Shown: positions 1 to 64,000 of the stretch, piece by piece | Position numbering within the stretch: position 1 is the first letter of the stretch | How the letters are laid out: every line of letters starts with the position of its first letter | Origin: Oceanibaculum nanhaiense | Lineage (GTDB): Bacteria > Pseudomonadota > Alphaproteobacteria > Oceanibaculales > Oceanibaculaceae | DNA: 64,000 nt | Direction: 5' to 3' | Assembly: GCF_002148795.1 (NCBI RefSeq) | Contig: NZ_MPOB01000007.1 | Coordinates: forward strand, 1 to 64,000 | Made by a program: the position numbers and the translations under genes | Notes under the pieces: model-generated | Database searches by the model: none | The model's input: the letters and a program-made list of their open reading frames with translations, nothing else | Told to the model about the DNA's origin: nothing

Positions 1-47
1 GAAGACAACCATGCACCCGGCAGCGTCGTCTCGACGCAATAATATGC

Positions 48-314
48 TTGACGCCCCAGAAGCGATTAGACAACCCCATCAATCTGTCCAGCCATAAGGG
101 TCCGCGGACTCGCCAGATGATCGAAACAGCGGGAGCGCCGTTGCTGTTTCTTCCGCCCTACAGCCCGGACTTCTCGAAGCTCAAGGCAATGCTCAGGAAG
201 GCAGCCGAGCGCACCATCGACGGCCTGTGGGACAGGATCGGCAGCCTGATCCCAACCTTCACAGTGCAGGAATGTGCCAATTACATCGCCGCCGCCGGAT
301 ACGATGCAGCATGA
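48..314 (+). pseudogene. IS630-family transposase, C-terminal remnant
   Basis: The reading frame matches the C-terminal part of an IS630/Tc1-type DDE transposase. It has the DN..LSSHKG stretch, the LFLPPYSPDF block, the KLKAMLRKAAERT helix and the ECANYIAAAGY end. About six residues normally found between PYSPDF and KLK (the N-P-I-E region holding the last catalytic Glu) are missing, and the N-terminal helix-turn-helix half is absent or lies outside the window. It is therefore an inactive fragment, probably left from an insertion that disrupted the left side of the conjugative module. No terminal inverted repeat was identified. Confidence 0.8.
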
Positions 315-1017
315 ACGAATTCTGCTCTAAAAGCGGAACCTATCGAACGCCGGTCGTAGCAGGTTAGTCCGCTCCTCTAGCGGGCTGCGAAAGTGTGAGA
401 AGGTCGAACGGAGAGTAAGGCGCCACGGTCAATAAGACGGGATCGGGAAAACCAGATCATGGATGCGCACCTCGAGCGCGCCAGATTGTATTGGCCCAAT
501 CCGCGAAATCCCCATACGGGCCCGCAGCGTGTGATAGCCGCAACAGAGGCCGGACACATGTCAGCACCCGACTACGCTCCGAACTCTTCGAAAAGATTCT
601 TCTTGCATCAACGGGGGCGTCCAGACAGGTCCATGAGGATAGTTTCGCCGGGCCTGAGCGTCGGTCCCAGGACCTGTTCGACTTGGTCGGAAACGCACGA
701 CCGCGCATGGCGCCGTCGAGCAGCAAGGGTGCTGTCCTGCTGTCGGTTCGAAGAAAGGCCGATGCCGGCATTGCCGTTGGCGCGGAGGGTACCAACATAG
801 CCACTTAATTGTCCGATGTCGTTCTTGTAGGGGCCTATGTCTTAGAACCGTCTTTCGGCATTTCCACATGGCCTGCACGCTGCTGCTCTTTCGGGTCGTA
901 GTGGCGGGGTCTTCCTCCGTCGATCCTATTGTGGGAGTTGTGCACATGGCCTCGGCGGCATACTTCGTTTGGCAGGCGACTCATTATGCCAAGTGGTTGT
1001 CCTGATCGTAGAACGTC
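315..1017. other. Gene-poor stretch upstream of traG
   Basis: About 700 bases with no gene I can support. Several overlapping open frames exist on both strands (around 457-808), but none has a recognisable domain or a convincing ribosome binding site. In related trb-type elements the S26 signal peptidase and relaxase genes usually sit just before traG; neither is visible here. Confidence 0.5.
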
Positions 1018-1069
1018 GATCGCATTCCATCGTATATAAAGACCATAAGCGCTTCTGTCGCATCGCTCG
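1018..1069 (+). promoter_or_regulatory. Shared promoter-like block, copy 1 (traG)
   Basis: A block beginning GATCGCATTCC, followed by TATATAA and GACCATAAGC (1041-1050). It is closely repeated at 3168 and partly at 15609. The GRCCRTAAG motif lies 68 nt before the traG start codon, with almost the same spacing in the other copies. TATATAA could serve as a -10 element. Promoter function is inferred. Confidence 0.55.
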
Positions 1070-1108
1070 ATTATCGTTCCGTTTGTCTCAAGCAGCGGAA
1101 CGACGCCC

Positions 1109-3145
1109 ATGACCCCCACCAAGCTCCTGATCGGCCAGATCGCCGTCGTCTTCGCCATCGTCATCCTCGGCGTATGGGCGGCGACGCAGTGGTGCGCCGA
1201 CATGTTGGGCTATCAGGCGCAGCTTGGCAGCCCCTGGTTCGTCCTGTTCGGCTGGCCGGTCTATCAGCCGTGGAAGCTGTTCGAGTGGTGGTATTTCTAC
1301 GAGGCCTATGCGCCGGAGGTATTCGACAAGGCCGGGATGCTGGCGGCGGGCAGCGGCTTCATGGGCTGTGCGGCGGCGATTATCGGCTCACTGTGGCGCG
1401 CGCGGCAGAGCAGGCTCGTCACCACCTATGGCTCCTCGCGCTGGGCCTTGCCGCGCGAGATTCGCAAGGCCGGCCTGTTCCGTCCGGCAGGCGTGTTCCT
1501 CGGTAGGTTCGCCGACCAGTATCTTCGCCATGACGGACCGGAGCATGTCATGGCCTTCGCGCCGACGCGCTCGGGCAAGGGCGTCGGCCTCGTCGTCCCG
1601 ACCCTTCTCACCTGGACCGGCTCGGCCGTCATCCACGACATCAAGGGCGAAAACTGGCAGTTGACCGCTGGCTGGCGCGCGAAATTTTCGCATTGCCTGC
1701 TATTCAACCCGACCGACCTGCGGTCGGCCCGCTACAATCCGCTGCTGGAGGTACGCAAGGGGCCGGACGAGGTGCGCGACGTCCAGAACATCGCCGATAT
1801 CCTGGTCGATCCCGAGGGTGCGCTCGAGCGCCGGAACCATTGGGAAAAGACCAGTCACGCCTTGCTGGTCGGCGCCATCCTGCACGTGCTTTATGCCGAG
1901 GAGGAGAAGACGCTGGCGCGAGTCGCCACCTTCCTGTCCGATCCGCGCCGGTCCTTCGCGGCGACGCTGCGGCGGATGATGGCGACCAACCATCTCGGCA
2001 CGCCGGAGAACCCGAGGGTCCATCCGGTCGTGGCTTCGGCCGCGCGTGAGGTGCTGAACAAGTCGGAGAACGAGCGCTCGGGTGTGCTCTCCACCGCCAT
2101 GTCCTTCCTCGGACTCTATCGCGACCCGACCGTCGCGGCGACGACCTCGGCCTGCGACTGGCGCATCGCCGATCTCATGGATGCCGAACATCCGGTCTCG
2201 CTCTATCTCGTCATCCCGCCATCCGACATCTCGCGCACCAAGCCGTTGGTGCGACTGGTGTTGAACCAGATCGGGCGGCGGTTGACCGAGCGGCTGGAAG
2301 GAGACCCGAAGAAGACCCGCAGGCATCAGCTCATAATGATGCTCGACGAGTTTCCGGCGCTGGGACGGCTTGATTTCTTCGAAACGGCATTGGCCTTCAT
2401 GGCCGGGTACGGCATCCGTGCCTATCTGATCGCTCAGAGCCTCAATCAGATTTCCAAGGCGTATGGCGAGAACAATGCCATTCTCGACAACTGCCATGTT
2501 CGCATCGCCTTTTCGTCAAACGATGAGCGGACGGCGAAGCGAATCTCCGACGCCCTCGGCACAGCGACCGAACTGCGCGCCCAGCGCAACTATGCCGGCC
2601 ACCGGCTGGCGCCGTGGCTGTCGCATGTGATGGTCAGCCGGCAGGAGACGGCGCGTCCGTTGCTTACGCCCGGCGAGGTAATGCAATTGCCCTCCGCGGA
2701 CGAGCTGGTGCTGGTCTCCGGCCTGCCGCCAATGCGGGCGAAGAAGCTCCGCTATTACGAAGATCGGAACTTCACTCAGCGTGTCCTGCCGGCCCCACAG
2801 CTTTCCGAAGGCGGCTACGAGGACAAACCGGCACCGCGCCCCGACGACTGGAGCGGCCAGGTGCGCGATACCGACGACCGCCTGATGCCTTCCGACGAGG
2901 ACGGTACCAGGCGCGGTTCCCTTGGCGAGGAGGGCGGGCTTCAGCAGCAGCGCCACCCGGGCTTGGCGGAGGAAGATACCGCGAAGTCCGTCGAGCCGGG
3001 GCAGCCGGATTTTCCGGGGCTCGATGCGGACGAGTCGGATGTCGTCGCCGACAAGCGCGCCCTGGATCGGCTGTCGAAGCCGGCGCGCGTTTATGGCGTC
3101 AACGAAGCGCTGGGGCCGGAGAAAGATATCCTCGAAGGATTCTGA
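1109..3145 (+). CDS. traG: Conjugal transfer coupling protein TraG (VirD4-like ATPase)
   Basis: This is the type IV coupling protein, an inner-membrane ATPase that brings the relaxase-DNA complex to the mating pore. The 678-residue product has two N-terminal membrane segments (about residues 7-26 and 75-95). Its Walker A motif is APTRSGKG (151-158) and its Walker B region is MMLDEFPALG (about 408-417). The Asp/Ser-rich tail from about residue 570 is typical of the TraG branch. Length fits the family (about 630-690). The gene heads the transfer operon, 116 bases before the ribbon-helix-helix gene. The start is the first ATG after the conserved promoter-like block; the ribosome binding site is weak. 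Confidence 0.93.
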   Translation: MTPTKLLIGQIAVVFAIVILGVWAATQWCADMLGYQAQLGSPWFVLFGWPVYQPWKLFEWWYFYEAYAPEVFDKAGMLAAGSGFMGCAAAIIGSLWRARQSRLVTTYGSSRWALPREIRKAGLFRPAGVFLGRFADQYLRHDGPEHVMAFAPTRSGKGVGLVVPTLLTWTGSAVIHDIKGENWQLTAGWRAKFSHCLLFNPTDLRSARYNPLLEVRKGPDEVRDVQNIADILVDPEGALERRNHWEKTSHALLVGAILHVLYAEEEKTLARVATFLSDPRRSFAATLRRMMATNHLGTPENPRVHPVVASAAREVLNKSENERSGVLSTAMSFLGLYRDPTVAATTSACDWRIADLMDAEHPVSLYLVIPPSDISRTKPLVRLVLNQIGRRLTERLEGDPKKTRRHQLIMMLDEFPALGRLDFFETALAFMAGYGIRAYLIAQSLNQISKAYGENNAILDNCHVRIAFSSNDERTAKRISDALGTATELRAQRNYAGHRLAPWLSHVMVSRQETARPLLTPGEVMQLPSADELVLVSGLPPMRAKKLRYYEDRNFTQRVLPAPQLSEGGYEDKPAPRPDDWSGQVRDTDDRLMPSDEDGTRRGSLGEEGGLQQQRHPGLAEEDTAKSVEPGQPDFPGLDADESDVVADKRALDRLSKPARVYGVNEALGPEKDILEGF

Positions 3146-3167
3146 TCCCGCGCAAGCATCCGCATGT

Positions 3168-3219
3168 GATCGCATTCCGTCGTACATAAAGGCCGTAAGA
3201 GATTCCGGCGCATCCGGCG
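3168..3219 (+). promoter_or_regulatory. Shared promoter-like block, copy 2 (RHH-trb operon)
   Basis: It starts GATCGCATTCC like the copy at 1018 and continues with TACATAA and GGCCGTAAGA (3191-3200). The motif is 71 nt before the start codon at 3262. It falls between traG and the ribbon-helix-helix gene, so the trb genes may have their own promoter. Confidence 0.55.
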
Positions 3220-3261
3220 ATCCTTGTCCTGACTTTTTCAAGACCGTCAGGGCAACACTGC

Positions 3262-3663
3262 ATGAAGCCGCGTCACAACATCTACATCGACGAGGAAACG
3301 AGCGCCGAGCTGGAAGCGCTGGCGGCCAAGCCTGGCGCCTCCAAATCCGCGATCATCACTGACGCGATCCGCCATTACATCCGTCACCGCGGTGCCCATG
3401 CGATCGATGAGGCGTTGAGGATCCGCCTCGACCGGCTGACGCGCGAGAACAACCTCATCCGGCGCGACATCGATGTCCTGACTGAGAGCCTCGCCTTCTT
3501 CGTGCGGCTCTATCTCACCTTCAACGCGCACACGCCGATCCCGGACAAGGCGACGCAGGCGGTCGCGCAGGAGCGTTACCAGAAATTCGTCGAGCAGGTC
3601 GGCCGCCAGATCGCGGGTGGCAAGCGCTCGCTCGGCCCCAGGGACGGAGAGGAAAACCCATGA
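3262..3663 (+). CDS. CopG-type ribbon-helix-helix regulator
   Basis: A 133-residue protein. Residues 4-45 fit a ribbon-helix-helix DNA-binding fold: a short strand (HNIYIDEETSAEL), then a helix-turn-helix (GASKSAIITDAIRHYI). The rest is helical and may mediate oligomerisation. A gene of this kind is standard between traG and trbB in alphaproteobacterial trb clusters, where it is presumed to regulate transfer. Its stop overlaps the trbB start by four bases (ATGA), so the two are translationally coupled. Its own promoter-like block lies 71 nt upstream, which would suit autoregulation; that is inferred. Confidence 0.8.
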   Translation: MKPRHNIYIDEETSAELEALAAKPGASKSAIITDAIRHYIRHRGAHAIDEALRIRLDRLTRENNLIRRDIDVLTESLAFFVRLYLTFNAHTPIPDKATQAVAQERYQKFVEQVGRQIAGGKRSLGPRDGEENP

Positions 3664-4625
3664 GCACGACTGCCGAAGAACGCCGTCGCGCCATGCTGAA
3701 GACGGCGATGGGGCCGGCAATTGCCGAGGCGCTGTCCGATGCCGCCGTGATCGAGGTGATGGTCAACCCCGACGGCAGACTCTGGATCGACCGGCTCGGC
3801 GACGGGCGGGGCGATGCGGGCCTGCGTATTTACCCCTCCGAAACCGAGCGGATCATCCGCCTGGTGGCCTCCCATGTCCGCACCGAGGTGCATGCGGACA
3901 ATCCCATCGTCAGCGCCGAACTGCCGTCGGGCGAGCGCTTCGAGGGCGTGCTGCCCCCGGTCGCATTGGCGCCGTGCTTCGCCATCCGCAAGCCCGCCGC
4001 GAAGATATTCACCCTGACTGATTACGTCCGCACCCAGATCATGATCCCGATCCAAGCCGAAGCCCTCAGGCAGGCGGTGCGGGAGCGGAAGAACATACTG
4101 GTCGCGGGTGGAACCTCCTCGGGCAAGACCACGCTTGCCAATGCGCTGCTTGCTGAGATCGCCAACTGCGACGAGCGGGTGATCCTCATCGAGGATACGC
4201 GCGAGCTGCAATGCGCGGCGAAGGATTGTGTGGCGCTGCGCACACGGCCGGGCGTCGTATCTCTGGCCGATCTCGTACGCTCGACCCTGCGCCTGCGCCC
4301 CGACCGCATCATTGTCGGCGAGGTGCGGGGCGCCGAAGCGCTCGACATGCTCAAGGCCTGGAACACCGGCCATCCCGGCGGCATCGCGACCGTGCATGCC
4401 AATTCCGCCCATGCCGCCCTCTACCGGATTGAGCAACTCGTCCAGGAGAGCGTCACCGTCATCCCGCGTCGCCTGATCGCGGAGGCGATCGATCTCGTGG
4501 TGTTCATCGCCGGGCGCGGCTCATCCCGCCGCATCGAGACCATCGCCGAAGTCACCGGCCTCGACGCCAACGGCGATTACGCGGTGACCACGCTTTCCAT
4601 GCCCCAACTGCAATCGCTCTCATGA
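3660..4625 (+). CDS. trbB: P-type conjugative transfer ATPase TrbB (VirB11-like)
   Basis: A hexameric secretion ATPase acting at the cytoplasmic face of the type IV secretion system. The 321-residue product contains Walker A GGTSSGKT (150-157), the Asp-box region RVILIEDTRELQ just after it, and the LRPDRIIVGEVRGAEALDML Walker B and GHPGGIATVHANSA His-box motifs characteristic of VirB11/PulE enzymes. Length matches TrbB (about 320). The gene overlaps the upstream regulator, and its stop (4623-4625) lies just before the better trbC start. Confidence 0.95.
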   Translation: MSTTAEERRRAMLKTAMGPAIAEALSDAAVIEVMVNPDGRLWIDRLGDGRGDAGLRIYPSETERIIRLVASHVRTEVHADNPIVSAELPSGERFEGVLPPVALAPCFAIRKPAAKIFTLTDYVRTQIMIPIQAEALRQAVRERKNILVAGGTSSGKTTLANALLAEIANCDERVILIEDTRELQCAAKDCVALRTRPGVVSLADLVRSTLRLRPDRIIVGEVRGAEALDMLKAWNTGHPGGIATVHANSAHAALYRIEQLVQESVTVIPRRLIAEAIDLVVFIAGRGSSRRIETIAEVTGLDANGDYAVTTLSMPQLQSLS

Positions 4626-4636
4626 AAGGACATCGC

Positions 4637-4945
4637 ATGCGCAAAAAGCTCCGATTTCTGTCGGCTACCGCCCTCACGTTTCTGCTCACGGCCCCGGCCT
4701 ATGCGGCGGGCTCCGGCATGCCGTGGGAAGAACCGCTCCAGCGCATCCTGGAATCGGTTCAGGGGCCGGTGGCCAAGATCGTCGCGGTGATCATCATCAT
4801 AATCACCGGCCTGACGCTCGCCTTCGGCGAGACCTCGGGCGGCTTCCGGCGGCTGATCCAGATCGTCTTCGGCCTGTCCATCGCCTTCGCGGCGTCGAGC
4901 TTCTTCCTCTCCTTCTTCTCCTTCGGCGGCGGGGCGCTCGTCTGA
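4637..4945 (+). CDS. trbC: Conjugative pilin TrbC (VirB2-like)
   Basis: A 102-residue pilin precursor. It has a cleavable N-terminal signal (about residues 1-26, ending AYAAG) and two hydrophobic segments (about 45-64 and 78-96) separated by a short glycine-rich loop, the usual VirB2/TrbC layout. I prefer the ATG at 4637 because AAAGGA at 4625-4630 is well placed for it. An in-frame ATG at 4622 would add five residues but overlaps the trbB stop and lacks a good ribosome binding site. Its stop codon overlaps the trbD start (ATGGA following TGA). Confidence 0.9.
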   Translation: MRKKLRFLSATALTFLLTAPAYAAGSGMPWEEPLQRILESVQGPVAKIVAVIIIIITGLTLAFGETSGGFRRLIQIVFGLSIAFAASSFFLSFFSFGGGALV

Positions 4946-5214
4946 TGGATGCTGCTCGCCACATCGAGGGCTTCGAAATCCCGGTCCATCGCGCGCTGAC
5001 CGAGCCGATCCTGCTCGGCGGCGCGCCGCGCGCCGTCGCCATCCTCAACGGCACGCTCGCGGCCGCCATCGGCCTCGGTCTCCAGCAGTGGATCGCCGGG
5101 CTCGGCCTGTTCGTCGCCGGGCATACGCTCAGCGTTTTTGCGGCTCGGCGCGATCCGGACTTCCTGTCCGTGCTCGCCCGCCAACTGCGTCAACGGGGGT
5201 GGTGGCGATGCTGA
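4945..5214 (+). CDS. trbD: Conjugal transfer protein TrbD (VirB3-like)
   Basis: A small 89-residue inner-membrane protein that works with the TrbE ATPase. It opens with a short polar segment (EGFEIPVHRALTEPILLGGAPR), typical of TrbD/VirB3, followed by two closely spaced membrane segments (about residues 32-66). The ATG overlaps the trbC stop by one base, and the 3' end overlaps the trbE start. The order trbB-C-D-E is the canonical one, which makes the assignment firm despite the small size. Confidence 0.9.
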   Translation: MDAARHIEGFEIPVHRALTEPILLGGAPRAVAILNGTLAAAIGLGLQQWIAGLGLFVAGHTLSVFAARRDPDFLSVLARQLRQRGWWRC

Positions 5215-7715
5215 GCTTGGCCGAATACCGTGGGCGAGCCGACCGGCTCGCCGATCTTCTGCCCTGGGCGGCGCTCCTCGCGCCCGGCATCGTCCTCAAC
5301 AAGGACGGCAGTTTCCAGCGCAGCTTCCGCTTTCGCGGCCCCGATCTCGAAAGCGCGACGGAGGCCGAACTGGTCGGGCTCGGCGCACGGGCCAACAATG
5401 CGCTGAAGCGCCTTGGCTCCGGCTGGGCGCTGTTCTTCGAGGCGGAGCGGCTTGAGGCGCAGGATTATCCGCGGTCCAACTTCCCGGATGCGGCCTCATG
5501 GCTCGTCGATGAGGAACGCCGCGCGGCCTTTGAAGGTGAGTCAGATCAGTCATCGCCCCGGTGGAGCGATGACCCGGCGAACGGGCAGGGCCGGCATTTC
5601 GAAAGCCGCTTTCACCTCACACTTCTCTACATGCCGCCGCCCGACGCGCAGGCGCGCACCGAGAATGCGCTGCTGGATTCCGACCGGAAGGGGGAAGGGG
5701 ACGGCGGCGGCCGCAACTGGCGGCAGGAACTGGCCCGGTTCCGGGACGAGACCGAGCGGGTGCTGGATTTGCTCAGCGGCTTCCTGCCGGAGATCCGCGC
5801 GCTCGACGATGCCGAGACGCTGACCTTTCTGCACGGGGCGATTTCGACGAAGCGCCATCCCGTCGCCGTGCCCGAAACGCCGATGTATCTTGATGGCGTG
5901 CTGGTCGATACGCCCTTGACCGGCGGCCTGGAGCCGATGCTCGGCGACCGGCACTTGCGGACGCTGACGATCCTCGGCTTTCCGAACGCGACCCGCCCCG
6001 GCATCCTCGACGCACTGAACCATCAGGACTTTGCCTATCGCTGGGGCACGCGCTTCATCCCGCTCGATAAGATGGCGGCGACGAAGGTGCTCACCCGCCT
6101 GCGCCGGCAGTGGTTTGCCAAGCGCAAGTCGATCACCGCCATCCTGCGCGAGGTGCTGACCAACGAGCCTGCTGCACTGGTCGATAGCGACGCCGACAAC
6201 AAGGCGCTCGATGCAGACGCCGCTTTGCAGGCGCTTGGCAGTGATCATGTCGGTTTCGGTTATCTGACGACGAGCATCACCGTCTGGGACGAGGACCGGG
6301 AGGCCGCGGAGGAAAAGGTCCGCGCCGTCGAGCGCATCGTCAACGGCCTCGGCTTCACCTGCATTCGGGAAACGGTGAATGCCGTCGAAGCCTGGCTCGG
6401 TTCACTGCCGGGCCATGTCTACGCCAATGTCCGGCAGCCGCTCGTCCACACACTGAACCTCGCCCATCTCATGCCGCTCTCGGCGGTGTGGGCCGGACCG
6501 GCGCACAATGCCCATCTCGACGGCCCGCCGCTACTCTATGCGGAAACCAGCGGCTCCACACCGTTCCGCCTCTCCACCCATGTGGGCGATGTCGGCCACA
6601 TGCTGATCGTGGGTCCGACCGGCGCAGGCAAGTCGGTACTCTTGTCGCTGATCGCACTGCAATTCCGGCGCTATGCCGGCTCTCAGGTCTACATCTTCGA
6701 CAAGGGCAATTCGGCGCGCGCCGCCGTGCTCGCCATGGGTGGGGAGCATCATGCGCTGGGTGCGGCCCCTGATGACATCACGAATGCGCTCGCCTTCCAG
6801 CCGCTCCGCGACATCGACGATCCGGCGACGCGAAGCTGGGCGGCGGAATGGATCGGCGCGCTGCTCGCTCATGAGCATGTCACCGTTACCCCGGAAGTGA
6901 AGGAGGCCGTCTGGTCGGCGCTGGGCAACCTCGCCACCGCGCCGGCCGAGGAGCGCACGCTCACCGGCCTGTCCGTCCTCGTCCAGGCGAACGCCCTCAA
7001 GGCCGCGCTCCAGCCCTATACGCTCGACGGCCCCTTCGGCCGGCTGCTCGACGCTGCCGGCGATCGGCTGGCGCTGTCCGACGTCCACTGCTTCGAGACC
7101 GAGGAACTGATGCACGAGGCCAGCGTCGTCCTGCCGGTGCTGACCTATCTCTTCCACCGTCTCGAGGAGCGGTTCACGGGCAATCCAACCCTGTTGGTTC
7201 TCGACGAGGCCTGGGTCTATCTCGACAATCCGCTCTTCGCTGCGCGCATCCGCGAATGGCTGAAGGTCCTGCGCAAGAAGAACGTCTCGGTGATCTTCGC
7301 GACGCAGTCGCTGGCGGACGTGGCCGACAGCGCCATCGCACCCGCCATCATCGAGTCCTGCCCGCAGCGCATTTTCCTTCCCAACGACCGCGCCGTCGAG
7401 CCGCAGGCACGGGCCGCTTATGAGCGCTTCGGTCTCAACGATCGGCAGATCGAACTGATCGCGCAGGCAACGCCCAAACGGCACTACTACCTGCAATCGC
7501 GCCGCGGCAACCGGCTGTTCGAGCTGGGCCTCGGTCCCGTGGCGCTGGCGCTCTGCGGCGCCTCCGATTCCGCCGCGCAGACGCTCATCGACACGATCCT
7601 GGCCGAGCACGGCCGGGAGACCTTCGCCGCCAAGTTCCTGAGGGCGCGCGGCCTCGATTGGGCCGCTGACATCATCGGCCGGTTCTCTCCCCAAACACAG
7701 GAGCCAACACCATGA
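5208..7715 (+). CDS. trbE: Conjugal transfer ATPase TrbE (VirB4-like)
   Basis: The largest secretion ATPase of the mating-pair apparatus, 835 residues from the chosen start. MLSLAEYRGRADRLADLLPW is the usual TrbE beginning, so I use the ATG at 5208 rather than the longer open frame upstream. Walker A is GPTGAGKS (469-476) and Walker B is LLVLDEAW with D666-E667. The downstream RKKNVSVIFATQSLAD segment is also typical. The gene overlaps trbD by seven bases, and its end overlaps trbJ by four (ATGA). No frameshift is visible. Confidence 0.95.
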   Translation: MLSLAEYRGRADRLADLLPWAALLAPGIVLNKDGSFQRSFRFRGPDLESATEAELVGLGARANNALKRLGSGWALFFEAERLEAQDYPRSNFPDAASWLVDEERRAAFEGESDQSSPRWSDDPANGQGRHFESRFHLTLLYMPPPDAQARTENALLDSDRKGEGDGGGRNWRQELARFRDETERVLDLLSGFLPEIRALDDAETLTFLHGAISTKRHPVAVPETPMYLDGVLVDTPLTGGLEPMLGDRHLRTLTILGFPNATRPGILDALNHQDFAYRWGTRFIPLDKMAATKVLTRLRRQWFAKRKSITAILREVLTNEPAALVDSDADNKALDADAALQALGSDHVGFGYLTTSITVWDEDREAAEEKVRAVERIVNGLGFTCIRETVNAVEAWLGSLPGHVYANVRQPLVHTLNLAHLMPLSAVWAGPAHNAHLDGPPLLYAETSGSTPFRLSTHVGDVGHMLIVGPTGAGKSVLLSLIALQFRRYAGSQVYIFDKGNSARAAVLAMGGEHHALGAAPDDITNALAFQPLRDIDDPATRSWAAEWIGALLAHEHVTVTPEVKEAVWSALGNLATAPAEERTLTGLSVLVQANALKAALQPYTLDGPFGRLLDAAGDRLALSDVHCFETEELMHEASVVLPVLTYLFHRLEERFTGNPTLLVLDEAWVYLDNPLFAARIREWLKVLRKKNVSVIFATQSLADVADSAIAPAIIESCPQRIFLPNDRAVEPQARAAYERFGLNDRQIELIAQATPKRHYYLQSRRGNRLFELGLGPVALALCGASDSAAQTLIDTILAEHGRETFAAKFLRARGLDWAADIIGRFSPQTQEPTP

Positions 7716-8425
7716 AACGCACGTCTCTCGCGGCGCTCGTCGCCGCGTCGCTCGCTATCGGCTTGCCACAGGCGGGCCATGCCGCCTGGCCGGTCTTCGA
7801 TGCCACCAACTACGGTCAGAATGTCCTGCAGGCGGCGCGGGCGCTGGAGCAGATCAACAACCAGATCCAGCAGCTCCAGAACCAGGCGGTCATGTTGCAG
7901 AACATGGCAAAGAACCTTCAGCGGCTGGATTTCTCCTCGCTCGGACAACTCCAGGGGGCGCTGAACCGTATCGACGGGCTGATGATGCAGGTCGACGGCC
8001 TCAGCTTCGACCTGACGCAGCTCGAAGGCCAGTGGCGGCAGCAATATCCAAGCTCGTACGACGCCACGGTCAGCACCAGCGATATCGCCACTGCCGCGCG
8101 CGAGCGCTGGCAGAGTGCCATGAACGCTTTCCGCCAAACCATGCGGGTGCAATCGCAGATCGTCGAGAACGTGCGCGCCGACGAAGGGCTACTCACCGAT
8201 CTCGTCAATCGGAGCCAGGGCGCCGTCGGGGCGCTGCAGGCGCAGCAGGCCGCCAACCAGCTCATTGCCCTCTCAGCCAAGCAGCAGATGCAGATCCAGA
8301 CGCTGATGGCCGCCCATTACCGGGCCGAGGCCGAAGACGCCGCGCGCAAGGCGCAGGCGGAGGAAGCGGCGCGCGAGACCACGCGCAGGTTCCTCGGGTC
8401 CGGCTCCGCCTATTCCGGGAACTGA
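7712..8425 (+). CDS. trbJ: P-type conjugative transfer protein TrbJ (VirB5-like)
   Basis: A 237-residue periplasmic or pilus-tip-associated protein. It has an N-terminal signal peptide (cleavage near GHA-AW, residue 24) and a long Gln-rich coiled coil (about 35-75). The charged C-terminal helix rich in Ala, Glu and Arg is also typical. It overlaps the trbE stop by four bases. The next gene is trbL with only a 21-base gap; trbK, which in RP4 lies here and gives entry exclusion, is missing. Confidence 0.9.
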   Translation: MKRTSLAALVAASLAIGLPQAGHAAWPVFDATNYGQNVLQAARALEQINNQIQQLQNQAVMLQNMAKNLQRLDFSSLGQLQGALNRIDGLMMQVDGLSFDLTQLEGQWRQQYPSSYDATVSTSDIATAARERWQSAMNAFRQTMRVQSQIVENVRADEGLLTDLVNRSQGAVGALQAQQAANQLIALSAKQQMQIQTLMAAHYRAEAEDAARKAQAEEAARETTRRFLGSGSAYSGN

Positions 8426-8446
8426 CGGACGGGGAGGCGGCGCGCG

Positions 8447-9790
8447 ATGAACGATCTCGGCATTATCGACCGGTTCATGGAGACCTTCAGCCGCTACATC
8501 GACAGCGGCTTCGGACTCCTGTCGGGTGACGTCGCCTTCCTCACCACCATCCTGATCGGCATCGACATCACGCTGGCAGGCCTGTTCTGGGCTCTGGGCG
8601 GCGAGGACAACATCATCGGGCGCCTGATCCGGAAGGTGCTCTATGTCGGCGTCTTCGCGCTGATCCTCAACAACTTCCAGAACCTTGCCGAGATCATCTA
8701 CAGGTCCTTCTCCGGTCTCGGCATCCAGGCCGCGCCCGGCACGCTCGCCGCCGACGATCTGCTCAAACCTGGCAAGATCGCCGCCACCGGTTATGAGGCG
8801 GCGTATCCGCTAATCGATCAGGTCGGCAATCTCGTCGGCTTTCCGGAAATCTTCGGCAACGCACTCACCGTCTTCGTCCTGCTGCTGGCCTGGTTCCTGG
8901 TCCTCATCGCCTTCTTCATTCTGGCGATCCAGCTCTTCATCACGGTGCTCGAGTTCAAACTGACGACGCTCGCCGGTTTCGTCCTGGTGCCCTTCGCGCT
9001 CTGGAACAAGACGTCGTTCCTCGCCGAACGGGTTCTCGGCAACGTGATTTCCTCCGGCATCAAGGTGATGGTGCTCGCCGTCATCGTCGGCATCGGCTCG
9101 ACGCTGTTCGCTTCCTTCACCAACGGCCTTCAGGGTCAGGAACCAGACCTTGCCGCCGCCATGTCGCAGGTGCTGGGCGCCCTGGCGCTGCTCGGTCTCG
9201 GCATCTTCGGCCCCGGCATCGCTTCGGGTCTTGTATCCGGAGCACCGCAGCTCGGCGCCGGCGCCGCCCTCGGCGCAACTGGTGCTGCGGTGGGCGCGAC
9301 CATGCTCGCCGGTGGCGCGGCGCTTGCCGGGGCGCGCATGGCCGCTGGCGGCGGTCTTTCCGCCATCCGCGCGGGCACGGCGATGGGGTCTGCCGCTTCT
9401 TCCGCCTACCAACTGGGACAGGCGACCTCCGGGACGTCGGGCATGGCAGGCGCCGCGGCCGGTGTTGGTGGCATGGCGCGCGCTGCCGGCGGAGCCGCCA
9501 CAAACGCCGCGCGCCAAGTCGCGGGTCGCGCCTCTTCCTCTCTGAAAGAAAGCGCCGATGCCGGACGCCGTGGCGCCTGGACGGCCACCGGCGGCACACC
9601 GACCGCCTCCATGTCGGAGGCAAGCGCCGCATCGGCGGGCATCCCCTCCAGTTCCCCGCCGGATTGGGCGAACCGCCTGCGCTCCGAACAGGCGGCGCGT
9701 GCGCATCGGCAGACCGCCACCCAAGCCATCAAGGACGGTGACCGGCCCGGCAACGGCGCCAATCCCTCCCTCAATGACAAGGACGACTGA
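8447..9790 (+). CDS. trbL: P-type conjugative transfer protein TrbL (VirB6-like)
   Basis: A 447-residue polytopic inner-membrane component of the mating channel. The N-terminal two thirds hold about six to seven hydrophobic segments (near residues 25-45, 62-80, 138-165, 175-190, 205-230 and 238-260). The C-terminal third is a low-complexity Ala/Gly/Ser-rich tail that ends in a charged stretch; this layout is characteristic of TrbL. GGGGAGG upstream supports the start. Strong GC bias in the repetitive tail produces long antisense open frames that are not genes. Confidence 0.92.
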   Translation: MNDLGIIDRFMETFSRYIDSGFGLLSGDVAFLTTILIGIDITLAGLFWALGGEDNIIGRLIRKVLYVGVFALILNNFQNLAEIIYRSFSGLGIQAAPGTLAADDLLKPGKIAATGYEAAYPLIDQVGNLVGFPEIFGNALTVFVLLLAWFLVLIAFFILAIQLFITVLEFKLTTLAGFVLVPFALWNKTSFLAERVLGNVISSGIKVMVLAVIVGIGSTLFASFTNGLQGQEPDLAAAMSQVLGALALLGLGIFGPGIASGLVSGAPQLGAGAALGATGAAVGATMLAGGAALAGARMAAGGGLSAIRAGTAMGSAASSAYQLGQATSGTSGMAGAAAGVGGMARAAGGAATNAARQVAGRASSSLKESADAGRRGAWTATGGTPTASMSEASAASAGIPSSSPPDWANRLRSEQAARAHRQTATQAIKDGDRPGNGANPSLNDKDD

Positions 9791-9793
9791 CCC

Positions 9794-10513
9794 ATGTTCT
9801 TCCGACGACCGATTCAACGATACGGCACGACGCCGGAGCCCGTCACTCCCTATCAGAGGGCCGCCCAGCTCTGGGACGAGCGCATCGGCGCGTCCCGTAT
9901 CCAGGCAAGAAACTGGCGGGTCATGGCCTTCGGCTGCCTGGCGCTTTCCGTCGGTCTTTCCGGCGGCTTGCTCTGGCAGTCGCTGCAAAGCCGCGTCGCG
10001 CCCTATGTGGTCGAGGTCGACAAGTTCGGCGAGGCGCGCGCCGTCGCGCCGGCAATCCAGAACTACCAGCCGGCCGACGCCCAGATCGCCTGGCACCTCG
10101 CCCGCTTCATCACCAACGTCCGTTCGGTGTCCACCGATCCGGTGCTGGTGCGCCAGAACTGGCTGTCCGCCTACGATTTCGCCACCGACCGCGCCGCGCT
10201 GTTCCTGAACGACCACGCTAAGAAGAACGATCCCTTCAGCGCGATCGGCACCCGCAGCGTCTCGGTCCAGGTGACGAGCGTTGTGCGGGCCTCTGACGCC
10301 TCCTTCCAGGTCAAGTGGACCGAGCAGGTCTTCGAGCGCGGTAGCCTGGCCCGCACCGAGCGCTGGACCGCGATCCTGACGGTCGTGATCCAGACCCCGC
10401 GCACCGCCGAGCAGCTCCGCAAGAACCCCCTCGGCGTCTTCGTCAACGCCATCGACTGGTCGCGCGAACTCGACGCCACTGCGCCGCAATTGCCCAAGGA
10501 GCCCTCTCAATGA
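9794..10513 (+). CDS. trbF: Conjugal transfer protein TrbF (VirB8-like)
   Basis: A 239-residue bitopic inner-membrane protein with a single membrane segment (about residues 38-60) and a periplasmic VirB8-type domain carrying the YVVEVDKFGEARAV strand, then LARFITNVRSVSTDPVLVRQNW. It helps assemble the core channel by contacting TrbI and TrbG homologues. It starts three bases after trbL and overlaps trbG by four bases (ATGA), consistent with one operon. Confidence 0.93.
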   Translation: MFFRRPIQRYGTTPEPVTPYQRAAQLWDERIGASRIQARNWRVMAFGCLALSVGLSGGLLWQSLQSRVAPYVVEVDKFGEARAVAPAIQNYQPADAQIAWHLARFITNVRSVSTDPVLVRQNWLSAYDFATDRAALFLNDHAKKNDPFSAIGTRSVSVQVTSVVRASDASFQVKWTEQVFERGSLARTERWTAILTVVIQTPRTAEQLRKNPLGVFVNAIDWSRELDATAPQLPKEPSQ

Positions 10514-11511
10514 AGAAGAACATGTTCGTCATCACCGTGTCGGCGCTGGCCTTGTCCGCCTGCGCCACAAAGCCTTTGCCGCCAACGATCAGCTACGACT
10601 CCGACGACTTCAAGCCGGCCGTCATCGACAGGGAACCGGCCAGGCCGGTGAAGATCGTCGAGGTGCCGAAGGTCCTGCCATTGCCGGGCCAGCTTCTGCC
10701 GGAGCCCGGCGAGGTGACCGAGGACAAGCGCCCGCCGACCGAGCGGGTCGAGGACGCCAACAAGGCGGCGACCCAGGAGCCGACCAAGCACGGCTATGTC
10801 AACGCCATCCAGGTCTATCCCTATACGGAAGGGGCGCTCTACCGTCTCTATGCGGCGCCCGAGCGCGTCAGCGACATTGCCTTGCAGCCCGGCGAAAAGC
10901 TCACCTCCGTCTCCGCCGGCGACACCGTGCGTTGGGTGATCGGCGACACGGTGAGCGGCACGGACGATAGCGAGCGCATCCATGTGCTGGTCAAGCCCTT
11001 CGCGCCGGACCTCAAAACCAATCTCGTCATCACCACCGACCGGCGCGCCTATCACCTCCAGCTTGAAAGCACCGAGAGGACCGCCATGGCGGCGATCTCC
11101 TGGACTTATCCGTCCGACCAGATTCTCGCCCTGCGCCGACAGAACACAGCGGCCGAGGCGGCGTTGCCGGTCGCCTCGAACGTGGCGCTCGAGAACATCC
11201 GCTTCCGTTACGTCATCACCGGCGACAGTCCGCCCTGGAAACCGCTGCGCGCCTTCGACGACGGCCACAAGGTCTATATTGAGTTCCCCCGCCGCATTGA
11301 CCAGGGCGAGGCGCCGCCGCTCTTCGTGGTGGGCGCCGACGGCGGCAACCAGCTCGTCAACTACCGCATGCGCGGCAACTACTACATCGTCGACCGCCTC
11401 TTCGCTGCCGCCGAACTGCGCCTCGGCGCCAAGCCGCAGCAGGTGGTTCGGATTTCCCGGACCGACGAGACGCCACGGCGCACCGCGTTGTTTTCGCGCA
11501 CGGACCGGTAG
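10510..11511 (+). CDS. trbG: P-type conjugative transfer protein TrbG (VirB9-like)
   Basis: A 333-residue outer-membrane-associated channel component. The N terminus is a lipoprotein-like signal with a lipobox-like end (ALSACATKP, Cys near residue 18). A Pro-rich linker follows, then the VirB9/CagX domain (from about residue 95) including the VYPYTEGALYRLYAAPERVSDIALQPGE segment split around residue 115. The C terminus includes FVVGADGGNQLVNYRMRGNYY-like strands. In RP4-type systems this protein forms the core complex with TrbF and TrbI. Length and position match the family. Confidence 0.93.
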   Translation: MKKNMFVITVSALALSACATKPLPPTISYDSDDFKPAVIDREPARPVKIVEVPKVLPLPGQLLPEPGEVTEDKRPPTERVEDANKAATQEPTKHGYVNAIQVYPYTEGALYRLYAAPERVSDIALQPGEKLTSVSAGDTVRWVIGDTVSGTDDSERIHVLVKPFAPDLKTNLVITTDRRAYHLQLESTERTAMAAISWTYPSDQILALRRQNTAAEAALPVASNVALENIRFRYVITGDSPPWKPLRAFDDGHKVYIEFPRRIDQGEAPPLFVVGADGGNQLVNYRMRGNYYIVDRLFAAAELRLGAKPQQVVRISRTDETPRRTALFSRTDR

Positions 11512-11522
11512 GGGGAGAGGCC

Positions 11523-12743
11523 ATGACGGATCCCGCCGCACCCACGCCAAAACCTGCCGGTTCGTCCAAGCGCGATCCCGGCAAGCTGGACCTGCGCGCC
11601 GCGCCCCGCCGCGTCGTACGCTTCAGGCGCGGCCTTGTCATCGGCGTGGCCGCGCTCGGCTCCGGCGCCATCCTCGGCGTGACCATGATGGCGCTGCAAG
11701 GCCCGGCCCTGCGAATCCAGGACCAGGCCGAGGAGCTCTACAACACCGAACGCAAACCGACCCCGGACGGCCTTGCCGCGTTGCCCGGCGATTACAGCCA
11801 GGTCAAGCCGGAGACACCGCAGCTCGGGCCGCCGCTGCCCGGCGATCTCGGCCGGCCGATCCTCGAACGCCAGCGGCAGCTCGGCATCGCGCCGGGAGGA
11901 TCGGAATTGTCCGCCGAGGAGCAGCGCCTCGCCCAGCAGGCCATCCAGGCGAAGGAGGCCGGCGTCTTCTTCCGGATCGAGAACCGGCCGCGGCAGGACA
12001 CGCCGGCAGTGACGGGCCAGTCCCAGCAAATGGCAGCGACGGAGATAGTTTTGCCCGACGCTGACCGCCTGGCACTCGATCCCGAACGCGACCAGAACAA
12101 CCAGCAGCGCAAGCTCGACTTCCTGAATCAGCGCGATACTGGCGGCATCTACAATCCGCATGCGCTGCAGACCCCGGTCTCGCCCCATCAGGTGATGGCC
12201 GGCAGTGTGATCGCCGCGAGCCTGATCACCGGCATCAATTCCGACCTGCCGGGCCTCGTCGCCGCCCAGGTCACCGAGAACGTCTACGACACGGTGACCG
12301 GCCGCACGCTGCTGATCCCGCAGGGCTCGCGCCTAATCGGCACCTATGACAGCGTGATTGCCTTCGGCCAGTCCCGTGCGCTGCTTGTCTGGCAGCGCAT
12401 CATCCTGCCCGACGGCTCCTCCATCGAGATCGACAATCTGCCCGCCACCGACACCGCCGGCTATGCCGGCCTCGAGGACGAGGTCGACTACCACAACTGG
12501 CGGCTCATCAAGGGCATCGCGCTTGCCACCCTGCTCGGCGTCGGCACGGAGCTGAGCCTCGGCAGCGACGAGAGCGACCTGGTCCGGGCGATCCGCGAAT
12601 CCACCCAGCAGAACGTCAACCGGGCCGGCCAGCGCATCACCGAGAAGAACCTGAACATCCAGCCGACCATCACCGTCCGTCCCGGCTGGCCGCTCAGGAT
12701 CATCGTCCACAGGGATCTCGTATTGCGCCGCTACCAGGGCTGA
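11523..12743 (+). CDS. trbI: Conjugal transfer protein TrbI (VirB10-like)
   Basis: A 406-residue protein spanning the cell envelope. A basic cytoplasmic N terminus is followed by one membrane segment (about 35-55), a Pro/Gln-rich periplasmic linker (60-190) and the C-terminal VirB10 beta-barrel-like domain. That domain carries GSVIAASLITGINSDLPG, LIPQGSRLIGTYDS and the GWPLRIIVHRDL end. It would form the core complex with TrbG and is the last structural gene of the trb operon. A good ribosome binding site (GGGGAGAGG) precedes the ATG. Confidence 0.94.
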   Translation: MTDPAAPTPKPAGSSKRDPGKLDLRAAPRRVVRFRRGLVIGVAALGSGAILGVTMMALQGPALRIQDQAEELYNTERKPTPDGLAALPGDYSQVKPETPQLGPPLPGDLGRPILERQRQLGIAPGGSELSAEEQRLAQQAIQAKEAGVFFRIENRPRQDTPAVTGQSQQMAATEIVLPDADRLALDPERDQNNQQRKLDFLNQRDTGGIYNPHALQTPVSPHQVMAGSVIAASLITGINSDLPGLVAAQVTENVYDTVTGRTLLIPQGSRLIGTYDSVIAFGQSRALLVWQRIILPDGSSIEIDNLPATDTAGYAGLEDEVDYHNWRLIKGIALATLLGVGTELSLGSDESDLVRAIRESTQQNVNRAGQRITEKNLNIQPTITVRPGWPLRIIVHRDLVLRRYQG

Positions 12744-12781
12744 AACCTGTCCACCGAAGCTTTAGCAAAGGAGGATCGATC

Positions 12782-13105
12782 ATGGCCAATCTGAAACTCG
12801 GAAAACTGCCCGACCGCACGCCGGCGAAGATCACCATCACCGTCGGCGCCGACCTGAACCAGGCGCTACGGGATTATGCGATCCTCTACCGCGCCACCTA
12901 TGGCGAGGCCGAGTCCGTCGCCGAGCTCATTCCCTTCATGCTGGAGGCCTTCCTCGACAGCGACCGCGCCTTCGCCAAGGCGCGCAAGGAGGGGTTGCCC
13001 GAGACGAACATCGACAAACCGGCGCGGCGCGCCCGCTCACCCCGCGCGGGCGATAGCGAAGCGGCGTCGCCCGCTGTCTCATCCGCATCGCAATTCCAGG
13101 AGTAA
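12782..13105 (+). CDS. DUF2274 family protein of trb-type conjugative elements
   Basis: A 107-residue protein that starts MANLKLGKLPDRTPAKITI. It has a ribbon-helix-helix-like look: a beta strand, then helices with LNQALRDYAILYR and AESVAELIPFMLEAFLDSDRAF. Proteins of this family (DUF2274) regularly follow trbI in alphaproteobacterial conjugative elements; a DNA-binding regulatory role is plausible but not shown. AGGAGGATC before the ATG is a strong ribosome binding site. The tail after residue 80 is basic and looks disordered. Confidence 0.8.
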   Translation: MANLKLGKLPDRTPAKITITVGADLNQALRDYAILYRATYGEAESVAELIPFMLEAFLDSDRAFAKARKEGLPETNIDKPARRARSPRAGDSEAASPAVSSASQFQE

Positions 13106-13108
13106 CCT

Positions 13109-13426
13109 ATGCAAATCGGCACCTTCACTTTGTCCAATGACGGGGGCTGGACCGGTTCCATCCGCACGCTCACCATCGACGCCAAAGTCCGGCTCGTCCC
13201 CAATGACGACCGTACCCATGACAACGCCCCGGCATTCCGAGTCCTTGTCGGCAACGCCCGCATCGGTGACGCCTGGGATGCCCGGACAACGGGTGATCAC
13301 CCGAAATACTATCTCCGCCTCCGTCTCGACGACCCGAGCCTTCCCGAACCCTTCACCGCCGCCCTGTTCCCCTCCGAGGAGGGGGACTGGGCGCAGCTCG
13401 TCTGGAACAGGCGGCGGGAGGGATGA
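13109..13426 (+). CDS. DUF736 family protein
   Basis: A 105-residue protein of the DUF736 family, small beta-rich proteins common on alphaproteobacterial conjugative elements and plasmids. Typical features are the start MQIGTFTLSNDGGWTGSIRT, the APAFRVLVGNARIGDAW core and the YYLRLRLDDPSLPEPFTAAL segment. Function is unknown. It starts three bases after the DUF2274 gene with AGGAG upstream, so the two are probably co-transcribed with the trb genes. Confidence 0.85.
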   Translation: MQIGTFTLSNDGGWTGSIRTLTIDAKVRLVPNDDRTHDNAPAFRVLVGNARIGDAWDARTTGDHPKYYLRLRLDDPSLPEPFTAALFPSEEGDWAQLVWNRRREG

Positions 13427-13717
13427 ACTGCTCCGATTTGCTCTATTCCGAAATCGTTCGCAAAAGACTTCAGACGGCGATGGCTTTTGCCCATGAATTC
13501 GGAAGTCGCGCCCTTCGCGGTCGTGTGGATGTCGCGGAAGGCAAGGCGAGCCTTCCTGCAGGGGAGATTGTTACGAATCCTCGGACCATAAGCGTATGTG
13601 CCGAGGATTCGTATCATCGTCCTGCCGGGCTCTCGAAAAGGGGTGCGTCCGTGGTCGTTCCTGCCGGTGCGCCCGTCCCGGACGGCAATGGCATAGAGAA
13701 TTTTGAAGTCTCCATTT
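13427..13717. other. Gap between DUF736 and the AbiE locus
   Basis: No gene is supported here. A 99-codon open frame (13423-13722) overlaps the DUF736 stop as ATGA, but its product has no recognisable domain and it runs into the AbiE operator. The main feature of the stretch is the inverted repeat at 13572-13613. Confidence 0.45.
13572..13613. repeat. 13-bp perfect inverted repeat with promoter motif in its loop
   Basis: The arms TACGAATCCTCGG (13572-13584) and CCGAGGATTCGTA (13601-13613) pair perfectly around a 16-base loop. The last arm base and the loop together read GACCATAAGCG (13584-13594), the same motif found in the promoter-like block before traG. It could be a hairpin, a protein-binding site or a recombination site; the sequence alone does not decide. 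Confidence 0.7.
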
Positions 13718-13740
13718 TTTGATGGTTATGGACCATCAAA
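13718..13740. promoter_or_regulatory. AbiEi operator 1 (23-bp inverted repeat)
   Basis: Arms TTTGATGGT and ACCATCAAA are perfect complements around TATGG. A near copy lies at 13790-13812. AbiEi antitoxins studied elsewhere bind paired 23-bp inverted repeats in their own promoter, and both sites here are 23 bp. A TATATA element (13747-13752) follows this site. Confidence 0.75.
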
Positions 13741-13765
13741 AGGGGATATATAGGAAATGAAAGTT

Positions 13766-13787
13766 GCGCATATTTTCAAAATGTGCG
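13766..13787. promoter_or_regulatory. Third palindrome between the AbiE operators
   Basis: CGCATATTTT and AAAATGTGCG face each other around a single C, with one mismatch. It lies midway between the two 23-bp operators. It may be a further binding site or a leader hairpin; this is inferred from symmetry only. Confidence 0.4.
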
Positions 13788-13789
13788 AA

Positions 13790-13812
13790 TTTGATGGTTA
13801 TGAGCCATCAAA
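13790..13812. promoter_or_regulatory. AbiEi operator 2 overlapping the start codon
   Basis: Arms TTTGATGG and CCATCAAA surround TTATGAG. It has the same 23-bp length and half-sites as operator 1, centre-to-centre distance 72 bp. The candidate start codons at 13794 and 13800 fall inside it, so bound antitoxin could block both transcription and the start region. Confidence 0.7.
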
Positions 13813-14678
13813 GAACACCAAGGCTGAAGCCCTTTCTGGAGCGCGTTCCTCCCGGCTTCCTGGTCGACGCCGCATGGCTGAAGCGCTTCGGCATCGATCC
13901 CAAGTCCATCCACGATTACGCCGAGCGGGGCTGGCTGGAGCGGGTGGTACGCGGGGTCTACCGCCGGCCGCTGCCTCATACCGATCAGGCAGGGCGCCCG
14001 CTTGTCCGACCGGAGACCGACTGGCAGCTCCCGCTGCTGTCGATCCAATGGATCATGGAACATGACGTCCATCTGGGTGGCTTGAGCGCGCTCGGCTTCC
14101 ATGGGCTCGCTCACTATCTGCCGCTTGGCGGCGGGGAGCGTGTCTATCTCTATGGCGAAGTTCCCTCCTGGCTGGCCCGCCTTCCGGGCAAGGCACAGTT
14201 CGTCGTTCGCTCGCGCGTCCTGTTCGGTGACGACCTTGCCGGCGTCGAGAATGCCGAGCACCAATTCGAGAGCGCGCCGGGGGTGGGGGCGGGACATGGC
14301 CCGACCGTGAGCCCCTGGCGCTGGCCGCTCAAGGTTTCGTCCCCCGAGCGCGCCATCCTCGAAGCGCTCGACGAGCTGCCAGCCCACGCGACCTTCGACA
14401 ATCTGGACATGATCTTTCAGGGGCTGACGAACCTGCGTCCCAAGCGCCTGATGACCCTGCTGCGCGCTTGCCGAAGCATCAAGGTTAAGCGCCTGTTCTT
14501 CGTGTTCGCCGACCGGCATGCCCATGCCTGGGTGAAGCATCTTGACAAGAGCGCCATCGATTTCGGATCCGGCCCGCGCGCGCTGGTGAAGGGCGGAAAA
14601 CTGCACCCGGTCTACCGGATCTATGTGCCCGAGACGCTTCTGCCTGCGGATGGGGACGAGGACGCGAGCCATGCGTGA
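13800..14678 (+). CDS. abiEi: AbiEi-type antitoxin and autorepressor (type IV toxin-antitoxin)
   Basis: A 292-residue product of the AbiEi family. It has an N-terminal winged-helix region (about 5-60, with WLKRFGIDPKSIHDYAERGWLERVVRGVY) and a C-terminal antitoxin domain carrying SPERAILEALDELP and the KRLFFVFADRHAHAWVKHLD strands. The start at ATG 13800 gives MSHQRTPRLKPFLERVP; longer starts at 13764 and 13794 are in frame. It overlaps the toxin gene by eight bases. Two 23-bp palindromes at the promoter fit the known autoregulation of AbiE systems. It probably stabilises the element and may give phage resistance. Confidence 0.88.
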   Translation: MSHQRTPRLKPFLERVPPGFLVDAAWLKRFGIDPKSIHDYAERGWLERVVRGVYRRPLPHTDQAGRPLVRPETDWQLPLLSIQWIMEHDVHLGGLSALGFHGLAHYLPLGGGERVYLYGEVPSWLARLPGKAQFVVRSRVLFGDDLAGVENAEHQFESAPGVGAGHGPTVSPWRWPLKVSSPERAILEALDELPAHATFDNLDMIFQGLTNLRPKRLMTLLRACRSIKVKRLFFVFADRHAHAWVKHLDKSAIDFGSGPRALVKGGKLHPVYRIYVPETLLPADGDEDASHA

Positions 14679-15585
14679 ACGCTATGTCGAGCAGGTCCGC
14701 TTGCTGATGCGCCTCCTGCCGGCCATTGCGGCTGAGGAGGTCTTTGCGCTCAAAGGCGGTTCGGCCATCAATCTCTTCTACCGGGACATGCCGCGTCTGT
14801 CGGTCGATATCGATCTGACCTATGTGCCGATCGAGGATCGCGCCGTCTCTCTTCAGCAAATCGATGCCACGCTCGACCGGATCATGGACTCATTCGGCCG
14901 CAGCAACAGGGATGTGCGGCTCCAGCGCATCGCTGGCGGCGGGAACCTGGAAACCCGCATCATGGCCTCTCGCGGTGCGGCGAGTGTGAAGATCGAGACC
15001 TCGCCTGTCATGCGCGGAACGGTGCTGTCGCCGGTGCCGATGAGGGTTTCGGACGCGGTGGAGGAGGCCTTTGGCTTCGCCGAGATGCCGGTGCTCGCCT
15101 TCGAGGACCTCTTTGCCGGCAAGCTGCATGCCGCCCTCGACCGCCAGCACCCGCGCGATCTCTACGATGTCCACCTGCTCTATGAGAATGAGGGGCTGAC
15201 GGACGATTTGTTCCGGGTCTTTCTGGTCTATGTCTGCGCGTCCGGCCGTCCGCCGCACGAACTGCTGGCGCCACCGGCTATCCCGATAGAAGAACTGTAC
15301 ACTGAGGAATTCGTTGGGATGACGCGGGAAGAGATCGCGCTGTCCGATCTCGAAACGGCGCGAACGCGCCTGATCACGGATGTCCGAAGGCGTCTGACCG
15401 ACAACGCAGCGGCATTCCTGATGTCGCTTCACAACGCCGAACCGGATTTCGCTCTCATCGACCTGCCCCAGGGCGAACGGCTCCCCGCCATCCAGTGGAA
15501 GCTTCTCAACTTGCGCAGGCTCAAGGCAGAAAATCCAGCCAAGCATGCCGAGCAGGGAGAAATGTTGAAGGCGCTGTTTGCCTAA
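14671..15585 (+). CDS. abiEii: AbiEii-type nucleotidyltransferase toxin
   Basis: A 304-residue nucleotidyltransferase-fold toxin. Residues 28-31 (KGGS) and D46-x-D48 (SVDIDLTY) form the expected GS...DxD catalytic motif. The downstream LAFEDLFAGKLHAAL and RDLYDVHLL segments are the other conserved AbiEii motifs. The start at 14671 overlaps the antitoxin stop; an in-frame ATG at 14623 would lie deep inside the antitoxin gene. In characterised AbiE systems the toxin inhibits growth through nucleotidyl transfer and the antitoxin acts without stable binding (type IV). Confidence 0.9.
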   Translation: MRERYVEQVRLLMRLLPAIAAEEVFALKGGSAINLFYRDMPRLSVDIDLTYVPIEDRAVSLQQIDATLDRIMDSFGRSNRDVRLQRIAGGGNLETRIMASRGAASVKIETSPVMRGTVLSPVPMRVSDAVEEAFGFAEMPVLAFEDLFAGKLHAALDRQHPRDLYDVHLLYENEGLTDDLFRVFLVYVCASGRPPHELLAPPAIPIEELYTEEFVGMTREEIALSDLETARTRLITDVRRRLTDNAAAFLMSLHNAEPDFALIDLPQGERLPAIQWKLLNLRRLKAENPAKHAEQGEMLKALFA

Positions 15586-15608
15586 AGGAGGCGTGGGAGA
15601 AGACCAGG

Positions 15609-15657
15609 GTATATAACGGCCATAAGAACTCGGCTGCTTTTGCGCGATCCTTATCCA
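15609..15657 (+). promoter_or_regulatory. Shared promoter-like block, copy 3 (recombinase operon)
   Basis: GTATATAAC followed by GGCCATAAGA (15618-15627) and later GCGATCCTTATCC, parallel to the copy at 3168 (GCGATCCTTGTCC). The motif is 70 nt before the ATG at 15688, the same spacing as in the other copies. Confidence 0.55.
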
Positions 15658-15687
15658 GTATGCATCAATACTGGAAAGGTTCGACCC

Positions 15688-15882
15688 ATGAAGGAAAAGG
15701 AGGACCAGGCGGCCGCGGTCATCCCGCCTCCGGCGAACGATAATGGGCCAGAGCAACTGGCGAGGGAAGAAGCGGAGCGGCACTTGGACACCATCGCGCG
15801 GGCCATTGGCCGCCACATCGCCTGCGAACACATCAGGGCCTGGGAGCGGGAGCGGCGGAAGCGGGCGGCCAACGACAACTGA
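15688..15882 (+). CDS. Small charged protein upstream of the serine recombinase
   Basis: A 64-residue, strongly charged, mostly helical protein: Glu/Lys-rich start, PPPANDN segment, and an Arg-rich end (WERERRKRAANDN). I do not recognise a named domain. Its position between the shared promoter-like block and the recombinase gene, 62 bases upstream, suggests co-transcription with it. The ATG at 15688 follows GGAAAGG and is the conserved distance from the promoter-like motif; an upstream in-frame ATG at 15640 lies inside that block. A role in recombination control is only a guess. Confidence 0.55.
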   Translation: MKEKEDQAAAVIPPPANDNGPEQLAREEAERHLDTIARAIGRHIACEHIRAWERERRKRAANDN

Positions 15883-15944
15883 CCAAAGGAAGAGGGGCGG
15901 GAACCGGACGGGTGAAATCCGCCCTTGAGAGAAAGGAAAGTCTT

Positions 15945-17645
15945 ATGACCCGCGTTTCGCTATACGCCCGCTATTCCTCGGACAATCAGAGCGTTTCCTC
16001 CATCGAGGACCAGTTCCGCATTTGCCGGGATCAGGCGGCGCGGGAGAAGTGGAAAGTGGTGGGGGTCTACAAGGACGCCGCCATTTCGGGCGCAAGCGTC
16101 ACCTTGCGGCCGGGTATTCAGGCGCTCTTGCAGGACGCGCAGGCGGGCAAATTCGAGATCGTGCTGGCGGAAGCGCTGGACCGCATCAGCCGCGACCAGG
16201 CCGATGTCGCCATCCTCTACAAGCATTTCAAATTCGCGGGCGTGACGCTCGTGACGCTTGCCGAGGGCGAGATCTCGGAGCTGCATGTCGGTCTCAAGGG
16301 AACCATGAACGCCCTGTTCCTGAAAGACCTCGCCGCCAAGACCCACCGCGGTCTGCGCGGCCGCGTCGAGAAGGGAAAGGCGGGCGGCGGCCTCTGCTAC
16401 GGCTATGACGTCGTGAAGCGGCTCAACGGCGATGGCGAGCAGGTGCGCGGCGAACGGAAGATCAACGAGGCCGAGGCCGAGATCGTCCGCCGCATCTTTC
16501 GCGAATTCGCCGCCGGCAAGAGCCCCAAGGCCATCGCCGCCGATCTCAACCGCGACGGTATTCCCGGTCCCAATGGCAAGGCTTGGGGAGACACCACCAT
16601 TCGCGGCCATGTCTGCCGGGGCACCGGCATCGTCAACAACGAGCTCTATGCCGGTGTGCTGGTCTGGAACCGGCTCCGCTACATCAAGAACCCGGCGACG
16701 GGAAAGCGCGTCTCGCGCGTCAACCCGGAGGCCGAATGGATCAGGACCGAGGTGCAGGAACTGCGCATCGTCGACGAAGACCTGTGGCAGGCGGCGCGGC
16801 GGCGGCAGGAGGAGATTTCCAGGCAGTTCGAGAATGTCACCAAAGGCGTGCGCGCTTATCGTGCCAAGCACGTCAACGAGCTGCGCCGCCCCGCCTTTCT
16901 GTTCTCCGGCCTACTCAAATGCGGCTGCTGCGGCGGCAATTACGGCATCATCACCCGTGACCGCTATGGCTGTCTCAATCGTTATCGGCGGGGTACCTGC
17001 GACAACGGCCATACCATCCGTCGCGATGACATCGAGCAGCGTATTCTGTCCGGCCTTACCGAACGGCTGGTTTCGGCCGAGCGGGTCGCCAAGGCCGTGC
17101 GCGCCTATGCCGAAGCGCTGAACAGTCAGAACCGTGAACGCCGGGCGCAGGTGGAGCTTGACCGTAAGGCGCTGGAGAAGATCGAACGCGGTATCGCCGG
17201 CATCATGGCAGCGATTGAGGACGGCATGTATCAGCCGGCCATGAAGGATCGGATGGAGGAACTGGAACGCCAGAAGGCGGATGTCCTGGCGCGCATGGAA
17301 CAGGCGCCCGAGGATGTCCCGGACATCCACCCCAACATCGCCGAAATCTACAAGGCCAAGGTGACGCAGTTGAGCGAGGCTCTGGCCGATCCCGAACTGC
17401 GCGATCAGGCCGCCGAGGCGTTCCGTGCGCTGGTCGACGAAGTGGTGCTTGAGCCCGGCGACAAGCGCGGCGAGGTCAACGCCACCTTACGCGGCGAGGC
17501 GATGAACATCCTCGACATCGTTTCCGGGCGCAAAAGCCGCAACAGACCCCAAGTTATAACAAAAGACGTTGCGGGCCCCCGCAACCAACAAAACAGCCTC
17601 CCACCCGGGAGGCTTTTTTGTTGCTCGCCGGGGTCGGTGAATTAA
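15945..17645 (+). CDS. Large serine recombinase (site-specific integrase)
   Basis: A 566-residue large serine recombinase, probably the integrase/excisionase of the element. The resolvase-type catalytic domain starts at residue 4 (LYARYS with S11 the likely nucleophile) and has EALDRISRDQAD near residue 85. The Recombinase domain covers about 165-270. A zinc-ribbon domain from about 320 has CGCC and further Cys at RRGTCDN. A coiled coil follows (about 395-450). GAGAAAGGAAAG before ATG 15945 selects this start over the in-frame ATG at 15912. The last 30 or so codons run through a palindrome and a terminator, so the functional end may be earlier. Confidence 0.92.
   Translation: MTRVSLYARYSSDNQSVSSIEDQFRICRDQAAREKWKVVGVYKDAAISGASVTLRPGIQALLQDAQAGKFEIVLAEALDRISRDQADVAILYKHFKFAGVTLVTLAEGEISELHVGLKGTMNALFLKDLAAKTHRGLRGRVEKGKAGGGLCYGYDVVKRLNGDGEQVRGERKINEAEAEIVRRIFREFAAGKSPKAIAADLNRDGIPGPNGKAWGDTTIRGHVCRGTGIVNNELYAGVLVWNRLRYIKNPATGKRVSRVNPEAEWIRTEVQELRIVDEDLWQAARRRQEEISRQFENVTKGVRAYRAKHVNELRRPAFLFSGLLKCGCCGGNYGIITRDRYGCLNRYRRGTCDNGHTIRRDDIEQRILSGLTERLVSAERVAKAVRAYAEALNSQNRERRAQVELDRKALEKIERGIAGIMAAIEDGMYQPAMKDRMEELERQKADVLARMEQAPEDVPDIHPNIAEIYKAKVTQLSEALADPELRDQAAEAFRALVDEVVLEPGDKRGEVNATLRGEAMNILDIVSGRKSRNRPQVITKDVAGPRNQQNSLPPGRLFCCSPGSVN
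17568..17585. repeat. Palindrome in the recombinase 3' end
   Basis: GTTGCGGG and CCCGCAAC pair perfectly around CC. It lies inside the C-terminal codons of the recombinase and just before the terminator. Related short strings (GCCCCCGCAAC) recur at 17703 and 41739, which could mark recombination-associated sequence. Confidence 0.5.
17596..17619 (+). terminator. Rho-independent terminator within the recombinase C-terminal codons
   Basis: Stem GCCTCCC / GGGAGGC (17596-17602 with 17607-17613), loop ACCC, then six T residues. It lies before the in-frame stop at 17643. Either the transcript ends before the stop codon some of the time, or the annotated tail is an extension acquired from flanking DNA. 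Confidence 0.75.
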
Positions 17646-17683
17646 CCAGCCGGTGCGGCCGGAGGCAACGCGCCTGAGCAAGG
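17630..17683. repeat. Direct repeat unit A, left copy
   Basis: Carries GGGGTCGGTGAATTAAC (17630-17646) and GGCAACGCGCCTGAGCAAGG (17664-17683). Both recur in the same order and orientation at 41757-41836; the 20-mer is identical. The block begins at the end of the recombinase gene and could be an element boundary or an attachment-site relic. Confidence 0.7.
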
Positions 17684-17710
17684 CGAACAAGCGGTAAATC
17701 ACGCCCCCGC

Positions 17711-17764
17711 AACCAAATAAAAGACCTCCAATGCAACAGCTTGGCGGCGTTCGCGTGTCCGGGG
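17711..17764. repeat. Dispersed repeat unit B, left copy
   Basis: Contains CCAATGCAA, CTTGGCGGCGTTCG and TGTCCGGGGC in the same order as at 48647-48699. In the right copy the same bases form a better hairpin. It may be a dispersed terminator-like repeat. Confidence 0.6.
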
Positions 17765-17982
17765 CTCGGGGCAAGACGGCCAACGGGCAAGAAAGAGGTA
17801 AGCACACAGGCTTACCGGGCGGGCCTGCGGTGAATGCATCAGCGTCGTGACCGCTCCTGAAATTTATCCCCTACCATGGCAATCTAAGCCCCGCTTGCGA
17901 CAGCCAGGCGCGCAGAGGTGGGGCTATTTCCTTCGATGTCGCGGGAGTCATGCTGGGATCAGGGCGCGCCTGCCGGCGATGT
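17765..17982. other. Intergenic stretch right of the recombinase
   Basis: About 220 bases with no supported gene or promoter. Together with the two repeat units before it, it separates the conjugative element from the leftward GST gene. Confidence 0.4.
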
Positions 17983-18861
17983 TTATGGGTTTGTTGCGCT
18001 GAGTTTATCCTGGGTTCGGGTGTCGAAATCGCTGGCGTCGTGCCGCTCGTGCAACTGGCTCGACGGATCACCGGAAGTTCGGTTCACCTTGCGGCCGCGC
18101 GCGACGGCGGGTCGCGCGAAGACCTGGTCGGCCCAGCGGTTGACATGCGTGTACTCCTGGACCGCGAGGAATTCCGCCGCGTCGTACAGCCAGCCCTTCA
18201 CGAGGCCGCCATACCAGGGCCAGATCGCCATGTCGGCGATGGAATAGTGATCGCCCGCGATGAATTCATTGTCGGCAAGCCGCCGGTCGAGCACGTCGAG
18301 CTGGCGCTTCGTCTCCATGGCGTAGCGGTTGATCGGGTATTCAAGCTTGGCCGGTGCATAGGCATAAAAATGGCCGAAGCCGCCACCCAGGAAGGGCGCT
18401 GAGCCCATCTGCCAGAACAGCCAGGAGAGCGTCTCGGCCCGCGCCGCCGGCTCCGTCGGCAGGAACGCACCGAATTTTTCGGCGAGATACATCAGGATCG
18501 CGCCGGATTCGAACACCCGGATCGGGGTTGCGCCGCTGCGGTCCAGCAGGGCCGGAATCTTGGAGTTCGGGTTGATCTCGACGAAGCCCGAGCCGAACTG
18601 CTCGCCATCGCCAATCCGGATCAGCCAAGCGTCATACTCCGCCTCCTTGTGGCCGGCTGCCAGCAATTCCTCGAACATGATCGTGACCTTCTGTCCGTTC
18701 GGCGTGCCGAGCGAATAAAGCTGGAAAGGATGCTTGCCGACGGGAAGCGCATGTTCTTTCGTCGCACCGGCGATGGGGCGGTTGATGCTGGCGAAGGCGC
18801 CGCCGCTCGCCTGGTCCCAGGTCCAGACTTTGGGTGGAAGATAGTGAGTATGGTCGGTCAT
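17983..18861 (-). CDS. yghU: YghU-type glutathione S-transferase
   Basis: A 292-residue cytosolic protein of the YghU/YfcG class, which in E. coli acts as a glutathione-dependent disulfide-bond reductase. The thioredoxin-like domain (about 45-130) has LYSLGTPNGQKVTIMFEELL, NPNSKIPALLD (cis-Pro loop) and FESGAILMYLAEKFG (Ser of the glutathione site). The all-helical C-terminal domain (about 140-260) contains the NEFIAGDHYSIADMAIWPWY segment. The family-specific long N-terminal extension (YLPPKVWTWDQASGGAFASINRP region) is present. Length is close to E. coli YghU (288). It appears monocistronic. Confidence 0.9.
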   Translation of the reverse strand: MTDHTHYLPPKVWTWDQASGGAFASINRPIAGATKEHALPVGKHPFQLYSLGTPNGQKVTIMFEELLAAGHKEAEYDAWLIRIGDGEQFGSGFVEINPNSKIPALLDRSGATPIRVFESGAILMYLAEKFGAFLPTEPAARAETLSWLFWQMGSAPFLGGGFGHFYAYAPAKLEYPINRYAMETKRQLDVLDRRLADNEFIAGDHYSIADMAIWPWYGGLVKGWLYDAAEFLAVQEYTHVNRWADQVFARPAVARGRKVNRTSGDPSSQLHERHDASDFDTRTQDKLSATNP

Positions 18862-19235
18862 CAGTGGGCTCCGGAGTATCGTTTGGCTACGTGCCTGTCT
18901 TCTCGGTGAGGTGGATCAGGATAGCAGTTATGCCAACGCCTCTCGCCGCAGATATTCCAACCCGATTGCCTTGAGGTCCATAGCTTCTATCCCTGGCATC
19001 TAAGAATGCTTTCTCAGTGCTGGAGATTTTTCAGCCGCGCGCTGGGGGATAGACGCACAATCTGAGGCAGGGCGCCGGCAGTCACTTGCGCCTCGTAATG
19101 CTGCCGATGATTCGCTGCTGGCAGACAACGGAGCAGGGCGGCCCTCAGCTGTCCTGCTCCGCAGTCTATATATTCACTACCATTTCGGCGGTGGGATGAC
19201 CCTGCCGTGCGTAAGGCCTGGTGGGATGATCCTGC
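18862..19235. other. Intergenic stretch between GST and hydrolase genes
   Basis: About 370 bases with no gene supported. A short direct repeat, GGTGGGATGACCCTG and GGTGGGATGATCCTG (near 19191 and 19220), lies close to the hydrolase stop codon. The promoter of the GST gene presumably lies at its right-hand start. Confidence 0.45.
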
Positions 19236-20030
19236 TCAGTTCGCCTTTGCCAGAGAAAAGCTGCGTGCGGCCCCGTCGATCACGTCGGCAACCTCCTGCG
19301 GCCGTGTCATGAAAACTGCGTGGCTCGCCGGCACTTCGGTCACCGCCGCGCCGATGCGTTTTGCCATCGCCTGCAGCATCTTCTGATCGAACGCCTTGTC
19401 CTGCGTGGCGATAACGGCCCAGCTCGGCTTCGTCCTCCAGGCGGCGTTCTCCAGCCTGGTTTCGAAGGCCGACAGGGCGATGGGAACCTGGGAATCACGC
19501 AGGAACGCGGCGTCCGCATCGCTGGCATCGGCGGCAAAGCCGGCCTTGAACTGCTCCGGCTTCACGAAGCCGAAGCCGTCGCTATGGGCGTCGATGACGA
19601 ATTCCGGCGGCGTGGTGAAGCCTGCATATTGCTGGGCCGTCGTCTCGCCGGCATCGGGCGACAGCGCCGAGACATAGACCAGCCCGGCGACATTCGCGTG
19701 GACACCCGCTTCCGTAATGACGGTTCCGCCCCAGCTGTGACCAACCAGGATCGCCGGGCCGGTCTGACGGTCCAGCGCCCGTCTCGTCGCCGCAACATCG
19801 TCGGCAAGCGATGTGAGCGGATTCTGCACGATGGTGACGCTGTAACCGCGCGACGCCAGCTCTTCATAAACGCCGCGCCATCCCGACCCGTCGGCGAATG
19901 CGCCATGCACCAGCACGACGCTTCGAACCGTCTGGAGGTCGGGAATGGGCTGCAAAGGCTCCGCTTGTGCATAGCCTATGAAACCGGCGGCGGTCGCCGC
20001 GGCGGCAGTGGTACGAATGGTTTTGATCAT
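19236..20030 (-). CDS. Exported alpha/beta hydrolase
   Basis: A 264-residue alpha/beta hydrolase with a cleavable signal peptide (about residues 1-23, ending AQA-E). The oxyanion segment is VLVHGAFADGSGW (40-51), and the nucleophile elbow is GHSWGG with Ser99. A late Asp (ATQDKAFD region) and His (PASHAVFM) complete a plausible triad. It resembles the family of small esterase-like hydrolases often labelled alpha/beta fold hydrolase; the substrate is unknown. It is divergent from the Lrp-type regulator 155 bases away, so regulation by that protein is possible. Confidence 0.8.
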   Translation of the reverse strand: MIKTIRTTAAAATAAGFIGYAQAEPLQPIPDLQTVRSVVLVHGAFADGSGWRGVYEELASRGYSVTIVQNPLTSLADDVAATRRALDRQTGPAILVGHSWGGTVITEAGVHANVAGLVYVSALSPDAGETTAQQYAGFTTPPEFVIDAHSDGFGFVKPEQFKAGFAADASDADAAFLRDSQVPIALSAFETRLENAAWRTKPSWAVIATQDKAFDQKMLQAMAKRIGAAVTEVPASHAVFMTRPQEVADVIDGAARSFSLAKAN

Positions 20031-20184
20031 GTTGCCAGTCCTTTCTTGCGGGGGCCAACACTTGGGGCGGCGCCAAATATAGAAAACCCGATACGAATGG
20101 TGCTCTCTAGTTTTGCTTTCTGATTTGTTTTAGAAGTGATTTTCTGAATAGAAATGAGAGTTTTTCTTCATCAAGTAGAGAAAA

Positions 20185-20661
20185 ATGAAAGAATCTTCCA
20201 TCAGCAATCTGGACCGCATCGACATGAAGATCCTGCGTGCGCTCCATGCAGATGGCCGGCTGACGAATGCCGAGCTTGCAACGCGCGTGGGTGTCAGTGC
20301 CGCCACCTGTTACCGGCGGACGCGGCGACTGTTCGATGAAGGTCACATCACCGGGGTCAGGGCGGAGGTCGCACCCGCCTCGGTCGGGCTGGGCGCTCTC
20401 GTGATGATCGGAGTCATGCTCGACCGCTCCACGCCGGACAGCCGCTACGCCTTCGAAGCGGCCGTGCTGAAGGTGAAGGATATCCTCGACTGCATTCTGG
20501 TGGCGGGTGAGTTTGATTATTTCCTCAAAATCCGCGCCCGCGACATAGCCGATTTCAACAAACTGCAGGGTGAGACCTTGATCGGCCTCCCTGGCGTCCG
20601 GAATACCCGGACCTTCTTCGTCATGAGGGAGGTCAAGGAAAACGCGCGATTGCCATTCTGA
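20185..20661 (+). CDS. Lrp/AsnC-family transcriptional regulator
   Basis: A 158-residue regulator with an N-terminal helix-turn-helix (LDRIDMKILRALHADGRLTN, then AELATRVGVSAATCYRRTRRL, about residues 9-50). The C-terminal RAM/AsnC ligand-binding domain (about 70-150) includes LVAGEFDYFLKIRARDIADF and LPGVRNTRTFFVMREVK. Length matches the Lrp family. It faces the alpha/beta hydrolase gene across an AT-rich intergenic region (20031-20184), the usual arrangement for a regulator and its target. The effector cannot be read from the sequence. Confidence 0.9.
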   Translation: MKESSISNLDRIDMKILRALHADGRLTNAELATRVGVSAATCYRRTRRLFDEGHITGVRAEVAPASVGLGALVMIGVMLDRSTPDSRYAFEAAVLKVKDILDCILVAGEFDYFLKIRARDIADFNKLQGETLIGLPGVRNTRTFFVMREVKENARLPF

Positions 20662-20780
20662 CCCGCCGATCCGGGGCCGCTATCGTCAAGGATGAAGGCA
20701 ATACTTACACCGGAAGGGAGGCAGTCCGGCGGTGGAAGGCTGCGGCCACGACGCAGTACACCGCTACTTCTTTGCCGCAC

Positions 20781-21617
20781 CTATGTCGCGGCGACTTCCG
20801 TTCTCACGCCGGCCTTGTGCAGCTTTTCCAGCATTGGTGCCTCGACCGTACGGTCGGTGACCAGCAGCCCGATCTCCGCCGGTTCGCAGATGCGGGCCAG
20901 GGCAGGCCGGGCGAACTTGCTGTGATCGCCGACCAGGATGCACTGCCCCGCCCGTTCCAGTGCGGCGCGTTTCACGGCGATCTTGGCGAGGTCGAAATCC
21001 ATCGGTGCGCCGTCATCATCGATGCCGGAAAAACCCAGTACGGCATGATCGAAGCGGAACTGGCGGATCGTCTCTACCGTGGCAGCGCCGATCAGTGAGC
21101 CGTCGGCGCCGCGCAGCGTGCCGCCGGCGACCACCACCTCGATCTCCGGCCATTCGGCCAGGATCATGGCGCTGGCCAGGCTGGTGGTCACCACGCGCAG
21201 GCCGGACAGGCCGGCAATGACCTGTGTTACCGCCTCCACCGTCGTGCCGACATCAAGGAACAGGCTGTCGCCGTGGTTGATATGCGCCGCCGCGTGCCGG
21301 CCGATGGCCGCCTTGGCCTCCTGGTTGCGGGCACGCTTCTCGGTGTAGCCGAGCCGCACCGTATTTTCCCGCGCGCCCGCCCCGCCGCGGAAACGCTGCA
21401 GCAGCTTCTGCTCATCCAGCGTGATGATGTCGCGCCGGATGGTCTGGGCGGAAACGCCGAAATGCGCGGCCAGGCTCTCGATGGTGGCGTAGCCGCTCTG
21501 GCCGACGATCTCCAGGATCGCCTTCTGCCGCGCGGCGGTGCCGCCGGCACTATCGGCATCGCCGCCCAGGGCACCCCATGGCGGTGGCAAGGTCAGGTTC
21601 TGGCCCGATAGTGGCAT
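20781..21617 (-). CDS. DeoR/GlpR-family transcriptional repressor
   Basis: A 278-residue repressor. The N-terminal DeoR helix-turn-helix (about 27-80) has RQKAILEIVGQSGYATIESLAAHFGVS and TIRRDIITLDEQKLLQRF segments. The C-terminal sugar-phosphate-binding DeoRC domain has FLDVGTTVEAV and the closing DHSKFARPALARI motif. The ATG at 21617 follows AAGGGGA and gives MPLSGQNL; a longer in-frame start would cross the palindromic operator. It is divergent from the SLOG gene and importer operon, which it probably controls. DeoR proteins usually sense phosphorylated sugars or related compounds. Confidence 0.9.
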   Translation of the reverse strand: MPLSGQNLTLPPPWGALGGDADSAGGTAARQKAILEIVGQSGYATIESLAAHFGVSAQTIRRDIITLDEQKLLQRFRGGAGARENTVRLGYTEKRARNQEAKAAIGRHAAAHINHGDSLFLDVGTTVEAVTQVIAGLSGLRVVTTSLASAMILAEWPEIEVVVAGGTLRGADGSLIGAATVETIRQFRFDHAVLGFSGIDDDGAPMDFDLAKIAVKRAALERAGQCILVGDHSKFARPALARICEPAEIGLLVTDRTVEAPMLEKLHKAGVRTEVAAT

Positions 21618-21642
21618 GATTCCCCTTGGATGCTTCCATGGT

Positions 21643-21670
21643 GTAAGGAAGATATTGGAATATTCCTTAC
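21643..21670. promoter_or_regulatory. Palindromic operator between deoR-type gene and SLOG gene
   Basis: GTAAGGAA (21643-21650) and TTCCTTAC (21663-21670) are perfect complements; inside them ATATT and AATAT repeat the symmetry. It lies 26 bases upstream of the repressor start and 51 before the divergent GTG start. It is a likely DeoR-family binding site controlling both genes. Confidence 0.65.
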
Positions 21671-21720
21671 ATAATTTTACATTCTTTCGCAACCAAGCGA
21701 ACCAGCCACCGGAGACTGAC

Positions 21721-22356
21721 GTGCCGATTTCTCTCTTCTACAGCGACTCCGCGAAAGCCCTGTACGGCGATGCCGGGTGTTTCGACCCCTGGAAACTGTG
21801 CTGGACACCGCAGGCGTCCGGTATGCCGGCGGACGCGGTTGCCGTCGCCCCCCGTGATGCCGTCGCCCTGCTGGCGCGCGCCGGGCTGATGCGCCGCGTC
21901 CCGGCCGCTGTGATTGGTCCGCGTGATGCGAAGCCGGAAGAGCAGGCGACCGCCGAAGCGCTTGGCAAGGGCATCGGCGCGCTGGGCCTGCAGCTGCTCT
22001 GCGGTGGCAAGGGCGGCGTGATGGAGGCCGTGTGCAAGGGCTGTCTGGAGGCCGGCGGCCTGCCCATCGGCCTGGTGCCGGACGAGGAATGGAGCGCCGC
22101 CAACCCCTATGTCGCCATTCCGCTGGCGACCGGCATCGGCCCGGCGCGCAACGCCATCATCGCCCGCGCCGCCGAGGTGCTGATCGCCGTCGGCGGCGGC
22201 TATGGCACCCTGTCCGAGATGGCCTATGGCCTGCATTTCGACCGTCTGGTGCTGACCCTGGGCGACGCCCCCGCAGTCCCCGGCGCGATTGCCTGCGCCA
22301 GTGTGGAAGAGGCGCTGGACCGCGCCTGCCATCGGCTTCTGCGGCTCGACCGATGA
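21721..22356 (+). CDS. SLOG/LOG-like Rossmann protein (TIGR00725-like)
   Basis: A 211-residue protein of the LOG-like superfamily (DprA/lysine decarboxylase-like Rossmann fold). A nucleotide-binding region LLCGGKGGVMEAVCKG is followed by GIGPARNAIIARAAEVLIAV and the signature GGGYGTLSE (158-166). Proteins of this type include nucleoside 5'-monophosphate phosphoribohydrolases and uncharacterised SLOG proteins; the enzymatic role here is not determined. I choose GTG 21721 because GGAG lies seven bases upstream; there is no nearby ATG. It is followed by an ABC importer and is divergent from a DeoR-type repressor. Confidence 0.75.
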   Translation: MPISLFYSDSAKALYGDAGCFDPWKLCWTPQASGMPADAVAVAPRDAVALLARAGLMRRVPAAVIGPRDAKPEEQATAEALGKGIGALGLQLLCGGKGGVMEAVCKGCLEAGGLPIGLVPDEEWSAANPYVAIPLATGIGPARNAIIARAAEVLIAVGGGYGTLSEMAYGLHFDRLVLTLGDAPAVPGAIACASVEEALDRACHRLLRLDR

Positions 22357-22443
22357 TGCGCCGGCGATACTGACGCCTCAAACTGACCCAAAGCCGCAAG
22401 CGCAGTGTCATAAAACGGTCAGCAATACCTGCTATGTAAGTTT

Positions 22444-22462
22444 TCGGTCGTATATTGACCGA
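22444..22462. promoter_or_regulatory. Small palindrome upstream of the importer operon
   Basis: TCGGTC and GACCGA surround GTATATT, 64 bases before the permease start codon. It is a candidate operator or promoter element; nothing beyond the symmetry and position supports it. Confidence 0.4.
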
Positions 22463-22474
22463 TAACGGGCACCC

Positions 22475-22501
22475 ACCCCGTGGCCCCAGGGCCAGCGGGG
22501 T
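22475..22501 (+). terminator. Strong hairpin between SLOG gene and permease
   Basis: ACCCCG-TGGCCC pairs with GGGCCA-CGGGGT (one bulged G), loop CA, followed by TTTC. It could end the SLOG transcript or act as a leader hairpin of the importer mRNA; it lies ten bases before the permease ribosome binding site (AGAGGGG). Confidence 0.55.
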
Positions 22502-22525
22502 TTCGGGGCCAGAGGGGCATGGCAG

Positions 22526-23296
22526 ATGCGGATTGTCACCGCGCTTTACCTGATTTATCTCGCGGCGCCGATCGTCATGCTGGCGGTCGGCTCCTTCGGC
22601 GAGAGCTGGACCAACACGCTGTTCCCGACCGGCCTGACGACCCGCTGGTATGAGGAAGTCTATAACGACCCCAGTTTCCGCCGCGCCTTCCTGACCAGCC
22701 TGCAGGTGGTGCTGGCGACCTGCGTCATCGACGCGCTGATCGGCGTGCCGCTGGCCTATGCCCTGCACGCCGCCCGGCAGCGCGGCATCGGGCTTGCCGT
22801 GCGGATGGTCTCGCTGATGCCCATCGTGGTTCCGGAGCTGGTGCTGGCTTTCGGTTTCATCCTGGTGTTCTCCAGTAACACGCTGCCCTGGCTTGGCAGT
22901 ATCTGGCTGCTGATCGCCGGCCATGTCGTGCTGACCATGCCCTATCTGCTGAATACGCTGGTCGCCGATATGGCGCATATGGATATCGACGGGCACGAGC
23001 GCGCGGCGATGAGCCTCGGCGCCTCCTTCCCGCAGCGTTTCTTCGACATCGTGCTGCCGTCCCTGCGGCACAGCCTGCTGTCCGGCCTGATCGTGGTGGC
23101 GGCGCTGTCGGTTGGCGAGTTCCAGCTGTCCAACCTGGTCGCGGGCTTCCTGGACCGCACCTATCCCATCGTGCTGCTGCAGGCGTTTTACGGCGCGACC
23201 GGCTTTGCCTGCGCGGCCACCGTGGTGCTGTTGCTGCTCGCAGCACTCGCCTCGGCGGCCAGCGGCGCCAGCGCCCGTCTCGGCCGTGCGGGTTAG
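22526..23296 (+). CDS. ABC transporter permease, PotC-like
   Basis: A 256-residue inner-membrane permease of the MetI-like family. It has about six membrane segments (near residues 5-25, 58-82, 92-115, 124-145, 180-202 and 230-250) and the EAA-type loop DGHERAAMSLGASFPQRFFD around residues 153-172, which contacts the ATPase. A G+A-rich ribosome binding site precedes the ATG. It is the first gene of a four-gene importer (permease, ATPase, binding protein, permease), each spaced by 35 bases or fewer. Such importers carry iron, phosphonate, hexose phosphate or polyamine; the substrate is not clear here. Confidence 0.88.
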   Translation: MRIVTALYLIYLAAPIVMLAVGSFGESWTNTLFPTGLTTRWYEEVYNDPSFRRAFLTSLQVVLATCVIDALIGVPLAYALHAARQRGIGLAVRMVSLMPIVVPELVLAFGFILVFSSNTLPWLGSIWLLIAGHVVLTMPYLLNTLVADMAHMDIDGHERAAMSLGASFPQRFFDIVLPSLRHSLLSGLIVVAALSVGEFQLSNLVAGFLDRTYPIVLLQAFYGATGFACAATVVLLLLAALASAASGASARLGRAG

Positions 23297-23305
23297 GAGG
23301 CGGAT

Positions 23306-24367
23306 ATGGCCCTCACACTCGACCAGGTGAGCTACCGGTATGCCGGCGGAGCCGGTGTCTCCGACATTGATCTTCATGTCGGGGATGGCGAGCTGCTGGC
23401 GGTCATCGGCCCGTCCGGATCGGGCAAGAGCACGCTGCTGAAGCTGATCGCCGGTTTTCTCTTGCCGGGGAGCGGGCGGATATCCGTCGGCGGCGCTGAT
23501 ATGGCGGCGGTCCCGGCCAACCGGCGCAATCTTGGCGTCGTGTTCCAGAATTACGCGCTGTTCCCGCATATGAGCGTGGCGGAGAATGTCGCCTATCCGT
23601 TGAAAATCAGGGGTGTGGGCCGTACGGAGCGGCTGCGCCGGGCGGTGGCCGGGCTGGCCGCGGTCGGCCTTGCCGGCTTCGAGGACCGGGCCGTCGCCTC
23701 GCTGTCCGGCGGCCAGCAGCAGCGTGTGGCGCTGGCCCGTGCGCTGGTGTTCCAGCCGAGCGGCCTGCTGCTGGACGAGCCGCTATCGGCGCTGGACGCG
23801 GCGCTGCGTGCGGAGATGCGCGACGAGATTCGCCGCGTGCAGCAATTGGCCGGTGTCGCCACGCTGCATGTGACCCACGACCAAGAGGAGGCGTTGTCCA
23901 TCGCCGACCGCGTGGCGGTGATGATGGAGGGAAGGCTGCTGCAGGTCGCCAGCCCGCGCACGCTCTATGACCAGCCCGCCGACGCCCGGGTCGCCGCCTT
24001 TGTCGGCCTCGCCAATCTGTGGCCGGGCAGGGTGCGCGACGCCCGCACGGTTGAGACAGCTCTGGGGGTGCTGGCCTGCGATGCCGCCGGCCATGCGCCG
24101 GGCGCTGCCGTCACTGTGCTGGTGCGGCCGGAGAGGGTGCGCCCGTTGCCGGATGGTGAGACCGGCAGCGATCTGCCCAACCTGTTTTCCGGCCAGATCG
24201 GCCGCGACCGGTTCCTGGGATCTATCCGCCGCTACGATTACGCGACGCCTGCCGGCGCGATCCTCGGCGAAACCGCGTTTCGGGGCGCCTTCTCCCGCGT
24301 CTCGATCCCGCCGGAGGCCATCCGGCTCCTGCCTCCCGACATACCAACCGCAAGAGGTTCGACATGA
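23306..24367 (+). CDS. ABC transporter ATPase, PotA/FbpC-like
   Basis: A 353-residue ATPase. Walker A is GPSGSGKS (35-42), the Q-loop is VVFQNYALFPHMS, the signature is LSGGQQQ from residue 133, and Walker B is LLLDEPLSALD. THDQEEAL carries the switch His. The C-terminal 110 residues form the TOBE-like regulatory domain of the spermidine/iron/sulfate class. It starts nine bases after the permease and overlaps the binding-protein gene by four (ATGA). It would energise uptake through the permeases at 22526 and 25476. Confidence 0.92.
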   Translation: MALTLDQVSYRYAGGAGVSDIDLHVGDGELLAVIGPSGSGKSTLLKLIAGFLLPGSGRISVGGADMAAVPANRRNLGVVFQNYALFPHMSVAENVAYPLKIRGVGRTERLRRAVAGLAAVGLAGFEDRAVASLSGGQQQRVALARALVFQPSGLLLDEPLSALDAALRAEMRDEIRRVQQLAGVATLHVTHDQEEALSIADRVAVMMEGRLLQVASPRTLYDQPADARVAAFVGLANLWPGRVRDARTVETALGVLACDAAGHAPGAAVTVLVRPERVRPLPDGETGSDLPNLFSGQIGRDRFLGSIRRYDYATPAGAILGETAFRGAFSRVSIPPEAIRLLPPDIPTARGST

Positions 24368-25440
24368 CGAAGACCTGGTTCCGGGGCGCGGCGCTTGCCG
24401 TCAGCCTCGCTGCCCTGCCGTTCGCCGCCAGCGCGTTCGACGGGCCTGAACTCTATCAGGGTGAGAAGGCGCTCTACGAGGCCGCGCAGAAGGAAGGGCT
24501 GGTCGTGTCCTTCGACACCGGCCCGACCTGGGCCAACTGGGCTGCGCAGTTCAAGGCCTTCACGAAGCGCTATCCCGGCGTCGAGATGGTCTATAACGAT
24601 CTCGGCTCGGCGGCCACCGTTGTGGCACTGGACAAGGCGCGCAACCGGCCGCAGGCCGACACCGCCTATTACTTCGCCGGCTCCGCCCTGGATGCCGCGG
24701 AGAAGGGCGTCGTCGCCGATTTCAAGCCGGTGAATTTCGACAAGCTGCCGGAACCCTTCCGTCACCCGTCGGGCCAGTGGTTCACCATCCACACGCTGAA
24801 CATCGCCTTCCTGGTGAACACCAAGCTGGTGAAGAATGTGCCGCAATCCTGGGCCGACCTGACGAAGCCGGAATACAAGAATTCGGTCGTCTATCTCGAC
24901 CCGCGCTCGACCGGCCAGGGCCAGGTGGTGGTGTTCGGTGCCGCCTTCGCCAATGGCGGCAGCATGGATAATGTGACCCCCGGCATTGAGTATCTGGCAA
25001 AGCTGCACAAGGCCGGCAGCGTGCTGCGTACCGTCGGCACCACGCCCTATGCGCAGTTCCTGAAGGGCGAGATCCCGATCTGGATCGGTTACGAAAATGA
25101 CGGGCTGAAGGCCAAGTACAAGGACGGCATGGGCGACGATGTCGCGGTCATCATGCCGAAGGAGGCTTCGGCCGCTGCGCCCTACGCCATCAGCCTGGTG
25201 AAGGGCGGCCCGAACCCGAACGCCGGCAAGCTGTGGCTGAACTACATCATGACGGATGCCGGCCAGGCGACCTTCGCGGAAGGCTATGTGCGGCCGTCCG
25301 TGCCGGGTGTGAAGCTGTCCGACTCGGTTGCTGCCCAGCTGCCGGCGGCACCGCAGCTGAAGCCGGTGGATGTCGCCAAGGCCAAGGCGAAAAAGGCCGA
25401 AGTGGACGCCGCCTGGGCCAAGGCCGTACTCGGCCAGTAA
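24364..25440 (+). CDS. Periplasmic substrate-binding protein of the importer
   Basis: A 358-residue extracellular solute-binding protein with a signal peptide (about 1-24, ending ASA-F). The body resembles the Fbp/AfuA/PotD cluster D fold, with LVVSFDTGPTWANWAAQFKAF, WFTIHTLNIAFLVNTKLV and LVKGGPNPNAGKLWLNYIM. The iron-coordinating Tyr pair typical of FbpA was not obvious, so a metal substrate is not favoured. A DeoR regulator upstream would suit a phosphorylated or sugar-like ligand. AAGAGG precedes the ATG, which overlaps the ATPase stop. The long Lys/Ala-rich end is helical. Confidence 0.88.
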   Translation: MTKTWFRGAALAVSLAALPFAASAFDGPELYQGEKALYEAAQKEGLVVSFDTGPTWANWAAQFKAFTKRYPGVEMVYNDLGSAATVVALDKARNRPQADTAYYFAGSALDAAEKGVVADFKPVNFDKLPEPFRHPSGQWFTIHTLNIAFLVNTKLVKNVPQSWADLTKPEYKNSVVYLDPRSTGQGQVVVFGAAFANGGSMDNVTPGIEYLAKLHKAGSVLRTVGTTPYAQFLKGEIPIWIGYENDGLKAKYKDGMGDDVAVIMPKEASAAAPYAISLVKGGPNPNAGKLWLNYIMTDAGQATFAEGYVRPSVPGVKLSDSVAAQLPAAPQLKPVDVAKAKAKKAEVDAAWAKAVLGQ

Positions 25441-25475
25441 GTATCGTTTCCTGAGTGACTTGAGAGGAAGAAGGC

Positions 25476-26288
25476 ATGCGTTCCAGAGCACTTCTCGGCG
25501 GGTTTGCCCTGCCGGGCGCTGTCTTCTTCCTTTTCTTCTTCGTGCTGCCGCTGGGCGTGGTCGTGCTGGAAAGCGCGTCCGAAGGGATCGCCGCCTATCG
25601 GCGCGTGTTCGACGATCCGGCCTTCTGGGCCGGGCTGCGCGGCACGCTGGTGCTGGGCACGCTGGCGCCGCTCTTTTCCCTACTTATCGGCACGCTGGTC
25701 GCACGCCATCTGGTCAGCCTGCCGGAAAGCCGCCGGGTGCCGATGCTGCTGGTGATTTCCCTGCCGCTCACCTTTTCCGGGCTGATCGTCGCCTATGGGT
25801 TCATCCTGGTATTCGGCCGTTCTGGTGTCGTCACCCTGTCGCTGGCGGCGCTGGGCGGCGATCCTGCCACCATTGGCGGCTTGATCTTTTCCCCTGCCGG
25901 CCTCGGCTTCGCCTATGCCTATTACCTGATCCCGCGCGTCGTCATGCTGATGCTGCCGGTGCTGGCGAATTTTGACTATGCACAGATGCAGGCGGCGGAA
26001 TCGCTCGGGGCGAGCCGGTTTCGCGCGGTGCTGGAGGTCATGCTGCCGCAGATCCTGCCGGCACTGGTAACGACCTATTCGGTGGTCGCCGCTGTCGCCA
26101 TCGGTGCTTACGGCACTGCGCTGGCGCTGGTGGGCACGCAGGTCGCCATCCTGCCGCTGGTCCTCTACAGCAAGATTTCCGAGACCGGCTCCGACTTCCC
26201 GGCGGCGGCGGCGGCCTCGGTAATCCTGATGGGATTGTGCTGCCTCGTCATCCTGCTGGCGGAGCTTGCGTCCCACCGTCGGCGCTGA
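25476..26288 (+). CDS. ABC transporter permease, PotB-like
   Basis: A 270-residue MetI-like permease with about six membrane segments (near 12-30, 55-80, 88-115, 130-155, 190-212 and 240-262). Its EAA loop (AQMQAAESLGASRFRAVLE) lies near residues 168-186. It is the second permease of the importer and the last gene of the unit, 35 bases after the binding-protein gene, with GAGGAAGAAGG as ribosome binding site. The next gene (LysR) is convergent. Confidence 0.88.
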   Translation: MRSRALLGGFALPGAVFFLFFFVLPLGVVVLESASEGIAAYRRVFDDPAFWAGLRGTLVLGTLAPLFSLLIGTLVARHLVSLPESRRVPMLLVISLPLTFSGLIVAYGFILVFGRSGVVTLSLAALGGDPATIGGLIFSPAGLGFAYAYYLIPRVVMLMLPVLANFDYAQMQAAESLGASRFRAVLEVMLPQILPALVTTYSVVAAVAIGAYGTALALVGTQVAILPLVLYSKISETGSDFPAAAAASVILMGLCCLVILLAELASHRRR

Positions 26289-26388
26289 CCGGTGATTGGT
26301 CGGGATTGCCCATAGCATCGCCATTGATCACCACCCTCGGTGGATTCGCGCCCCCGCTGCCGGTGATTTGACCGAAGGCGCGGTTGGC

Positions 26389-27324
26389 CTATGCCGGCAG
26401 GTTCAGCTCGATCTTGCCGTCGCTGGTCTCGGCGTTCTTGCGTATCCGCCCTATGGCCTTGTTCAGATGCCCCAGATAGGCCTCCGCCAGCCTCGAGGGC
26501 GCCCGGTCGCGGGGGCGCATCACGTTGAAGGTAAAGCGGATGGCGGGGTCGAAGCGGGCAACCCACAAATCCGGCCACTGGGCGTAGGCGACGCCCAGCG
26601 GCTCCACGATGCTGACCCCCAGCCCGCGCGAGACCAGGGCGCAGGCCTCCACCGAGGTGAACACTTCGTATTGTTGGTAGCGTGAGATGCGCTGCTGCTC
26701 GAAGGTCGCGTCGATGATGTGCCGCATGCGGCTGTCGCGAATGAACGAGATGAACTGCTCGTCGCGCAAATCCTCGGCGGTGATGGCCTCCCGCCCCGCG
26801 AGGCGGTGGCCCTTCGGCACCACGCACACGCCCCTTGCGTGGAACAGCGGTTCGTTCAGCAATGCTGGATGCTGCACCTGAATCAGCGAGAAGCCCAGAT
26901 CGACCTGCTGATTGATGACGATCTGGCTGACTGTCGTGCTGACATTGAAGACGATCCGCGCCTTGTGATGCTCCACGGCGAAGCTGGCGATCGAATCGGC
27001 GACCAGCGTATGGCCAAGCGACGCGGCGGAGGCGATGTGCAACTCCCCCGACTTCAGGTAGCGCAGGTCGCGCGCGAAGCTTTCGATGTCGTTCAATGAC
27101 GAAAACAGCCGCTCCACCTCGCGGTAGAGGAGCTGCGCGTCATGCGTCGGGACGAGGCGTTTCCTGGCCCGCGTGAACAGGGTGAGGCCGAGATCGTATT
27201 CCAGCCCGACCAGGCTCTTGCTCACCGCCGGCTGCGAGACGCGCAGCCTTTCGGCGGCGGCGGTGACGGAGCCGGTTTCCATGAACATGCGGAAGGCGTC
27301 GAGCTGGCGGTGGGACAGCGGCAT
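26389..27324 (-). CDS. LysR-family regulator of the catabolic cassette
   Basis: A 311-residue LysR regulator. The N-terminal winged helix (about 1-60) reads RQLDAFRMFMETGSVTAAAERL with RVSQPAVSKSLVGLE; the effector domain occupies about 90-300. AGGAG upstream selects the ATG at 27324 (MPLSHRQL) over an in-frame ATG eleven codons earlier. It is divergent from the ABC-ligase-amidase cassette across a 149-base intergenic region and probably activates it. A decayed copy of the 3' end of a very similar gene lies at 41879-42043. Confidence 0.9.
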   Translation of the reverse strand: MPLSHRQLDAFRMFMETGSVTAAAERLRVSQPAVSKSLVGLEYDLGLTLFTRARKRLVPTHDAQLLYREVERLFSSLNDIESFARDLRYLKSGELHIASAASLGHTLVADSIASFAVEHHKARIVFNVSTTVSQIVINQQVDLGFSLIQVQHPALLNEPLFHARGVCVVPKGHRLAGREAITAEDLRDEQFISFIRDSRMRHIIDATFEQQRISRYQQYEVFTSVEACALVSRGLGVSIVEPLGVAYAQWPDLWVARFDPAIRFTFNVMRPRDRAPSRLAEAYLGHLNKAIGRIRKNAETSDGKIELNLPA

Positions 27325-27473
27325 GCGGCAAGGCTCCTGGGGCAAAGTACATAACATTTGTTTATGAAAATGTGATCATTAGCAATTTGAAATGCCAATA
27401 AGAGGGTGCTTCCCTTGGTCGAGTTATCCAGAGGAAGCCAAAAACCTCCGGAATAAGCGAATCCTGAACGGGA
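27325..27473. promoter_or_regulatory. Divergent promoter region of LysR and cassette
   Basis: An AT-rich 149-base region between the LysR gene and the ATPase gene. It contains ATTAGCAATTTGAAATGCCAAT, partly dyad-symmetric and rich in T-N11-A matches, as expected for a LysR box. Exact promoter elements cannot be fixed by eye. Confidence 0.4.
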
Positions 27474-28688
27474 ATGCCGGAGCTACCCTTGTCGGATATA
27501 AACATAACCAATTCGTCGATTCTGGAAATAGACCGGGTCCATAAGCGGTTCGGCGTGCATCATGCGGTGCGGGATGTGACGATCCGGGTCCGGGTCGGCG
27601 AATTCCTGACGCTGCTGGGCCCCAGCGGTTGCGGCAAGACCACCCTGCTGCGCATGGTCGCCGGCTTCGAGACGCCGAGCGAGGGCGAGATTCGCATCGC
27701 CGGCCGGCGCATGAACGAGGTGCCGCCCTACGAGCGTCCCATCGGCATCGTCTTTCAGAATCTGGCGCTGTTCCCGCACCTGTCCGTCGGCGAGAACCTT
27801 GCCTATGGCCTGCGCATCCGGCGCATGGCGCGCGCGGAAATCCACCGGCAAATTGCCGAGGTGCTGGCTCTGGTCGATCTGACCGGGCTGGAAGACCGCC
27901 GGGTGCATGAGCTTTCCGGCGGCCAGCGCCAGCGCGTGGCGCTGGCCCGCGCCCTTGTCATTCGTCCCAAGGTGCTGTTGCTCGATGAGCCGCTGGGCGC
28001 GCTGGATTTGAAACTCCGCCGCCAGTTGCAGCAGGAGCTGAAGCGCATCCAGCAGCGCGTCGGCACGACCTTCGTGTTCGTCACCCACGACCAGGAGGAA
28101 GCGCTGACCATGTCCGACCGCATCGCCGTGATGCAGGGCGGGCAGGTCGAGCAGCTGGGCACGCCGGAAGACGTCTATGCCCGGCCGCGCACGCCCTTCG
28201 TGGCGCAGTTCGTCGGCGACACCAACTTCCTGACCGGCCGTGTCGTCGCGAGCGGCCCCGGCGGCATGCAGATTCGCCTCGACAGATTGGACCGTGTCGT
28301 TGCCGCAGCTGCTCCAGATTCCTCTAGGCACCACCTGCCGACGGGAACCCGTGTCGGCTTGTCGATCCGGCCAGAGCATCTGGTGAAGGCCGGAACGCAG
28401 GACGGGCTGGCCCTGACCTTCGAGGGCACGGTCGTGGAGCGCAGCTATATCGGCGCCAGCACGCGCTACACGCTGGAGGCCGATGGCGAGAGCTATGTCG
28501 CGGTCATGGCGGATTCCGACGCGGGCGTTGCCGCCCTGCAGCCCGGCCAGCGGACAGTTTTCGGCTGGGTGCCGGAACGCGCGGTCGTGGTGCCGCTCGA
28601 TGCCATGGTCATGCCGCCGGAAGAGCGATCCGAAACGATACCGGACGCTCCGGCTAATCCGGCACTTGCCGCCCTGCGCGGTTACTGA
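27474..28688 (+). CDS. ABC transporter ATPase, PotA-like
   Basis: A 404-residue ATPase of the polyamine/opine class. Walker A is GPSGCGKTT (49-57). The Q-loop is IVFQNLALFPHLS, the signature is LSGGQRQRVALARAL, Walker B is LLLDEPLGALD, and the switch is FVTHDQEEAL. The C-terminal TOBE domain spans about 285-385. It is the first gene of the cassette; the two cognate permeases are at the far end (33882 and 34775), with three enzyme genes between, an unusual split. A modest ribosome binding site (AACGGGA) precedes the ATG. Confidence 0.9.
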   Translation: MPELPLSDINITNSSILEIDRVHKRFGVHHAVRDVTIRVRVGEFLTLLGPSGCGKTTLLRMVAGFETPSEGEIRIAGRRMNEVPPYERPIGIVFQNLALFPHLSVGENLAYGLRIRRMARAEIHRQIAEVLALVDLTGLEDRRVHELSGGQRQRVALARALVIRPKVLLLDEPLGALDLKLRRQLQQELKRIQQRVGTTFVFVTHDQEEALTMSDRIAVMQGGQVEQLGTPEDVYARPRTPFVAQFVGDTNFLTGRVVASGPGGMQIRLDRLDRVVAAAAPDSSRHHLPTGTRVGLSIRPEHLVKAGTQDGLALTFEGTVVERSYIGASTRYTLEADGESYVAVMADSDAGVAALQPGQRTVFGWVPERAVVVPLDAMVMPPEERSETIPDAPANPALAALRGY

Positions 28689-28725
28689 CGTCGCACTGCA
28701 TCAACACAACCAAGGGAGAAGCGTC

Positions 28726-29799
28726 ATGCCGAAACGTCCTTTCCGGTCCCTGCCGGTCCGCTCCATGCCGGCGCTCGTCGCGCTTGCGGCTGTCGCGGTC
28801 ATGGCAGCCAGGCCTGTTCAGGCGACCGACCTGTTGATCGCCACCTGGGGTGGCGGCGTCGAGAAGGTGTGGGAAACCGCCTTCGCCGAACCCTTCACCA
28901 AGGAGACCGGCATTAATGTGAAGATCGTGCCGGTACCGACGCCGGAGGCGCAGCTGCGCGCGCAGGCGGGCAACCCGCAATATAACGCCGTCATGGTGAC
29001 CTATCCGCAGGGCGCCAATTTGATGCGCGACGGCATGGTGGAACTGCTGGACCCGGCGGAGCTGCCGGACACGGCGGACACCAATCCGCGCTACCTGATG
29101 AAGAATGCCGACGGCAAGCTGGCCGGCGTCAGCCCCTATTTCATGTATTACGGCATCGCCGTGAACACCGACGAGGCGAAGCCGGCGGACTTCAAGTCCT
29201 GGGCCAATCTTGGCGACGCCAAATGGAAGGGCAAGCTGGCGATCACCCGGCCGATCTATCTGTCCTCCTACGATCTGCCGATCCTGTCGAAGGCGATGGG
29301 CGGCGATGAAAAGAATGCCGGTCCGGGCCTCGACCTCCTGCGCAAGATCGTCCCGAACGCCCTGACCACCTACAGCTCCATCGCCCATATGAACGGGCTG
29401 CTGACGCGCGGCGAAATCGTCGCCGGGCCATACTATTCCGGCCGGGTCTGGCACCTGCGTCAGCAAGGGGCGAAGAACGTCACCATGGTCGTGCCGGAAG
29501 AGGGCGCGCTGATGATCCCCTATCTGCTGGTCATGCCGAAGAATGCGAAGGACATGGCGGCGACGAAGCAATTCATGAACTACGTCTCCAAGGCGGAGCC
29601 GCAGCTGCGCGGTTCCGTGCTCGGCGGCTATCTGCCGCTGAACGCGAAGGCGAAGCTGCCGGCCGAAGCCGAGGAGCAGATGGGCATGACCCTGGCCGAG
29701 CTGATGACCAGGCTCTATCAGCCGGACTGGGCCTTCATCGCCGACAACCAGACCGACCGCATCAACACGCTGGAAAAGCTCATCGCCGAAGCGCGCTGA
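28726..29799 (+). CDS. PotD/PotF-like periplasmic binding protein
   Basis: A 357-residue extracellular solute-binding protein with a signal peptide (about 1-30, ending VQA-T). LLIATWGGGVEKVWETAFAE and FTKETGINVKIVP are typical of the spermidine/putrescine-binding-like family. Polyamine ligand residues cannot be verified by eye, and the neighbouring ligase and amidase genes suggest an amide or carboxylate ligand instead. AAGGGAGAA selects the ATG at 28726 inside a longer open frame. An 11-bp perfect hairpin follows the stop codon. Confidence 0.88.
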   Translation: MPKRPFRSLPVRSMPALVALAAVAVMAARPVQATDLLIATWGGGVEKVWETAFAEPFTKETGINVKIVPVPTPEAQLRAQAGNPQYNAVMVTYPQGANLMRDGMVELLDPAELPDTADTNPRYLMKNADGKLAGVSPYFMYYGIAVNTDEAKPADFKSWANLGDAKWKGKLAITRPIYLSSYDLPILSKAMGGDEKNAGPGLDLLRKIVPNALTTYSSIAHMNGLLTRGEIVAGPYYSGRVWHLRQQGAKNVTMVVPEEGALMIPYLLVMPKNAKDMAATKQFMNYVSKAEPQLRGSVLGGYLPLNAKAKLPAEAEEQMGMTLAELMTRLYQPDWAFIADNQTDRINTLEKLIAEAR

Positions 29800-29804
29800 G
29801 CCTG

Positions 29805-29838
29805 GGCCCCGGCGCTGCCGTCTTTCGGCGCCGGGGCC
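29805..29838 (+). terminator. GC hairpin after the binding-protein gene
   Basis: GGCCCCGGCGC (29805-29815) and GCGCCGGGGCC (29828-29838) pair perfectly around a 12-base loop. No U-tract follows. As in other transporter operons it may protect the binding-protein mRNA or partly attenuate downstream genes. Confidence 0.65.
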
Positions 29839-29867
29839 AGCCGCTTCCGAACTGAATTCTCTCTTTC

Positions 29868-31553
29868 ATGGACAGAACCGCCACCATGAGCACTCTTCGC
29901 TTGCCCATAGAGACCTTCATCGACCGCCTGTCGCGCATGACGCCGGAGGAACGCCGCAAGGCGATCGAGGCCGATCCTCTGCCCGCCAATGTCGGCGCCC
30001 TGCTCGACGAGGCGGCCGCGGAGGTCGGCGACAAGCCCGCCTGGAATTTCTTCGAGGCCGGCATCGTCACCACCTACAGCGAGCTTGCCGCAGAGGTGAA
30101 CCGCACGGCCAACGCACTGCGCGCCTGGGGAGTGACCAGAGGCACGCATGTCGCGGCGATGCTGCCCAACATCCCGGCCATGCCGACGATCTGGCTGGCG
30201 GTGGCGAAGCTGGGCGCCGTCATGGCGCCGGTCAATGTCCGCTACACCGGGCGCGAGCTGCGCTACATCGTGAATGATTCGGAGGCGGCGTTCCTGATCC
30301 TCCATGCCGATTACCGGGAGTTGCTATCGCCGGATCTGGACAGCGAGGAGCAGGTGCTCGCCCTGCCGGCCGGGCGCATCGCGCTGCTGGGGGCGGAGGA
30401 TGCCGGCCCCTACCGGCGGTGGGAGGAGATCGCGGCGGGCCATTCCCCGGTGCTGTCCCTGGACTATGCGCCCGGTCACGACGATCTGCTGAACATCCAG
30501 TACACCTCCGGCACCACGGGCTTCCCCAAGGGCTGCATGCTGAGCCACCGGTACTGGCTGAGCGCCGGCAAGGTGAACGGGATGCGCGACGGCAAGCGGC
30601 TGGAGCGCGTTCTGGCCTCCACGCCGTTCTTCTATCTCGACCCGCAATGGCTGCTGTTGCTGGCCTTCCACCAGCGCGGCACACTTTTTGTCGCCAACCG
30701 GCAGAGCGCCAGCCGCTTCGCCGGATGGCTGGCCGAGCACCGCATCCATTTCTGCCTGTTTCCGGAAGTGGTCTACAAGCAGCCACCCAGCCCGCGTGAC
30801 GCCGATATCTGCCTGCGCCGCGCCAACATCTATGGCGTGCGCAAGGAAATCCACGCCGATCTGCGCCAGCGTTTCAACGCGCCGGCGATGGAGGCCTTCG
30901 GCATGACCGAGGTTGGGCCGACGCTGTTCGTGCCGCTGGAGGCGACGGAAATGGTCGGCTCCGGTTCCTGTGGCAAGCCGACGGCGTTCCGCGAATGCCG
31001 GATCGTCGATGAAAATGGCACGGATGTGCCGCAGGGCGAGATCGGCGAGCTGGTGGTGCGCGGCAAGGGGCTGATGCAGGGCTACTACAAGAAGCCGGAA
31101 GCCAACCGTGACTCCTATTTCGGCGATTGGTTCCGCACCGGCGATCTCTTCCGCCAGGACGAGCGCGGCTATTTCTACATCGTGGGCCGGCTGAAGGACA
31201 TGGTGCGCCGCGCCGGCGAGAATGTCGCCGCGCGCGAGGTCGAGGCGGTGCTGAAGAACCTGCCGGCGGTGATGGACGCCGCCGTGGTGCCGGTCCCCGA
31301 CGATATGCGCGGGCAGGAGGTGAAGGCCTACATCGTCCTGCAGCCCGGACAAAGCCAGGACGATGCAATGCTGCAGGCCATCCTGCGCCATTGCGACCTG
31401 AACCTGGCGGCCTTCAAGGTACCGCGTTACGTGGAATTTACGGAAAACTTGCCGCGCACGCCGTCGGAGAAGATCGCCAAGGGCGAGCTGATCAAGGCGA
31501 AGGCCGATCTGCGTGTCGGTGCCTATGACCGCGTCGATGGCTGCTGGCGCTGA
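29868..31553 (+). CDS. AMP-dependent acyl-CoA ligase-like enzyme
   Basis: A 561-residue adenylate-forming enzyme (555 if translation starts at ATG 29886, which has a slightly better upstream context). The core motifs are complete: YTSGTTGFPKG (P-loop), EAFGMTEVGPT, DWFRTGDL, GRLKDMVRRAGENVAAREVE and a C-terminal TPSEKIAKGEL containing the catalytic Lys. It should activate a carboxylate as acyl-AMP and then acyl-CoA in the cytoplasm. The substrate is unknown; the gene lies between an ABC binding protein and an amidase, so the imported compound or its hydrolysis product is the likely substrate. Confidence 0.88.
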   Translation: MDRTATMSTLRLPIETFIDRLSRMTPEERRKAIEADPLPANVGALLDEAAAEVGDKPAWNFFEAGIVTTYSELAAEVNRTANALRAWGVTRGTHVAAMLPNIPAMPTIWLAVAKLGAVMAPVNVRYTGRELRYIVNDSEAAFLILHADYRELLSPDLDSEEQVLALPAGRIALLGAEDAGPYRRWEEIAAGHSPVLSLDYAPGHDDLLNIQYTSGTTGFPKGCMLSHRYWLSAGKVNGMRDGKRLERVLASTPFFYLDPQWLLLLAFHQRGTLFVANRQSASRFAGWLAEHRIHFCLFPEVVYKQPPSPRDADICLRRANIYGVRKEIHADLRQRFNAPAMEAFGMTEVGPTLFVPLEATEMVGSGSCGKPTAFRECRIVDENGTDVPQGEIGELVVRGKGLMQGYYKKPEANRDSYFGDWFRTGDLFRQDERGYFYIVGRLKDMVRRAGENVAAREVEAVLKNLPAVMDAAVVPVPDDMRGQEVKAYIVLQPGQSQDDAMLQAILRHCDLNLAAFKVPRYVEFTENLPRTPSEKIAKGELIKAKADLRVGAYDRVDGCWR

Positions 31554-31573
31554 CTGACAAGGGGGAGGAAGAC

Positions 31574-33028
31574 ATGACGGAATTCTGGCAGAAGCCCGCG
31601 ACCGAACTGGCGGCGGCGATCCGTGGCAAGGCACTGTCCTCGCGGGAGCTGGTGTCGGCGACGTTGGACCGGATCGAGCGGTTGAACGGCGACACCAATG
31701 CCTTCGCGCTGGTCGATGCCGAAGGCGCGCTGAAGGCCGCCGATGCTGCCGATACGGCGGTCGCGCGCGGTGACGATCTGGGGGCGCTGCACGGCCTCCC
31801 GGTGACGGTGAAGGATCTGGTGCCGACCGCCGGGATGCGCACGGCGCTGGCCTCCTACATCTTCGCCGACAACGTGCCGGCGCAGGATGCCGAGGCGGTC
31901 GCCCGCATCCGCAAGGCCGGCGGCATCATTCTCGGCAAGACCACCACGCCGGAACTGGGCCACAAGGTGCTGACCGACAGCCCGATGCATGGCATCACCC
32001 GCAACCCCTGGGCGCTGGACCGCACCTGCGGCGGTTCCAGCGGCGGTGCGGCGGTCGGTGTGGCGATGGGCTTCGGGCCGCTGGCCGTCAGCACCGATGG
32101 TGCCGGCTCCGGGCGCATTCCCGCCGCCTGTTGCGGCATCGTCGGGCTGAAGCCGACCGTCGGCGGGGTGCCGCACGAAACCTCGCCGGACCTATTCGGC
32201 AATCTCACCTGCCTCGGCTCGATGGCCCGCACCGTGGAAGACACGGTGCTGCTGCACAATGTCATGGCCGGCCCGGACGCGCGCGACCCCTGGTCGCTGG
32301 GGGGATCGGCCACGCCGCTGTCCCTTGCTGGCGACCCGCTTTCCATCCTCAAGGGGCTGAAAATCCGCTGGATGCCGCGCATGGTGAACGACTATCTCGA
32401 CCCCGATATCGAGGCGCACACCGCGAAAGCGGTCGGGGCGATGACCGATGCCGGCGCCCGACTGGTGGACAAGCCGGCGAGTCTGGATTGGAGCCTGGAG
32501 TCCGCCCTGGTGCTGATGCGCGGCTATCAGGCCGCCCGGTTTGGCCAGGTGCTTGAGAAATGGCGCGACAGGATGGACCCGACCATGGTTTCGGCGCTGG
32601 AGGAGGGGCTGGCGCAGGACATCGGAACCTTGCAGAAGGCCCTGCCGGAGCGCACCGCGCTGTATCGCCGGGTGCAGGCGATCTTTGACCATGCTGATAT
32701 TCTGGTCACGCCGACAATCGCCGCCCCGCCGCCGCCGGCGACACAGCGCGCCGACGAACCGCTGGTGATCGACGGCAAGCCGCTGGGACCGCTGCGGCGG
32801 ACCTGGTACTGCTACACCATCCCGTTCAACCCCAGCGGCAATCCGGCGATGTCGGTCCCGTGCGGCTTCACCCGCGACGGGCTGCCCATCGGGTTGCAGA
32901 TCGTCGGGCCGTGGCATGCCGAACAGCGGCTCGTCGCCGTGGCCGCCGCCCTGCAGGCGCTGATGCCCTGGCAGGGGAACTGGCCGGCGCTGGCCGGGGC
33001 AGCGGGTGCCTCGGGGGGTTCGGCATGA
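31574..33028 (+). CDS. Amidase (amidase signature family)
   Basis: A 484-residue amidase with an intact Ser-cisSer-Lys triad: K80 in LPVTVKDLV, the GGSSGG loop at 153-158 and nucleophile S179 in STDGAGSGR. Length is normal for the family (about 450-500). It would cleave an amide to a carboxylate and an amine or ammonia. A very strong ribosome binding site (GGGGGAGGAAG) sits before the ATG, 20 bases after the ligase stop. Its stop overlaps the next gene by ATGA, so the amidohydrolase-fold protein is translationally coupled to it. Confidence 0.92.
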   Translation: MTEFWQKPATELAAAIRGKALSSRELVSATLDRIERLNGDTNAFALVDAEGALKAADAADTAVARGDDLGALHGLPVTVKDLVPTAGMRTALASYIFADNVPAQDAEAVARIRKAGGIILGKTTTPELGHKVLTDSPMHGITRNPWALDRTCGGSSGGAAVGVAMGFGPLAVSTDGAGSGRIPAACCGIVGLKPTVGGVPHETSPDLFGNLTCLGSMARTVEDTVLLHNVMAGPDARDPWSLGGSATPLSLAGDPLSILKGLKIRWMPRMVNDYLDPDIEAHTAKAVGAMTDAGARLVDKPASLDWSLESALVLMRGYQAARFGQVLEKWRDRMDPTMVSALEEGLAQDIGTLQKALPERTALYRRVQAIFDHADILVTPTIAAPPPPATQRADEPLVIDGKPLGPLRRTWYCYTIPFNPSGNPAMSVPCGFTRDGLPIGLQIVGPWHAEQRLVAVAAALQALMPWQGNWPALAGAAGASGGSA

Positions 33029-33870
33029 TCATCGATTATGGCAGCCGGCCGCCGGTCCCGGCCTTCGCGCAGACCGCCACCACGCACCTGCAGCGCTATC
33101 GCACGGTCTATCAGTCCAGCGAGAAGGCGGCCGCCCGACAGGACAGCTTCGAGGAGTATCTGGCCGCCTATGATGCGCTGGGGGCCGAACATATCGTGGT
33201 GAAGGCGCGCGACCTCGAGACCACCTTCGGCTGGCGCATCTCCAACGAGGATGTCGCCGCCTTCTGTCGCGAGCAGGGACCGCGCTTTGTCGGTTTTGCC
33301 GGCGTCGATCCCAACAAGGGGATGATTGCCGTCCGCGAGCTGGACCATGCGGTGCGCGAGCTGGGGCTGCGCGGCCTCAATCTGCAATGTTTCGAACACA
33401 AGCTGGCGATCAACGACAAGAAGATGTACCCGCTCTATGCCAAATGCATCGAGCTGGATATCCCGGTGAACCTGCATTGCAGCATCAATTTCGCCACCTC
33501 GACGCTGATGGAGTTCGGCCGCCCGGCACTGCTGGACGAGGTGATGGTGCATTTCCCGGAGCTGCGGGTGTGTGCCGCGCCACCGGGCTTCCCCTGGGTG
33601 CACGAGCTGATCGGCGTCGCCTGGCGGCATGCCAATGTGCATATCGGGCTGGTCGCGGTGCGGCCGAAATATCTGGCGGTTGCCGGGTCGGGCTATGAGC
33701 CGCTGCTGCAATATGGCCGCACCATCCTGCAGGACCGCATCATCTTCGGCTCCGCCTATCCGCTGATGCCGCTTGAGCGCACCGTCCGCGAGATCGAGGC
33801 GCTGCCGCTGGAAGAGGATGTGCGCCGCAAGTGGCTATACGGCAACGCCAAGCGTTTCCTGCGGCTGTAA
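33025..33870 (+). CDS. Amidohydrolase-2-fold protein lacking most metal ligands
   Basis: A 281-residue TIM-barrel protein resembling the ACMSD/amidohydrolase-2 group (COG2159): the start MIIDYGSRPP, FVGFAGVDPNKG, GLRGLNLQCFEHKLAINDKK, PVNLHCSIN, GFPWVHELI and the end WLYGNAKRFL. Expected metal ligands are mostly replaced. The N-terminal HxH is YGSRP, the His before G-x-PW is Pro (APPGFPW), and the Asp of the usual GSDYP motif is Ala (FGSAYP, about residue 245). Only the His in NLHCS is kept. The frame is intact and overlaps the amidase gene by four bases, so it is likely functional, possibly without metal or as a partner of the amidase. Confidence 0.75.
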   Translation: MIIDYGSRPPVPAFAQTATTHLQRYRTVYQSSEKAAARQDSFEEYLAAYDALGAEHIVVKARDLETTFGWRISNEDVAAFCREQGPRFVGFAGVDPNKGMIAVRELDHAVRELGLRGLNLQCFEHKLAINDKKMYPLYAKCIELDIPVNLHCSINFATSTLMEFGRPALLDEVMVHFPELRVCAAPPGFPWVHELIGVAWRHANVHIGLVAVRPKYLAVAGSGYEPLLQYGRTILQDRIIFGSAYPLMPLERTVREIEALPLEEDVRRKWLYGNAKRFLRL

Positions 33871-33881
33871 GGAAAATGGCG

Positions 33882-34778
33882 ATGTCCCGATCCACCACGA
33901 TACCGGTCTCCGCCCCCGCTGCCGGGAGCCCGCGCCGCCGCCTGCCGCTGTCGCAGGCGCTGCTGCTGGCGCCCGCCGTGCTGCTGCTGGCGCTGTTCGC
34001 CATCAGCGTGGTGCAGATGGTGGCGACCTCCTTCACCGGCAGGGACGGGTTCACGCTGGCGCTGTACCAGGAGTTCTTTTCCCGGCCGGACTATATCGAG
34101 ATCTATCTGCGCACGATTGGCGTGTCTTTTCTGGTGACGTTCTTCTCGATCCTGCTCGGTTATCCCATCGCCTTCGGCATCTGGCGCTACAAGGGCAACC
34201 GCAACCACCTGATGATCCTGGTGATCCTGCCCTGGCTGGTCAGCATCGTGGTGCGCACCTATGGCTGGATCGTGATCCTGGGGCCGCGCGGGCTGATCAA
34301 CGAGTTCCTCGGCTGGGTCGGGGTGATCGAATCGCCGATGCGGCTGATGTTCAACACCACCGGCGTGGTTATCGGCCTGGTGCATGTGCTGGTGCCGTTC
34401 ATGATCATCTCGATCCTGTCGGTGCTGCTGCATCTCGACCGCAAGCTGGAGGAAGCCAGCATGAGCCTGGGCGGTCGGCCGCTCTACACCTTCTGGCGGG
34501 TGACCCTGCCGCTGTCGCTGCCGGGCGTCGTCTCCGGCGCGATGCTGGTCTATCTGATGTCCACCGGCGCCATCGTCACGCCGATCCTGCTGGGCGGCGT
34601 GCAGGACCGGATGATGGGCACGCAGATGTATCAGGAGGTGATCCAGACCTTCAATTTCCCGAAAGGCTCGATGCTGGCCTTCCTGCTGCTGCTGGCCGGG
34701 CTGGCGGTGATCCTGCCGGTGCAGACGCTGGAACGGCGCCTGTCGGCGGCGACGGGCAGCGAAAGGAAACAACCATGA
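33882..34778 (+). CDS. ABC transporter permease, PotB-like
   Basis: A 298-residue MetI-like permease with six membrane segments (first about 24-46) and the EAA loop LDRKLEEASMSLGGRPLYTFW near residues 186-206. I choose ATG 33882 because AAGGAA ends seven bases before it; an ATG two codons upstream is also possible. It directly follows the amidohydrolase-fold gene and overlaps the next permease by four bases. It is presumably energised by the ATPase at 27474, at the head of the cassette. Confidence 0.88.
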   Translation: MSRSTTIPVSAPAAGSPRRRLPLSQALLLAPAVLLLALFAISVVQMVATSFTGRDGFTLALYQEFFSRPDYIEIYLRTIGVSFLVTFFSILLGYPIAFGIWRYKGNRNHLMILVILPWLVSIVVRTYGWIVILGPRGLINEFLGWVGVIESPMRLMFNTTGVVIGLVHVLVPFMIISILSVLLHLDRKLEEASMSLGGRPLYTFWRVTLPLSLPGVVSGAMLVYLMSTGAIVTPILLGGVQDRMMGTQMYQEVIQTFNFPKGSMLAFLLLLAGLAVILPVQTLERRLSAATGSERKQP

Positions 34779-35575
34779 CCGCGATCCGCTGGAGCCAGGT
34801 TGGCTTGTGGAGCCTGCTGCTGTTCCTGCCGGCCCCGATCATCATCGTCATCGCCGCGTCCTTCAGCGATGCCGGCTATATCCGCTTTCCGCCGGGCGCG
34901 CTGTCGCTGCGCTGGTATGTGGAGTTCCTGTCCGATGCGCGCTGGATGCAGGGCTTCGCCACCAGCCTGCTGCTGGCCGCGGCCGGCGCCGTGATCAGTT
35001 CGATGGCGGCCTTTCTGGCGGCGCTGGTCGTCGCCCGGCGGCGGTCCCGGTTTTCCAGCATCTTCGAGACCGCGGTGCTGACGCCGATCCTGTTTCCGCA
35101 TGCCGCACTGGGCGTGGCGATGCTGGCGCTGGTGTCGATGTTCCATGTCTATGGCAGCTTCGCCGGCCTGCTGCTGGCGCACTGCATTATGACGCTGCCT
35201 TATGCCTACCGGCCGATCTCGGTCAGCCTGCGCAAGCTGGACAGCGCCATGGAGGAGGCGTCGATGAGCCTCGGCGCGCGACCGTGGGAGACCTTCTGGC
35301 GGGTGACCTTCCCGCTGGTTAGGCCCGGCCTCATCACCGCGCTGCTGTTCAGCTTCATCCTGTCCTTCGACGAGGTGACGGTGACGATGTTCCTGGTCGG
35401 CCCGCATGTCACCACCCTGCCGGTGCAGATCTATTCCTTCATCCAGGAAAGCGGTACGCCGGTGGTGGCGGCGATCTCCACCACGCTGGTGCTGTTCACG
35501 CTGCTAATGGTGATGCTGCTGGAACGGCTGGTGGGGCTGGAATTCTTCGTCGAGCCGGATAGGGGGCGGGCATAG
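34775..35575 (+). CDS. ABC transporter permease, PotC-like
   Basis: A 266-residue MetI-like permease. It has six hydrophobic segments (near 8-28, 66-88, 100-125, 130-150, 190-212 and 236-256) and an EAA loop, LDSAMEEASMSLGARPWETFW, close in sequence to that of its partner. The ATG overlaps the stop of the preceding permease (ATGA). It is the last gene of the LysR-controlled cassette; after it comes a region of integrase debris. Confidence 0.88.
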   Translation: MTAIRWSQVGLWSLLLFLPAPIIIVIAASFSDAGYIRFPPGALSLRWYVEFLSDARWMQGFATSLLLAAAGAVISSMAAFLAALVVARRRSRFSSIFETAVLTPILFPHAALGVAMLALVSMFHVYGSFAGLLLAHCIMTLPYAYRPISVSLRKLDSAMEEASMSLGARPWETFWRVTFPLVRPGLITALLFSFILSFDEVTVTMFLVGPHVTTLPVQIYSFIQESGTPVVAAISTTLVLFTLLMVMLLERLVGLEFFVEPDRGRA

Positions 35576-35786
35576 GCGTTCAGTCCCGACGGTCGTGGAA
35601 CCGGAAATGCGAACGCCACCTGTAGCGCGTGCATGCACAAAGGATGTACGAGAAGAGGAAAGAAGCGAGCAGTTCACCAGGTTAAGGACGTCTGTTCGCC
35701 TAGGCTTGATGTTGAAATTAGCCAGTCTGCTGACAGTCCCGCCACTGCCGACATCGACCAGGCCTTCTACGCCTGACCGGTTGTTA
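35576..35786. other. Gene-free stretch before the integrase remnant
   Basis: About 210 bases without a supported gene. An open frame at 35595-35831 has no recognisable product. The region may be the left flank of a lost insertion. Confidence 0.4.
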
Positions 35787-35831
35787 TCACCTGTTCTCCT
35801 GTCGGCCATGGTGGCCGAAGGAGAACGGTGA
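35787..35831 (+). repeat. Long hairpin immediately upstream of the integrase remnant
   Basis: TCACC-GTTCTCCT-TCGGCCA pairs with TGGCCGA-AGGAGAAC-GGTGA around TGG, with two single-base bulges (T35792, G35801). The hairpin ends exactly at the start codon of the remnant (35831). It would sequester the ribosome binding site AGGAGAA, so translation control is likely. Confidence 0.7.
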
Positions 35832-36025
35832 TGGGACATTCACAATACGGCCCTGCGGCACGAAACCGGAAGACATGGAACGCCGGCAGGCAGGTGGGCG
35901 CCAAGCGCCCCCTGAAGCCCAGGCAGGTATGGCAAATCCGTTTCTTTCTGGACCGGGAAGGCCGTTTACGGGATCGCGCACTGTTCGATCTCGCCATCGA
36001 CCGCCACATGCACAGCCGGGCTTGA
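35831..36025 (+). pseudogene. Tyrosine-type integrase, N-terminal fragment
   Basis: A 64-codon frame with the typical beginning of a phage-type or element integrase: NAGRQVGAKRPLKPRQVW, then IRFFLDREGRLRDRALFDLAID. In intact relatives this continues with a KLRGCDLV stretch and the catalytic domain. Here the match stops after FDLAID and the frame ends within seven codons, so the catalytic half is lost. AGGAGAAC upstream is a strong ribosome binding site trapped in a hairpin. It marks a past mobile element between the importer cassette and the exporter operon. Confidence 0.75.
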
Positions 36026-36175
36026 ACATCATTTTTACAAAGCTGGGTTCGAGACGCGTGAGTGTTTCCAATTCAGCTTCCTGCCTCTCTGTGCATCGCT
36101 GACCAGAGCCCCGATCTTGATCTGGGCCGGACCGCATCCGCACAGCGTGCTGTCGATGACGAGAGCGAACAGACG

Positions 36176-37363
36176 TTAACCGAACAGATCGAGCGGATTG
36201 TTGCGCCGAAGCTTGCGGACGGCGAACAGCACGGCGACAGACCCCATGACGATCGTCGCCAGGAATACCGTGCCGACAATATCGAGCGACAGGGTGAAAC
36301 GCAGTCTCGTCGCATCGCCGACCAACTCGTAGATCAGCGCGGTGATGCCGATGGAGGGGATAAAGGCGCCGACGCCGATGAGCACCGCGATTTGCAGCAC
36401 CAGCGCGATGAAGAACATATCCCGATACCCCATAGCGCGCAGCACGGCATATTCGGAGATGTTCATATCGATGATGCTGTAGAGCGCCTGCATGACGAAG
36501 ACCGCACCGATGAAGATGCCGACGGCCAGGCCGAAGCCGAGAATGATGCCAATCGGCGTCTGGAAGATGAAATAATCCCGTTCCCCGGCGATGAATTCGG
36601 CATGGGTGAACACCTTTGCCCGATCGCCCAGGGCCGCCGCGACGGCATTGCGCACGCCAAGCAAGTCCGCCCCCGGTTCTATGGTCAGCAAACCGAGCGA
36701 CAACCGGTCGAGCGGCAGCTGGAACAGCCGGTAATAATTCAGGTCGCTGAAGATGAAGCTGCCATCGATCGTAAAGTCCGGGCCAAGCCCGTACAGGCCG
36801 ATCACGCGCATCTCCGGTGCCAGTGTGGCGCCGGGGCTTTGCAGGTACAGGCGCTGTTCCCCGCCATTTTCCAGCCGATCGATGATCGGGATGAATTTGC
36901 GCCGCGAGCGGCTGTCGAGCAGGGCGGCGTCCGGCAGCTTCAGATAGGGCAGCGCCTGCATCACCTCCGGCAGATCCAGCACCGGCCGGCTGGGATCGAA
37001 AGCGATGAACCGGGCGGACATGGCCGTGCCGTCATAGGGATTACGCGCTTGCGAAATAATCGCATAGAACGGCCTGGCATCGGCAACGCCCGGTACGGCA
37101 AGCGCTTTATCCATAAGGGAGCGCGCGAACCAGGGTGGCGAATAGGCCATGGTTTCGAATTGCGGGCCGGTGATAAACAGGTCGGCCTGCAGCGCACGGG
37201 GCAGGTTCAGCGCGCTGCCGACCAGGGCGTTCATGAAGCCGGCTTGCGCGAAGACCAGCACGATGGCGACACAGATGCCGGAGAAGGTGCCGAACAGCCG
37301 CAGCCCGATATGACGCAATTGGCGGATGGCCAAGCGGGTGGAGAACGCCGTGGCGATGCGCAT
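36176..37363 (-). CDS. DevC-like ABC exporter permease (FtsX/MacB type)
   Basis: A 395-residue membrane protein with one N-terminal membrane segment (about 20-44), a periplasmic domain (45-265) and three C-terminal segments (near 272-296, 315-345 and 360-382). This is the FtsX/MacB topology. AVLRAMGYRDMFFIALV is the conserved loop. DevC-type permeases work with a membrane-fusion protein and an ATPase to export lipids or small molecules to the outer membrane or beyond. It is the third gene of the leftward unit (ATPase, fusion protein, permease), overlapping the fusion-protein gene as ATGA. Confidence 0.85.
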   Translation of the reverse strand: MRIATAFSTRLAIRQLRHIGLRLFGTFSGICVAIVLVFAQAGFMNALVGSALNLPRALQADLFITGPQFETMAYSPPWFARSLMDKALAVPGVADARPFYAIISQARNPYDGTAMSARFIAFDPSRPVLDLPEVMQALPYLKLPDAALLDSRSRRKFIPIIDRLENGGEQRLYLQSPGATLAPEMRVIGLYGLGPDFTIDGSFIFSDLNYYRLFQLPLDRLSLGLLTIEPGADLLGVRNAVAAALGDRAKVFTHAEFIAGERDYFIFQTPIGIILGFGLAVGIFIGAVFVMQALYSIIDMNISEYAVLRAMGYRDMFFIALVLQIAVLIGVGAFIPSIGITALIYELVGDATRLRFTLSLDIVGTVFLATIVMGSVAVLFAVRKLRRNNPLDLFG

Positions 37364-38409
37364 CAGAAATCGGTGAGCTGAATTCGTACTGTCATTTCCG
37401 CCCCGATCAGCGGAGGCAGGGCCTTTGCCGGATCCACCTCGATCTCGGCTTCGACGATACGGGCGTCGCGGCCCGCCAGGACGTCGGTGGTCGGCCTTTC
37501 GCTGCGATAGACCCGGTTGGCGATCCGCGCGACCTTTCCGGTTACCGGTGCCGCCAGGACATCGGAAGAGATGGTGACCGACTGGCCGGGGCGAACCAGG
37601 CGAGCATCCGTCGCATCGATCTCGGCCACGACCATCAGATGATCGGTATCGGCCATGCTGAGAAGGCCTTCGGCATCTATCGCCGCGCCGGGCCGGGCGG
37701 TGAGGGTCAATATCGTGCCGCCGATGGGCGCACGGATGATATCCTGGTCCTGTTCCGCCCTGGCGCGCGCCAGTTCCGCCGCGGCCAGTTCGATGGAAGC
37801 CATGGCAATCTGCTCGTCGATGGCACGCACTTCGGTCAGCGCCCGCAGGCTGGCTTCCGCCTGGCGCAGGTTTTCGCGCGCGCGCTGCATCTCCAGGGAC
37901 CGCAGTTCGTTGGTGTCGTCCGAGATGATCTCGCGGGCGACCAGGGAACGGCCGCGTTCCACCTGGCGTTCCGCGCGCTTCAGCTCCGCCGCACGCATGG
38001 CCACCAGGGCTTTCTGCGCCTCGATATCGGCTTGCTTCGCCCCCCAGCGGACCTGCTGCAGCTCCAGCTCGGCCAGGGCGAAGCTCTTTTCCGCGACAAT
38101 CACGGAAGCCGTACGCGTGTCGTAAGTATCAAGGATGGCGAGGATGTCGCGGCGTTTGACCCGCTGGCCTTCCTTGACCCGCAGCTCGGCGATGGTGCCG
38201 CCAAGGGACGGCCCGCTGACGACATGCACTCTCTCCACCGGCTCTATCCGTCCCCGCGCTATGACGGCGACGGGGTCGCCAGCCTGCATGGTGGCGGGTG
38301 CGGCGGTCGCGAGGGAGCCGGCATCCTGCCCCGCCAGCAGGAGTAGAGGCAGGCCGATCAGCAGGGCGGCAAAGAAAACCGCGCCATGGCGTTTGTATCG
38401 GCGGAGCAT
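37363..38409 (-). CDS. DevB/HlyD-like membrane fusion protein
   Basis: A 348-residue periplasmic adaptor anchored by an N-terminal membrane segment (about 10-30). It has a biotinyl-lipoyl half-motif (GGTIAELRVKEGQRVKRRDILAILD), a long coiled-coil hairpin (about 100-215), a second half-motif (IIRAPIGGTILTL) and a beta-barrel region. I choose ATG 38409, one base after the ATPase stop; the open frame continues upstream through the ATPase gene. It would join the inner-membrane exporter to an outer-membrane channel, which is not encoded nearby. Confidence 0.85.
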   Translation of the reverse strand: MLRRYKRHGAVFFAALLIGLPLLLLAGQDAGSLATAAPATMQAGDPVAVIARGRIEPVERVHVVSGPSLGGTIAELRVKEGQRVKRRDILAILDTYDTRTASVIVAEKSFALAELELQQVRWGAKQADIEAQKALVAMRAAELKRAERQVERGRSLVAREIISDDTNELRSLEMQRARENLRQAEASLRALTEVRAIDEQIAMASIELAAAELARARAEQDQDIIRAPIGGTILTLTARPGAAIDAEGLLSMADTDHLMVVAEIDATDARLVRPGQSVTISSDVLAAPVTGKVARIANRVYRSERPTTDVLAGRDARIVEAEIEVDPAKALPPLIGAEMTVRIQLTDF

Positions 38410-38410
38410 G

Positions 38411-39103
38411 TCAATGAGCCGCCTGGAGCATGCCGTCTTCGATATGCAGCCGCCGATCGGCAACATCGAAGATGCGTTCATCATGGGTCGAGATCAGCAC
38501 TGTGCAGCCAAGCTGGGTGGCGACATGACGCACCACATCCATCACCTTGCGGCCGGATTCGGCATCCAGTGCCGCGGTCGGCTCGTCGGCTATTATCATA
38601 TCGGGCATGCGAACCAGGGCGCGTGCCACGGCAACGCGCTGCTGCTGCCCGCCAGACAGGTTTTCGGGGTAATCAGCACCCCGGCCGCCCAGACCGACAG
38701 CTTCCAGCATCGCCTCGGCCCGCATGCGGTTCATCTCCTTGTCGGTTTCCGGCAACAGATGCAGACCCGATTCGACATTCTCGATCACCGGCAGCGATTT
38801 CAGCAGGTTATGGCGCTGAAACACAAAGCCGATGCGCTGGCGGACATCGAGCAGCCGCGATTCGGTCATGCCGGCCAGATCATGCCCCTGGAATTGCACA
38901 CTGCCTTCGCGGAACGGCCGCATCGCCCCGATGATCGTCAACAAGGTGGTTTTGCCCGATCCGGAAGGGCCGGTGATGATGATCACCTCGCCTTCACTGA
39001 CCGAAAAGGAAACTTTCTTCAGCACAACCCGCGCAAGAGAGCCTGTCCCATAGGAGTAGGACAGATCCTCCACGCGCAAGGATTCGACGATGCCACCCGA
39101 CAT
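38411..39103 (-). CDS. DevA-like ABC exporter ATPase (LolD/MacB type)
   Basis: A 230-residue ATPase. Walker A is GPSGSGKTT (45-53), the Q-loop is FVFQRHNLLKSLP, the signature is LSGGQQQRVAVARAL, Walker B is IIADEPTAALD and the switch His is in ISTHDERIF. This is the short LolD/MacB-class ATPase without a TOBE domain. It is the first gene of the leftward exporter operon. The promoter presumably lies in the AT-rich stretch around 39115-39200. Confidence 0.9.
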   Translation of the reverse strand: MSGGIVESLRVEDLSYSYGTGSLARVVLKKVSFSVSEGEVIIITGPSGSGKTTLLTIIGAMRPFREGSVQFQGHDLAGMTESRLLDVRQRIGFVFQRHNLLKSLPVIENVESGLHLLPETDKEMNRMRAEAMLEAVGLGGRGADYPENLSGGQQQRVAVARALVRMPDMIIADEPTAALDAESGRKVMDVVRHVATQLGCTVLISTHDERIFDVADRRLHIEDGMLQAAH

Positions 39104-39392
39104 TACTCTCCACCGAACCGTCTATCCTGCTGAGATTGATTTTAAATCCCATATGTCCAGCGTACATAGCAATATGAAATTTCTGAATCTTCGGGATGAC
39201 TGCCATGCATTTCTCCTGACGACAGTCGCCCAGGCAAACAGCCGCCTCGGCCAGGCCGAGTTCGGTGCGGGCAGGACCCGTCGGCGTGACCATAAAGCTG
39301 CGGTTTTGAGACCCTATGATGACCGCTTGCCTCGCATGGCGGGGCTCCGGCTTGCCGGTAGCGTTACAGTGCGGTGCCGCCGAGGTCCCGGC
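39104..39392. other. Intergenic stretch between exporter and MFS genes
   Basis: About 290 bases. The left half, AT-rich around 39130-39190, probably holds the promoter of the leftward exporter operon. The rest follows the MFS stop codon. No gene is supported. Confidence 0.4.
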
Positions 39393-40613
39393 CTACTGAG
39401 TTTGCAGGCGGGGTTCCCTGTCGCCATCCGCGGTGAGTTGCAGCAGCGCGGCGAGCGTTCCCACGATGACAAGAGAGATCCAGCCGATCGAGTAGCTGCC
39501 GCTCCACTGATAGCTCAAGCCGCCGAGCCACGCGCCGAGAAAGGCGCCGACCTGATGACTGAGGAACATCACGCCGAACAGGGTGCCGAAATTGGCCGGA
39601 CCGAACAGGCCGTTGATCAGGCCGCTGACAGGAGGAACGACGCTCAGCCAGAGGAAACCCATCGCCGCGGCGAAGAGCAGTGTCGTCTCGATGCTGACAG
39701 GCAAGGCGAAGAAGACGGCAATGGACGCGGTCCGCAACAGGTAGATCAGCGCCAGCACGTTCCGGTTGCCCCAACGCTGGCAGAGATAGCCGGCAACGAG
39801 GGTGCCAACGGCGTTGCAGATGCCGATCAGCGCGATCGCCTGTGCGCCGACGGAGGGCGGCAGTCCGCAGATGCCGACGAAGTTCGGCAGATGGGTCGCG
39901 ATGAATATGAGCTGGAAGCCGCAAGCGAAGAAAGCCACGGTCGTGATGACGAATGTCCGGTTGGCAAGCCCTTCCGCAATCGCGCGACGGGCATCGACCT
40001 GTTGCGAAGGCGCCGTTGCGGGGGTTTCGACCTTGCCCCGCCGGAACAGCAGCGTCACCGCCGCCATCGATGCGGCAAGCAGCGCCAGCCCGCCAAGCGA
40101 CACCTGCCAGGACCAGCCATCGATCGTCGTCTGCGCGACCGGCGCGATGACGAAGGTGCCGAGCGAGCCGACCGCGGCGAGGATGGAGATGGCCGTCGCG
40201 CGCACAGCCGGCGTGGCGACACGCGACACGATACCGACAAGCACGCCGTGCGAGGTTCCCGCGACCGCGAGCCCGATCAGCAGGCCTCCTCCAAGATAGA
40301 GCCCGATGTGGCTGCCCGTCGTTATCAGATAAAGGCCCGCACAATACAGCGCCGACGCGATGACGACGACGATGCGCCCGCCGAAGCGGTCGCACAGGGC
40401 TCCCATGAAGGGCTGTCCGATGCCCCAGGCCAGGTTCTGGAGCGCCATGGCGAAGCCGAATGTCGCGACGGTAATGCCGGTGCCGCGAACCATCGGCTCC
40501 ATGAACAGGCCAAGGCTCTGTCTTAGGCCCATGGATAGGGAGAGAATGGTGCCGGCGGCGACAAGCGACAGGATGAGCGCCGGCGTCCAGGATCCGGCAT
40601 GGGGGTCTGGCAA
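39393..40613 (-). CDS. Major facilitator superfamily transporter
   Basis: A 406-residue MFS transporter with about 12 hydrophobic segments. A typical loop-2 motif is seen (GALCDRFGGRIVVVIAS, after segment 2). The start is the unusual codon TTG at 40613, because GGAGGAAG lies six bases before it in the mRNA sense and translation gives a normal N terminus (LPDPHAGSWTPALILSLV). The next in-frame ATG (40532) would cut into the first membrane segment. It lies downstream of a TetR regulator on the same strand, with a perfect palindrome between them. Likely an efflux or uptake pump; substrate unknown. Confidence 0.85.
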   Translation of the reverse strand: MPDPHAGSWTPALILSLVAAGTILSLSMGLRQSLGLFMEPMVRGTGITVATFGFAMALQNLAWGIGQPFMGALCDRFGGRIVVVIASALYCAGLYLITTGSHIGLYLGGGLLIGLAVAGTSHGVLVGIVSRVATPAVRATAISILAAVGSLGTFVIAPVAQTTIDGWSWQVSLGGLALLAASMAAVTLLFRRGKVETPATAPSQQVDARRAIAEGLANRTFVITTVAFFACGFQLIFIATHLPNFVGICGLPPSVGAQAIALIGICNAVGTLVAGYLCQRWGNRNVLALIYLLRTASIAVFFALPVSIETTLLFAAAMGFLWLSVVPPVSGLINGLFGPANFGTLFGVMFLSHQVGAFLGAWLGGLSYQWSGSYSIGWISLVIVGTLAALLQLTADGDREPRLQTQ

Positions 40614-40667
40614 GGGCTTCCTCCTCGTGCGTGGCGCTTCACGATAGAGGCGCAGCGAGGATAGAAA

Positions 40668-40681
40668 ACTCACTAGTGAGT
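40668..40681. promoter_or_regulatory. TetR-type operator before the MFS gene
   Basis: ACTCACTAGTGAGT is a perfect 14-bp palindrome between the TetR stop (40696) and the MFS start (40613). Its position suggests that the MFS gene has its own promoter repressed by the TetR protein. Confidence 0.65.
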
Positions 40682-40695
40682 ATACATGATCCGCG

Positions 40696-41304
40696 TCAGG
40701 CCATCCGCGCCTCGGCCGGCGCAGCCCGTTCGAGCGTCCCCGGAAACCCGTCGGCCACGAGAGCGGCCGCGGCCTTGCCAGCCGCCATCGCGTAGGAGGC
40801 ATCACGGTGAATCAGCATCAGGGCGATCGCTCCTTCCAGCAGGATCATCACCTGCCTCCCGACGAGGACCGGGTCTGAAACACCGCTAACGCGCAGCTCC
40901 TCCGTCAGCCAGCTTTCGAAGCGTTTCTTGTGATCCGCCGCCATCACGACGGCCGGGTGTCCGGGCTGACCGGCGAGTTCCACCGCCGCGCGGGTGAACC
41001 CGCAGCCTTGCCATCTGGGGCGCTTGGCGAACGCCGCCAAAGCGGAGAACATCGCCGTGATCCGATCGGGCAATGACCGGTCGTCGTCGCCGAGCCAGTC
41101 GCGATATCGTTCAACCGTGGGAGCGTCCCGCGCGGCCAGATAGGCGGCGATCAGTTCGTCCTTGCTGGCAAAATGATAGTAGAGCGTACGTTTCGTGACG
41201 CCGGCGCGTTCCGCGATCGCATCCACGCTCACACTGCGCAGACCATGCTCGTAGAACAGAGCCTCCGCCGCGCCGATGATCCTGGTTCGAGTTGTTTGTT
41301 CCAT
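40696..41304 (-). CDS. TetR/AcrR-family repressor
   Basis: A 202-residue regulator with an N-terminal TetR helix-turn-helix (about residues 5-55: RIIGAAEALFYEHGLRSVSV, DAIAERAGVTKRTLYYHFASKDEL). A helical ligand-binding domain with WQGCGFTRAAVELAG follows. GAGG five bases upstream supports ATG 41304 (MEQTTRT); an in-frame ATG seven codons earlier lacks such support. It lies directly upstream of the MFS gene and probably represses it through the palindrome at 40668. Confidence 0.9.
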   Translation of the reverse strand: MEQTTRTRIIGAAEALFYEHGLRSVSVDAIAERAGVTKRTLYYHFASKDELIAAYLAARDAPTVERYRDWLGDDDRSLPDRITAMFSALAAFAKRPRWQGCGFTRAAVELAGQPGHPAVVMAADHKKRFESWLTEELRVSGVSDPVLVGRQVMILLEGAIALMLIHRDASYAMAAGKAAAALVADGFPGTLERAAPAEARMA

Positions 41305-41514
41305 CGGATCCTCTTCCCTTGGCAAGGTCGACGAAGCCTATCGCAACCGGAGCGTCCTGTGCATGTCCCTCGAGGGTGCGGTGGTGCAGCCTGTCGGACG
41401 GTAGCGCGCCCGATGTCTGGCTACGAAGTCGATCGACGAAGATTTGGGGATTCGATGCGCGCCGACGTAATGTCCGAGCAAGCATCGATTGCCTTCAGAT
41501 TTGACCGCCTGTTC

Positions 41515-41643
41515 ATGACCCTTGCCAACTCGCTGTCCCTGCTTTTTGTCATGGTCGCGCTTGCCGCGATTCCCAGTTCGAGCGTCGCACTGGTGGTTGT
41601 CCGATCGGCGACGCTCGAACTGGGAAATGCCGTCCCGACGACG
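41515..41643 (+). pseudogene. LysE/RhtB-family exporter, N-terminal fragment
   Basis: MTLANSLSLLFVMVALAAIP, then SSSVALVVVRSATLELGNAV: this matches the start of LysE/RhtB amino-acid exporters (first membrane segment followed by PSSSVALVVxRSAT). The similarity stops after about 43 residues, where GIVxGDL would be expected, and unrelated sequence follows to a stop at 41703. It is a truncated, inactive gene. Confidence 0.65.
41570..41626. repeat. 19-bp perfect inverted repeat in the LysE fragment
   Basis: TTCCCAGTTCGAGCGTCGC (41570-41588) and its exact complement GCGACGCTCGAACTGGGAA (41608-41626) are separated by 19 bases. It could form a stable hairpin. A second small hairpin, GCTATG/CATAGC, follows at 41643-41660, at the point where LysE similarity ends. 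Confidence 0.7.
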
Positions 41644-41736
41644 CTATGTGGCCCCATAGCTGACATCGACACCGCCTTCTACGGGTGGCAATCTGAAGGG
41701 TAGACGATTCAACCAGCCGCAACTCTCGGTGGTTTT

Positions 41737-41836
41737 ACGCCCCCGCAACTCTCCGTGGGGTCGGTGAATGAACATGACGGTTCGGTCGGAGGGGCAGCGT
41801 GAAACGCAGCCCCGAAGGCAACGCGCCTGAGCAAGG
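41737..41836. repeat. Direct repeat unit A, right copy
   Basis: ACGCCCCCGCAAC (41737-41749), GGGGTCGGTGAATGAAC (41757-41773) and GGCAACGCGCCTGAGCAAGG (41817-41836) all recur near the recombinase end at 17630-17713. The last is a 20-base identity in the same orientation. It lies among gene debris. Confidence 0.7.
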
Positions 41837-41878
41837 TCGAGCGCTCATACGGCTCCTGGGGGATCCGGGGGCGCGGAT

Positions 41879-42043
41879 GGCCTATGCCGGCAGGTTCAGC
41901 TCGATCAGGCTGCCGTCCGCTTCGGCATCCCCGCGTATCCGCCCTCCGCCCTATGGCTTTGTGCAGAGGACCCAGATAGGCCTCCGCCAGCCGTGAGGGC
42001 GCGCGGTGGCGGGGGCGCATCACGTTGAAGGTGAAGCGGATCG
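41879..42043 (-). pseudogene. LysR-type regulator, 3' fragment
   Basis: About 165 bases closely similar to the 3' end of the LysR gene at 26389 (26386-26545), including 29 identical bases around the stop codon. Read on the minus strand it gives MRPRHRAPSRLAEAYLGPLHKAIG, then a frameshift. Upstream of the match the sequence is unrelated. It is a decayed remnant of a paralogous or duplicated gene, directly next to an intact LysR gene on the same strand. Confidence 0.85.
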
Positions 42044-42085
42044 GCGTGCAGCCGGGAAGGGCGGGCTCGCTGGTCCCGGCACCGG

Positions 42086-42985
42086 CTACCCGGAAATCTC
42101 CGCAATCGCGCCGGCGATCTGCATGGAAAACCGGGCGGAGGCGACGGGCAGTGTCCGTCCCTGTTTCTGGCCGAGAAACAGGTCTCCCGCCGGCACGTCA
42201 CTCTCCGCTAGGGGACGGAACACAAGGCGATTGTCTTCCGAAGGCCGCAGCCCGATGGGAATCTGAAACCCGATCGCGCGTTCGTGCAGGGCATAGTGGC
42301 GGATCAGGTCGAAACTGTCGGATTCGACGACCGGCGTCAGATTCCACTGTCTTTTCCGCGCGGCCAGTTCCAGCAGGTGGCGAACGCCATAGCGGGCGGA
42401 GGGCAGCACATAGGGCCGCGCCAACACATCGCGCAGCCGCAATTCGGGCTTTGCAGCCAGGGGATCATCGGCGGCGAGGATCGCGTGAATCCGTTGCGGG
42501 ACGCACTGGATAACCTTGAAATCGACCAGATAGACAGGCTCGAACACGAGTGCCAGGTCGCTGGCGAAGGTTGCCAGCTGTTCTTCGGCCTGGTCACGAT
42601 CGCCGACCTTCACGGCAAAGGTCACGCCGGGATGCTGGGCGCGGTAGCGGGCGATCTGTTCGGGCAGGAAATAGGGCGTCAGCGCCTGCGAACAGGCGAT
42701 TGAGACATGGCCGCGCCGCTCGCCGGAAAGATCGGCAACCTGCGAGCGTACGCGGGCCAGATCGGAGCGGGTGCCGCGATAATGCTGCAAAAGCAGTTCG
42801 CCGGCGGGATTGAGGCGCACGCCGCCGGGCAGGCGCTCGAAAATATCGAAACCGAAATCCGCCTCGAACCGTCGGATGCGGCGGTTCAGGGCCGATCCGG
42901 TCAGGTTCAGATCCTCCGCTGCCCGCCGCATCGACCCGGTGCGTGCTACGGCTTCGATCAGCTGAAAATCGTACAAATGCTTCAT
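42086..42985 (-). CDS. LysR-family regulator divergent from urea carboxylase
   Basis: A 299-residue LysR regulator. The winged helix at residues 1-60 includes FQLIEAVARTGSMRRAAEDL and NLTGSALNRRIRRFE; the substrate-binding domain (about 90-295) has ESDSFDLIRHYALHERAIGF. It is transcribed away from the urea carboxylase gene across 209 bases with a 21-bp palindrome, so it is probably the regulator of urea or amide nitrogen use. Its own stop lies only 43 bases from the fragment of another LysR gene. Confidence 0.9.
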   Translation of the reverse strand: MKHLYDFQLIEAVARTGSMRRAAEDLNLTGSALNRRIRRFEADFGFDIFERLPGGVRLNPAGELLLQHYRGTRSDLARVRSQVADLSGERRGHVSIACSQALTPYFLPEQIARYRAQHPGVTFAVKVGDRDQAEEQLATFASDLALVFEPVYLVDFKVIQCVPQRIHAILAADDPLAAKPELRLRDVLARPYVLPSARYGVRHLLELAARKRQWNLTPVVESDSFDLIRHYALHERAIGFQIPIGLRPSEDNRLVFRPLAESDVPAGDLFLGQKQGRTLPVASARFSMQIAGAIAEISG

Positions 42986-43005
42986 TTATAAATACTTTTC
43001 GATAA

Positions 43006-43026
43006 GCGGTTCATTTTAGGAACCGC
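43006..43026. promoter_or_regulatory. Palindrome in the LysR / urea carboxylase intergenic region
   Basis: GCGGTTC and GAACCGC form perfect arms around ATTTTAG, 21 bp in all, 21 bases upstream of the LysR start. It is a good candidate LysR binding site for autoregulation and activation of the divergent urea operon. Confidence 0.6.
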
Positions 43027-43194
43027 ATATGTGAATTCTTAGCAATTTTGTCACAGGGTGCAACATGGCAGATTTTTAAAAAGCGCCATCATGCCGACAA
43101 GCAATGCCCGATCCGGCCAGCGAGAGCCTCCGCATACTGGCCTCCGCTAACCGGCACCCGTGCCGCTGTCCGGCGAACAGCGGGGGCATGCGCC

Positions 43195-46100
43195 ATGTTC
43201 AAGACTGTCCTTGTTGCCAACCGGGGGGAGATCGCGGCCCGGATCATCCGCACGCTCAGCGCCATGGGCATCCGCTCGGTCGCGGTGCATTCCGATCCCG
43301 ATCACGGGGCGCTTCATGTGGCGCTGGCTGATGTCGCGGTCCGCCTGCCGGGCGACAAGGTTGCCGATACCTATCTGCGCGCCGATCTGATCATCGCCGC
43401 CGCGCGCGCGCATGGCGCCGAGGCGATTATTCCCGGCTATGGCTTTCTGTCGGAAAATGCCGGTTTTGCCGAGGATTGCGCGAAAGCGGGCATCGTCTTT
43501 GTCGGGCCGACTCCGGACCAGATCCGCCGGTTCGGCCTGAAACACACCTCGCGCGAACTGGCCGAGGCGGCGGGCGTGCCGCTGGTGCCGGGCACCGGCC
43601 TTCTGGGCAACCTGGATGAGGCGCTGGCGGCGGCCGCACAGGTCGGATATCCGGTCATGCTGAAATCGACGGCGGGTGGCGGCGGGATCGGCATGACGCG
43701 CTGTGGCGATGCGGCCGCGCTGGCGCAGGCCTTCGAGACCGTGCAGCGCCAGGCGCTGAATTTCTTCAACGATGCCGGGGTTTTCCTGGAGCACTGCATC
43801 GATGAGGGCCGCCATGTCGAGGTGCAGATTTTCGGCGACGGCAAGGGTCATGTGGTGGCGCTGGGGGAGCGCGACTGTTCGCTGCAGCGGCGCAACCAGA
43901 AGGTGGTCGAGGAAACCCCGGCCCCCGATCTGCCGGCCGCCACGCGCAGCAGGATGATGGAAGCCGCGCAGAGCCTTGGCGCCAGCGTCGGCTACCAGTC
44001 GGCGGGTACGGTCGAGTTCATCTATGACCGCGCCCGCGATGCGTTTTATTTCCTGGAGGTCAACACCCGGCTTCAGGTCGAGCATCCGGTGACCGAGGCT
44101 GTGCTGGGCATCGATCTGGTGGAATGGATGATCCTTGCCGCTGCCGGCACGCCCCCTGACATGACCCGGCTGCCCGATCCCGAAGGCCATGCCATCGAGG
44201 TGCGCGTCTATGCCGAAGATCCGCTTCACGGCTTCCAGCCCTCGGCGGGGGAACTGACCGAAGTCATCTTCCCCGATGATGTCCGCCTTGATGGCTGGGT
44301 ATCGACCGGCGCAATCGTCTCGCCCTTCTACGATCCGATGATCGCCAAGCTGATCGTCCATGGCGCTACCCGTGAGGCCGCGATCGAAAAGCTGAAACGC
44401 GCGCTGGATGCCTCTCGGATCGGCGGGATCGCCACCAATCTCGGCTATCTGCGGGCGATTGCGGAGGCCGGGTTCTTTGTCTCGGGCAAGGTTTCGACCC
44501 GGGCGCTGGGGCAACTGGACTATGCACCCAGGGCGGTCGAGGTGGTTGCCCCCGGCACCTTCACCACGATCCAGGATTATCCGGGGCGCACGGAGCTCTG
44601 GCATATCGGCGTGCCGCCATCGGGGCCGATGGATGATTATGCCTTCCGTCTTGCGAACCGGATCGTCGGCAATGCGGCGGACGCGGCGGGTATCGAATGT
44701 ACCCTGTCCGGCCCGGTGCTGAAATTCCATGCCGCCACGACCATCGCCCTGACCGGCGCCAGCGCCGAGGCGACGCTGGATGGCGAGCCCGTTGCGTGGT
44801 GGGCACCGGTCGCGGTAAAGGCCGGCCAGCTGCTGTCCATCGGCAAGGCGGAGAGCGGGTGCCGTACCTATCTGGCCATCGCGGGTGGGCTCGATGTGCC
44901 GCTCTATCTCGGCAGCCGTTCGACCTTCGTGCTGGGCAAGTTCGGCGGCCATGGCGGTCGTGTGCTGCAAAAGGGGGATGTGGTGCCGCTGGGCACATCG
45001 ACGCCGCTGCCCGCGGGGCCGGCGCCGGCTGAACTGATACCCGCCTATGGCCGGCACTGGGAGGTCGGCGTGCTGTACGGCCCCCACGGCGCCCCCGATT
45101 TCTTCACCGCCGACGCCATCGAGATGTTCTTCGCCACCGACTGGGAGGTGCATTACAACTCGAACCGGCTGGGCATTCGGCTGATCGGGCCGAAGCCGTC
45201 CTGGGCGCGGTCGGACGGCGGCGAGGCGGGCCTGCACCCCTCGAACATCCATGACACCGAATACGCCATCGGCGCGATCAACTTCACCGGCGACATGCCG
45301 GTGATCCTGACCCGGGACGGGCCGAGCCTTGGCGGTTTCGTCTGCCCCGCCACCATCGCGAAGGCCGAGTTGTGGAAAATCGGCCAGGCCAAACCCGGCG
45401 ACACTATCCGGTTTGTGCCCATGGCGTTCGACGACGCGCTCGCCCTTGAACAGGCGCAGGATGCCGCCATTGACGGGCTTGCGCCGCTGGCCGCACTGCC
45501 CGGCCGTCTTCCGGTTCGGCTGGAGCCGGCGGCCACCGTCTCGGCCACGGTGATCGCCGAACTGCCCGCCCAGGGCGACCGCCCGGCGGTGGCCTACCGG
45601 CAGGCGGGCGACAAATATATTCTTCTGGAATACGGGCCGAACGAGCTGGATCTGCGCTACCGTTTCCGTGTCCATGCGCTGATGGAGGCGCTGAAGGAAG
45701 ATCCGATCCTTGGCATCCTGGAGCTGTCGCCCGGCGTGCGCTCGCTGCAGGTCAACTACGACAGTCGGCTGATCCATCAGAAAACCCTGGTCGAGCGGCT
45801 GCTGAAGATCGAGAATCTGCTGCCAGAAATCGCGTCGATGAAGATCATGACCCGAATCCTGCATCTGCCGATGGCATTCGAGGATTCGGCCACCCTTGAC
45901 GCACAGACCCGCTACCGCGAAACCGTGCGCGCGAACGCCCCCTGGATGCCGAACAATGTGGATTTCATCCAGCGTATCAACGGGCTGCCGTCACGCGAGG
46001 CGGTGAAGCGGATCGCCTATGAGGCCAGCTACATGGTGCTGGGGCTGGGCGATGTCTATCTGGGCGCGCCCTGTGCGGTGCCGATCGATCCGCGCCACCG

Positions 46101-46782
46101 CCTGCTGACGTCGAAATACAACCCCGCCCGCACCTTCACCGCCGAAGGCACGGTCGGTATCGGCGGGGTCTATATGTGCATCTACGGCATGGACAGCCCC
46201 GGCGGCTATCAGCTGATCGGGCGCACCGTGCCGATCTGGAACAAGTTCACCAGGAACCCGGTATTCACTGCCGGCGAACCGTGGCTGCTGCGGTTTTTCG
46301 ACCAGGTGCGGTTCTACGAGGTCAGCGAGGCCGAGCTTGATACTCTGCGCGACGATTTCCGCGAGGGGCGCGCCGCGGTCCGGATCGAGACCGAGGAATT
46401 CGACCTTGGTGCCTATCACGCCTTTCTGGAGGCCGAGGGGGACAGCATCGCCGCCTTCAAGGCCAAACAGCAGGAGGCCTTTACCGTCGAGGTGGCCCGC
46501 TGGAACGAGGAAGCGGACATCCAGACCCTCGACGAAGACGGGCCGGAGGAGGAGGACGCTGTGGCCGGCGAACTGGTTCTGGCCGAGATCCACGGGTCGG
46601 TCTGGAAGGTGCTGGTTGACGAAGGCCAGGCCGTTGTGGCTGGCGAGACAGTCGTCATCCTGGAGGCGATGAAGACGGAAATTCACATTGCCGCCCCGTC
46701 TTCGGGCAAGGTGGCCAGAATTCATGCACGCTCCGGCCGTACGGTTGCCACGGGCGACAAGCTGCTTGTGATTGAGGCCTGA
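43195..46782 (+). CDS. uca: Urea carboxylase
   Basis: A 1195-residue biotin-dependent enzyme that carboxylates urea to allophanate using ATP and bicarbonate. Domains in order: biotin carboxylase (about 1-445, start MFKTVLVANRGEIAARI, ATP-grasp STAGGGGIGM), KipA/AHS2-like carboxyltransferase part (about 455-770, FTTIQDYPGRTELW), KipI/AHS1-like part (about 795-1000, YILLEYGPNELDLRYRF) and biotinyl domain with biotin-accepting K1160 in EAMKTE. Full length matches the family (about 1200). The ATG at 43195 is chosen because it begins at the conserved N terminus. Allophanate hydrolase follows 11 bases downstream. Confidence 0.95.
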   Translation: MFKTVLVANRGEIAARIIRTLSAMGIRSVAVHSDPDHGALHVALADVAVRLPGDKVADTYLRADLIIAAARAHGAEAIIPGYGFLSENAGFAEDCAKAGIVFVGPTPDQIRRFGLKHTSRELAEAAGVPLVPGTGLLGNLDEALAAAAQVGYPVMLKSTAGGGGIGMTRCGDAAALAQAFETVQRQALNFFNDAGVFLEHCIDEGRHVEVQIFGDGKGHVVALGERDCSLQRRNQKVVEETPAPDLPAATRSRMMEAAQSLGASVGYQSAGTVEFIYDRARDAFYFLEVNTRLQVEHPVTEAVLGIDLVEWMILAAAGTPPDMTRLPDPEGHAIEVRVYAEDPLHGFQPSAGELTEVIFPDDVRLDGWVSTGAIVSPFYDPMIAKLIVHGATREAAIEKLKRALDASRIGGIATNLGYLRAIAEAGFFVSGKVSTRALGQLDYAPRAVEVVAPGTFTTIQDYPGRTELWHIGVPPSGPMDDYAFRLANRIVGNAADAAGIECTLSGPVLKFHAATTIALTGASAEATLDGEPVAWWAPVAVKAGQLLSIGKAESGCRTYLAIAGGLDVPLYLGSRSTFVLGKFGGHGGRVLQKGDVVPLGTSTPLPAGPAPAELIPAYGRHWEVGVLYGPHGAPDFFTADAIEMFFATDWEVHYNSNRLGIRLIGPKPSWARSDGGEAGLHPSNIHDTEYAIGAINFTGDMPVILTRDGPSLGGFVCPATIAKAELWKIGQAKPGDTIRFVPMAFDDALALEQAQDAAIDGLAPLAALPGRLPVRLEPAATVSATVIAELPAQGDRPAVAYRQAGDKYILLEYGPNELDLRYRFRVHALMEALKEDPILGILELSPGVRSLQVNYDSRLIHQKTLVERLLKIENLLPEIASMKIMTRILHLPMAFEDSATLDAQTRYRETVRANAPWMPNNVDFIQRINGLPSREAVKRIAYEASYMVLGLGDVYLGAPCAVPIDPRHRLLTSKYNPARTFTAEGTVGIGGVYMCIYGMDSPGGYQLIGRTVPIWNKFTRNPVFTAGEPWLLRFFDQVRFYEVSEAELDTLRDDFREGRAAVRIETEEFDLGAYHAFLEAEGDSIAAFKAKQQEAFTVEVARWNEEADIQTLDEDGPEEEDAVAGELVLAEIHGSVWKVLVDEGQAVVAGETVVILEAMKTEIHIAAPSSGKVARIHARSGRTVATGDKLLVIEA

Positions 46783-46793
46783 AGAGGTGCCGG

Positions 46794-48599
46794 ATGCTGA
46801 ATGAATTTCCCACGATCGCGTCGCTGCACGCGGCCTATGCGAAGGGGCTGAGCCCGGCGGACCTCGTCGCCGGCATTCATGCGAAACTGGCCGGGATCAA
46901 CGATCCGGGCATCTTCATCACCCTGATTCCGGAGGAGGAGGCGAAAGCGGCCGCCACGGCGCTTGGCGTCTTCGACCCCGCCAGACCGCTCTGGGGCATT
47001 CCCTTCGCGATCAAGGACAATATCGACGTGGCCGGCGTGCCGACGACGGCGGCCTGCCCGGCGTTCGAATATACCCCGGCTGAAACCGCCTTTTCGGTGC
47101 AGAATCTTCTCGATGCCGGGGCGATCCTGATCGGCAAGACCAATCTGGACCAGTTCGCGACCGGCCTTGTCGGGGTGCGCACACCCTGGCCGGTGCCGCG
47201 CAATTCGATTGACGAGGCCTATGTTCCGGGCGGGTCGAGCGGCGGTTCGGGGGTCGTGGTGGGCCATGGGCTCGTCAGTTTTTCGCTGGGCACCGACACC
47301 GCGGGGTCCGGCAGGGTACCGGCCGGGCTGAACAATATCGTTGGGCTGAAACCGTCTCTGGGGGTCATTTCCGATCACGGCATGGTGCCGGCCTGCCAGA
47401 CGCTCGACACGATTTCGATCTTTGCCGGCACGGTCGGCGATGCCGAGGCAGTCTATCGCGTGATGGGCGGTTATAACCCTGCTGACCCCTGGTCGCGCGA
47501 CATCCCGATGGCCCTGAAACCCTCGGCAGTACCTGGCGGCCTGCGCGTCGGCATTCCCGATGCCGCCAGCCGCAAATTTGCCGGCGATGCGCTGTCCGAG
47601 GCGGCGTTCGATGCCGCGCTGGAGGATGTGAGGGGGCTCGTCGCGGTTTCTCCTGTGCCGGTCGATATGACGCCGCTGTTCGATGTGGCAAACCTGCTCT
47701 ATTCCGGTCCCTGGGTGGCCGAGCGCTACCAGGCGATCCGCCCCATCATCGAAAAGATGCCGGGGGCGCTGCATCCGACCACGCTGAAGATCATCGGCGG
47801 GGCGGTGAACTATTCGGCGGCGGATGCCTTCGCGGGCATGTACCGGCTGAAGGAACTGGCCCGGAAGGCCGAACGTCTCTGGCGCGATATCGATGTTCTG
47901 ATCGTGCCGACCTATCCGCGCCCCCGCACCCGCGCCGATCTGGATGCCGATCCCATCGGCCCGAACAGCGAGCTGGGCACCTACACGAATTTCGTCAATC
48001 TGCTGGATTTGTGCGCCATCGCGGTGCCGTCGCGCTGGCGGGCGGATGGTTTCCCCTCAGGCGTTACGCTGATCGCCCCGCAGGGGCGCGATGCTCTGAT
48101 TTCGGCGTTTGGCGCCAAGCTCCATGCGGCGGCCGGGATCGCTATCGGGGCGACAAACACCCCGGTTCCATCGCCGGCGGAAGCCGCGCCCGCCGCCGGG
48201 CCGGACGAGATCGAAATCATGGTGGTCGGTGCGCATCTGTCGGGCATGGCGCTGAACCACGAGCTGATCAGCCGCCAGGCCCGTTTCCTGCGCGCTGTTG
48301 CGACGAAACCCGATTACCGGCTTTTCGCGCTCGCAGGCGGCCCGCCCTTCCGCCCTGGACTGATGCGTGTGGCCGCGGGCGAGGGCGTTGCCATCGACAC
48401 CGAGGTCTGGGCCCTGCCCGCCGGGGCTTTCGGCAGCTTCGTCGCCGGTGTGCCATCGCCGCTGGGTATCGGCACCACACAACTGGCCGACGGCACCACG
48501 CCGAAAGGCTTCATTGTCGAGGCTGAAGGGCTGAAGGGCGCAACCGATATCTCCCATTTCGGGGGCTGGCGCGCCTATATGGCAGCGGCGAGTAAATAG
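46794..48599 (+). CDS. atzF: Allophanate hydrolase
   Basis: A 601-residue enzyme that splits allophanate into CO2 and ammonia, completing ATP-dependent urea breakdown. The amidase domain (about 1-440) has K74 in PFAIKDNID, the GGSSGGSG loop (147-154) and nucleophile S172 in GTDTAGSGR. The C-terminal domain (about 465-600, EIMVVGAHLSGMALNHELI) is the accessory domain typical of bacterial allophanate hydrolases. It lies 11 bases after urea carboxylase. No urea-carboxylase-associated transporter or aminomethyltransferase-like genes were seen next to the pair. Confidence 0.95.
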   Translation: MLNEFPTIASLHAAYAKGLSPADLVAGIHAKLAGINDPGIFITLIPEEEAKAAATALGVFDPARPLWGIPFAIKDNIDVAGVPTTAACPAFEYTPAETAFSVQNLLDAGAILIGKTNLDQFATGLVGVRTPWPVPRNSIDEAYVPGGSSGGSGVVVGHGLVSFSLGTDTAGSGRVPAGLNNIVGLKPSLGVISDHGMVPACQTLDTISIFAGTVGDAEAVYRVMGGYNPADPWSRDIPMALKPSAVPGGLRVGIPDAASRKFAGDALSEAAFDAALEDVRGLVAVSPVPVDMTPLFDVANLLYSGPWVAERYQAIRPIIEKMPGALHPTTLKIIGGAVNYSAADAFAGMYRLKELARKAERLWRDIDVLIVPTYPRPRTRADLDADPIGPNSELGTYTNFVNLLDLCAIAVPSRWRADGFPSGVTLIAPQGRDALISAFGAKLHAAAGIAIGATNTPVPSPAEAAPAAGPDEIEIMVVGAHLSGMALNHELISRQARFLRAVATKPDYRLFALAGGPPFRPGLMRVAAGEGVAIDTEVWALPAGAFGSFVAGVPSPLGIGTTQLADGTTPKGFIVEAEGLKGATDISHFGGWRAYMAAASK

Positions 48600-48646
48600 G
48601 GCCGGCCGAAACAGCGCCGGGCGGCAATCGCAAATCCTGTCCAGAA

Positions 48647-48699
48647 ACCAATAAATGCCGCCAATGCAATGTCTTGGCGGCGTTCGTCTGTCCGGGGCG
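48647..48699. repeat. Dispersed repeat unit B, right copy, forming a hairpin
   Basis: Shares CCAATGCAA, CTTGGCGGCGTTCG and TGTCCGGGGC with 17711-17764. Here GCCGCCA pairs with TGGCGGC around ATGCAATGTCT, giving a good stem-loop without a clear U-tract. It may terminate the urea operon or be a dispersed repeat. Confidence 0.6.
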
Positions 48700-48755
48700 T
48701 GGCCCTCTCCGGCAGGCACTATGCCTTGAGGCCCTTGTGCCGGACGGCCTGTGCC

Positions 48756-48776
48756 ATATACTATACCGGAGTATAT
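48756..48776. promoter_or_regulatory. FrmR-type operator
   Basis: ATATACT and AGTATAT are perfect arms around ATACCGG, just before the FrmR start codon (21 bases). FrmR proteins repress their own operon from AT-rich dyads at the promoter; this fits. Confidence 0.7.
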
Positions 48777-48797
48777 AGAGGGGCCTGTGAAGCGGTC

Positions 48798-49064
48798 ATG
48801 CCGAACGATCCGGAAGACAAGAAGCGCGTGCTGGTCCGCGTCCGCCGCATTCGCGGGCAATGTGAGGCGCTCGAGCGCGCGCTCGATTCCGGGGCGGATT
48901 GCGGGCCGGTGCTGCAGCAGATCGCGGCCGTGCGCGGCGCCATCAACGGGCTGATGGCCGAGGTTCTGGAAACCTATATTCGCGAGGAATTCCCCGATTC
49001 CGGGGAGGGACCGGAAGCCCGGGGGAGTGAACTTCTCTCCCTCGTCAGGAGTTACCTGAAGTGA
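48798..49064 (+). CDS. frmR: Formaldehyde-responsive repressor FrmR (CsoR/RcnR family)
   Basis: An 88-residue all-helical DNA-binding protein. MPNDPEDKKRVLVRVRRIRG, then the QQIAAVRGAINGLMAEVLE core, are diagnostic of the family. Pro2 and Cys35, which in E. coli FrmR become cross-linked by formaldehyde, are both present; the position of the conserved His in the third helix is Tyr60. ATG 48798 fits the Pro2 requirement and lies after the palindromic operator. It is followed by frmA, which it should repress until formaldehyde appears. Confidence 0.93.
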   Translation: MPNDPEDKKRVLVRVRRIRGQCEALERALDSGADCGPVLQQIAAVRGAINGLMAEVLETYIREEFPDSGEGPEARGSELLSLVRSYLK

Positions 49065-49111
49065 GGCCGCGCCCGCCCTTGACGAGAGCCGTTCTGTCAG
49101 ACAGCCAATAA

Positions 49112-50248
<1,137 letters not shown>

Positions 50249-50283
50249 ACCCATAACCGACCGGCTGCGCCCAAGGAAACGAT

Positions 50284-51120
50284 ATGGAACTCACCGAAAG
50301 CCACCTCATCTGCGGCGGCACGCAGACCGTCTGGCGGCACGAGTCCAGCACGCTCGGCTGTGAGATGACTGTCGCCGTCTATGTGCCGCCTCATGCCGAG
50401 GGGGCACGGCTGCCGGCAATCTACTGGCTGTCGGGCCTGACCTGCACCGAGCAGAACTTCATCACCAAGGCCGGCGCGCAGCGCTATGCGGCCGAGCATG
50501 GAATCGTTCTGGTGGTGCCGGACACCAGCCCGCGCGGCGGGGATGTCGCCGACGACCCGGCCTATGATCTGGGCAAGGGGGCGGGGTTCTATCTGAACGC
50601 CACGCAGGCCCCCTGGTCCGCCCATTACCGCATGTATGATTATATCGTCGAGGAACTGCCGGCGCTGATCGAGGCGCATTTTCCGGTGAGCGACAGGCGC
50701 GGCATCATGGGGCATTCGATGGGCGGGCACGGCGCGCTGGTCATCGCGCTGCGCAATCCGGGCCGCTACGCGGCGGTTTCCGCCTTTTCGCCGATCGTGG
50801 CGCCGTCGCAGGTGCCCTGGGGCCGCAAGGCGTTCACCGCCTATCTGGGCGAGGACGAGGCAGAATGGGCGGCCTATGACGCGACGGCCCTGCTGGAAGG
50901 GGCAAAGGAGCGGCTGCCGATCCTGATCGACCAGGGCGAGGCCGACGATTTCCTGGCAAAACAGCTGAAGCCGGAGATCTTCGCTGCGGCGGCGGCGCGC
51001 CTCGGTCATCCGCTGGAGCTGCGGATGCAGCCCGGCTACGACCACAGCTATTATTTCATCGCCAGCTTCATCGGCGACCATATCGCCCATCACGAGAAGT
51101 CGCTGAACGGCGGTCGCTGA
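50284..51120 (+). CDS. fghA: S-formylglutathione hydrolase
   Basis: A 278-residue serine hydrolase of the esterase D family that releases formate and glutathione, the last step of the pathway. Nucleophile Ser145 is in GHSMGGHGA; Asp lies in [10 protein letters not shown] and His256 in [29 protein letters not shown] is the family signature near residues 47-66. Length is standard (about 278). It follows frmA after 35 bases, giving a complete frmR-frmA-fghA operon. Confidence 0.95.
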
Positions 51121-51281
51121 ACGGGAAGCCGGCAGCGGCCCCCAGTCCATGATCTGACGGTCATACGCCTATGCCTGAAAAGGGCGTTGCACCTGCCTGA
51201 AAGTCTAAGCAGACTTCCCCGGATCGGGCGTGTGCATCCGCACGGCCCTGCCACATATCTCCCGACCGGATGAGGCCCATG

Positions 51282-52562
51282 ATGAGCGCCCGAAACGACA
51301 TGCCCTATTGGTGGGAAGCGGCCGAGCCTGCGGAAGCGGCAACCGGCGCGCCGCCTGCCAGGGCCGATATCGTGATCGTCGGCGGCGGCTATACCGGCAT
51401 GGGGGCCGCGATTCCGCTGGCGCGGGCCGGCCGCGAGGTCGTCGTGCTGGAGCGCGACCGCCCGGGCGATGGCGCGTCCAGCCGCAATGGCGGTATCACC
51501 AGCGGCAATATCCGGCATTCCTTTTCCAGCCTGATCGAGAAATACGGTCTGGAGCAGGCAAAGGCGTTCTATGCCGAAGGCGTCGTCGCGCGCCAGGAAC
51601 TCTATGACTTCATCGAGGCCGAGAAGCTCGACTGCGATTTCCAGCCGACTGGGCGCTTCAGTGGCGCGATGCGGCCGGAAATCCTGGACACGATGAAACG
51701 GGAAATGGCGCTGCTGCACGAGCATGTCGGCATCGAGCCGACCATTGTCGAGCGCCAGGACGTGCATGATGAGATCGGCTCCGATCTCTATCATGGCGGC
51801 GTGCGCCGCGCCGATATCGGCGGCATCCACCCGGCCAAGCTGCACCGCGAGCTGCGCCGTGTTGCCGAGGCTGCGGGGGCAGGCATCTATAGCGGCATCG
51901 GCGTCACCGATATCCGCTGTATTGGCAGCGCGTTCGAAGTGACGACCCCGAAAGGCAGGATCCAGGCGGCGCATGTCATCGTTGCCACCAACGGCTACAC
52001 CGACAAGGGCCTACCCTGGCTGCGCCGCCGGCTGGTGCCGGTGATTTCCGAAATGATCGCGACGGAACCGCTCAGCCCGAACCTGATGCAGAGCCTGATG
52101 CCGAAGCGCCAGATGCACGGTGAGACCCGCCAGCTCGGCTATTATTATCGGCCATCGCCCGATGGCAAAAGCATCCTGCTGGGCGGCCGGCGCTATGCCA
52201 GCGATGCCGATGCGGCGCGCGAGCGGCTGCGCCAGGGGCTGATCGAAATTTTCCCGGAACTGAACGATGTGAAACTGTCACACCACTGGTTCGGCTTCGT
52301 CGCCTTCCCGATGGACCAGCTGCCGAAGCTGACGGTCCATGACGGCGTCGTCTATGCCACCGGCTTCTGCGGCTCCGGCGTGGTCTGGGCGCGCTGGATG
52401 GGCATGAAGGCGGCGGCCCTTGTACTGGAGAAGGAAGAAACTTCTGCCTTCTACAGCGACACGCTCCGCCGTATCCCCTTCTATAACGGCAAGCCCTGGT
52501 TCCTGCCGGTGATGATGAACTGGTACAAGCTGAAGGACCGCCTGACCGGCACCATGAAGTAG
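51282..52562 (+). CDS. FAD-dependent oxidoreductase, PuuB/DAO-like
   Basis: A 426-residue flavoenzyme. The dinucleotide-binding motif is IVGGGYTGMG (residues 32-41) with ERDRPGDGASSRNGG downstream, as in gamma-glutamylputrescine oxidase and related amine or amino-acid oxidases. The C-terminal part has VYATGFCGSGVVWARWMG, the second FAD-contact region. GAGG at 51272-51275 favours the ATG at 51282 over 51270 or 51279. It appears monocistronic, 161 bases after fghA. Possible substrates are amines such as polyamine derivatives or N-methylated compounds, whose oxidation could yield formaldehyde; this link is inference. Confidence 0.85.
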   Translation: MSARNDMPYWWEAAEPAEAATGAPPARADIVIVGGGYTGMGAAIPLARAGREVVVLERDRPGDGASSRNGGITSGNIRHSFSSLIEKYGLEQAKAFYAEGVVARQELYDFIEAEKLDCDFQPTGRFSGAMRPEILDTMKREMALLHEHVGIEPTIVERQDVHDEIGSDLYHGGVRRADIGGIHPAKLHRELRRVAEAAGAGIYSGIGVTDIRCIGSAFEVTTPKGRIQAAHVIVATNGYTDKGLPWLRRRLVPVISEMIATEPLSPNLMQSLMPKRQMHGETRQLGYYYRPSPDGKSILLGGRRYASDADAARERLRQGLIEIFPELNDVKLSHHWFGFVAFPMDQLPKLTVHDGVVYATGFCGSGVVWARWMGMKAAALVLEKEETSAFYSDTLRRIPFYNGKPWFLPVMMNWYKLKDRLTGTMK

Positions 52563-52581
52563 CCGCCGTCGGTCGCCACGG

Positions 52582-53475
52582 TTACGACGGGTCTTCCTGT
52601 CCGCCGTTCAGCATGTCGTAGAGCAGTCCCAGCGCCGCATTGTCGAGATCAGCATGGCCGGCATTGCACAGACCGGTCATCAGCTGGTGCGCGAGCCCGG
52701 TCGCCGGCTGGTAGCGCCCGTAATGCGCGCCGACCGCAGTGGCGATTCCCAGATCCTTCTTCATCAGCGCGGCGCGGAATCCGCCTTGCAGCGTGCCTTC
52801 CAGATAGCGCAGCCCGTGGCCTTCCAGCACGCCGCTGCGTCCGGTCCCGGTGGAGACCACCTCGCGCATCAGCTTCGGGTCGATGCCGGCGGCGCGGGCG
52901 ATGCCGACGGCCTCGCACACCCCCATCAGATTGATTGCGACCATCAGCTGGTTGCAGGCCTTCAGCGCCTGTCCGGCGCCCTGCGGGCCGACATGATGGA
53001 TGTTCTTGCCCATTGCCGCGAAGGCGGGCCGGGCGCGCTCCACCACGGCTTCCTCGCCGCCGATCATGATGGTTAGCGTGCCCTCATCCGCGCCCTTCTT
53101 GCCGCCGCTGATCGGCGCGTCGAGGAAATCCGCCCCCGCATCTTTCAGCCCGGCGGCGATCTCCTGCGCCTCGAACGGCGCGATGGTCGAGCAATCGACC
53201 AGCAGCCCGCCTTTCCAGCCATCCGCTGCCAGCCCGTCCTCGCCAAGGGCGACACCGCGCACGGCGGCGGCGTCCGGGACACAGGAAATCACCAGCTTGC
53301 ACTGCGCCGCCAGGGCCTTCGGCGTGTCGGCGATCGCGGCGCCCAGTGCCTTGAAACTTTCCGCCTTGGCCGCGTCGCGAGTCCAGATTGTCAGCGCGAA
53401 TCCCGCCTTCAGCAGGTTGCGGGCCATGCCATTGCCCATCACGCCAAGGCCGATGAAACCGATCTTTTCAGCCAT
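52582..53475 (-). CDS. NAD(P)-dependent beta-hydroxyacid dehydrogenase
   Basis: A 297-residue enzyme of the 3-hydroxyisobutyrate / tartronate semialdehyde reductase family. The Rossmann motif is GFIGLGVMGNGMARNLLKAG (6-25), substrate binding is at DAPISGGKKGADEGTL (about 119-134) and the catalytic Lys lies in LKACNQLM (about 170). The helical C-terminal domain is complete. Substrate specificity (tartronate semialdehyde, 3-hydroxyisobutyrate or similar) cannot be assigned. It is leftward, convergent with the FAD oxidoreductase and 128 bases after the GNAT gene. Confidence 0.9.
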   Translation of the reverse strand: MAEKIGFIGLGVMGNGMARNLLKAGFALTIWTRDAAKAESFKALGAAIADTPKALAAQCKLVISCVPDAAAVRGVALGEDGLAADGWKGGLLVDCSTIAPFEAQEIAAGLKDAGADFLDAPISGGKKGADEGTLTIMIGGEEAVVERARPAFAAMGKNIHHVGPQGAGQALKACNQLMVAINLMGVCEAVGIARAAGIDPKLMREVVSTGTGRSGVLEGHGLRYLEGTLQGGFRAALMKKDLGIATAVGAHYGRYQPATGLAHQLMTGLCNAGHADLDNAALGLLYDMLNGGQEDPS

Positions 53476-53602
53476 GAGATTGCTGTCCTCCCTCTACGGT
53501 CCTGAGATGCCGGTGCGCTACGCGTCGGCAGGCTACCGGTTGATAAACTAGACCCTATCAGCGCAGGATCGACCCGTATCGGCTCAACCGTGGTGGGGGG
53601 CG

Positions 53603-54151
53603 TCAGATCTGCTTGTACATGATCGTGGTCGCGTCCAGCCGGTCGCTGGCGACATCGCGGGAAAAGCCCGGGATGATGCCAGCGGTGCGGTAGCCGAGCG
53701 CCGTGTAGAGCGGCTCCGCCTTGTCGCCGGTGCGGGTGTCCAGGGTTATGAGGCTGCGGCCGCGTGCGCGGGCCGCTTCCTCCAGCGCCAGCATCAGGGA
53801 CCGGGCGATGCCGAGGCGGCGGCAATCGGGGTGGACGATCAGCTTGTTCACCTCCGCCCGGTGCGGCTGGTTCGGCGGCGTGTCGAGATTGAGCTGCACC
53901 GATCCGGCAAGACGCCCCTCATGCCGGGCGACGAACAGGACCCGGCTGCCATCGGCAAGGCCGGGCTGTACCTTGCGCCGCCAGAAGACTTCACTGTCGC
54001 CGATCCCGAAGGGCTGCACGAAGCTGATGCTGGCCCCGGCGGCAACACAGGCATGCAGCAGATCAGCCAGTTCGCCCAGGCGGTCTGCAAAAATCTCGGC
54101 TGAAAGGGTGGAGATTTCGGTCTGCCCGGTGGCCAGCATGGGTGCCCTCAT
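53603..54151 (-). CDS. GNAT-family N-acetyltransferase
   Basis: A 182-residue acetyltransferase. The acetyl-CoA-binding region includes AEVNKLIVHPDCRRLGIARSL and MLALEEAARARGRSLITLDT, followed by AEPLYTALGYRTAGIIPGF, all typical of GNAT enzymes. The acceptor is unknown. Its start overlaps the stop of the XRE-cupin regulator (ATGA), so the two are one operon. Confidence 0.88.
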   Translation of the reverse strand: MRAPMLATGQTEISTLSAEIFADRLGELADLLHACVAAGASISFVQPFGIGDSEVFWRRKVQPGLADGSRVLFVARHEGRLAGSVQLNLDTPPNQPHRAEVNKLIVHPDCRRLGIARSLMLALEEAARARGRSLITLDTRTGDKAEPLYTALGYRTAGIIPGFSRDVASDRLDATTIMYKQI

Positions 54152-54720
54152 AGAATAAAGATCAGATAGCGCGCGCCGCTGTGTGGCGGCGTGGCGAAGA
54201 CGCTGGCCCCGAACAGCTGGTAGCGCAGACAGTCGCCGGGTTGCAAATCGTGGGTGCGCTCGCCGAGCGTGACGGCCAGCACCCCTTCCAGCAGCACGAT
54301 ATGGTGTTCCAGCCCCGGACGCGGCGGGCGGTCATAGGCAATCCGTGCGCCGGGGGCGAGCCTGCCTTCCAGCACTTCGCCGGCCAGAGATTGTGCCGGC
54401 GGCGAGACCGAGCGCCGGTGGAATCCGCTTTCCGCATCGTGCCAGACCGGCTGCCCCGCGCGCGGCACCAGCGGGGCGAACTCCGCCTCCACCAGATGCA
54501 TCAGCCGGGACAGGGTCAGGCCATAGGCGGCGCAGAGCTGCCCCAGCACCCTGGCGGTCGGGCTGACCTCGGCCTTTTCCAGGCGTGACAGGGTGGCACG
54601 GCTGATGCCGCTGCGCGCGGCCGTCTCGTCCAGTGTCCAGCCGCGCTCGCCGCGCAGGGCGCGCAGGCGCTGCGCAAGCCGGTCCTCGATGGTGTGGGTA
54701 TCGGTGAGAGTGCTGTCCAT
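54148..54720 (-). CDS. XRE-type regulator with C-terminal cupin domain
   Basis: A 190-residue protein. Residues 14-68 form a helix-turn-helix ([37 protein letters not shown]). Residues 105-188 form a cupin barrel ([41 protein letters not shown]). Regulators of this build often sense small metabolites. It is translationally coupled to the GNAT gene, so it may control acetylation of the same metabolite. It is divergent from the sensor kinase gene. Confidence 0.9.
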
Positions 54721-54858
54721 ATAAGAGAAAATTTCTCAAATATGGATTTCGGTCAAGCGGGAATCGCTTTCGCAAGGCGCTTGACGCCGCGCGCCACACT
54801 CGATTTTAGTAAAATTCATTATTTCGACCGGCAGCATCTGGACGAAGAGGTTGATGGC

Positions 54859-57800
54859 ATGCGGGTGGCGCGGTTTCTGCTGGCGGTCGGATATCTGGTG
54901 GTGGCGGCCGGGGCTGTCGGCTTCGCGGCCTATAGCATCCAGTCCGAACGGGCGCGGCTGGAGCAGCGCATCAACGAGCAGGCGGTGCAGGTGCGGGGGC
55001 GTGTCGATTATATGATCGGCACGGCGAAGGTGCTGGTCGAGCTGATGCAGAAGCTGGCCATCGATTACCGCGCCAGCCGGCCGGATTTCTCACCGCCAAG
55101 CGATCTCTATCTGGGGCTCCGGGAGGAGCCGGATGGCCGCTATCATCTCGACATGTCGTCGCGCGGCATCAATCCGCTGGATATCGGCAACCTCACCGGC
55201 CTTGGCGGGCTGGAAGGGCGGGGCGACGGTTTCCTGGCGGAAGTCGAGATGGCGTTGTCGCTGCACACGGTATTCCGGCTGGCGGCGGAACGGCTGCCGA
55301 ATATCCCGTGGATCTATTACGTCTCGGCCAGCCGTTTCGAGTTCGTCTATCCCTGGGTGCCGTCGGCTGAGCTGACCTATGCCGACGAGGATCTGGAGAA
55401 GCCCTATTTCCAGCTCGGAACGCCGGCACTCAACCCGTGGGGAGCCGAATATTTCACGCCGGTCTATGAGGATGATGGCGGCCGGGGGCCGGTCGCCACC
55501 ATCGGCCGCCCGGTCTATATCGACGAACGCTTCGAAGGTATCGTCGCGGTGGATATCACGCTGGATCATCTGCTGCGGCTGCTGAATGGGTTCCCGGTCG
55601 ATTATGGCTATCTGAATCTGGTGCCCCGTGGCGGGGGCCGGTTCTGGTTTGACAGCCGGCCCTTGGCGCAGGATACCAGGCTGATCGACCTGACCCGCGC
55701 GCCCTGGAGTCTGGAGCTGACGCCGCCGCCCGGCGGATATACCGTGCAGGTGGTTCAGGAAAGCGCCATTCCGATCACCGCATCGGCCCTGATCCTCCTC
55801 ATGCTGGGCGCCTTCGAATGGCGCCGCCGCGTTGCCGCCAGGATCGAGGCGCAGCGCCAGGCCCTGGCCGAGGCCAATGCCGAGCTGCAGGTGGCGCGGC
55901 GCCAGGCCGAGGCGGCGACCGAGGCCAAGTCCACATTCCTCGCTTCCATGAGCCACGAAATCCGCACGCCGATGAATGGCGTCATGTCGATGGCCGAATT
56001 GCTGGACCAGACGCCACTGACCGACGAGCAGCGCGGGATGAGTGCGATCATCCGGCAATCCTCGGCGGCCCTGCTCGGCATCATCAACGACATTCTGGAC
56101 TTCTCCAAGATCGAGGCTGGCAAGCTGGATATCGAGATGCTGTCCATCGACCTGTCGGAGATCGTCGAGGATGTCGGCGACCTGCTGGCGTTGCGGGCGG
56201 AGGAGAAGGGGCTGCATCTTGTCGTCGATATCGACCCGCGCCTGCCGGGCCGACTGCAGAGCGATCCGACGCGGTTGCGCCAGATCCTGCTCAATCTCGG
56301 CGGCAATGCCGTGAAATTCACCGAGGACGGATATGTCGTCATCCGCGTGGCCCTGCCGGATGACGCCGTGCCGGCCGCCGGTGACACCGTGCCGGTCCGG
56401 CTTGAAATCATTGATAGCGGCATCGGGCTGACGCCGGAGCAGCAGGGCAGGCTGTTCCAGCCCTTCATGCAGGCCGACAGCTCGACTGCACGGAAGTTCG
56501 GCGGCACCGGTCTTGGCCTGTCGATCTCGCACCGGCTGACGGAAATGATGGGCGGGCGCATCGGCGTGGACAGCGAAGCCGGCAAGGGATCGGTGTTCTG
56601 GGTCGAGCTGCCGATGCCGGTCATTGAGGCGGCAGCACCCCGGCCGGAAGTGGATATCGCCGACGCCCGGCTGGCACTGGTCGGCCTGCCGGCACCGCTC
56701 AACGCCGCCATCGCCGGCTACATGCGGTTCGCCGGGGCGCCGGCACCGCACGCTTACCCGGATGGCGCGGCCGCGCTGGCGGCGCTGACCGGCGCCGACC
56801 CGCAGGCCGATCTGGTGCTGATCGAGGCGGCGCTGCCGGACATGCCGGGCTTCGCCCTTGTCCGCGCGCTGCAGGGGGCGCCGGGCGAGGCTGGCCCCAG
56901 ACTGGCGCTGGTGGCCTCCCGCCGGCTGTTCTCGACGATCTCGGAGGCGGAACGGCGCGGCCTGCTGGTCACGCTGCTACATCCGCTGCGGCGGGCCCGG
57001 CTGTGGAATGCGGTCGCTGCCGCCATGGGGCGGGCGGCCTTGCAGACGCGCGGACACATGTTGGCCGGGGCCGAGGAAATGCAGCCGCCGACGCTGGACG
57101 AGGCGCGGGCGGAGCAGGCGGTGATTCTGGTCGCGGAGGATAATCCGACGAACCAGACGGTGATCAGCCGGCACCTGTCGCGGCTTGGTTATGCGCATGA
57201 GATCGCCGCGAACGGCCGGCTGGCGCTTGAGCGGCTGGAGGCAGAGACCGGCTACGGGCTGCTGCTGACCGATTTCCACATGCCGGAGATGGATGGCTTC
57301 GAACTGACCGCCGCGATCCGCGCGAAAGAAGCGCCGGGGTCAGCACCCCTGCCCATCGTCGCCCTGACCGCTGATGCGCTGGCCGGTACCGAACAGCAAT
57401 GTTTCGAGGCCGGCATGAATGGCTATCTGACGAAGCCGATCAACAGCGCGGCGCTGGCCCGCATGTTGGAGGAGATGCTGCCGCAGGCACAGCCGCTGCG
57501 CCGGCCGAAAAGCACCGATGCGCCTTCTTCCCCTCCGGTGGCGGCAGCACCTGCCATCGATCCGGACATATTGTCGCTCGACCGGCTGGCGGAGAGCTTC
57601 GGCGCGATCGATGACGAGGCCATCGCCTTCCTGCGCCGCTTCGCCGAGGACGTGCCGGCGCGGCTGGTCCGGCTTGATGCCGCCCTGCAGGCCGGCGATG
57701 CCACCGCCGCGCGGCATGAGGCGCATGCGCTGAAGGGGGCGGCCCTTTCAATCGGGGCGACGCGCCTGGGGCTGACGGCATCGGACCTGCAGGATGTGCT

Positions 57801-57894
57801 GGATGCCGGTGATATGGACACAGCGGAACTGCTGGCATCGTCATTGCCGGACAGCGCTGAGGAGTTGCAAGCCGTCGTGGAGAGGCTGGGTTGA
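54859..57894 (+). CDS. Hybrid sensor histidine kinase with Cache-like sensor, two receivers and HPt
   Basis: A 1011-residue membrane sensor. One membrane segment (about 5-27) is followed by a periplasmic Cache-like domain (30-290) and a second segment (about 300-318). Then come the HisKA domain with phosphorylated H366 ([12 protein letters not shown]), the HATPase domain (about 470-590, DSGIGLT and [10 protein letters not shown]), a receiver-like domain (about 600-720), a full receiver with D805 ([13 protein letters not shown]) and an HPt domain with H956 (HEAHALKG). In the first receiver the phosphoacceptor position is Glu656 ([12 protein letters not shown]), so it may be unphosphorylatable. 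AGAGG supports ATG 54859. Confidence 0.88.
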
Positions 57895-57913
57895 AAATGC
57901 CAGGGAGAACAGG

Positions 57914-58306
57914 GTGAGCGTCAATTTCGGAGCGTTGAAGATCGTCATCATCGAGGATGAGGATTTCATCCGCGTGCTGATCCGGCGGCTTTTGCATCAG
58001 CTGGGAGTCGAGCTGATCTATGAGGCGAAGGAAGGCGGCGAGGGGCTGAAGGAGGTGGTGCGCACGCGCCCCGACATCGTGTTCTGCGACATCCATATGG
58101 AGCCGGTGGACGGACTCGCCTTCCTTACCAGGCTGCGGGCGCTGCCGATGGGGCTGGTGAAGGACACGCCGGTCGTGTTCCTGACGGCGGACGCGCAGCA
58201 GGAGACGGTGATGAAGGCGAAAAAGCTCTGGGTAAATGGCTATCTGGTGAAGCCGGTTTCCCTGCAATCCATCGAGAAGCGGATTGTGAGCCTGTTGGCT
58301 AGTTAG
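57914..58306 (+). CDS. Single-domain response regulator (CheY-like)
   Basis: A 130-residue receiver without output domain. IIEDEDFIRVLIRRLL gives the acidic pair, IVFCDIHMEPVDGL carries the phosphoacceptor Asp, LTADAQ has the conserved Thr, and GYLVKPVS has the conserved Lys. The start is GTG 57914, preceded by GGGAG. It follows the hybrid kinase by 19 bases and is its likely partner through the HPt domain. The downstream output is not apparent. Confidence 0.88.
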   Translation: MSVNFGALKIVIIEDEDFIRVLIRRLLHQLGVELIYEAKEGGEGLKEVVRTRPDIVFCDIHMEPVDGLAFLTRLRALPMGLVKDTPVVFLTADAQQETVMKAKKLWVNGYLVKPVSLQSIEKRIVSLLAS

Positions 58307-58490
58307 GGATTCTCCTTGTTTTCACGACGCCCGCCCGGCCCTGAGCGCAGCCTTGCAATAAAATCGCAGGGGGTATGCAGAAAGGGGGTGCGCGACGAGA
58401 AATGCTACATTAGCATGTCATCGCTCCTTACAGTTTCCGTGCTGGAATCTGGGGGCATTCACTCGAACCACAATCGAGGGGGAGGTTCTC

Positions 58491-60284
58491 ATGAAAGAAC
58501 GGGAACTCAGGGGGCTTATCAACAAGGTCAAGCACGGCAAGCTGTCACGCCGTGGGTTCATTTCACGCATGGTCATGCTGGGGCTGACCGCCCCGCTAGC
58601 GAGCCAGATGCTGCTTTCCGCCGGTGTTGCGCAGGCGAAGAGCGCCATGGAATACAAGCCGACCAAGGCGGGTGGTGGCGGTACGCTGAAACTGCTCTGG
58701 TGGCAGGGGCCGACGCTGCTGAACCCGCATTTTGCGGTTGGAACCAAGGATCAGGACGGTTCGCGCATCTTCTACGAGCCGCTGGCCGCCTGGGCGCCGG
58801 ACGGTACGCTGATACCGATTCTCGCGGCGGAAATCCCGACCCGCGAGAATGGCGGCCTGTCCGAGGACGGCAAGTCCGTCACCTGGAAGCTGAAGCAGGG
58901 CGTCACCTGGCATGACGGCAAGCCGTTCACCGCCGACGACTGTGTGTTCAACTGGGAATATGGCCGCGATCCGGCGACCGCCTCGGTGACCAGCGGTACC
59001 TACCGCGATGTCGAGGTGGAGAAGGTCGACAGCCACACCGTGAAGGTGATGTTCAAGAAGCCGACGCCGTTCTGGGCCGATGCCTTCGTCGGCAACCGCG
59101 GCTGCCTCATCCCGAAGCATCTGTTCGCCGAATATGCCGGCGCGAAATCGCGTGAGGCGCCGGCCAACCTGGCGCCGGTGGGCACCGGGCCGTTCAAGTT
59201 CGTCGAGTTCAAGCCGGGCGATCTGGTGCGCGGCGAGCGCAACCCGAACTACCATGTTTCCAACATGCCCTATTTCGACGCCATCGAGATGAAGGGCGGC
59301 GGCGATGCCGTGTCAGCGGCCCGCGCGGTCATCCAGACCGGCGAGTACGACTATGCCTGGAACATGCAGGTCGAGGATTCGATCCTGAAGCGGCTGGAAG
59401 ATGGCGGCCGGGGCAAGGTCGTGGTCTTCGAAGGCGGTTCCATCGAGCATATCCAGCTGAACAATACCGATCCCTGGACCGAGGTTGAGGGCGGCGAGCG
59501 GTCCAGCATGAAGACCAAGCATCCGTTCCTGACCGATCCGGCCGTGCGGCAGGCGCTGAACCTGCTGGTCGATCGCCAGTCGGTGCAGGATCATATCTAT
59601 GGCCGCGGCGGCGTTGCCACCCGCAACTTCCTGAACAATCCGCCGGCCTTCCGCTCCAAGAAAACCACCTTCGAGTTCAATATCGAAAAGGCCATCAAGA
59701 TTCTGGAGGATGGTGGCTGGAAGGTCGGCAGCGGCGGCATCCGCGAGAAGGATGGCAAGCAGCTGAAGATGGTCTATCAGACCTCGATCAACGCGCCGCG
59801 CCAGAAGAACCAGGCCATCGTGAAACAGGCTTGCCAGAAGGCGGGCATCGACCTTGAGCTGAAGTCGATCACGGCGTCCGTGTACTTCTCTTCCGATGTC
59901 GGCAATCCGGACACCTACACGAAGTTCTATTGCGACATCCAGATGTACACCACGGGCCAGCCGCAGCCCGATCCGGCGCTGTTCATGAACCAGTTCACCA
60001 CGTGGGAGATCGCCACGATGGAGAACAAGTGGCAGGGCCGCAACATCACCCGCTGGTACAATGAGGATTACGACAAGCTGTACCGCGAGGCGGAGGGTGA
60101 ACTGGACCCGGTGAAGCGGGCGGCCCTGTTCATCGCCATGAACGATCTGGTGATCGAGAACGTGGTCAATATTCCGGTCATCTATCGTCCCGGCGTTGCC
60201 GCGGCCTCCAACAAGCTGCACTGCCAGCCCAGCGGCTGGGACAGCAGCCTGTGGAATGTGAGGAGCTGGTACCGCGACGCCTGA
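58491..60284 (+). CDS. Dipeptide/oligopeptide-type ABC binding protein (Tat-exported)
   Basis: A 597-residue solute-binding protein of family 5 (DppA/OppA type). The N terminus has a twin-arginine signal (LSRRGFISR, R20-R21) and a hydrophobic stretch, with cleavage near AQA-K at 49/50. The mature part contains LWWQGPTLLNPHFAVGTKD, TWHDGKPFTADDCVFNWEY and LNLLVDRQSVQD, conserved in the family. The ligand (peptide, nickel, glycoside or other) is not clear. It opens a five-gene importer operon. A perfect GC hairpin follows its stop. Confidence 0.9.
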   Translation: MKERELRGLINKVKHGKLSRRGFISRMVMLGLTAPLASQMLLSAGVAQAKSAMEYKPTKAGGGGTLKLLWWQGPTLLNPHFAVGTKDQDGSRIFYEPLAAWAPDGTLIPILAAEIPTRENGGLSEDGKSVTWKLKQGVTWHDGKPFTADDCVFNWEYGRDPATASVTSGTYRDVEVEKVDSHTVKVMFKKPTPFWADAFVGNRGCLIPKHLFAEYAGAKSREAPANLAPVGTGPFKFVEFKPGDLVRGERNPNYHVSNMPYFDAIEMKGGGDAVSAARAVIQTGEYDYAWNMQVEDSILKRLEDGGRGKVVVFEGGSIEHIQLNNTDPWTEVEGGERSSMKTKHPFLTDPAVRQALNLLVDRQSVQDHIYGRGGVATRNFLNNPPAFRSKKTTFEFNIEKAIKILEDGGWKVGSGGIREKDGKQLKMVYQTSINAPRQKNQAIVKQACQKAGIDLELKSITASVYFSSDVGNPDTYTKFYCDIQMYTTGQPQPDPALFMNQFTTWEIATMENKWQGRNITRWYNEDYDKLYREAEGELDPVKRAALFIAMNDLVIENVVNIPVIYRPGVAAASNKLHCQPSGWDSSLWNVRSWYRDA

Positions 60285-60302
60285 GAAGTCCATATCCGGA
60301 CG

Positions 60303-60325
60303 GGGCCGGCCATAAAGGCCGGCCC
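60303..60325 (+). terminator. GC hairpin after the binding-protein gene
   Basis: GGGCCGGCC and GGCCGGCCC pair perfectly around ATAAA, then TTCTT. It lies between the binding-protein gene and the first permease, so it may attenuate transcription or protect the upstream mRNA and give excess binding protein. Confidence 0.7.
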
Positions 60326-60363
60326 TTCTTCCCGATTCTCTGCCGCTGCGGAGTGACCCGAAC

Positions 60364-61323
60364 GTGAGTCAGTATCTTATCCGCCGTCTTTTGGTGGCGT
60401 TGCCAAGCTTGCTTGGAATCAGCATCGTGCTGTTCACCGTGCTGGCCCTGGCACCGGGCGATCCCTTCGAGGAACTCGCCACCAATCCGAACATTCCGCC
60501 GGAAGTCCGCGCCAATCTGCGAGAGCAGTTCGGCCTCGACGATCCGGTGTGGGAACGCTATGTACGCTGGCTGTTCGCCATGCTGAATGGCGACTGGGGG
60601 TTCTCCTTCGTCAGCCGCGTCGATGTCGATGTGCTGATCCTGCAGCGCCTGCCGGCGACCCTGATCATCATCGGCCTGTCGCAGGTGCTGGCGCTGGCGA
60701 TTGCGCTGCCGGTCGGCGTCTATTCCGCGACCCGGCCCTATTCGGTGTTCGACCAGGTTGCCAATACGCTGGCCTTCATCGGCTTCTCCCTGCCAACCTT
60801 CTTCACCGGCCTGCTGTTCATTCTGATCTTCTCGATCTATCTGGACTGGCTGCCCTTCGTCTACAGATCGGATGTGGAGGCGACAGGCTTTGCCTGGCTG
60901 TGGGAGCATTTCAAGCAGTCGATCATGCCGATCGCCGTGCTGGGGCTGTTCCAGGGGGCGTCCTGGACGCGCTTCGTGCGTTCCGCCGTGCTCGACGTGA
61001 TCCGGCTGGATTACGTCACTACGGCGCGGGCCAAGGGGCTGCGCGAACGCATCGTCGTCGTGAAGCATGTGGTGCGCAACGCGCTGATCCCGGTGGTTAC
61101 GCTGGTGGCCCTGCAGATGCCCATCGTGTTCGGCGGCGCCATCGTGACCGAGCAGATCTTCCGCATCCCCGGCATCGGTTCGCTGCTCATCAGCGCCATC
61201 CTGGCGAACGACACGCCGGTCATAATGGCGGTGACCTTCGTGTTTGCCTGTCTCGTCATTCTCTTCAACCTGATCGCGGACCTGCTCTATGGCTGGCTCG
61301 ACCCCCGTATCTCCTACCGCTGA
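60364..61323 (+). CDS. ABC transporter permease, DppB-like
   Basis: A 319-residue inner-membrane permease. It starts with the family signature [20 protein letters not shown] (GTG start at 60364) and has six membrane segments. The EAA loop region [20 protein letters not shown] lies near residues 217-236, and the [11 protein letters not shown] segment near 265 is typical of DppB. It is the first permease of the importer, 79 bases after the binding-protein gene, and overlaps the next permease gene by 35 bases. Confidence 0.92.
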
Positions 61324-62230
61324 CGCGGTCGTCCCGGCCGTGGCCAGGGCGAAGCACATCTCGCCGGGCCTGGAGGCCTGGCGGCGGTTCCGCCGTCACA
61401 AGCTGGCGGTGGTCAGTGCCGGCATCCTGATTTTCATGGTGCTGGCGGTGCTGGTCGGTCCGTTCTTCTGGACCGTGCCGATCAACGAGATCGATTTCTC
61501 CTCGCAGCTCGAAGGCCCGTCCTGGGCACACCCGCTGGGCACCGACGATCTCGGGCAGGATCTGCTGTCCCGCATGCTCTATGGCGGGCGTATCTCGCTG
61601 GCGGTCGGTCTTGCCGCCATGATGGTCGCTGTCTTCGTCGGCACCCTGGTCGGGGCGATCGCCGGCATTGCGCGCGGCAGCGTCGATACCGCGCTGATGT
61701 GGCTGACCGACCTGTTCCTGTCGTTGCCGCAGCTGCCGCTGCTGCTGCTGGTGATCTACCTGTTCCGCGATACGCTGAAGGAGATCGCCGGACCGGAGGT
61801 CGGCGTGTTCATCCTGATCGTCATCGTCATCGGCGGCTTGCGCTGGATGCCGGTGGCCCGGCTGGTGCGCGCGCAGTTCTTCTCCCTGCGCGAGAAGGAG
61901 TTCGTCGAGGCGGCCCGGGCGCTCGGCGCCTCCACGCCGCGCGTGGTGGTGCGCCACATCCTGCCGAATTCGCTGGGGCCGGTGATCGTTGCCGGCACCA
62001 TCGATGTGGCGGCGGCGATTATCGCCGAATCGACGCTGTCCTTCCTTGGCCTGGGGTTCCCGCCGGACATCCCGACCTGGGGTCGGCTGCTGTATGACGC
62101 CAAGGATTATCTCGATTTCGCGCCGCATTGGGCGATCTTTGCCGGGGCGGCGATCTTCCTGGCGGTGCTCACCATCAATTTCATTGGCGACGGGCTGCGC
62201 GACGCGCTCGACCCGCGCAAGGTCATGTAG
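61289..62230 (+). CDS. ABC transporter permease, DppC-like
   Basis: A 313-residue permease with an N-terminal cytoplasmic segment, a first membrane helix (about 40-62), [20 protein letters not shown] near residues 81-100 (the DppC signature) and four to five further helices. The EAA loop is [21 protein letters not shown]. The ATG at 61289 lies inside the preceding permease gene, a 35-base overlap; no better start is seen downstream before the conserved region. Confidence 0.92.
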
Positions 62231-62243
62231 GGAGTTGCCGAGG

Positions 62244-63236
<993 letters not shown>

Positions 63237-63254
63237 TCCGGGGGATTGGACGCG

Positions 63255-64000
<746 letters not shown>

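Follow-up and report, generated by a model that had tools for sequence, protein, structure and literature searches.

A clade of amidohydrolase-fold proteins lacking most canonical metal-site residues and linked to acyl-CoA synthetases

The locus and the amidohydrolase-fold gene

In the window, the whole 64,000-nucleotide stretch of DNA analysed here, consecutive forward-strand genes encode an ABC ATPase, a solute-binding protein, an acyl-CoA ligase, an amidase, an amidohydrolase-fold protein (AH2) and two permeases, in the following order:

27474..28688, forward strand: ABC transporter ATPase with a TOBE_2 domain (PotA-like), from a domain scan
28726..29799, forward strand: probable extracellular solute-binding protein, start placed at MPKRPF; the homologous position elsewhere holds an SBP_bac_8/PotD-like protein
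29868..31553, forward strand: AMP-forming acyl-CoA ligase (PF00501/PF13193), the near-constant partner of AH2
31574..33028, forward strand: amidase of the amidase-signature family (PF01425, E = 2.7e-98), ATGA-coupled upstream of AH2
33025..33870, forward strand: AH2, an HxH-less Amidohydro_2 TIM-barrel protein of 281 amino acids (open reading frame, Pfam PF04909, AlphaFold2 model)
33876..34778, forward strand: ABC permease 1 (PF00528, with position and synteny)
34775..35575, forward strand: ABC permease 2 (from position, with homologues in synteny)

The amidase stop codon and the AH2 start codon overlap as ATGA at 33025-33028, and the AH2 reading frame runs uninterrupted from its ATG at 33025 to the stop at 33870. 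Relatives of the ligase and the amidase in the PDB are too varied to name a substrate. On the reverse strand, at 36176-39103, lies an exporter-like set of three genes, recognised by eye from the sequence as an FtsX-like permease, a membrane-fusion protein and an ATPase.

AH2 belongs to the Amidohydro_2 family (PF04909), which it matches with 128.2 bits against a curated cut-off of 26.4 (E = 6.9e-37) over residues 37-281 and profile positions 35-289. Its AlphaFold2 model (pLDDT 94.2, pTM 0.92) has TIM-barrel topology, and the model and its Foldseek matches together identify the amidohydrolase TIM-barrel fold. PDB entry 3irs ranks first among these matches (TM 0.81), followed by gamma-resorcylate decarboxylase (gamma-RSD), LigJ hydratase, 5-carboxyvanillate decarboxylase and ACMSD; the best PDB matches include 2dvt. 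No family was assigned to AH2 in an NCBIfam search, and searches of the literature for BB4693, LigI and metal-independent amidohydrolases returned nothing on the AH2 family. A second PF04909 gene of the same genome (G000 C3) carries its own HAH and GTD motifs but is too distant for a useful alignment with AH2.

Metal-ligand replacement and conserved residues in the AH2 clade

Ligand positions were assigned by direct alignment with ligand-retaining relatives (L108, L109, L072 and L075, whose motifs read IDVHTH or IDFHIH; LFHTG or MFHTG; LAHPSFPW or AHSG; and FGSDFP or ASDWP) and by profile alignment to decarboxylases in the PDB. Four of the five signature residues of the metal site are replaced in AH2, and the β5 His alone is kept:

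33040..33048, forward strand: G6-S7-R8 at the β1 HxH position, from alignment with HxH relatives and 41 clade sequences; AH2 reads IDYGSRPP where IDxHxH is expected, with G6 and R8 replacing His
33475..33477, forward strand: H151, the β5 His typical of the metal-dependent amidohydrolase superfamily and the sole canonical ligand kept (motif NLHCSIN), invariant in 41/41 sequences
33580..33582, forward strand: P186 in place of the β6 His (motif CAAPPGFPW), from profile and direct alignments
33754..33756, forward strand: A244 in place of the β8 Asp (motif IIFGSAYP), from direct alignment and 41 clade sequences

The canonical metal site is thus firmly predicted to be unable to form. A preliminary description of this DNA had read the HxH, the His before G-x-PW and the Asp of GSDYP as replaced, and the direct and profile alignments bear out each of these readings, with no equivalent ligands found at shifted alignment positions.

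The same replacements run through a clade of 41 aligned sequences including AH2, its orthologues having been collected by a scan of the genome collection and a class search. These orthologues are 54-98% identical to AH2 and come from Alpha- and Betaproteobacteria, plus one MAG labelled Rokuibacteriota. Across the clade, position 6 is Ser, Gly, Ala or Asn and position 8 is Arg, Lys, Thr or Val, while position 186 is Pro in all sequences except one (40/41), which has Asp, and position 244 is Ala, Ser, Gly or Asn in the orthologues and never Asp. At positions 6, 8 and 186, His occurs in none of the 41 sequences, and the same is true of Asp at position 244. In a tree built without the ligand columns, by a quick method that leaves the placing of long branches unsure, the clade forms one group (SH-aLRT 100), and the ligand loss is best read as having a single origin.

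Selection on AH2 is strong. Nei-Gojobori counts against a single same-genus genome (G135) gave a dN/dS of 0.010/0.248 = 0.04 for AH2. The five other operon genes measured all have higher ratios, namely 0.12 for the amidase, 0.13 for the ligase, 0.18 and 0.10 for the two permeases and 0.22 for the ATPase, and AH2 is therefore the most strongly constrained of the six. Similarly, AH2 is the most conserved of the set at the close loci L002-L005, with an identity of 80-82%, whereas the ligase reaches 69-73% and the amidase 63-66%. As no clade sequence has any of the four canonical residues and dN is so small beside dS, the ligand loss goes beyond chance. The motif loss itself is all that would favour a decaying or frameshifted gene, or a misreading of motifs whose ligands lie at shifted alignment positions; against these, 40 intact orthologues share the residue pattern, dN/dS is 0.04, and around each of the four motifs the HxH-bearing relatives align with AH2 without ambiguity, so that the two explanations, even taken together, are rejected as extremely improbable. 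The gene is intact, as had been proposed from the sequence.

The clade also conserves a polar set of its own. H21, Y25, Y29, D95, E124 and H151 are invariant in 41/41 sequences, and charge is conserved at positions 60 (Lys/Arg), 213 (Arg/Lys) and 215 (Lys/Arg). K60, E124 and R213 are clade-specific relative to neighbouring groups, with H151 conserved as well, and conservation in the alignment and model is concentrated both in the fold and at polar residues of the barrel mouth. One of these residues is a candidate for a new catalytic function:

33394..33396, forward strand: E124, candidate new active-site acid/base, present in every clade sequence but not in sister groups

In the model, D95, E124 and H151 sit just after β3, β4 and β5, respectively, an arrangement that also bears on whether AH2 could still be a metalloenzyme, with a divalent metal bound at a shifted site formed by, for example, H151, E124, D95 and/or H21. 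Each of these four residues is invariant, and such a site would be comparable to the single β-metal sites of the NagA type, in which a β4 Glu and the β5 His are ligands. However, the β6 His of NagA-type sites is Pro in AH2, E124 lies four residues past the end of β4, and D95 is probably structural because it is kept across most related groups, including the HxH-bearing L108 and L109. A shifted metal site is therefore unlikely in our view, though it deserves to be taken seriously.

Gene neighbourhood of the AH2 clade

Gene context was counted at 40 orthologous loci of at least 8 kb and at 31 control loci around other PF04909 proteins. An acyl-CoA synthetase is present at 38/40 AH2 loci versus 6/31 control loci (Fisher p = 2e-11, a value that treats related loci as independent and is calculated over varying flank lengths). 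The two AH2 loci without a synthetase are L020, which begins close upstream, and L031, which extends for 8 kb on each side. Within the genus, the 8.1-kb block occurs in two of four genomes, and AH2 and the ligase are both missing from the other two.

The synthetase is not always of the same family. At three loci on two branches (L030/L044 and L113), the AMP-forming ligase is missing; AH2 instead has an ADP-forming synthetase (Succ_CoA_lig plus ATP-grasp_5) beside it or close by, and the transporters are of the TctC or TRAP type. Because the ADP-forming synthetase can replace the AMP-forming ligase, it is a function and not one gene family that is linked to AH2, and from gene content that function is acid activation with CoA, whatever the enzyme family. 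The orthologue at L113:8029-8883 (reverse strand), which sits among genes for a TRAP transporter, an ADP-forming acyl-CoA synthetase and hydantoinase A/B, has a third-position GC of 0.54 versus 0.67-0.76 in neighbouring genes and was possibly acquired recently.

Other neighbours are more variable. A related ABC ATPase is found at 31/40 loci, and the transporters vary between PotABCD-like, TRAP DctM and TctC types. An amidase like that of the window is present at 12/40 loci, the amidase and AH2 genes are adjacent at 11 loci, and further recurring neighbours include FAD-dependent oxidases (amine-oxidase or DAO type), a PuuC-like aldehyde dehydrogenase and a class III aminotransferase. Plasmid records show the orders ligase-AH2-amidase, with the amidase on the opposite side of AH2 from that in the window, and aminotransferase-aldehyde dehydrogenase-ligase-FAD oxidase-AH2. 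The acid appears to be supplied interchangeably by the amidase or by the amine-oxidising enzymes. The ligase-amidohydrolase module occurs on roseobacter plasmids of Paracoccaceae sp. La 6, Sulfitobacter alexandrii and Pseudosulfitobacter (L117, L118 and L119), in one case near purine-catabolism genes, and in many isolates of Pseudosulfitobacter pseudonitzschiae from diatoms.

This distribution bears directly on the amidase, to which the preliminary description had considered AH2 coupled, possibly as a non-catalytic partner. The coupling stands for the window, where the two genes share the ATGA overlap, but it does not extend to the clade as a whole. The overlap and the adjacency in 11 loci are what a partnership with the amidase would explain; however, the same AH2 residues are conserved at the 28/40 loci without a window-like amidase, and the plasmid records place that gene on the other side of AH2. 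With the amidase at 12/40 loci and an acyl-CoA synthetase at 38/40, a non-catalytic role beside the amidase is contradicted and has a negligible probability.

A non-catalytic role elsewhere, with AH2 as a pseudoenzyme that binds or regulates the acyl-CoA ligase or that binds substrate or CoA, accounts for more of the evidence. Four of the five canonical residues are lost, the linkage to an acyl-CoA synthetase is near-constant, and a protein that merely bound or stabilised the ligase would show the same conservation and linkage. Against such a role, the linked synthetase can belong to an unrelated family, which argues against a specific protein-protein partnership, the polar residues of the barrel mouth are conserved as well as the fold, and the clade retains an invariant His and Glu. 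We therefore regard a pseudoenzyme as rather unlikely, and a catalytic role appears more likely than a scaffold because of the strong constraint, the clade-specific charges at the barrel mouth and the invariant His/Glu pair.

Proposed role and comparison with known systems

On balance, we favour the reading of AH2 as a functional, metal-independent enzyme of the Amidohydro_2 fold with a rebuilt active site. A metal-free enzyme had been one of three options raised from the sequence, and it is plausibly the best of them: the canonical site is lost, constraint is strong and another polar set is conserved, and a metal-free acid-base mechanism would be the simplest reading since the canonical residues are absent. 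As acid activation with CoA appears to be the linked function, the position of AH2 would be adjacent to this activation in the breakdown of imported amine- or amide-derived carboxylates, and AH2 has probably been repurposed as a metal-free enzyme of a small catabolic pathway. More tentatively, the clade may have dropped the metal altogether and built a new acid-base site (E124/H151 with K/R60, R/K213 and K/R215) for an undescribed step directly before or after the CoA activation of amine- or amide-derived acids.

In such a pathway, the cell would take up an amine, amide or carboxylate compound, using the PotABCD-like ABC system in the case of the window. Accessory enzymes would convert it to a carboxylic acid; in the window this would be the amidase, and at other loci the aminotransferase, FAD amine oxidase and aldehyde dehydrogenase. 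This acid and its CoA thioester might then be processed by the ligase and AH2, one after the other. Within the AH2 barrel, K/R60, R/K213 and K/R215 could hold the anionic substrate, and the E124-H151 pair could serve as general acid-base catalysts, the step being a hydrolysis, a hydration or a C-C cleavage. A Schiff-base mechanism through Lys60 is unlikely, as this residue is replaced by Arg in 4/41 clade sequences.

The metal site defines the annotation and presumed working of amidohydrolase-superfamily enzymes, and the public record of one AH2-clade gene carries the label 'metal-dependent hydrolase'. Although four of the five signature residues have been lost from it, the AH2 clade evolves at a slower rate than the neighbouring genes and is linked to an acyl-CoA synthetase, and it may offer a defined, testable example of metal-free chemistry on a metalloenzyme fold. 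The neighbouring groups with other ligand subsets provide material for tracing the loss of the metal site.

Metal-independent hydrolysis has a precedent in the superfamily in LigI, a 2-pyrone-4,6-dicarboxylate lactonase (cog3618) in which the canonical His and Asp are still present and the Asp serves as the base. In contrast, AH2 is without the HxH, the β6 His and the β8 Asp and does not fit the LigI type. The decarboxylases of the superfamily, such as gamma-RSD, share the TIM-barrel fold and a profile alignment with AH2, and the 'decarboxylase-like' option raised earlier holds as fold ancestry (matches to ACMSD, gamma-RSD, LigW and LigJ). However, their metal-based chemistry is not simply transferable to AH2 because the known decarboxylases bind substrate through the metal (PMC8187880). 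Gamma-RSD uses a metal held by Glu8, His10, His164 and Asp287 (PMC8187880), and of these ligands AH2 keeps only the His164 equivalent.

The solved structure closest to AH2 is that of BB4693 from Bordetella bronchiseptica (PDB 3irs and 3k4w; sequence E = 3e-28, profile E = 5.8e-56, TM 0.81), an uncharacterised protein on a long branch of the tree. Like AH2, it lacks the HxH (DFRLRP) and the β8 Asp (GTAYP), but it shows the reverse pattern in the remaining ligands, with the β6 His kept (SSHGNWPW) and the β5 His lost. Amidohydrolase relatives without the HxH are thus already known, and a structure has been deposited for one of them. By alignment, loss of the HxH is widespread in this region of PF04909 and extends to several neighbouring groups that read Q/H/D, Q/H/N, C/H/Y or Y/L/S at the β5/β6/β8 positions, and no function was found for any HxH-less group seen here. 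These groups comprise L043 and L045-L052 (MAGs of the Reyranella/Enhydrobacter type), L053-L081 (mostly Actinobacteria), L089-L107 and L110; at each of the actinobacterial loci L068 and L058, three HxH-less paralogues lie in tandem. Their β1 motifs include the Reyranella type (IDLEC), the IDAVVN and IDAWAQ types and an actinobacterial type (IDTMIGFP). The Reyranella group is the sister of the AH2 clade (support 88) and, like the AH2 clade, has ADP-forming acyl-CoA synthetases nearby at some loci. Each of these groups keeps a different subset of the ligands, while the set of E124 with K60/R213 is found only in the AH2 clade.
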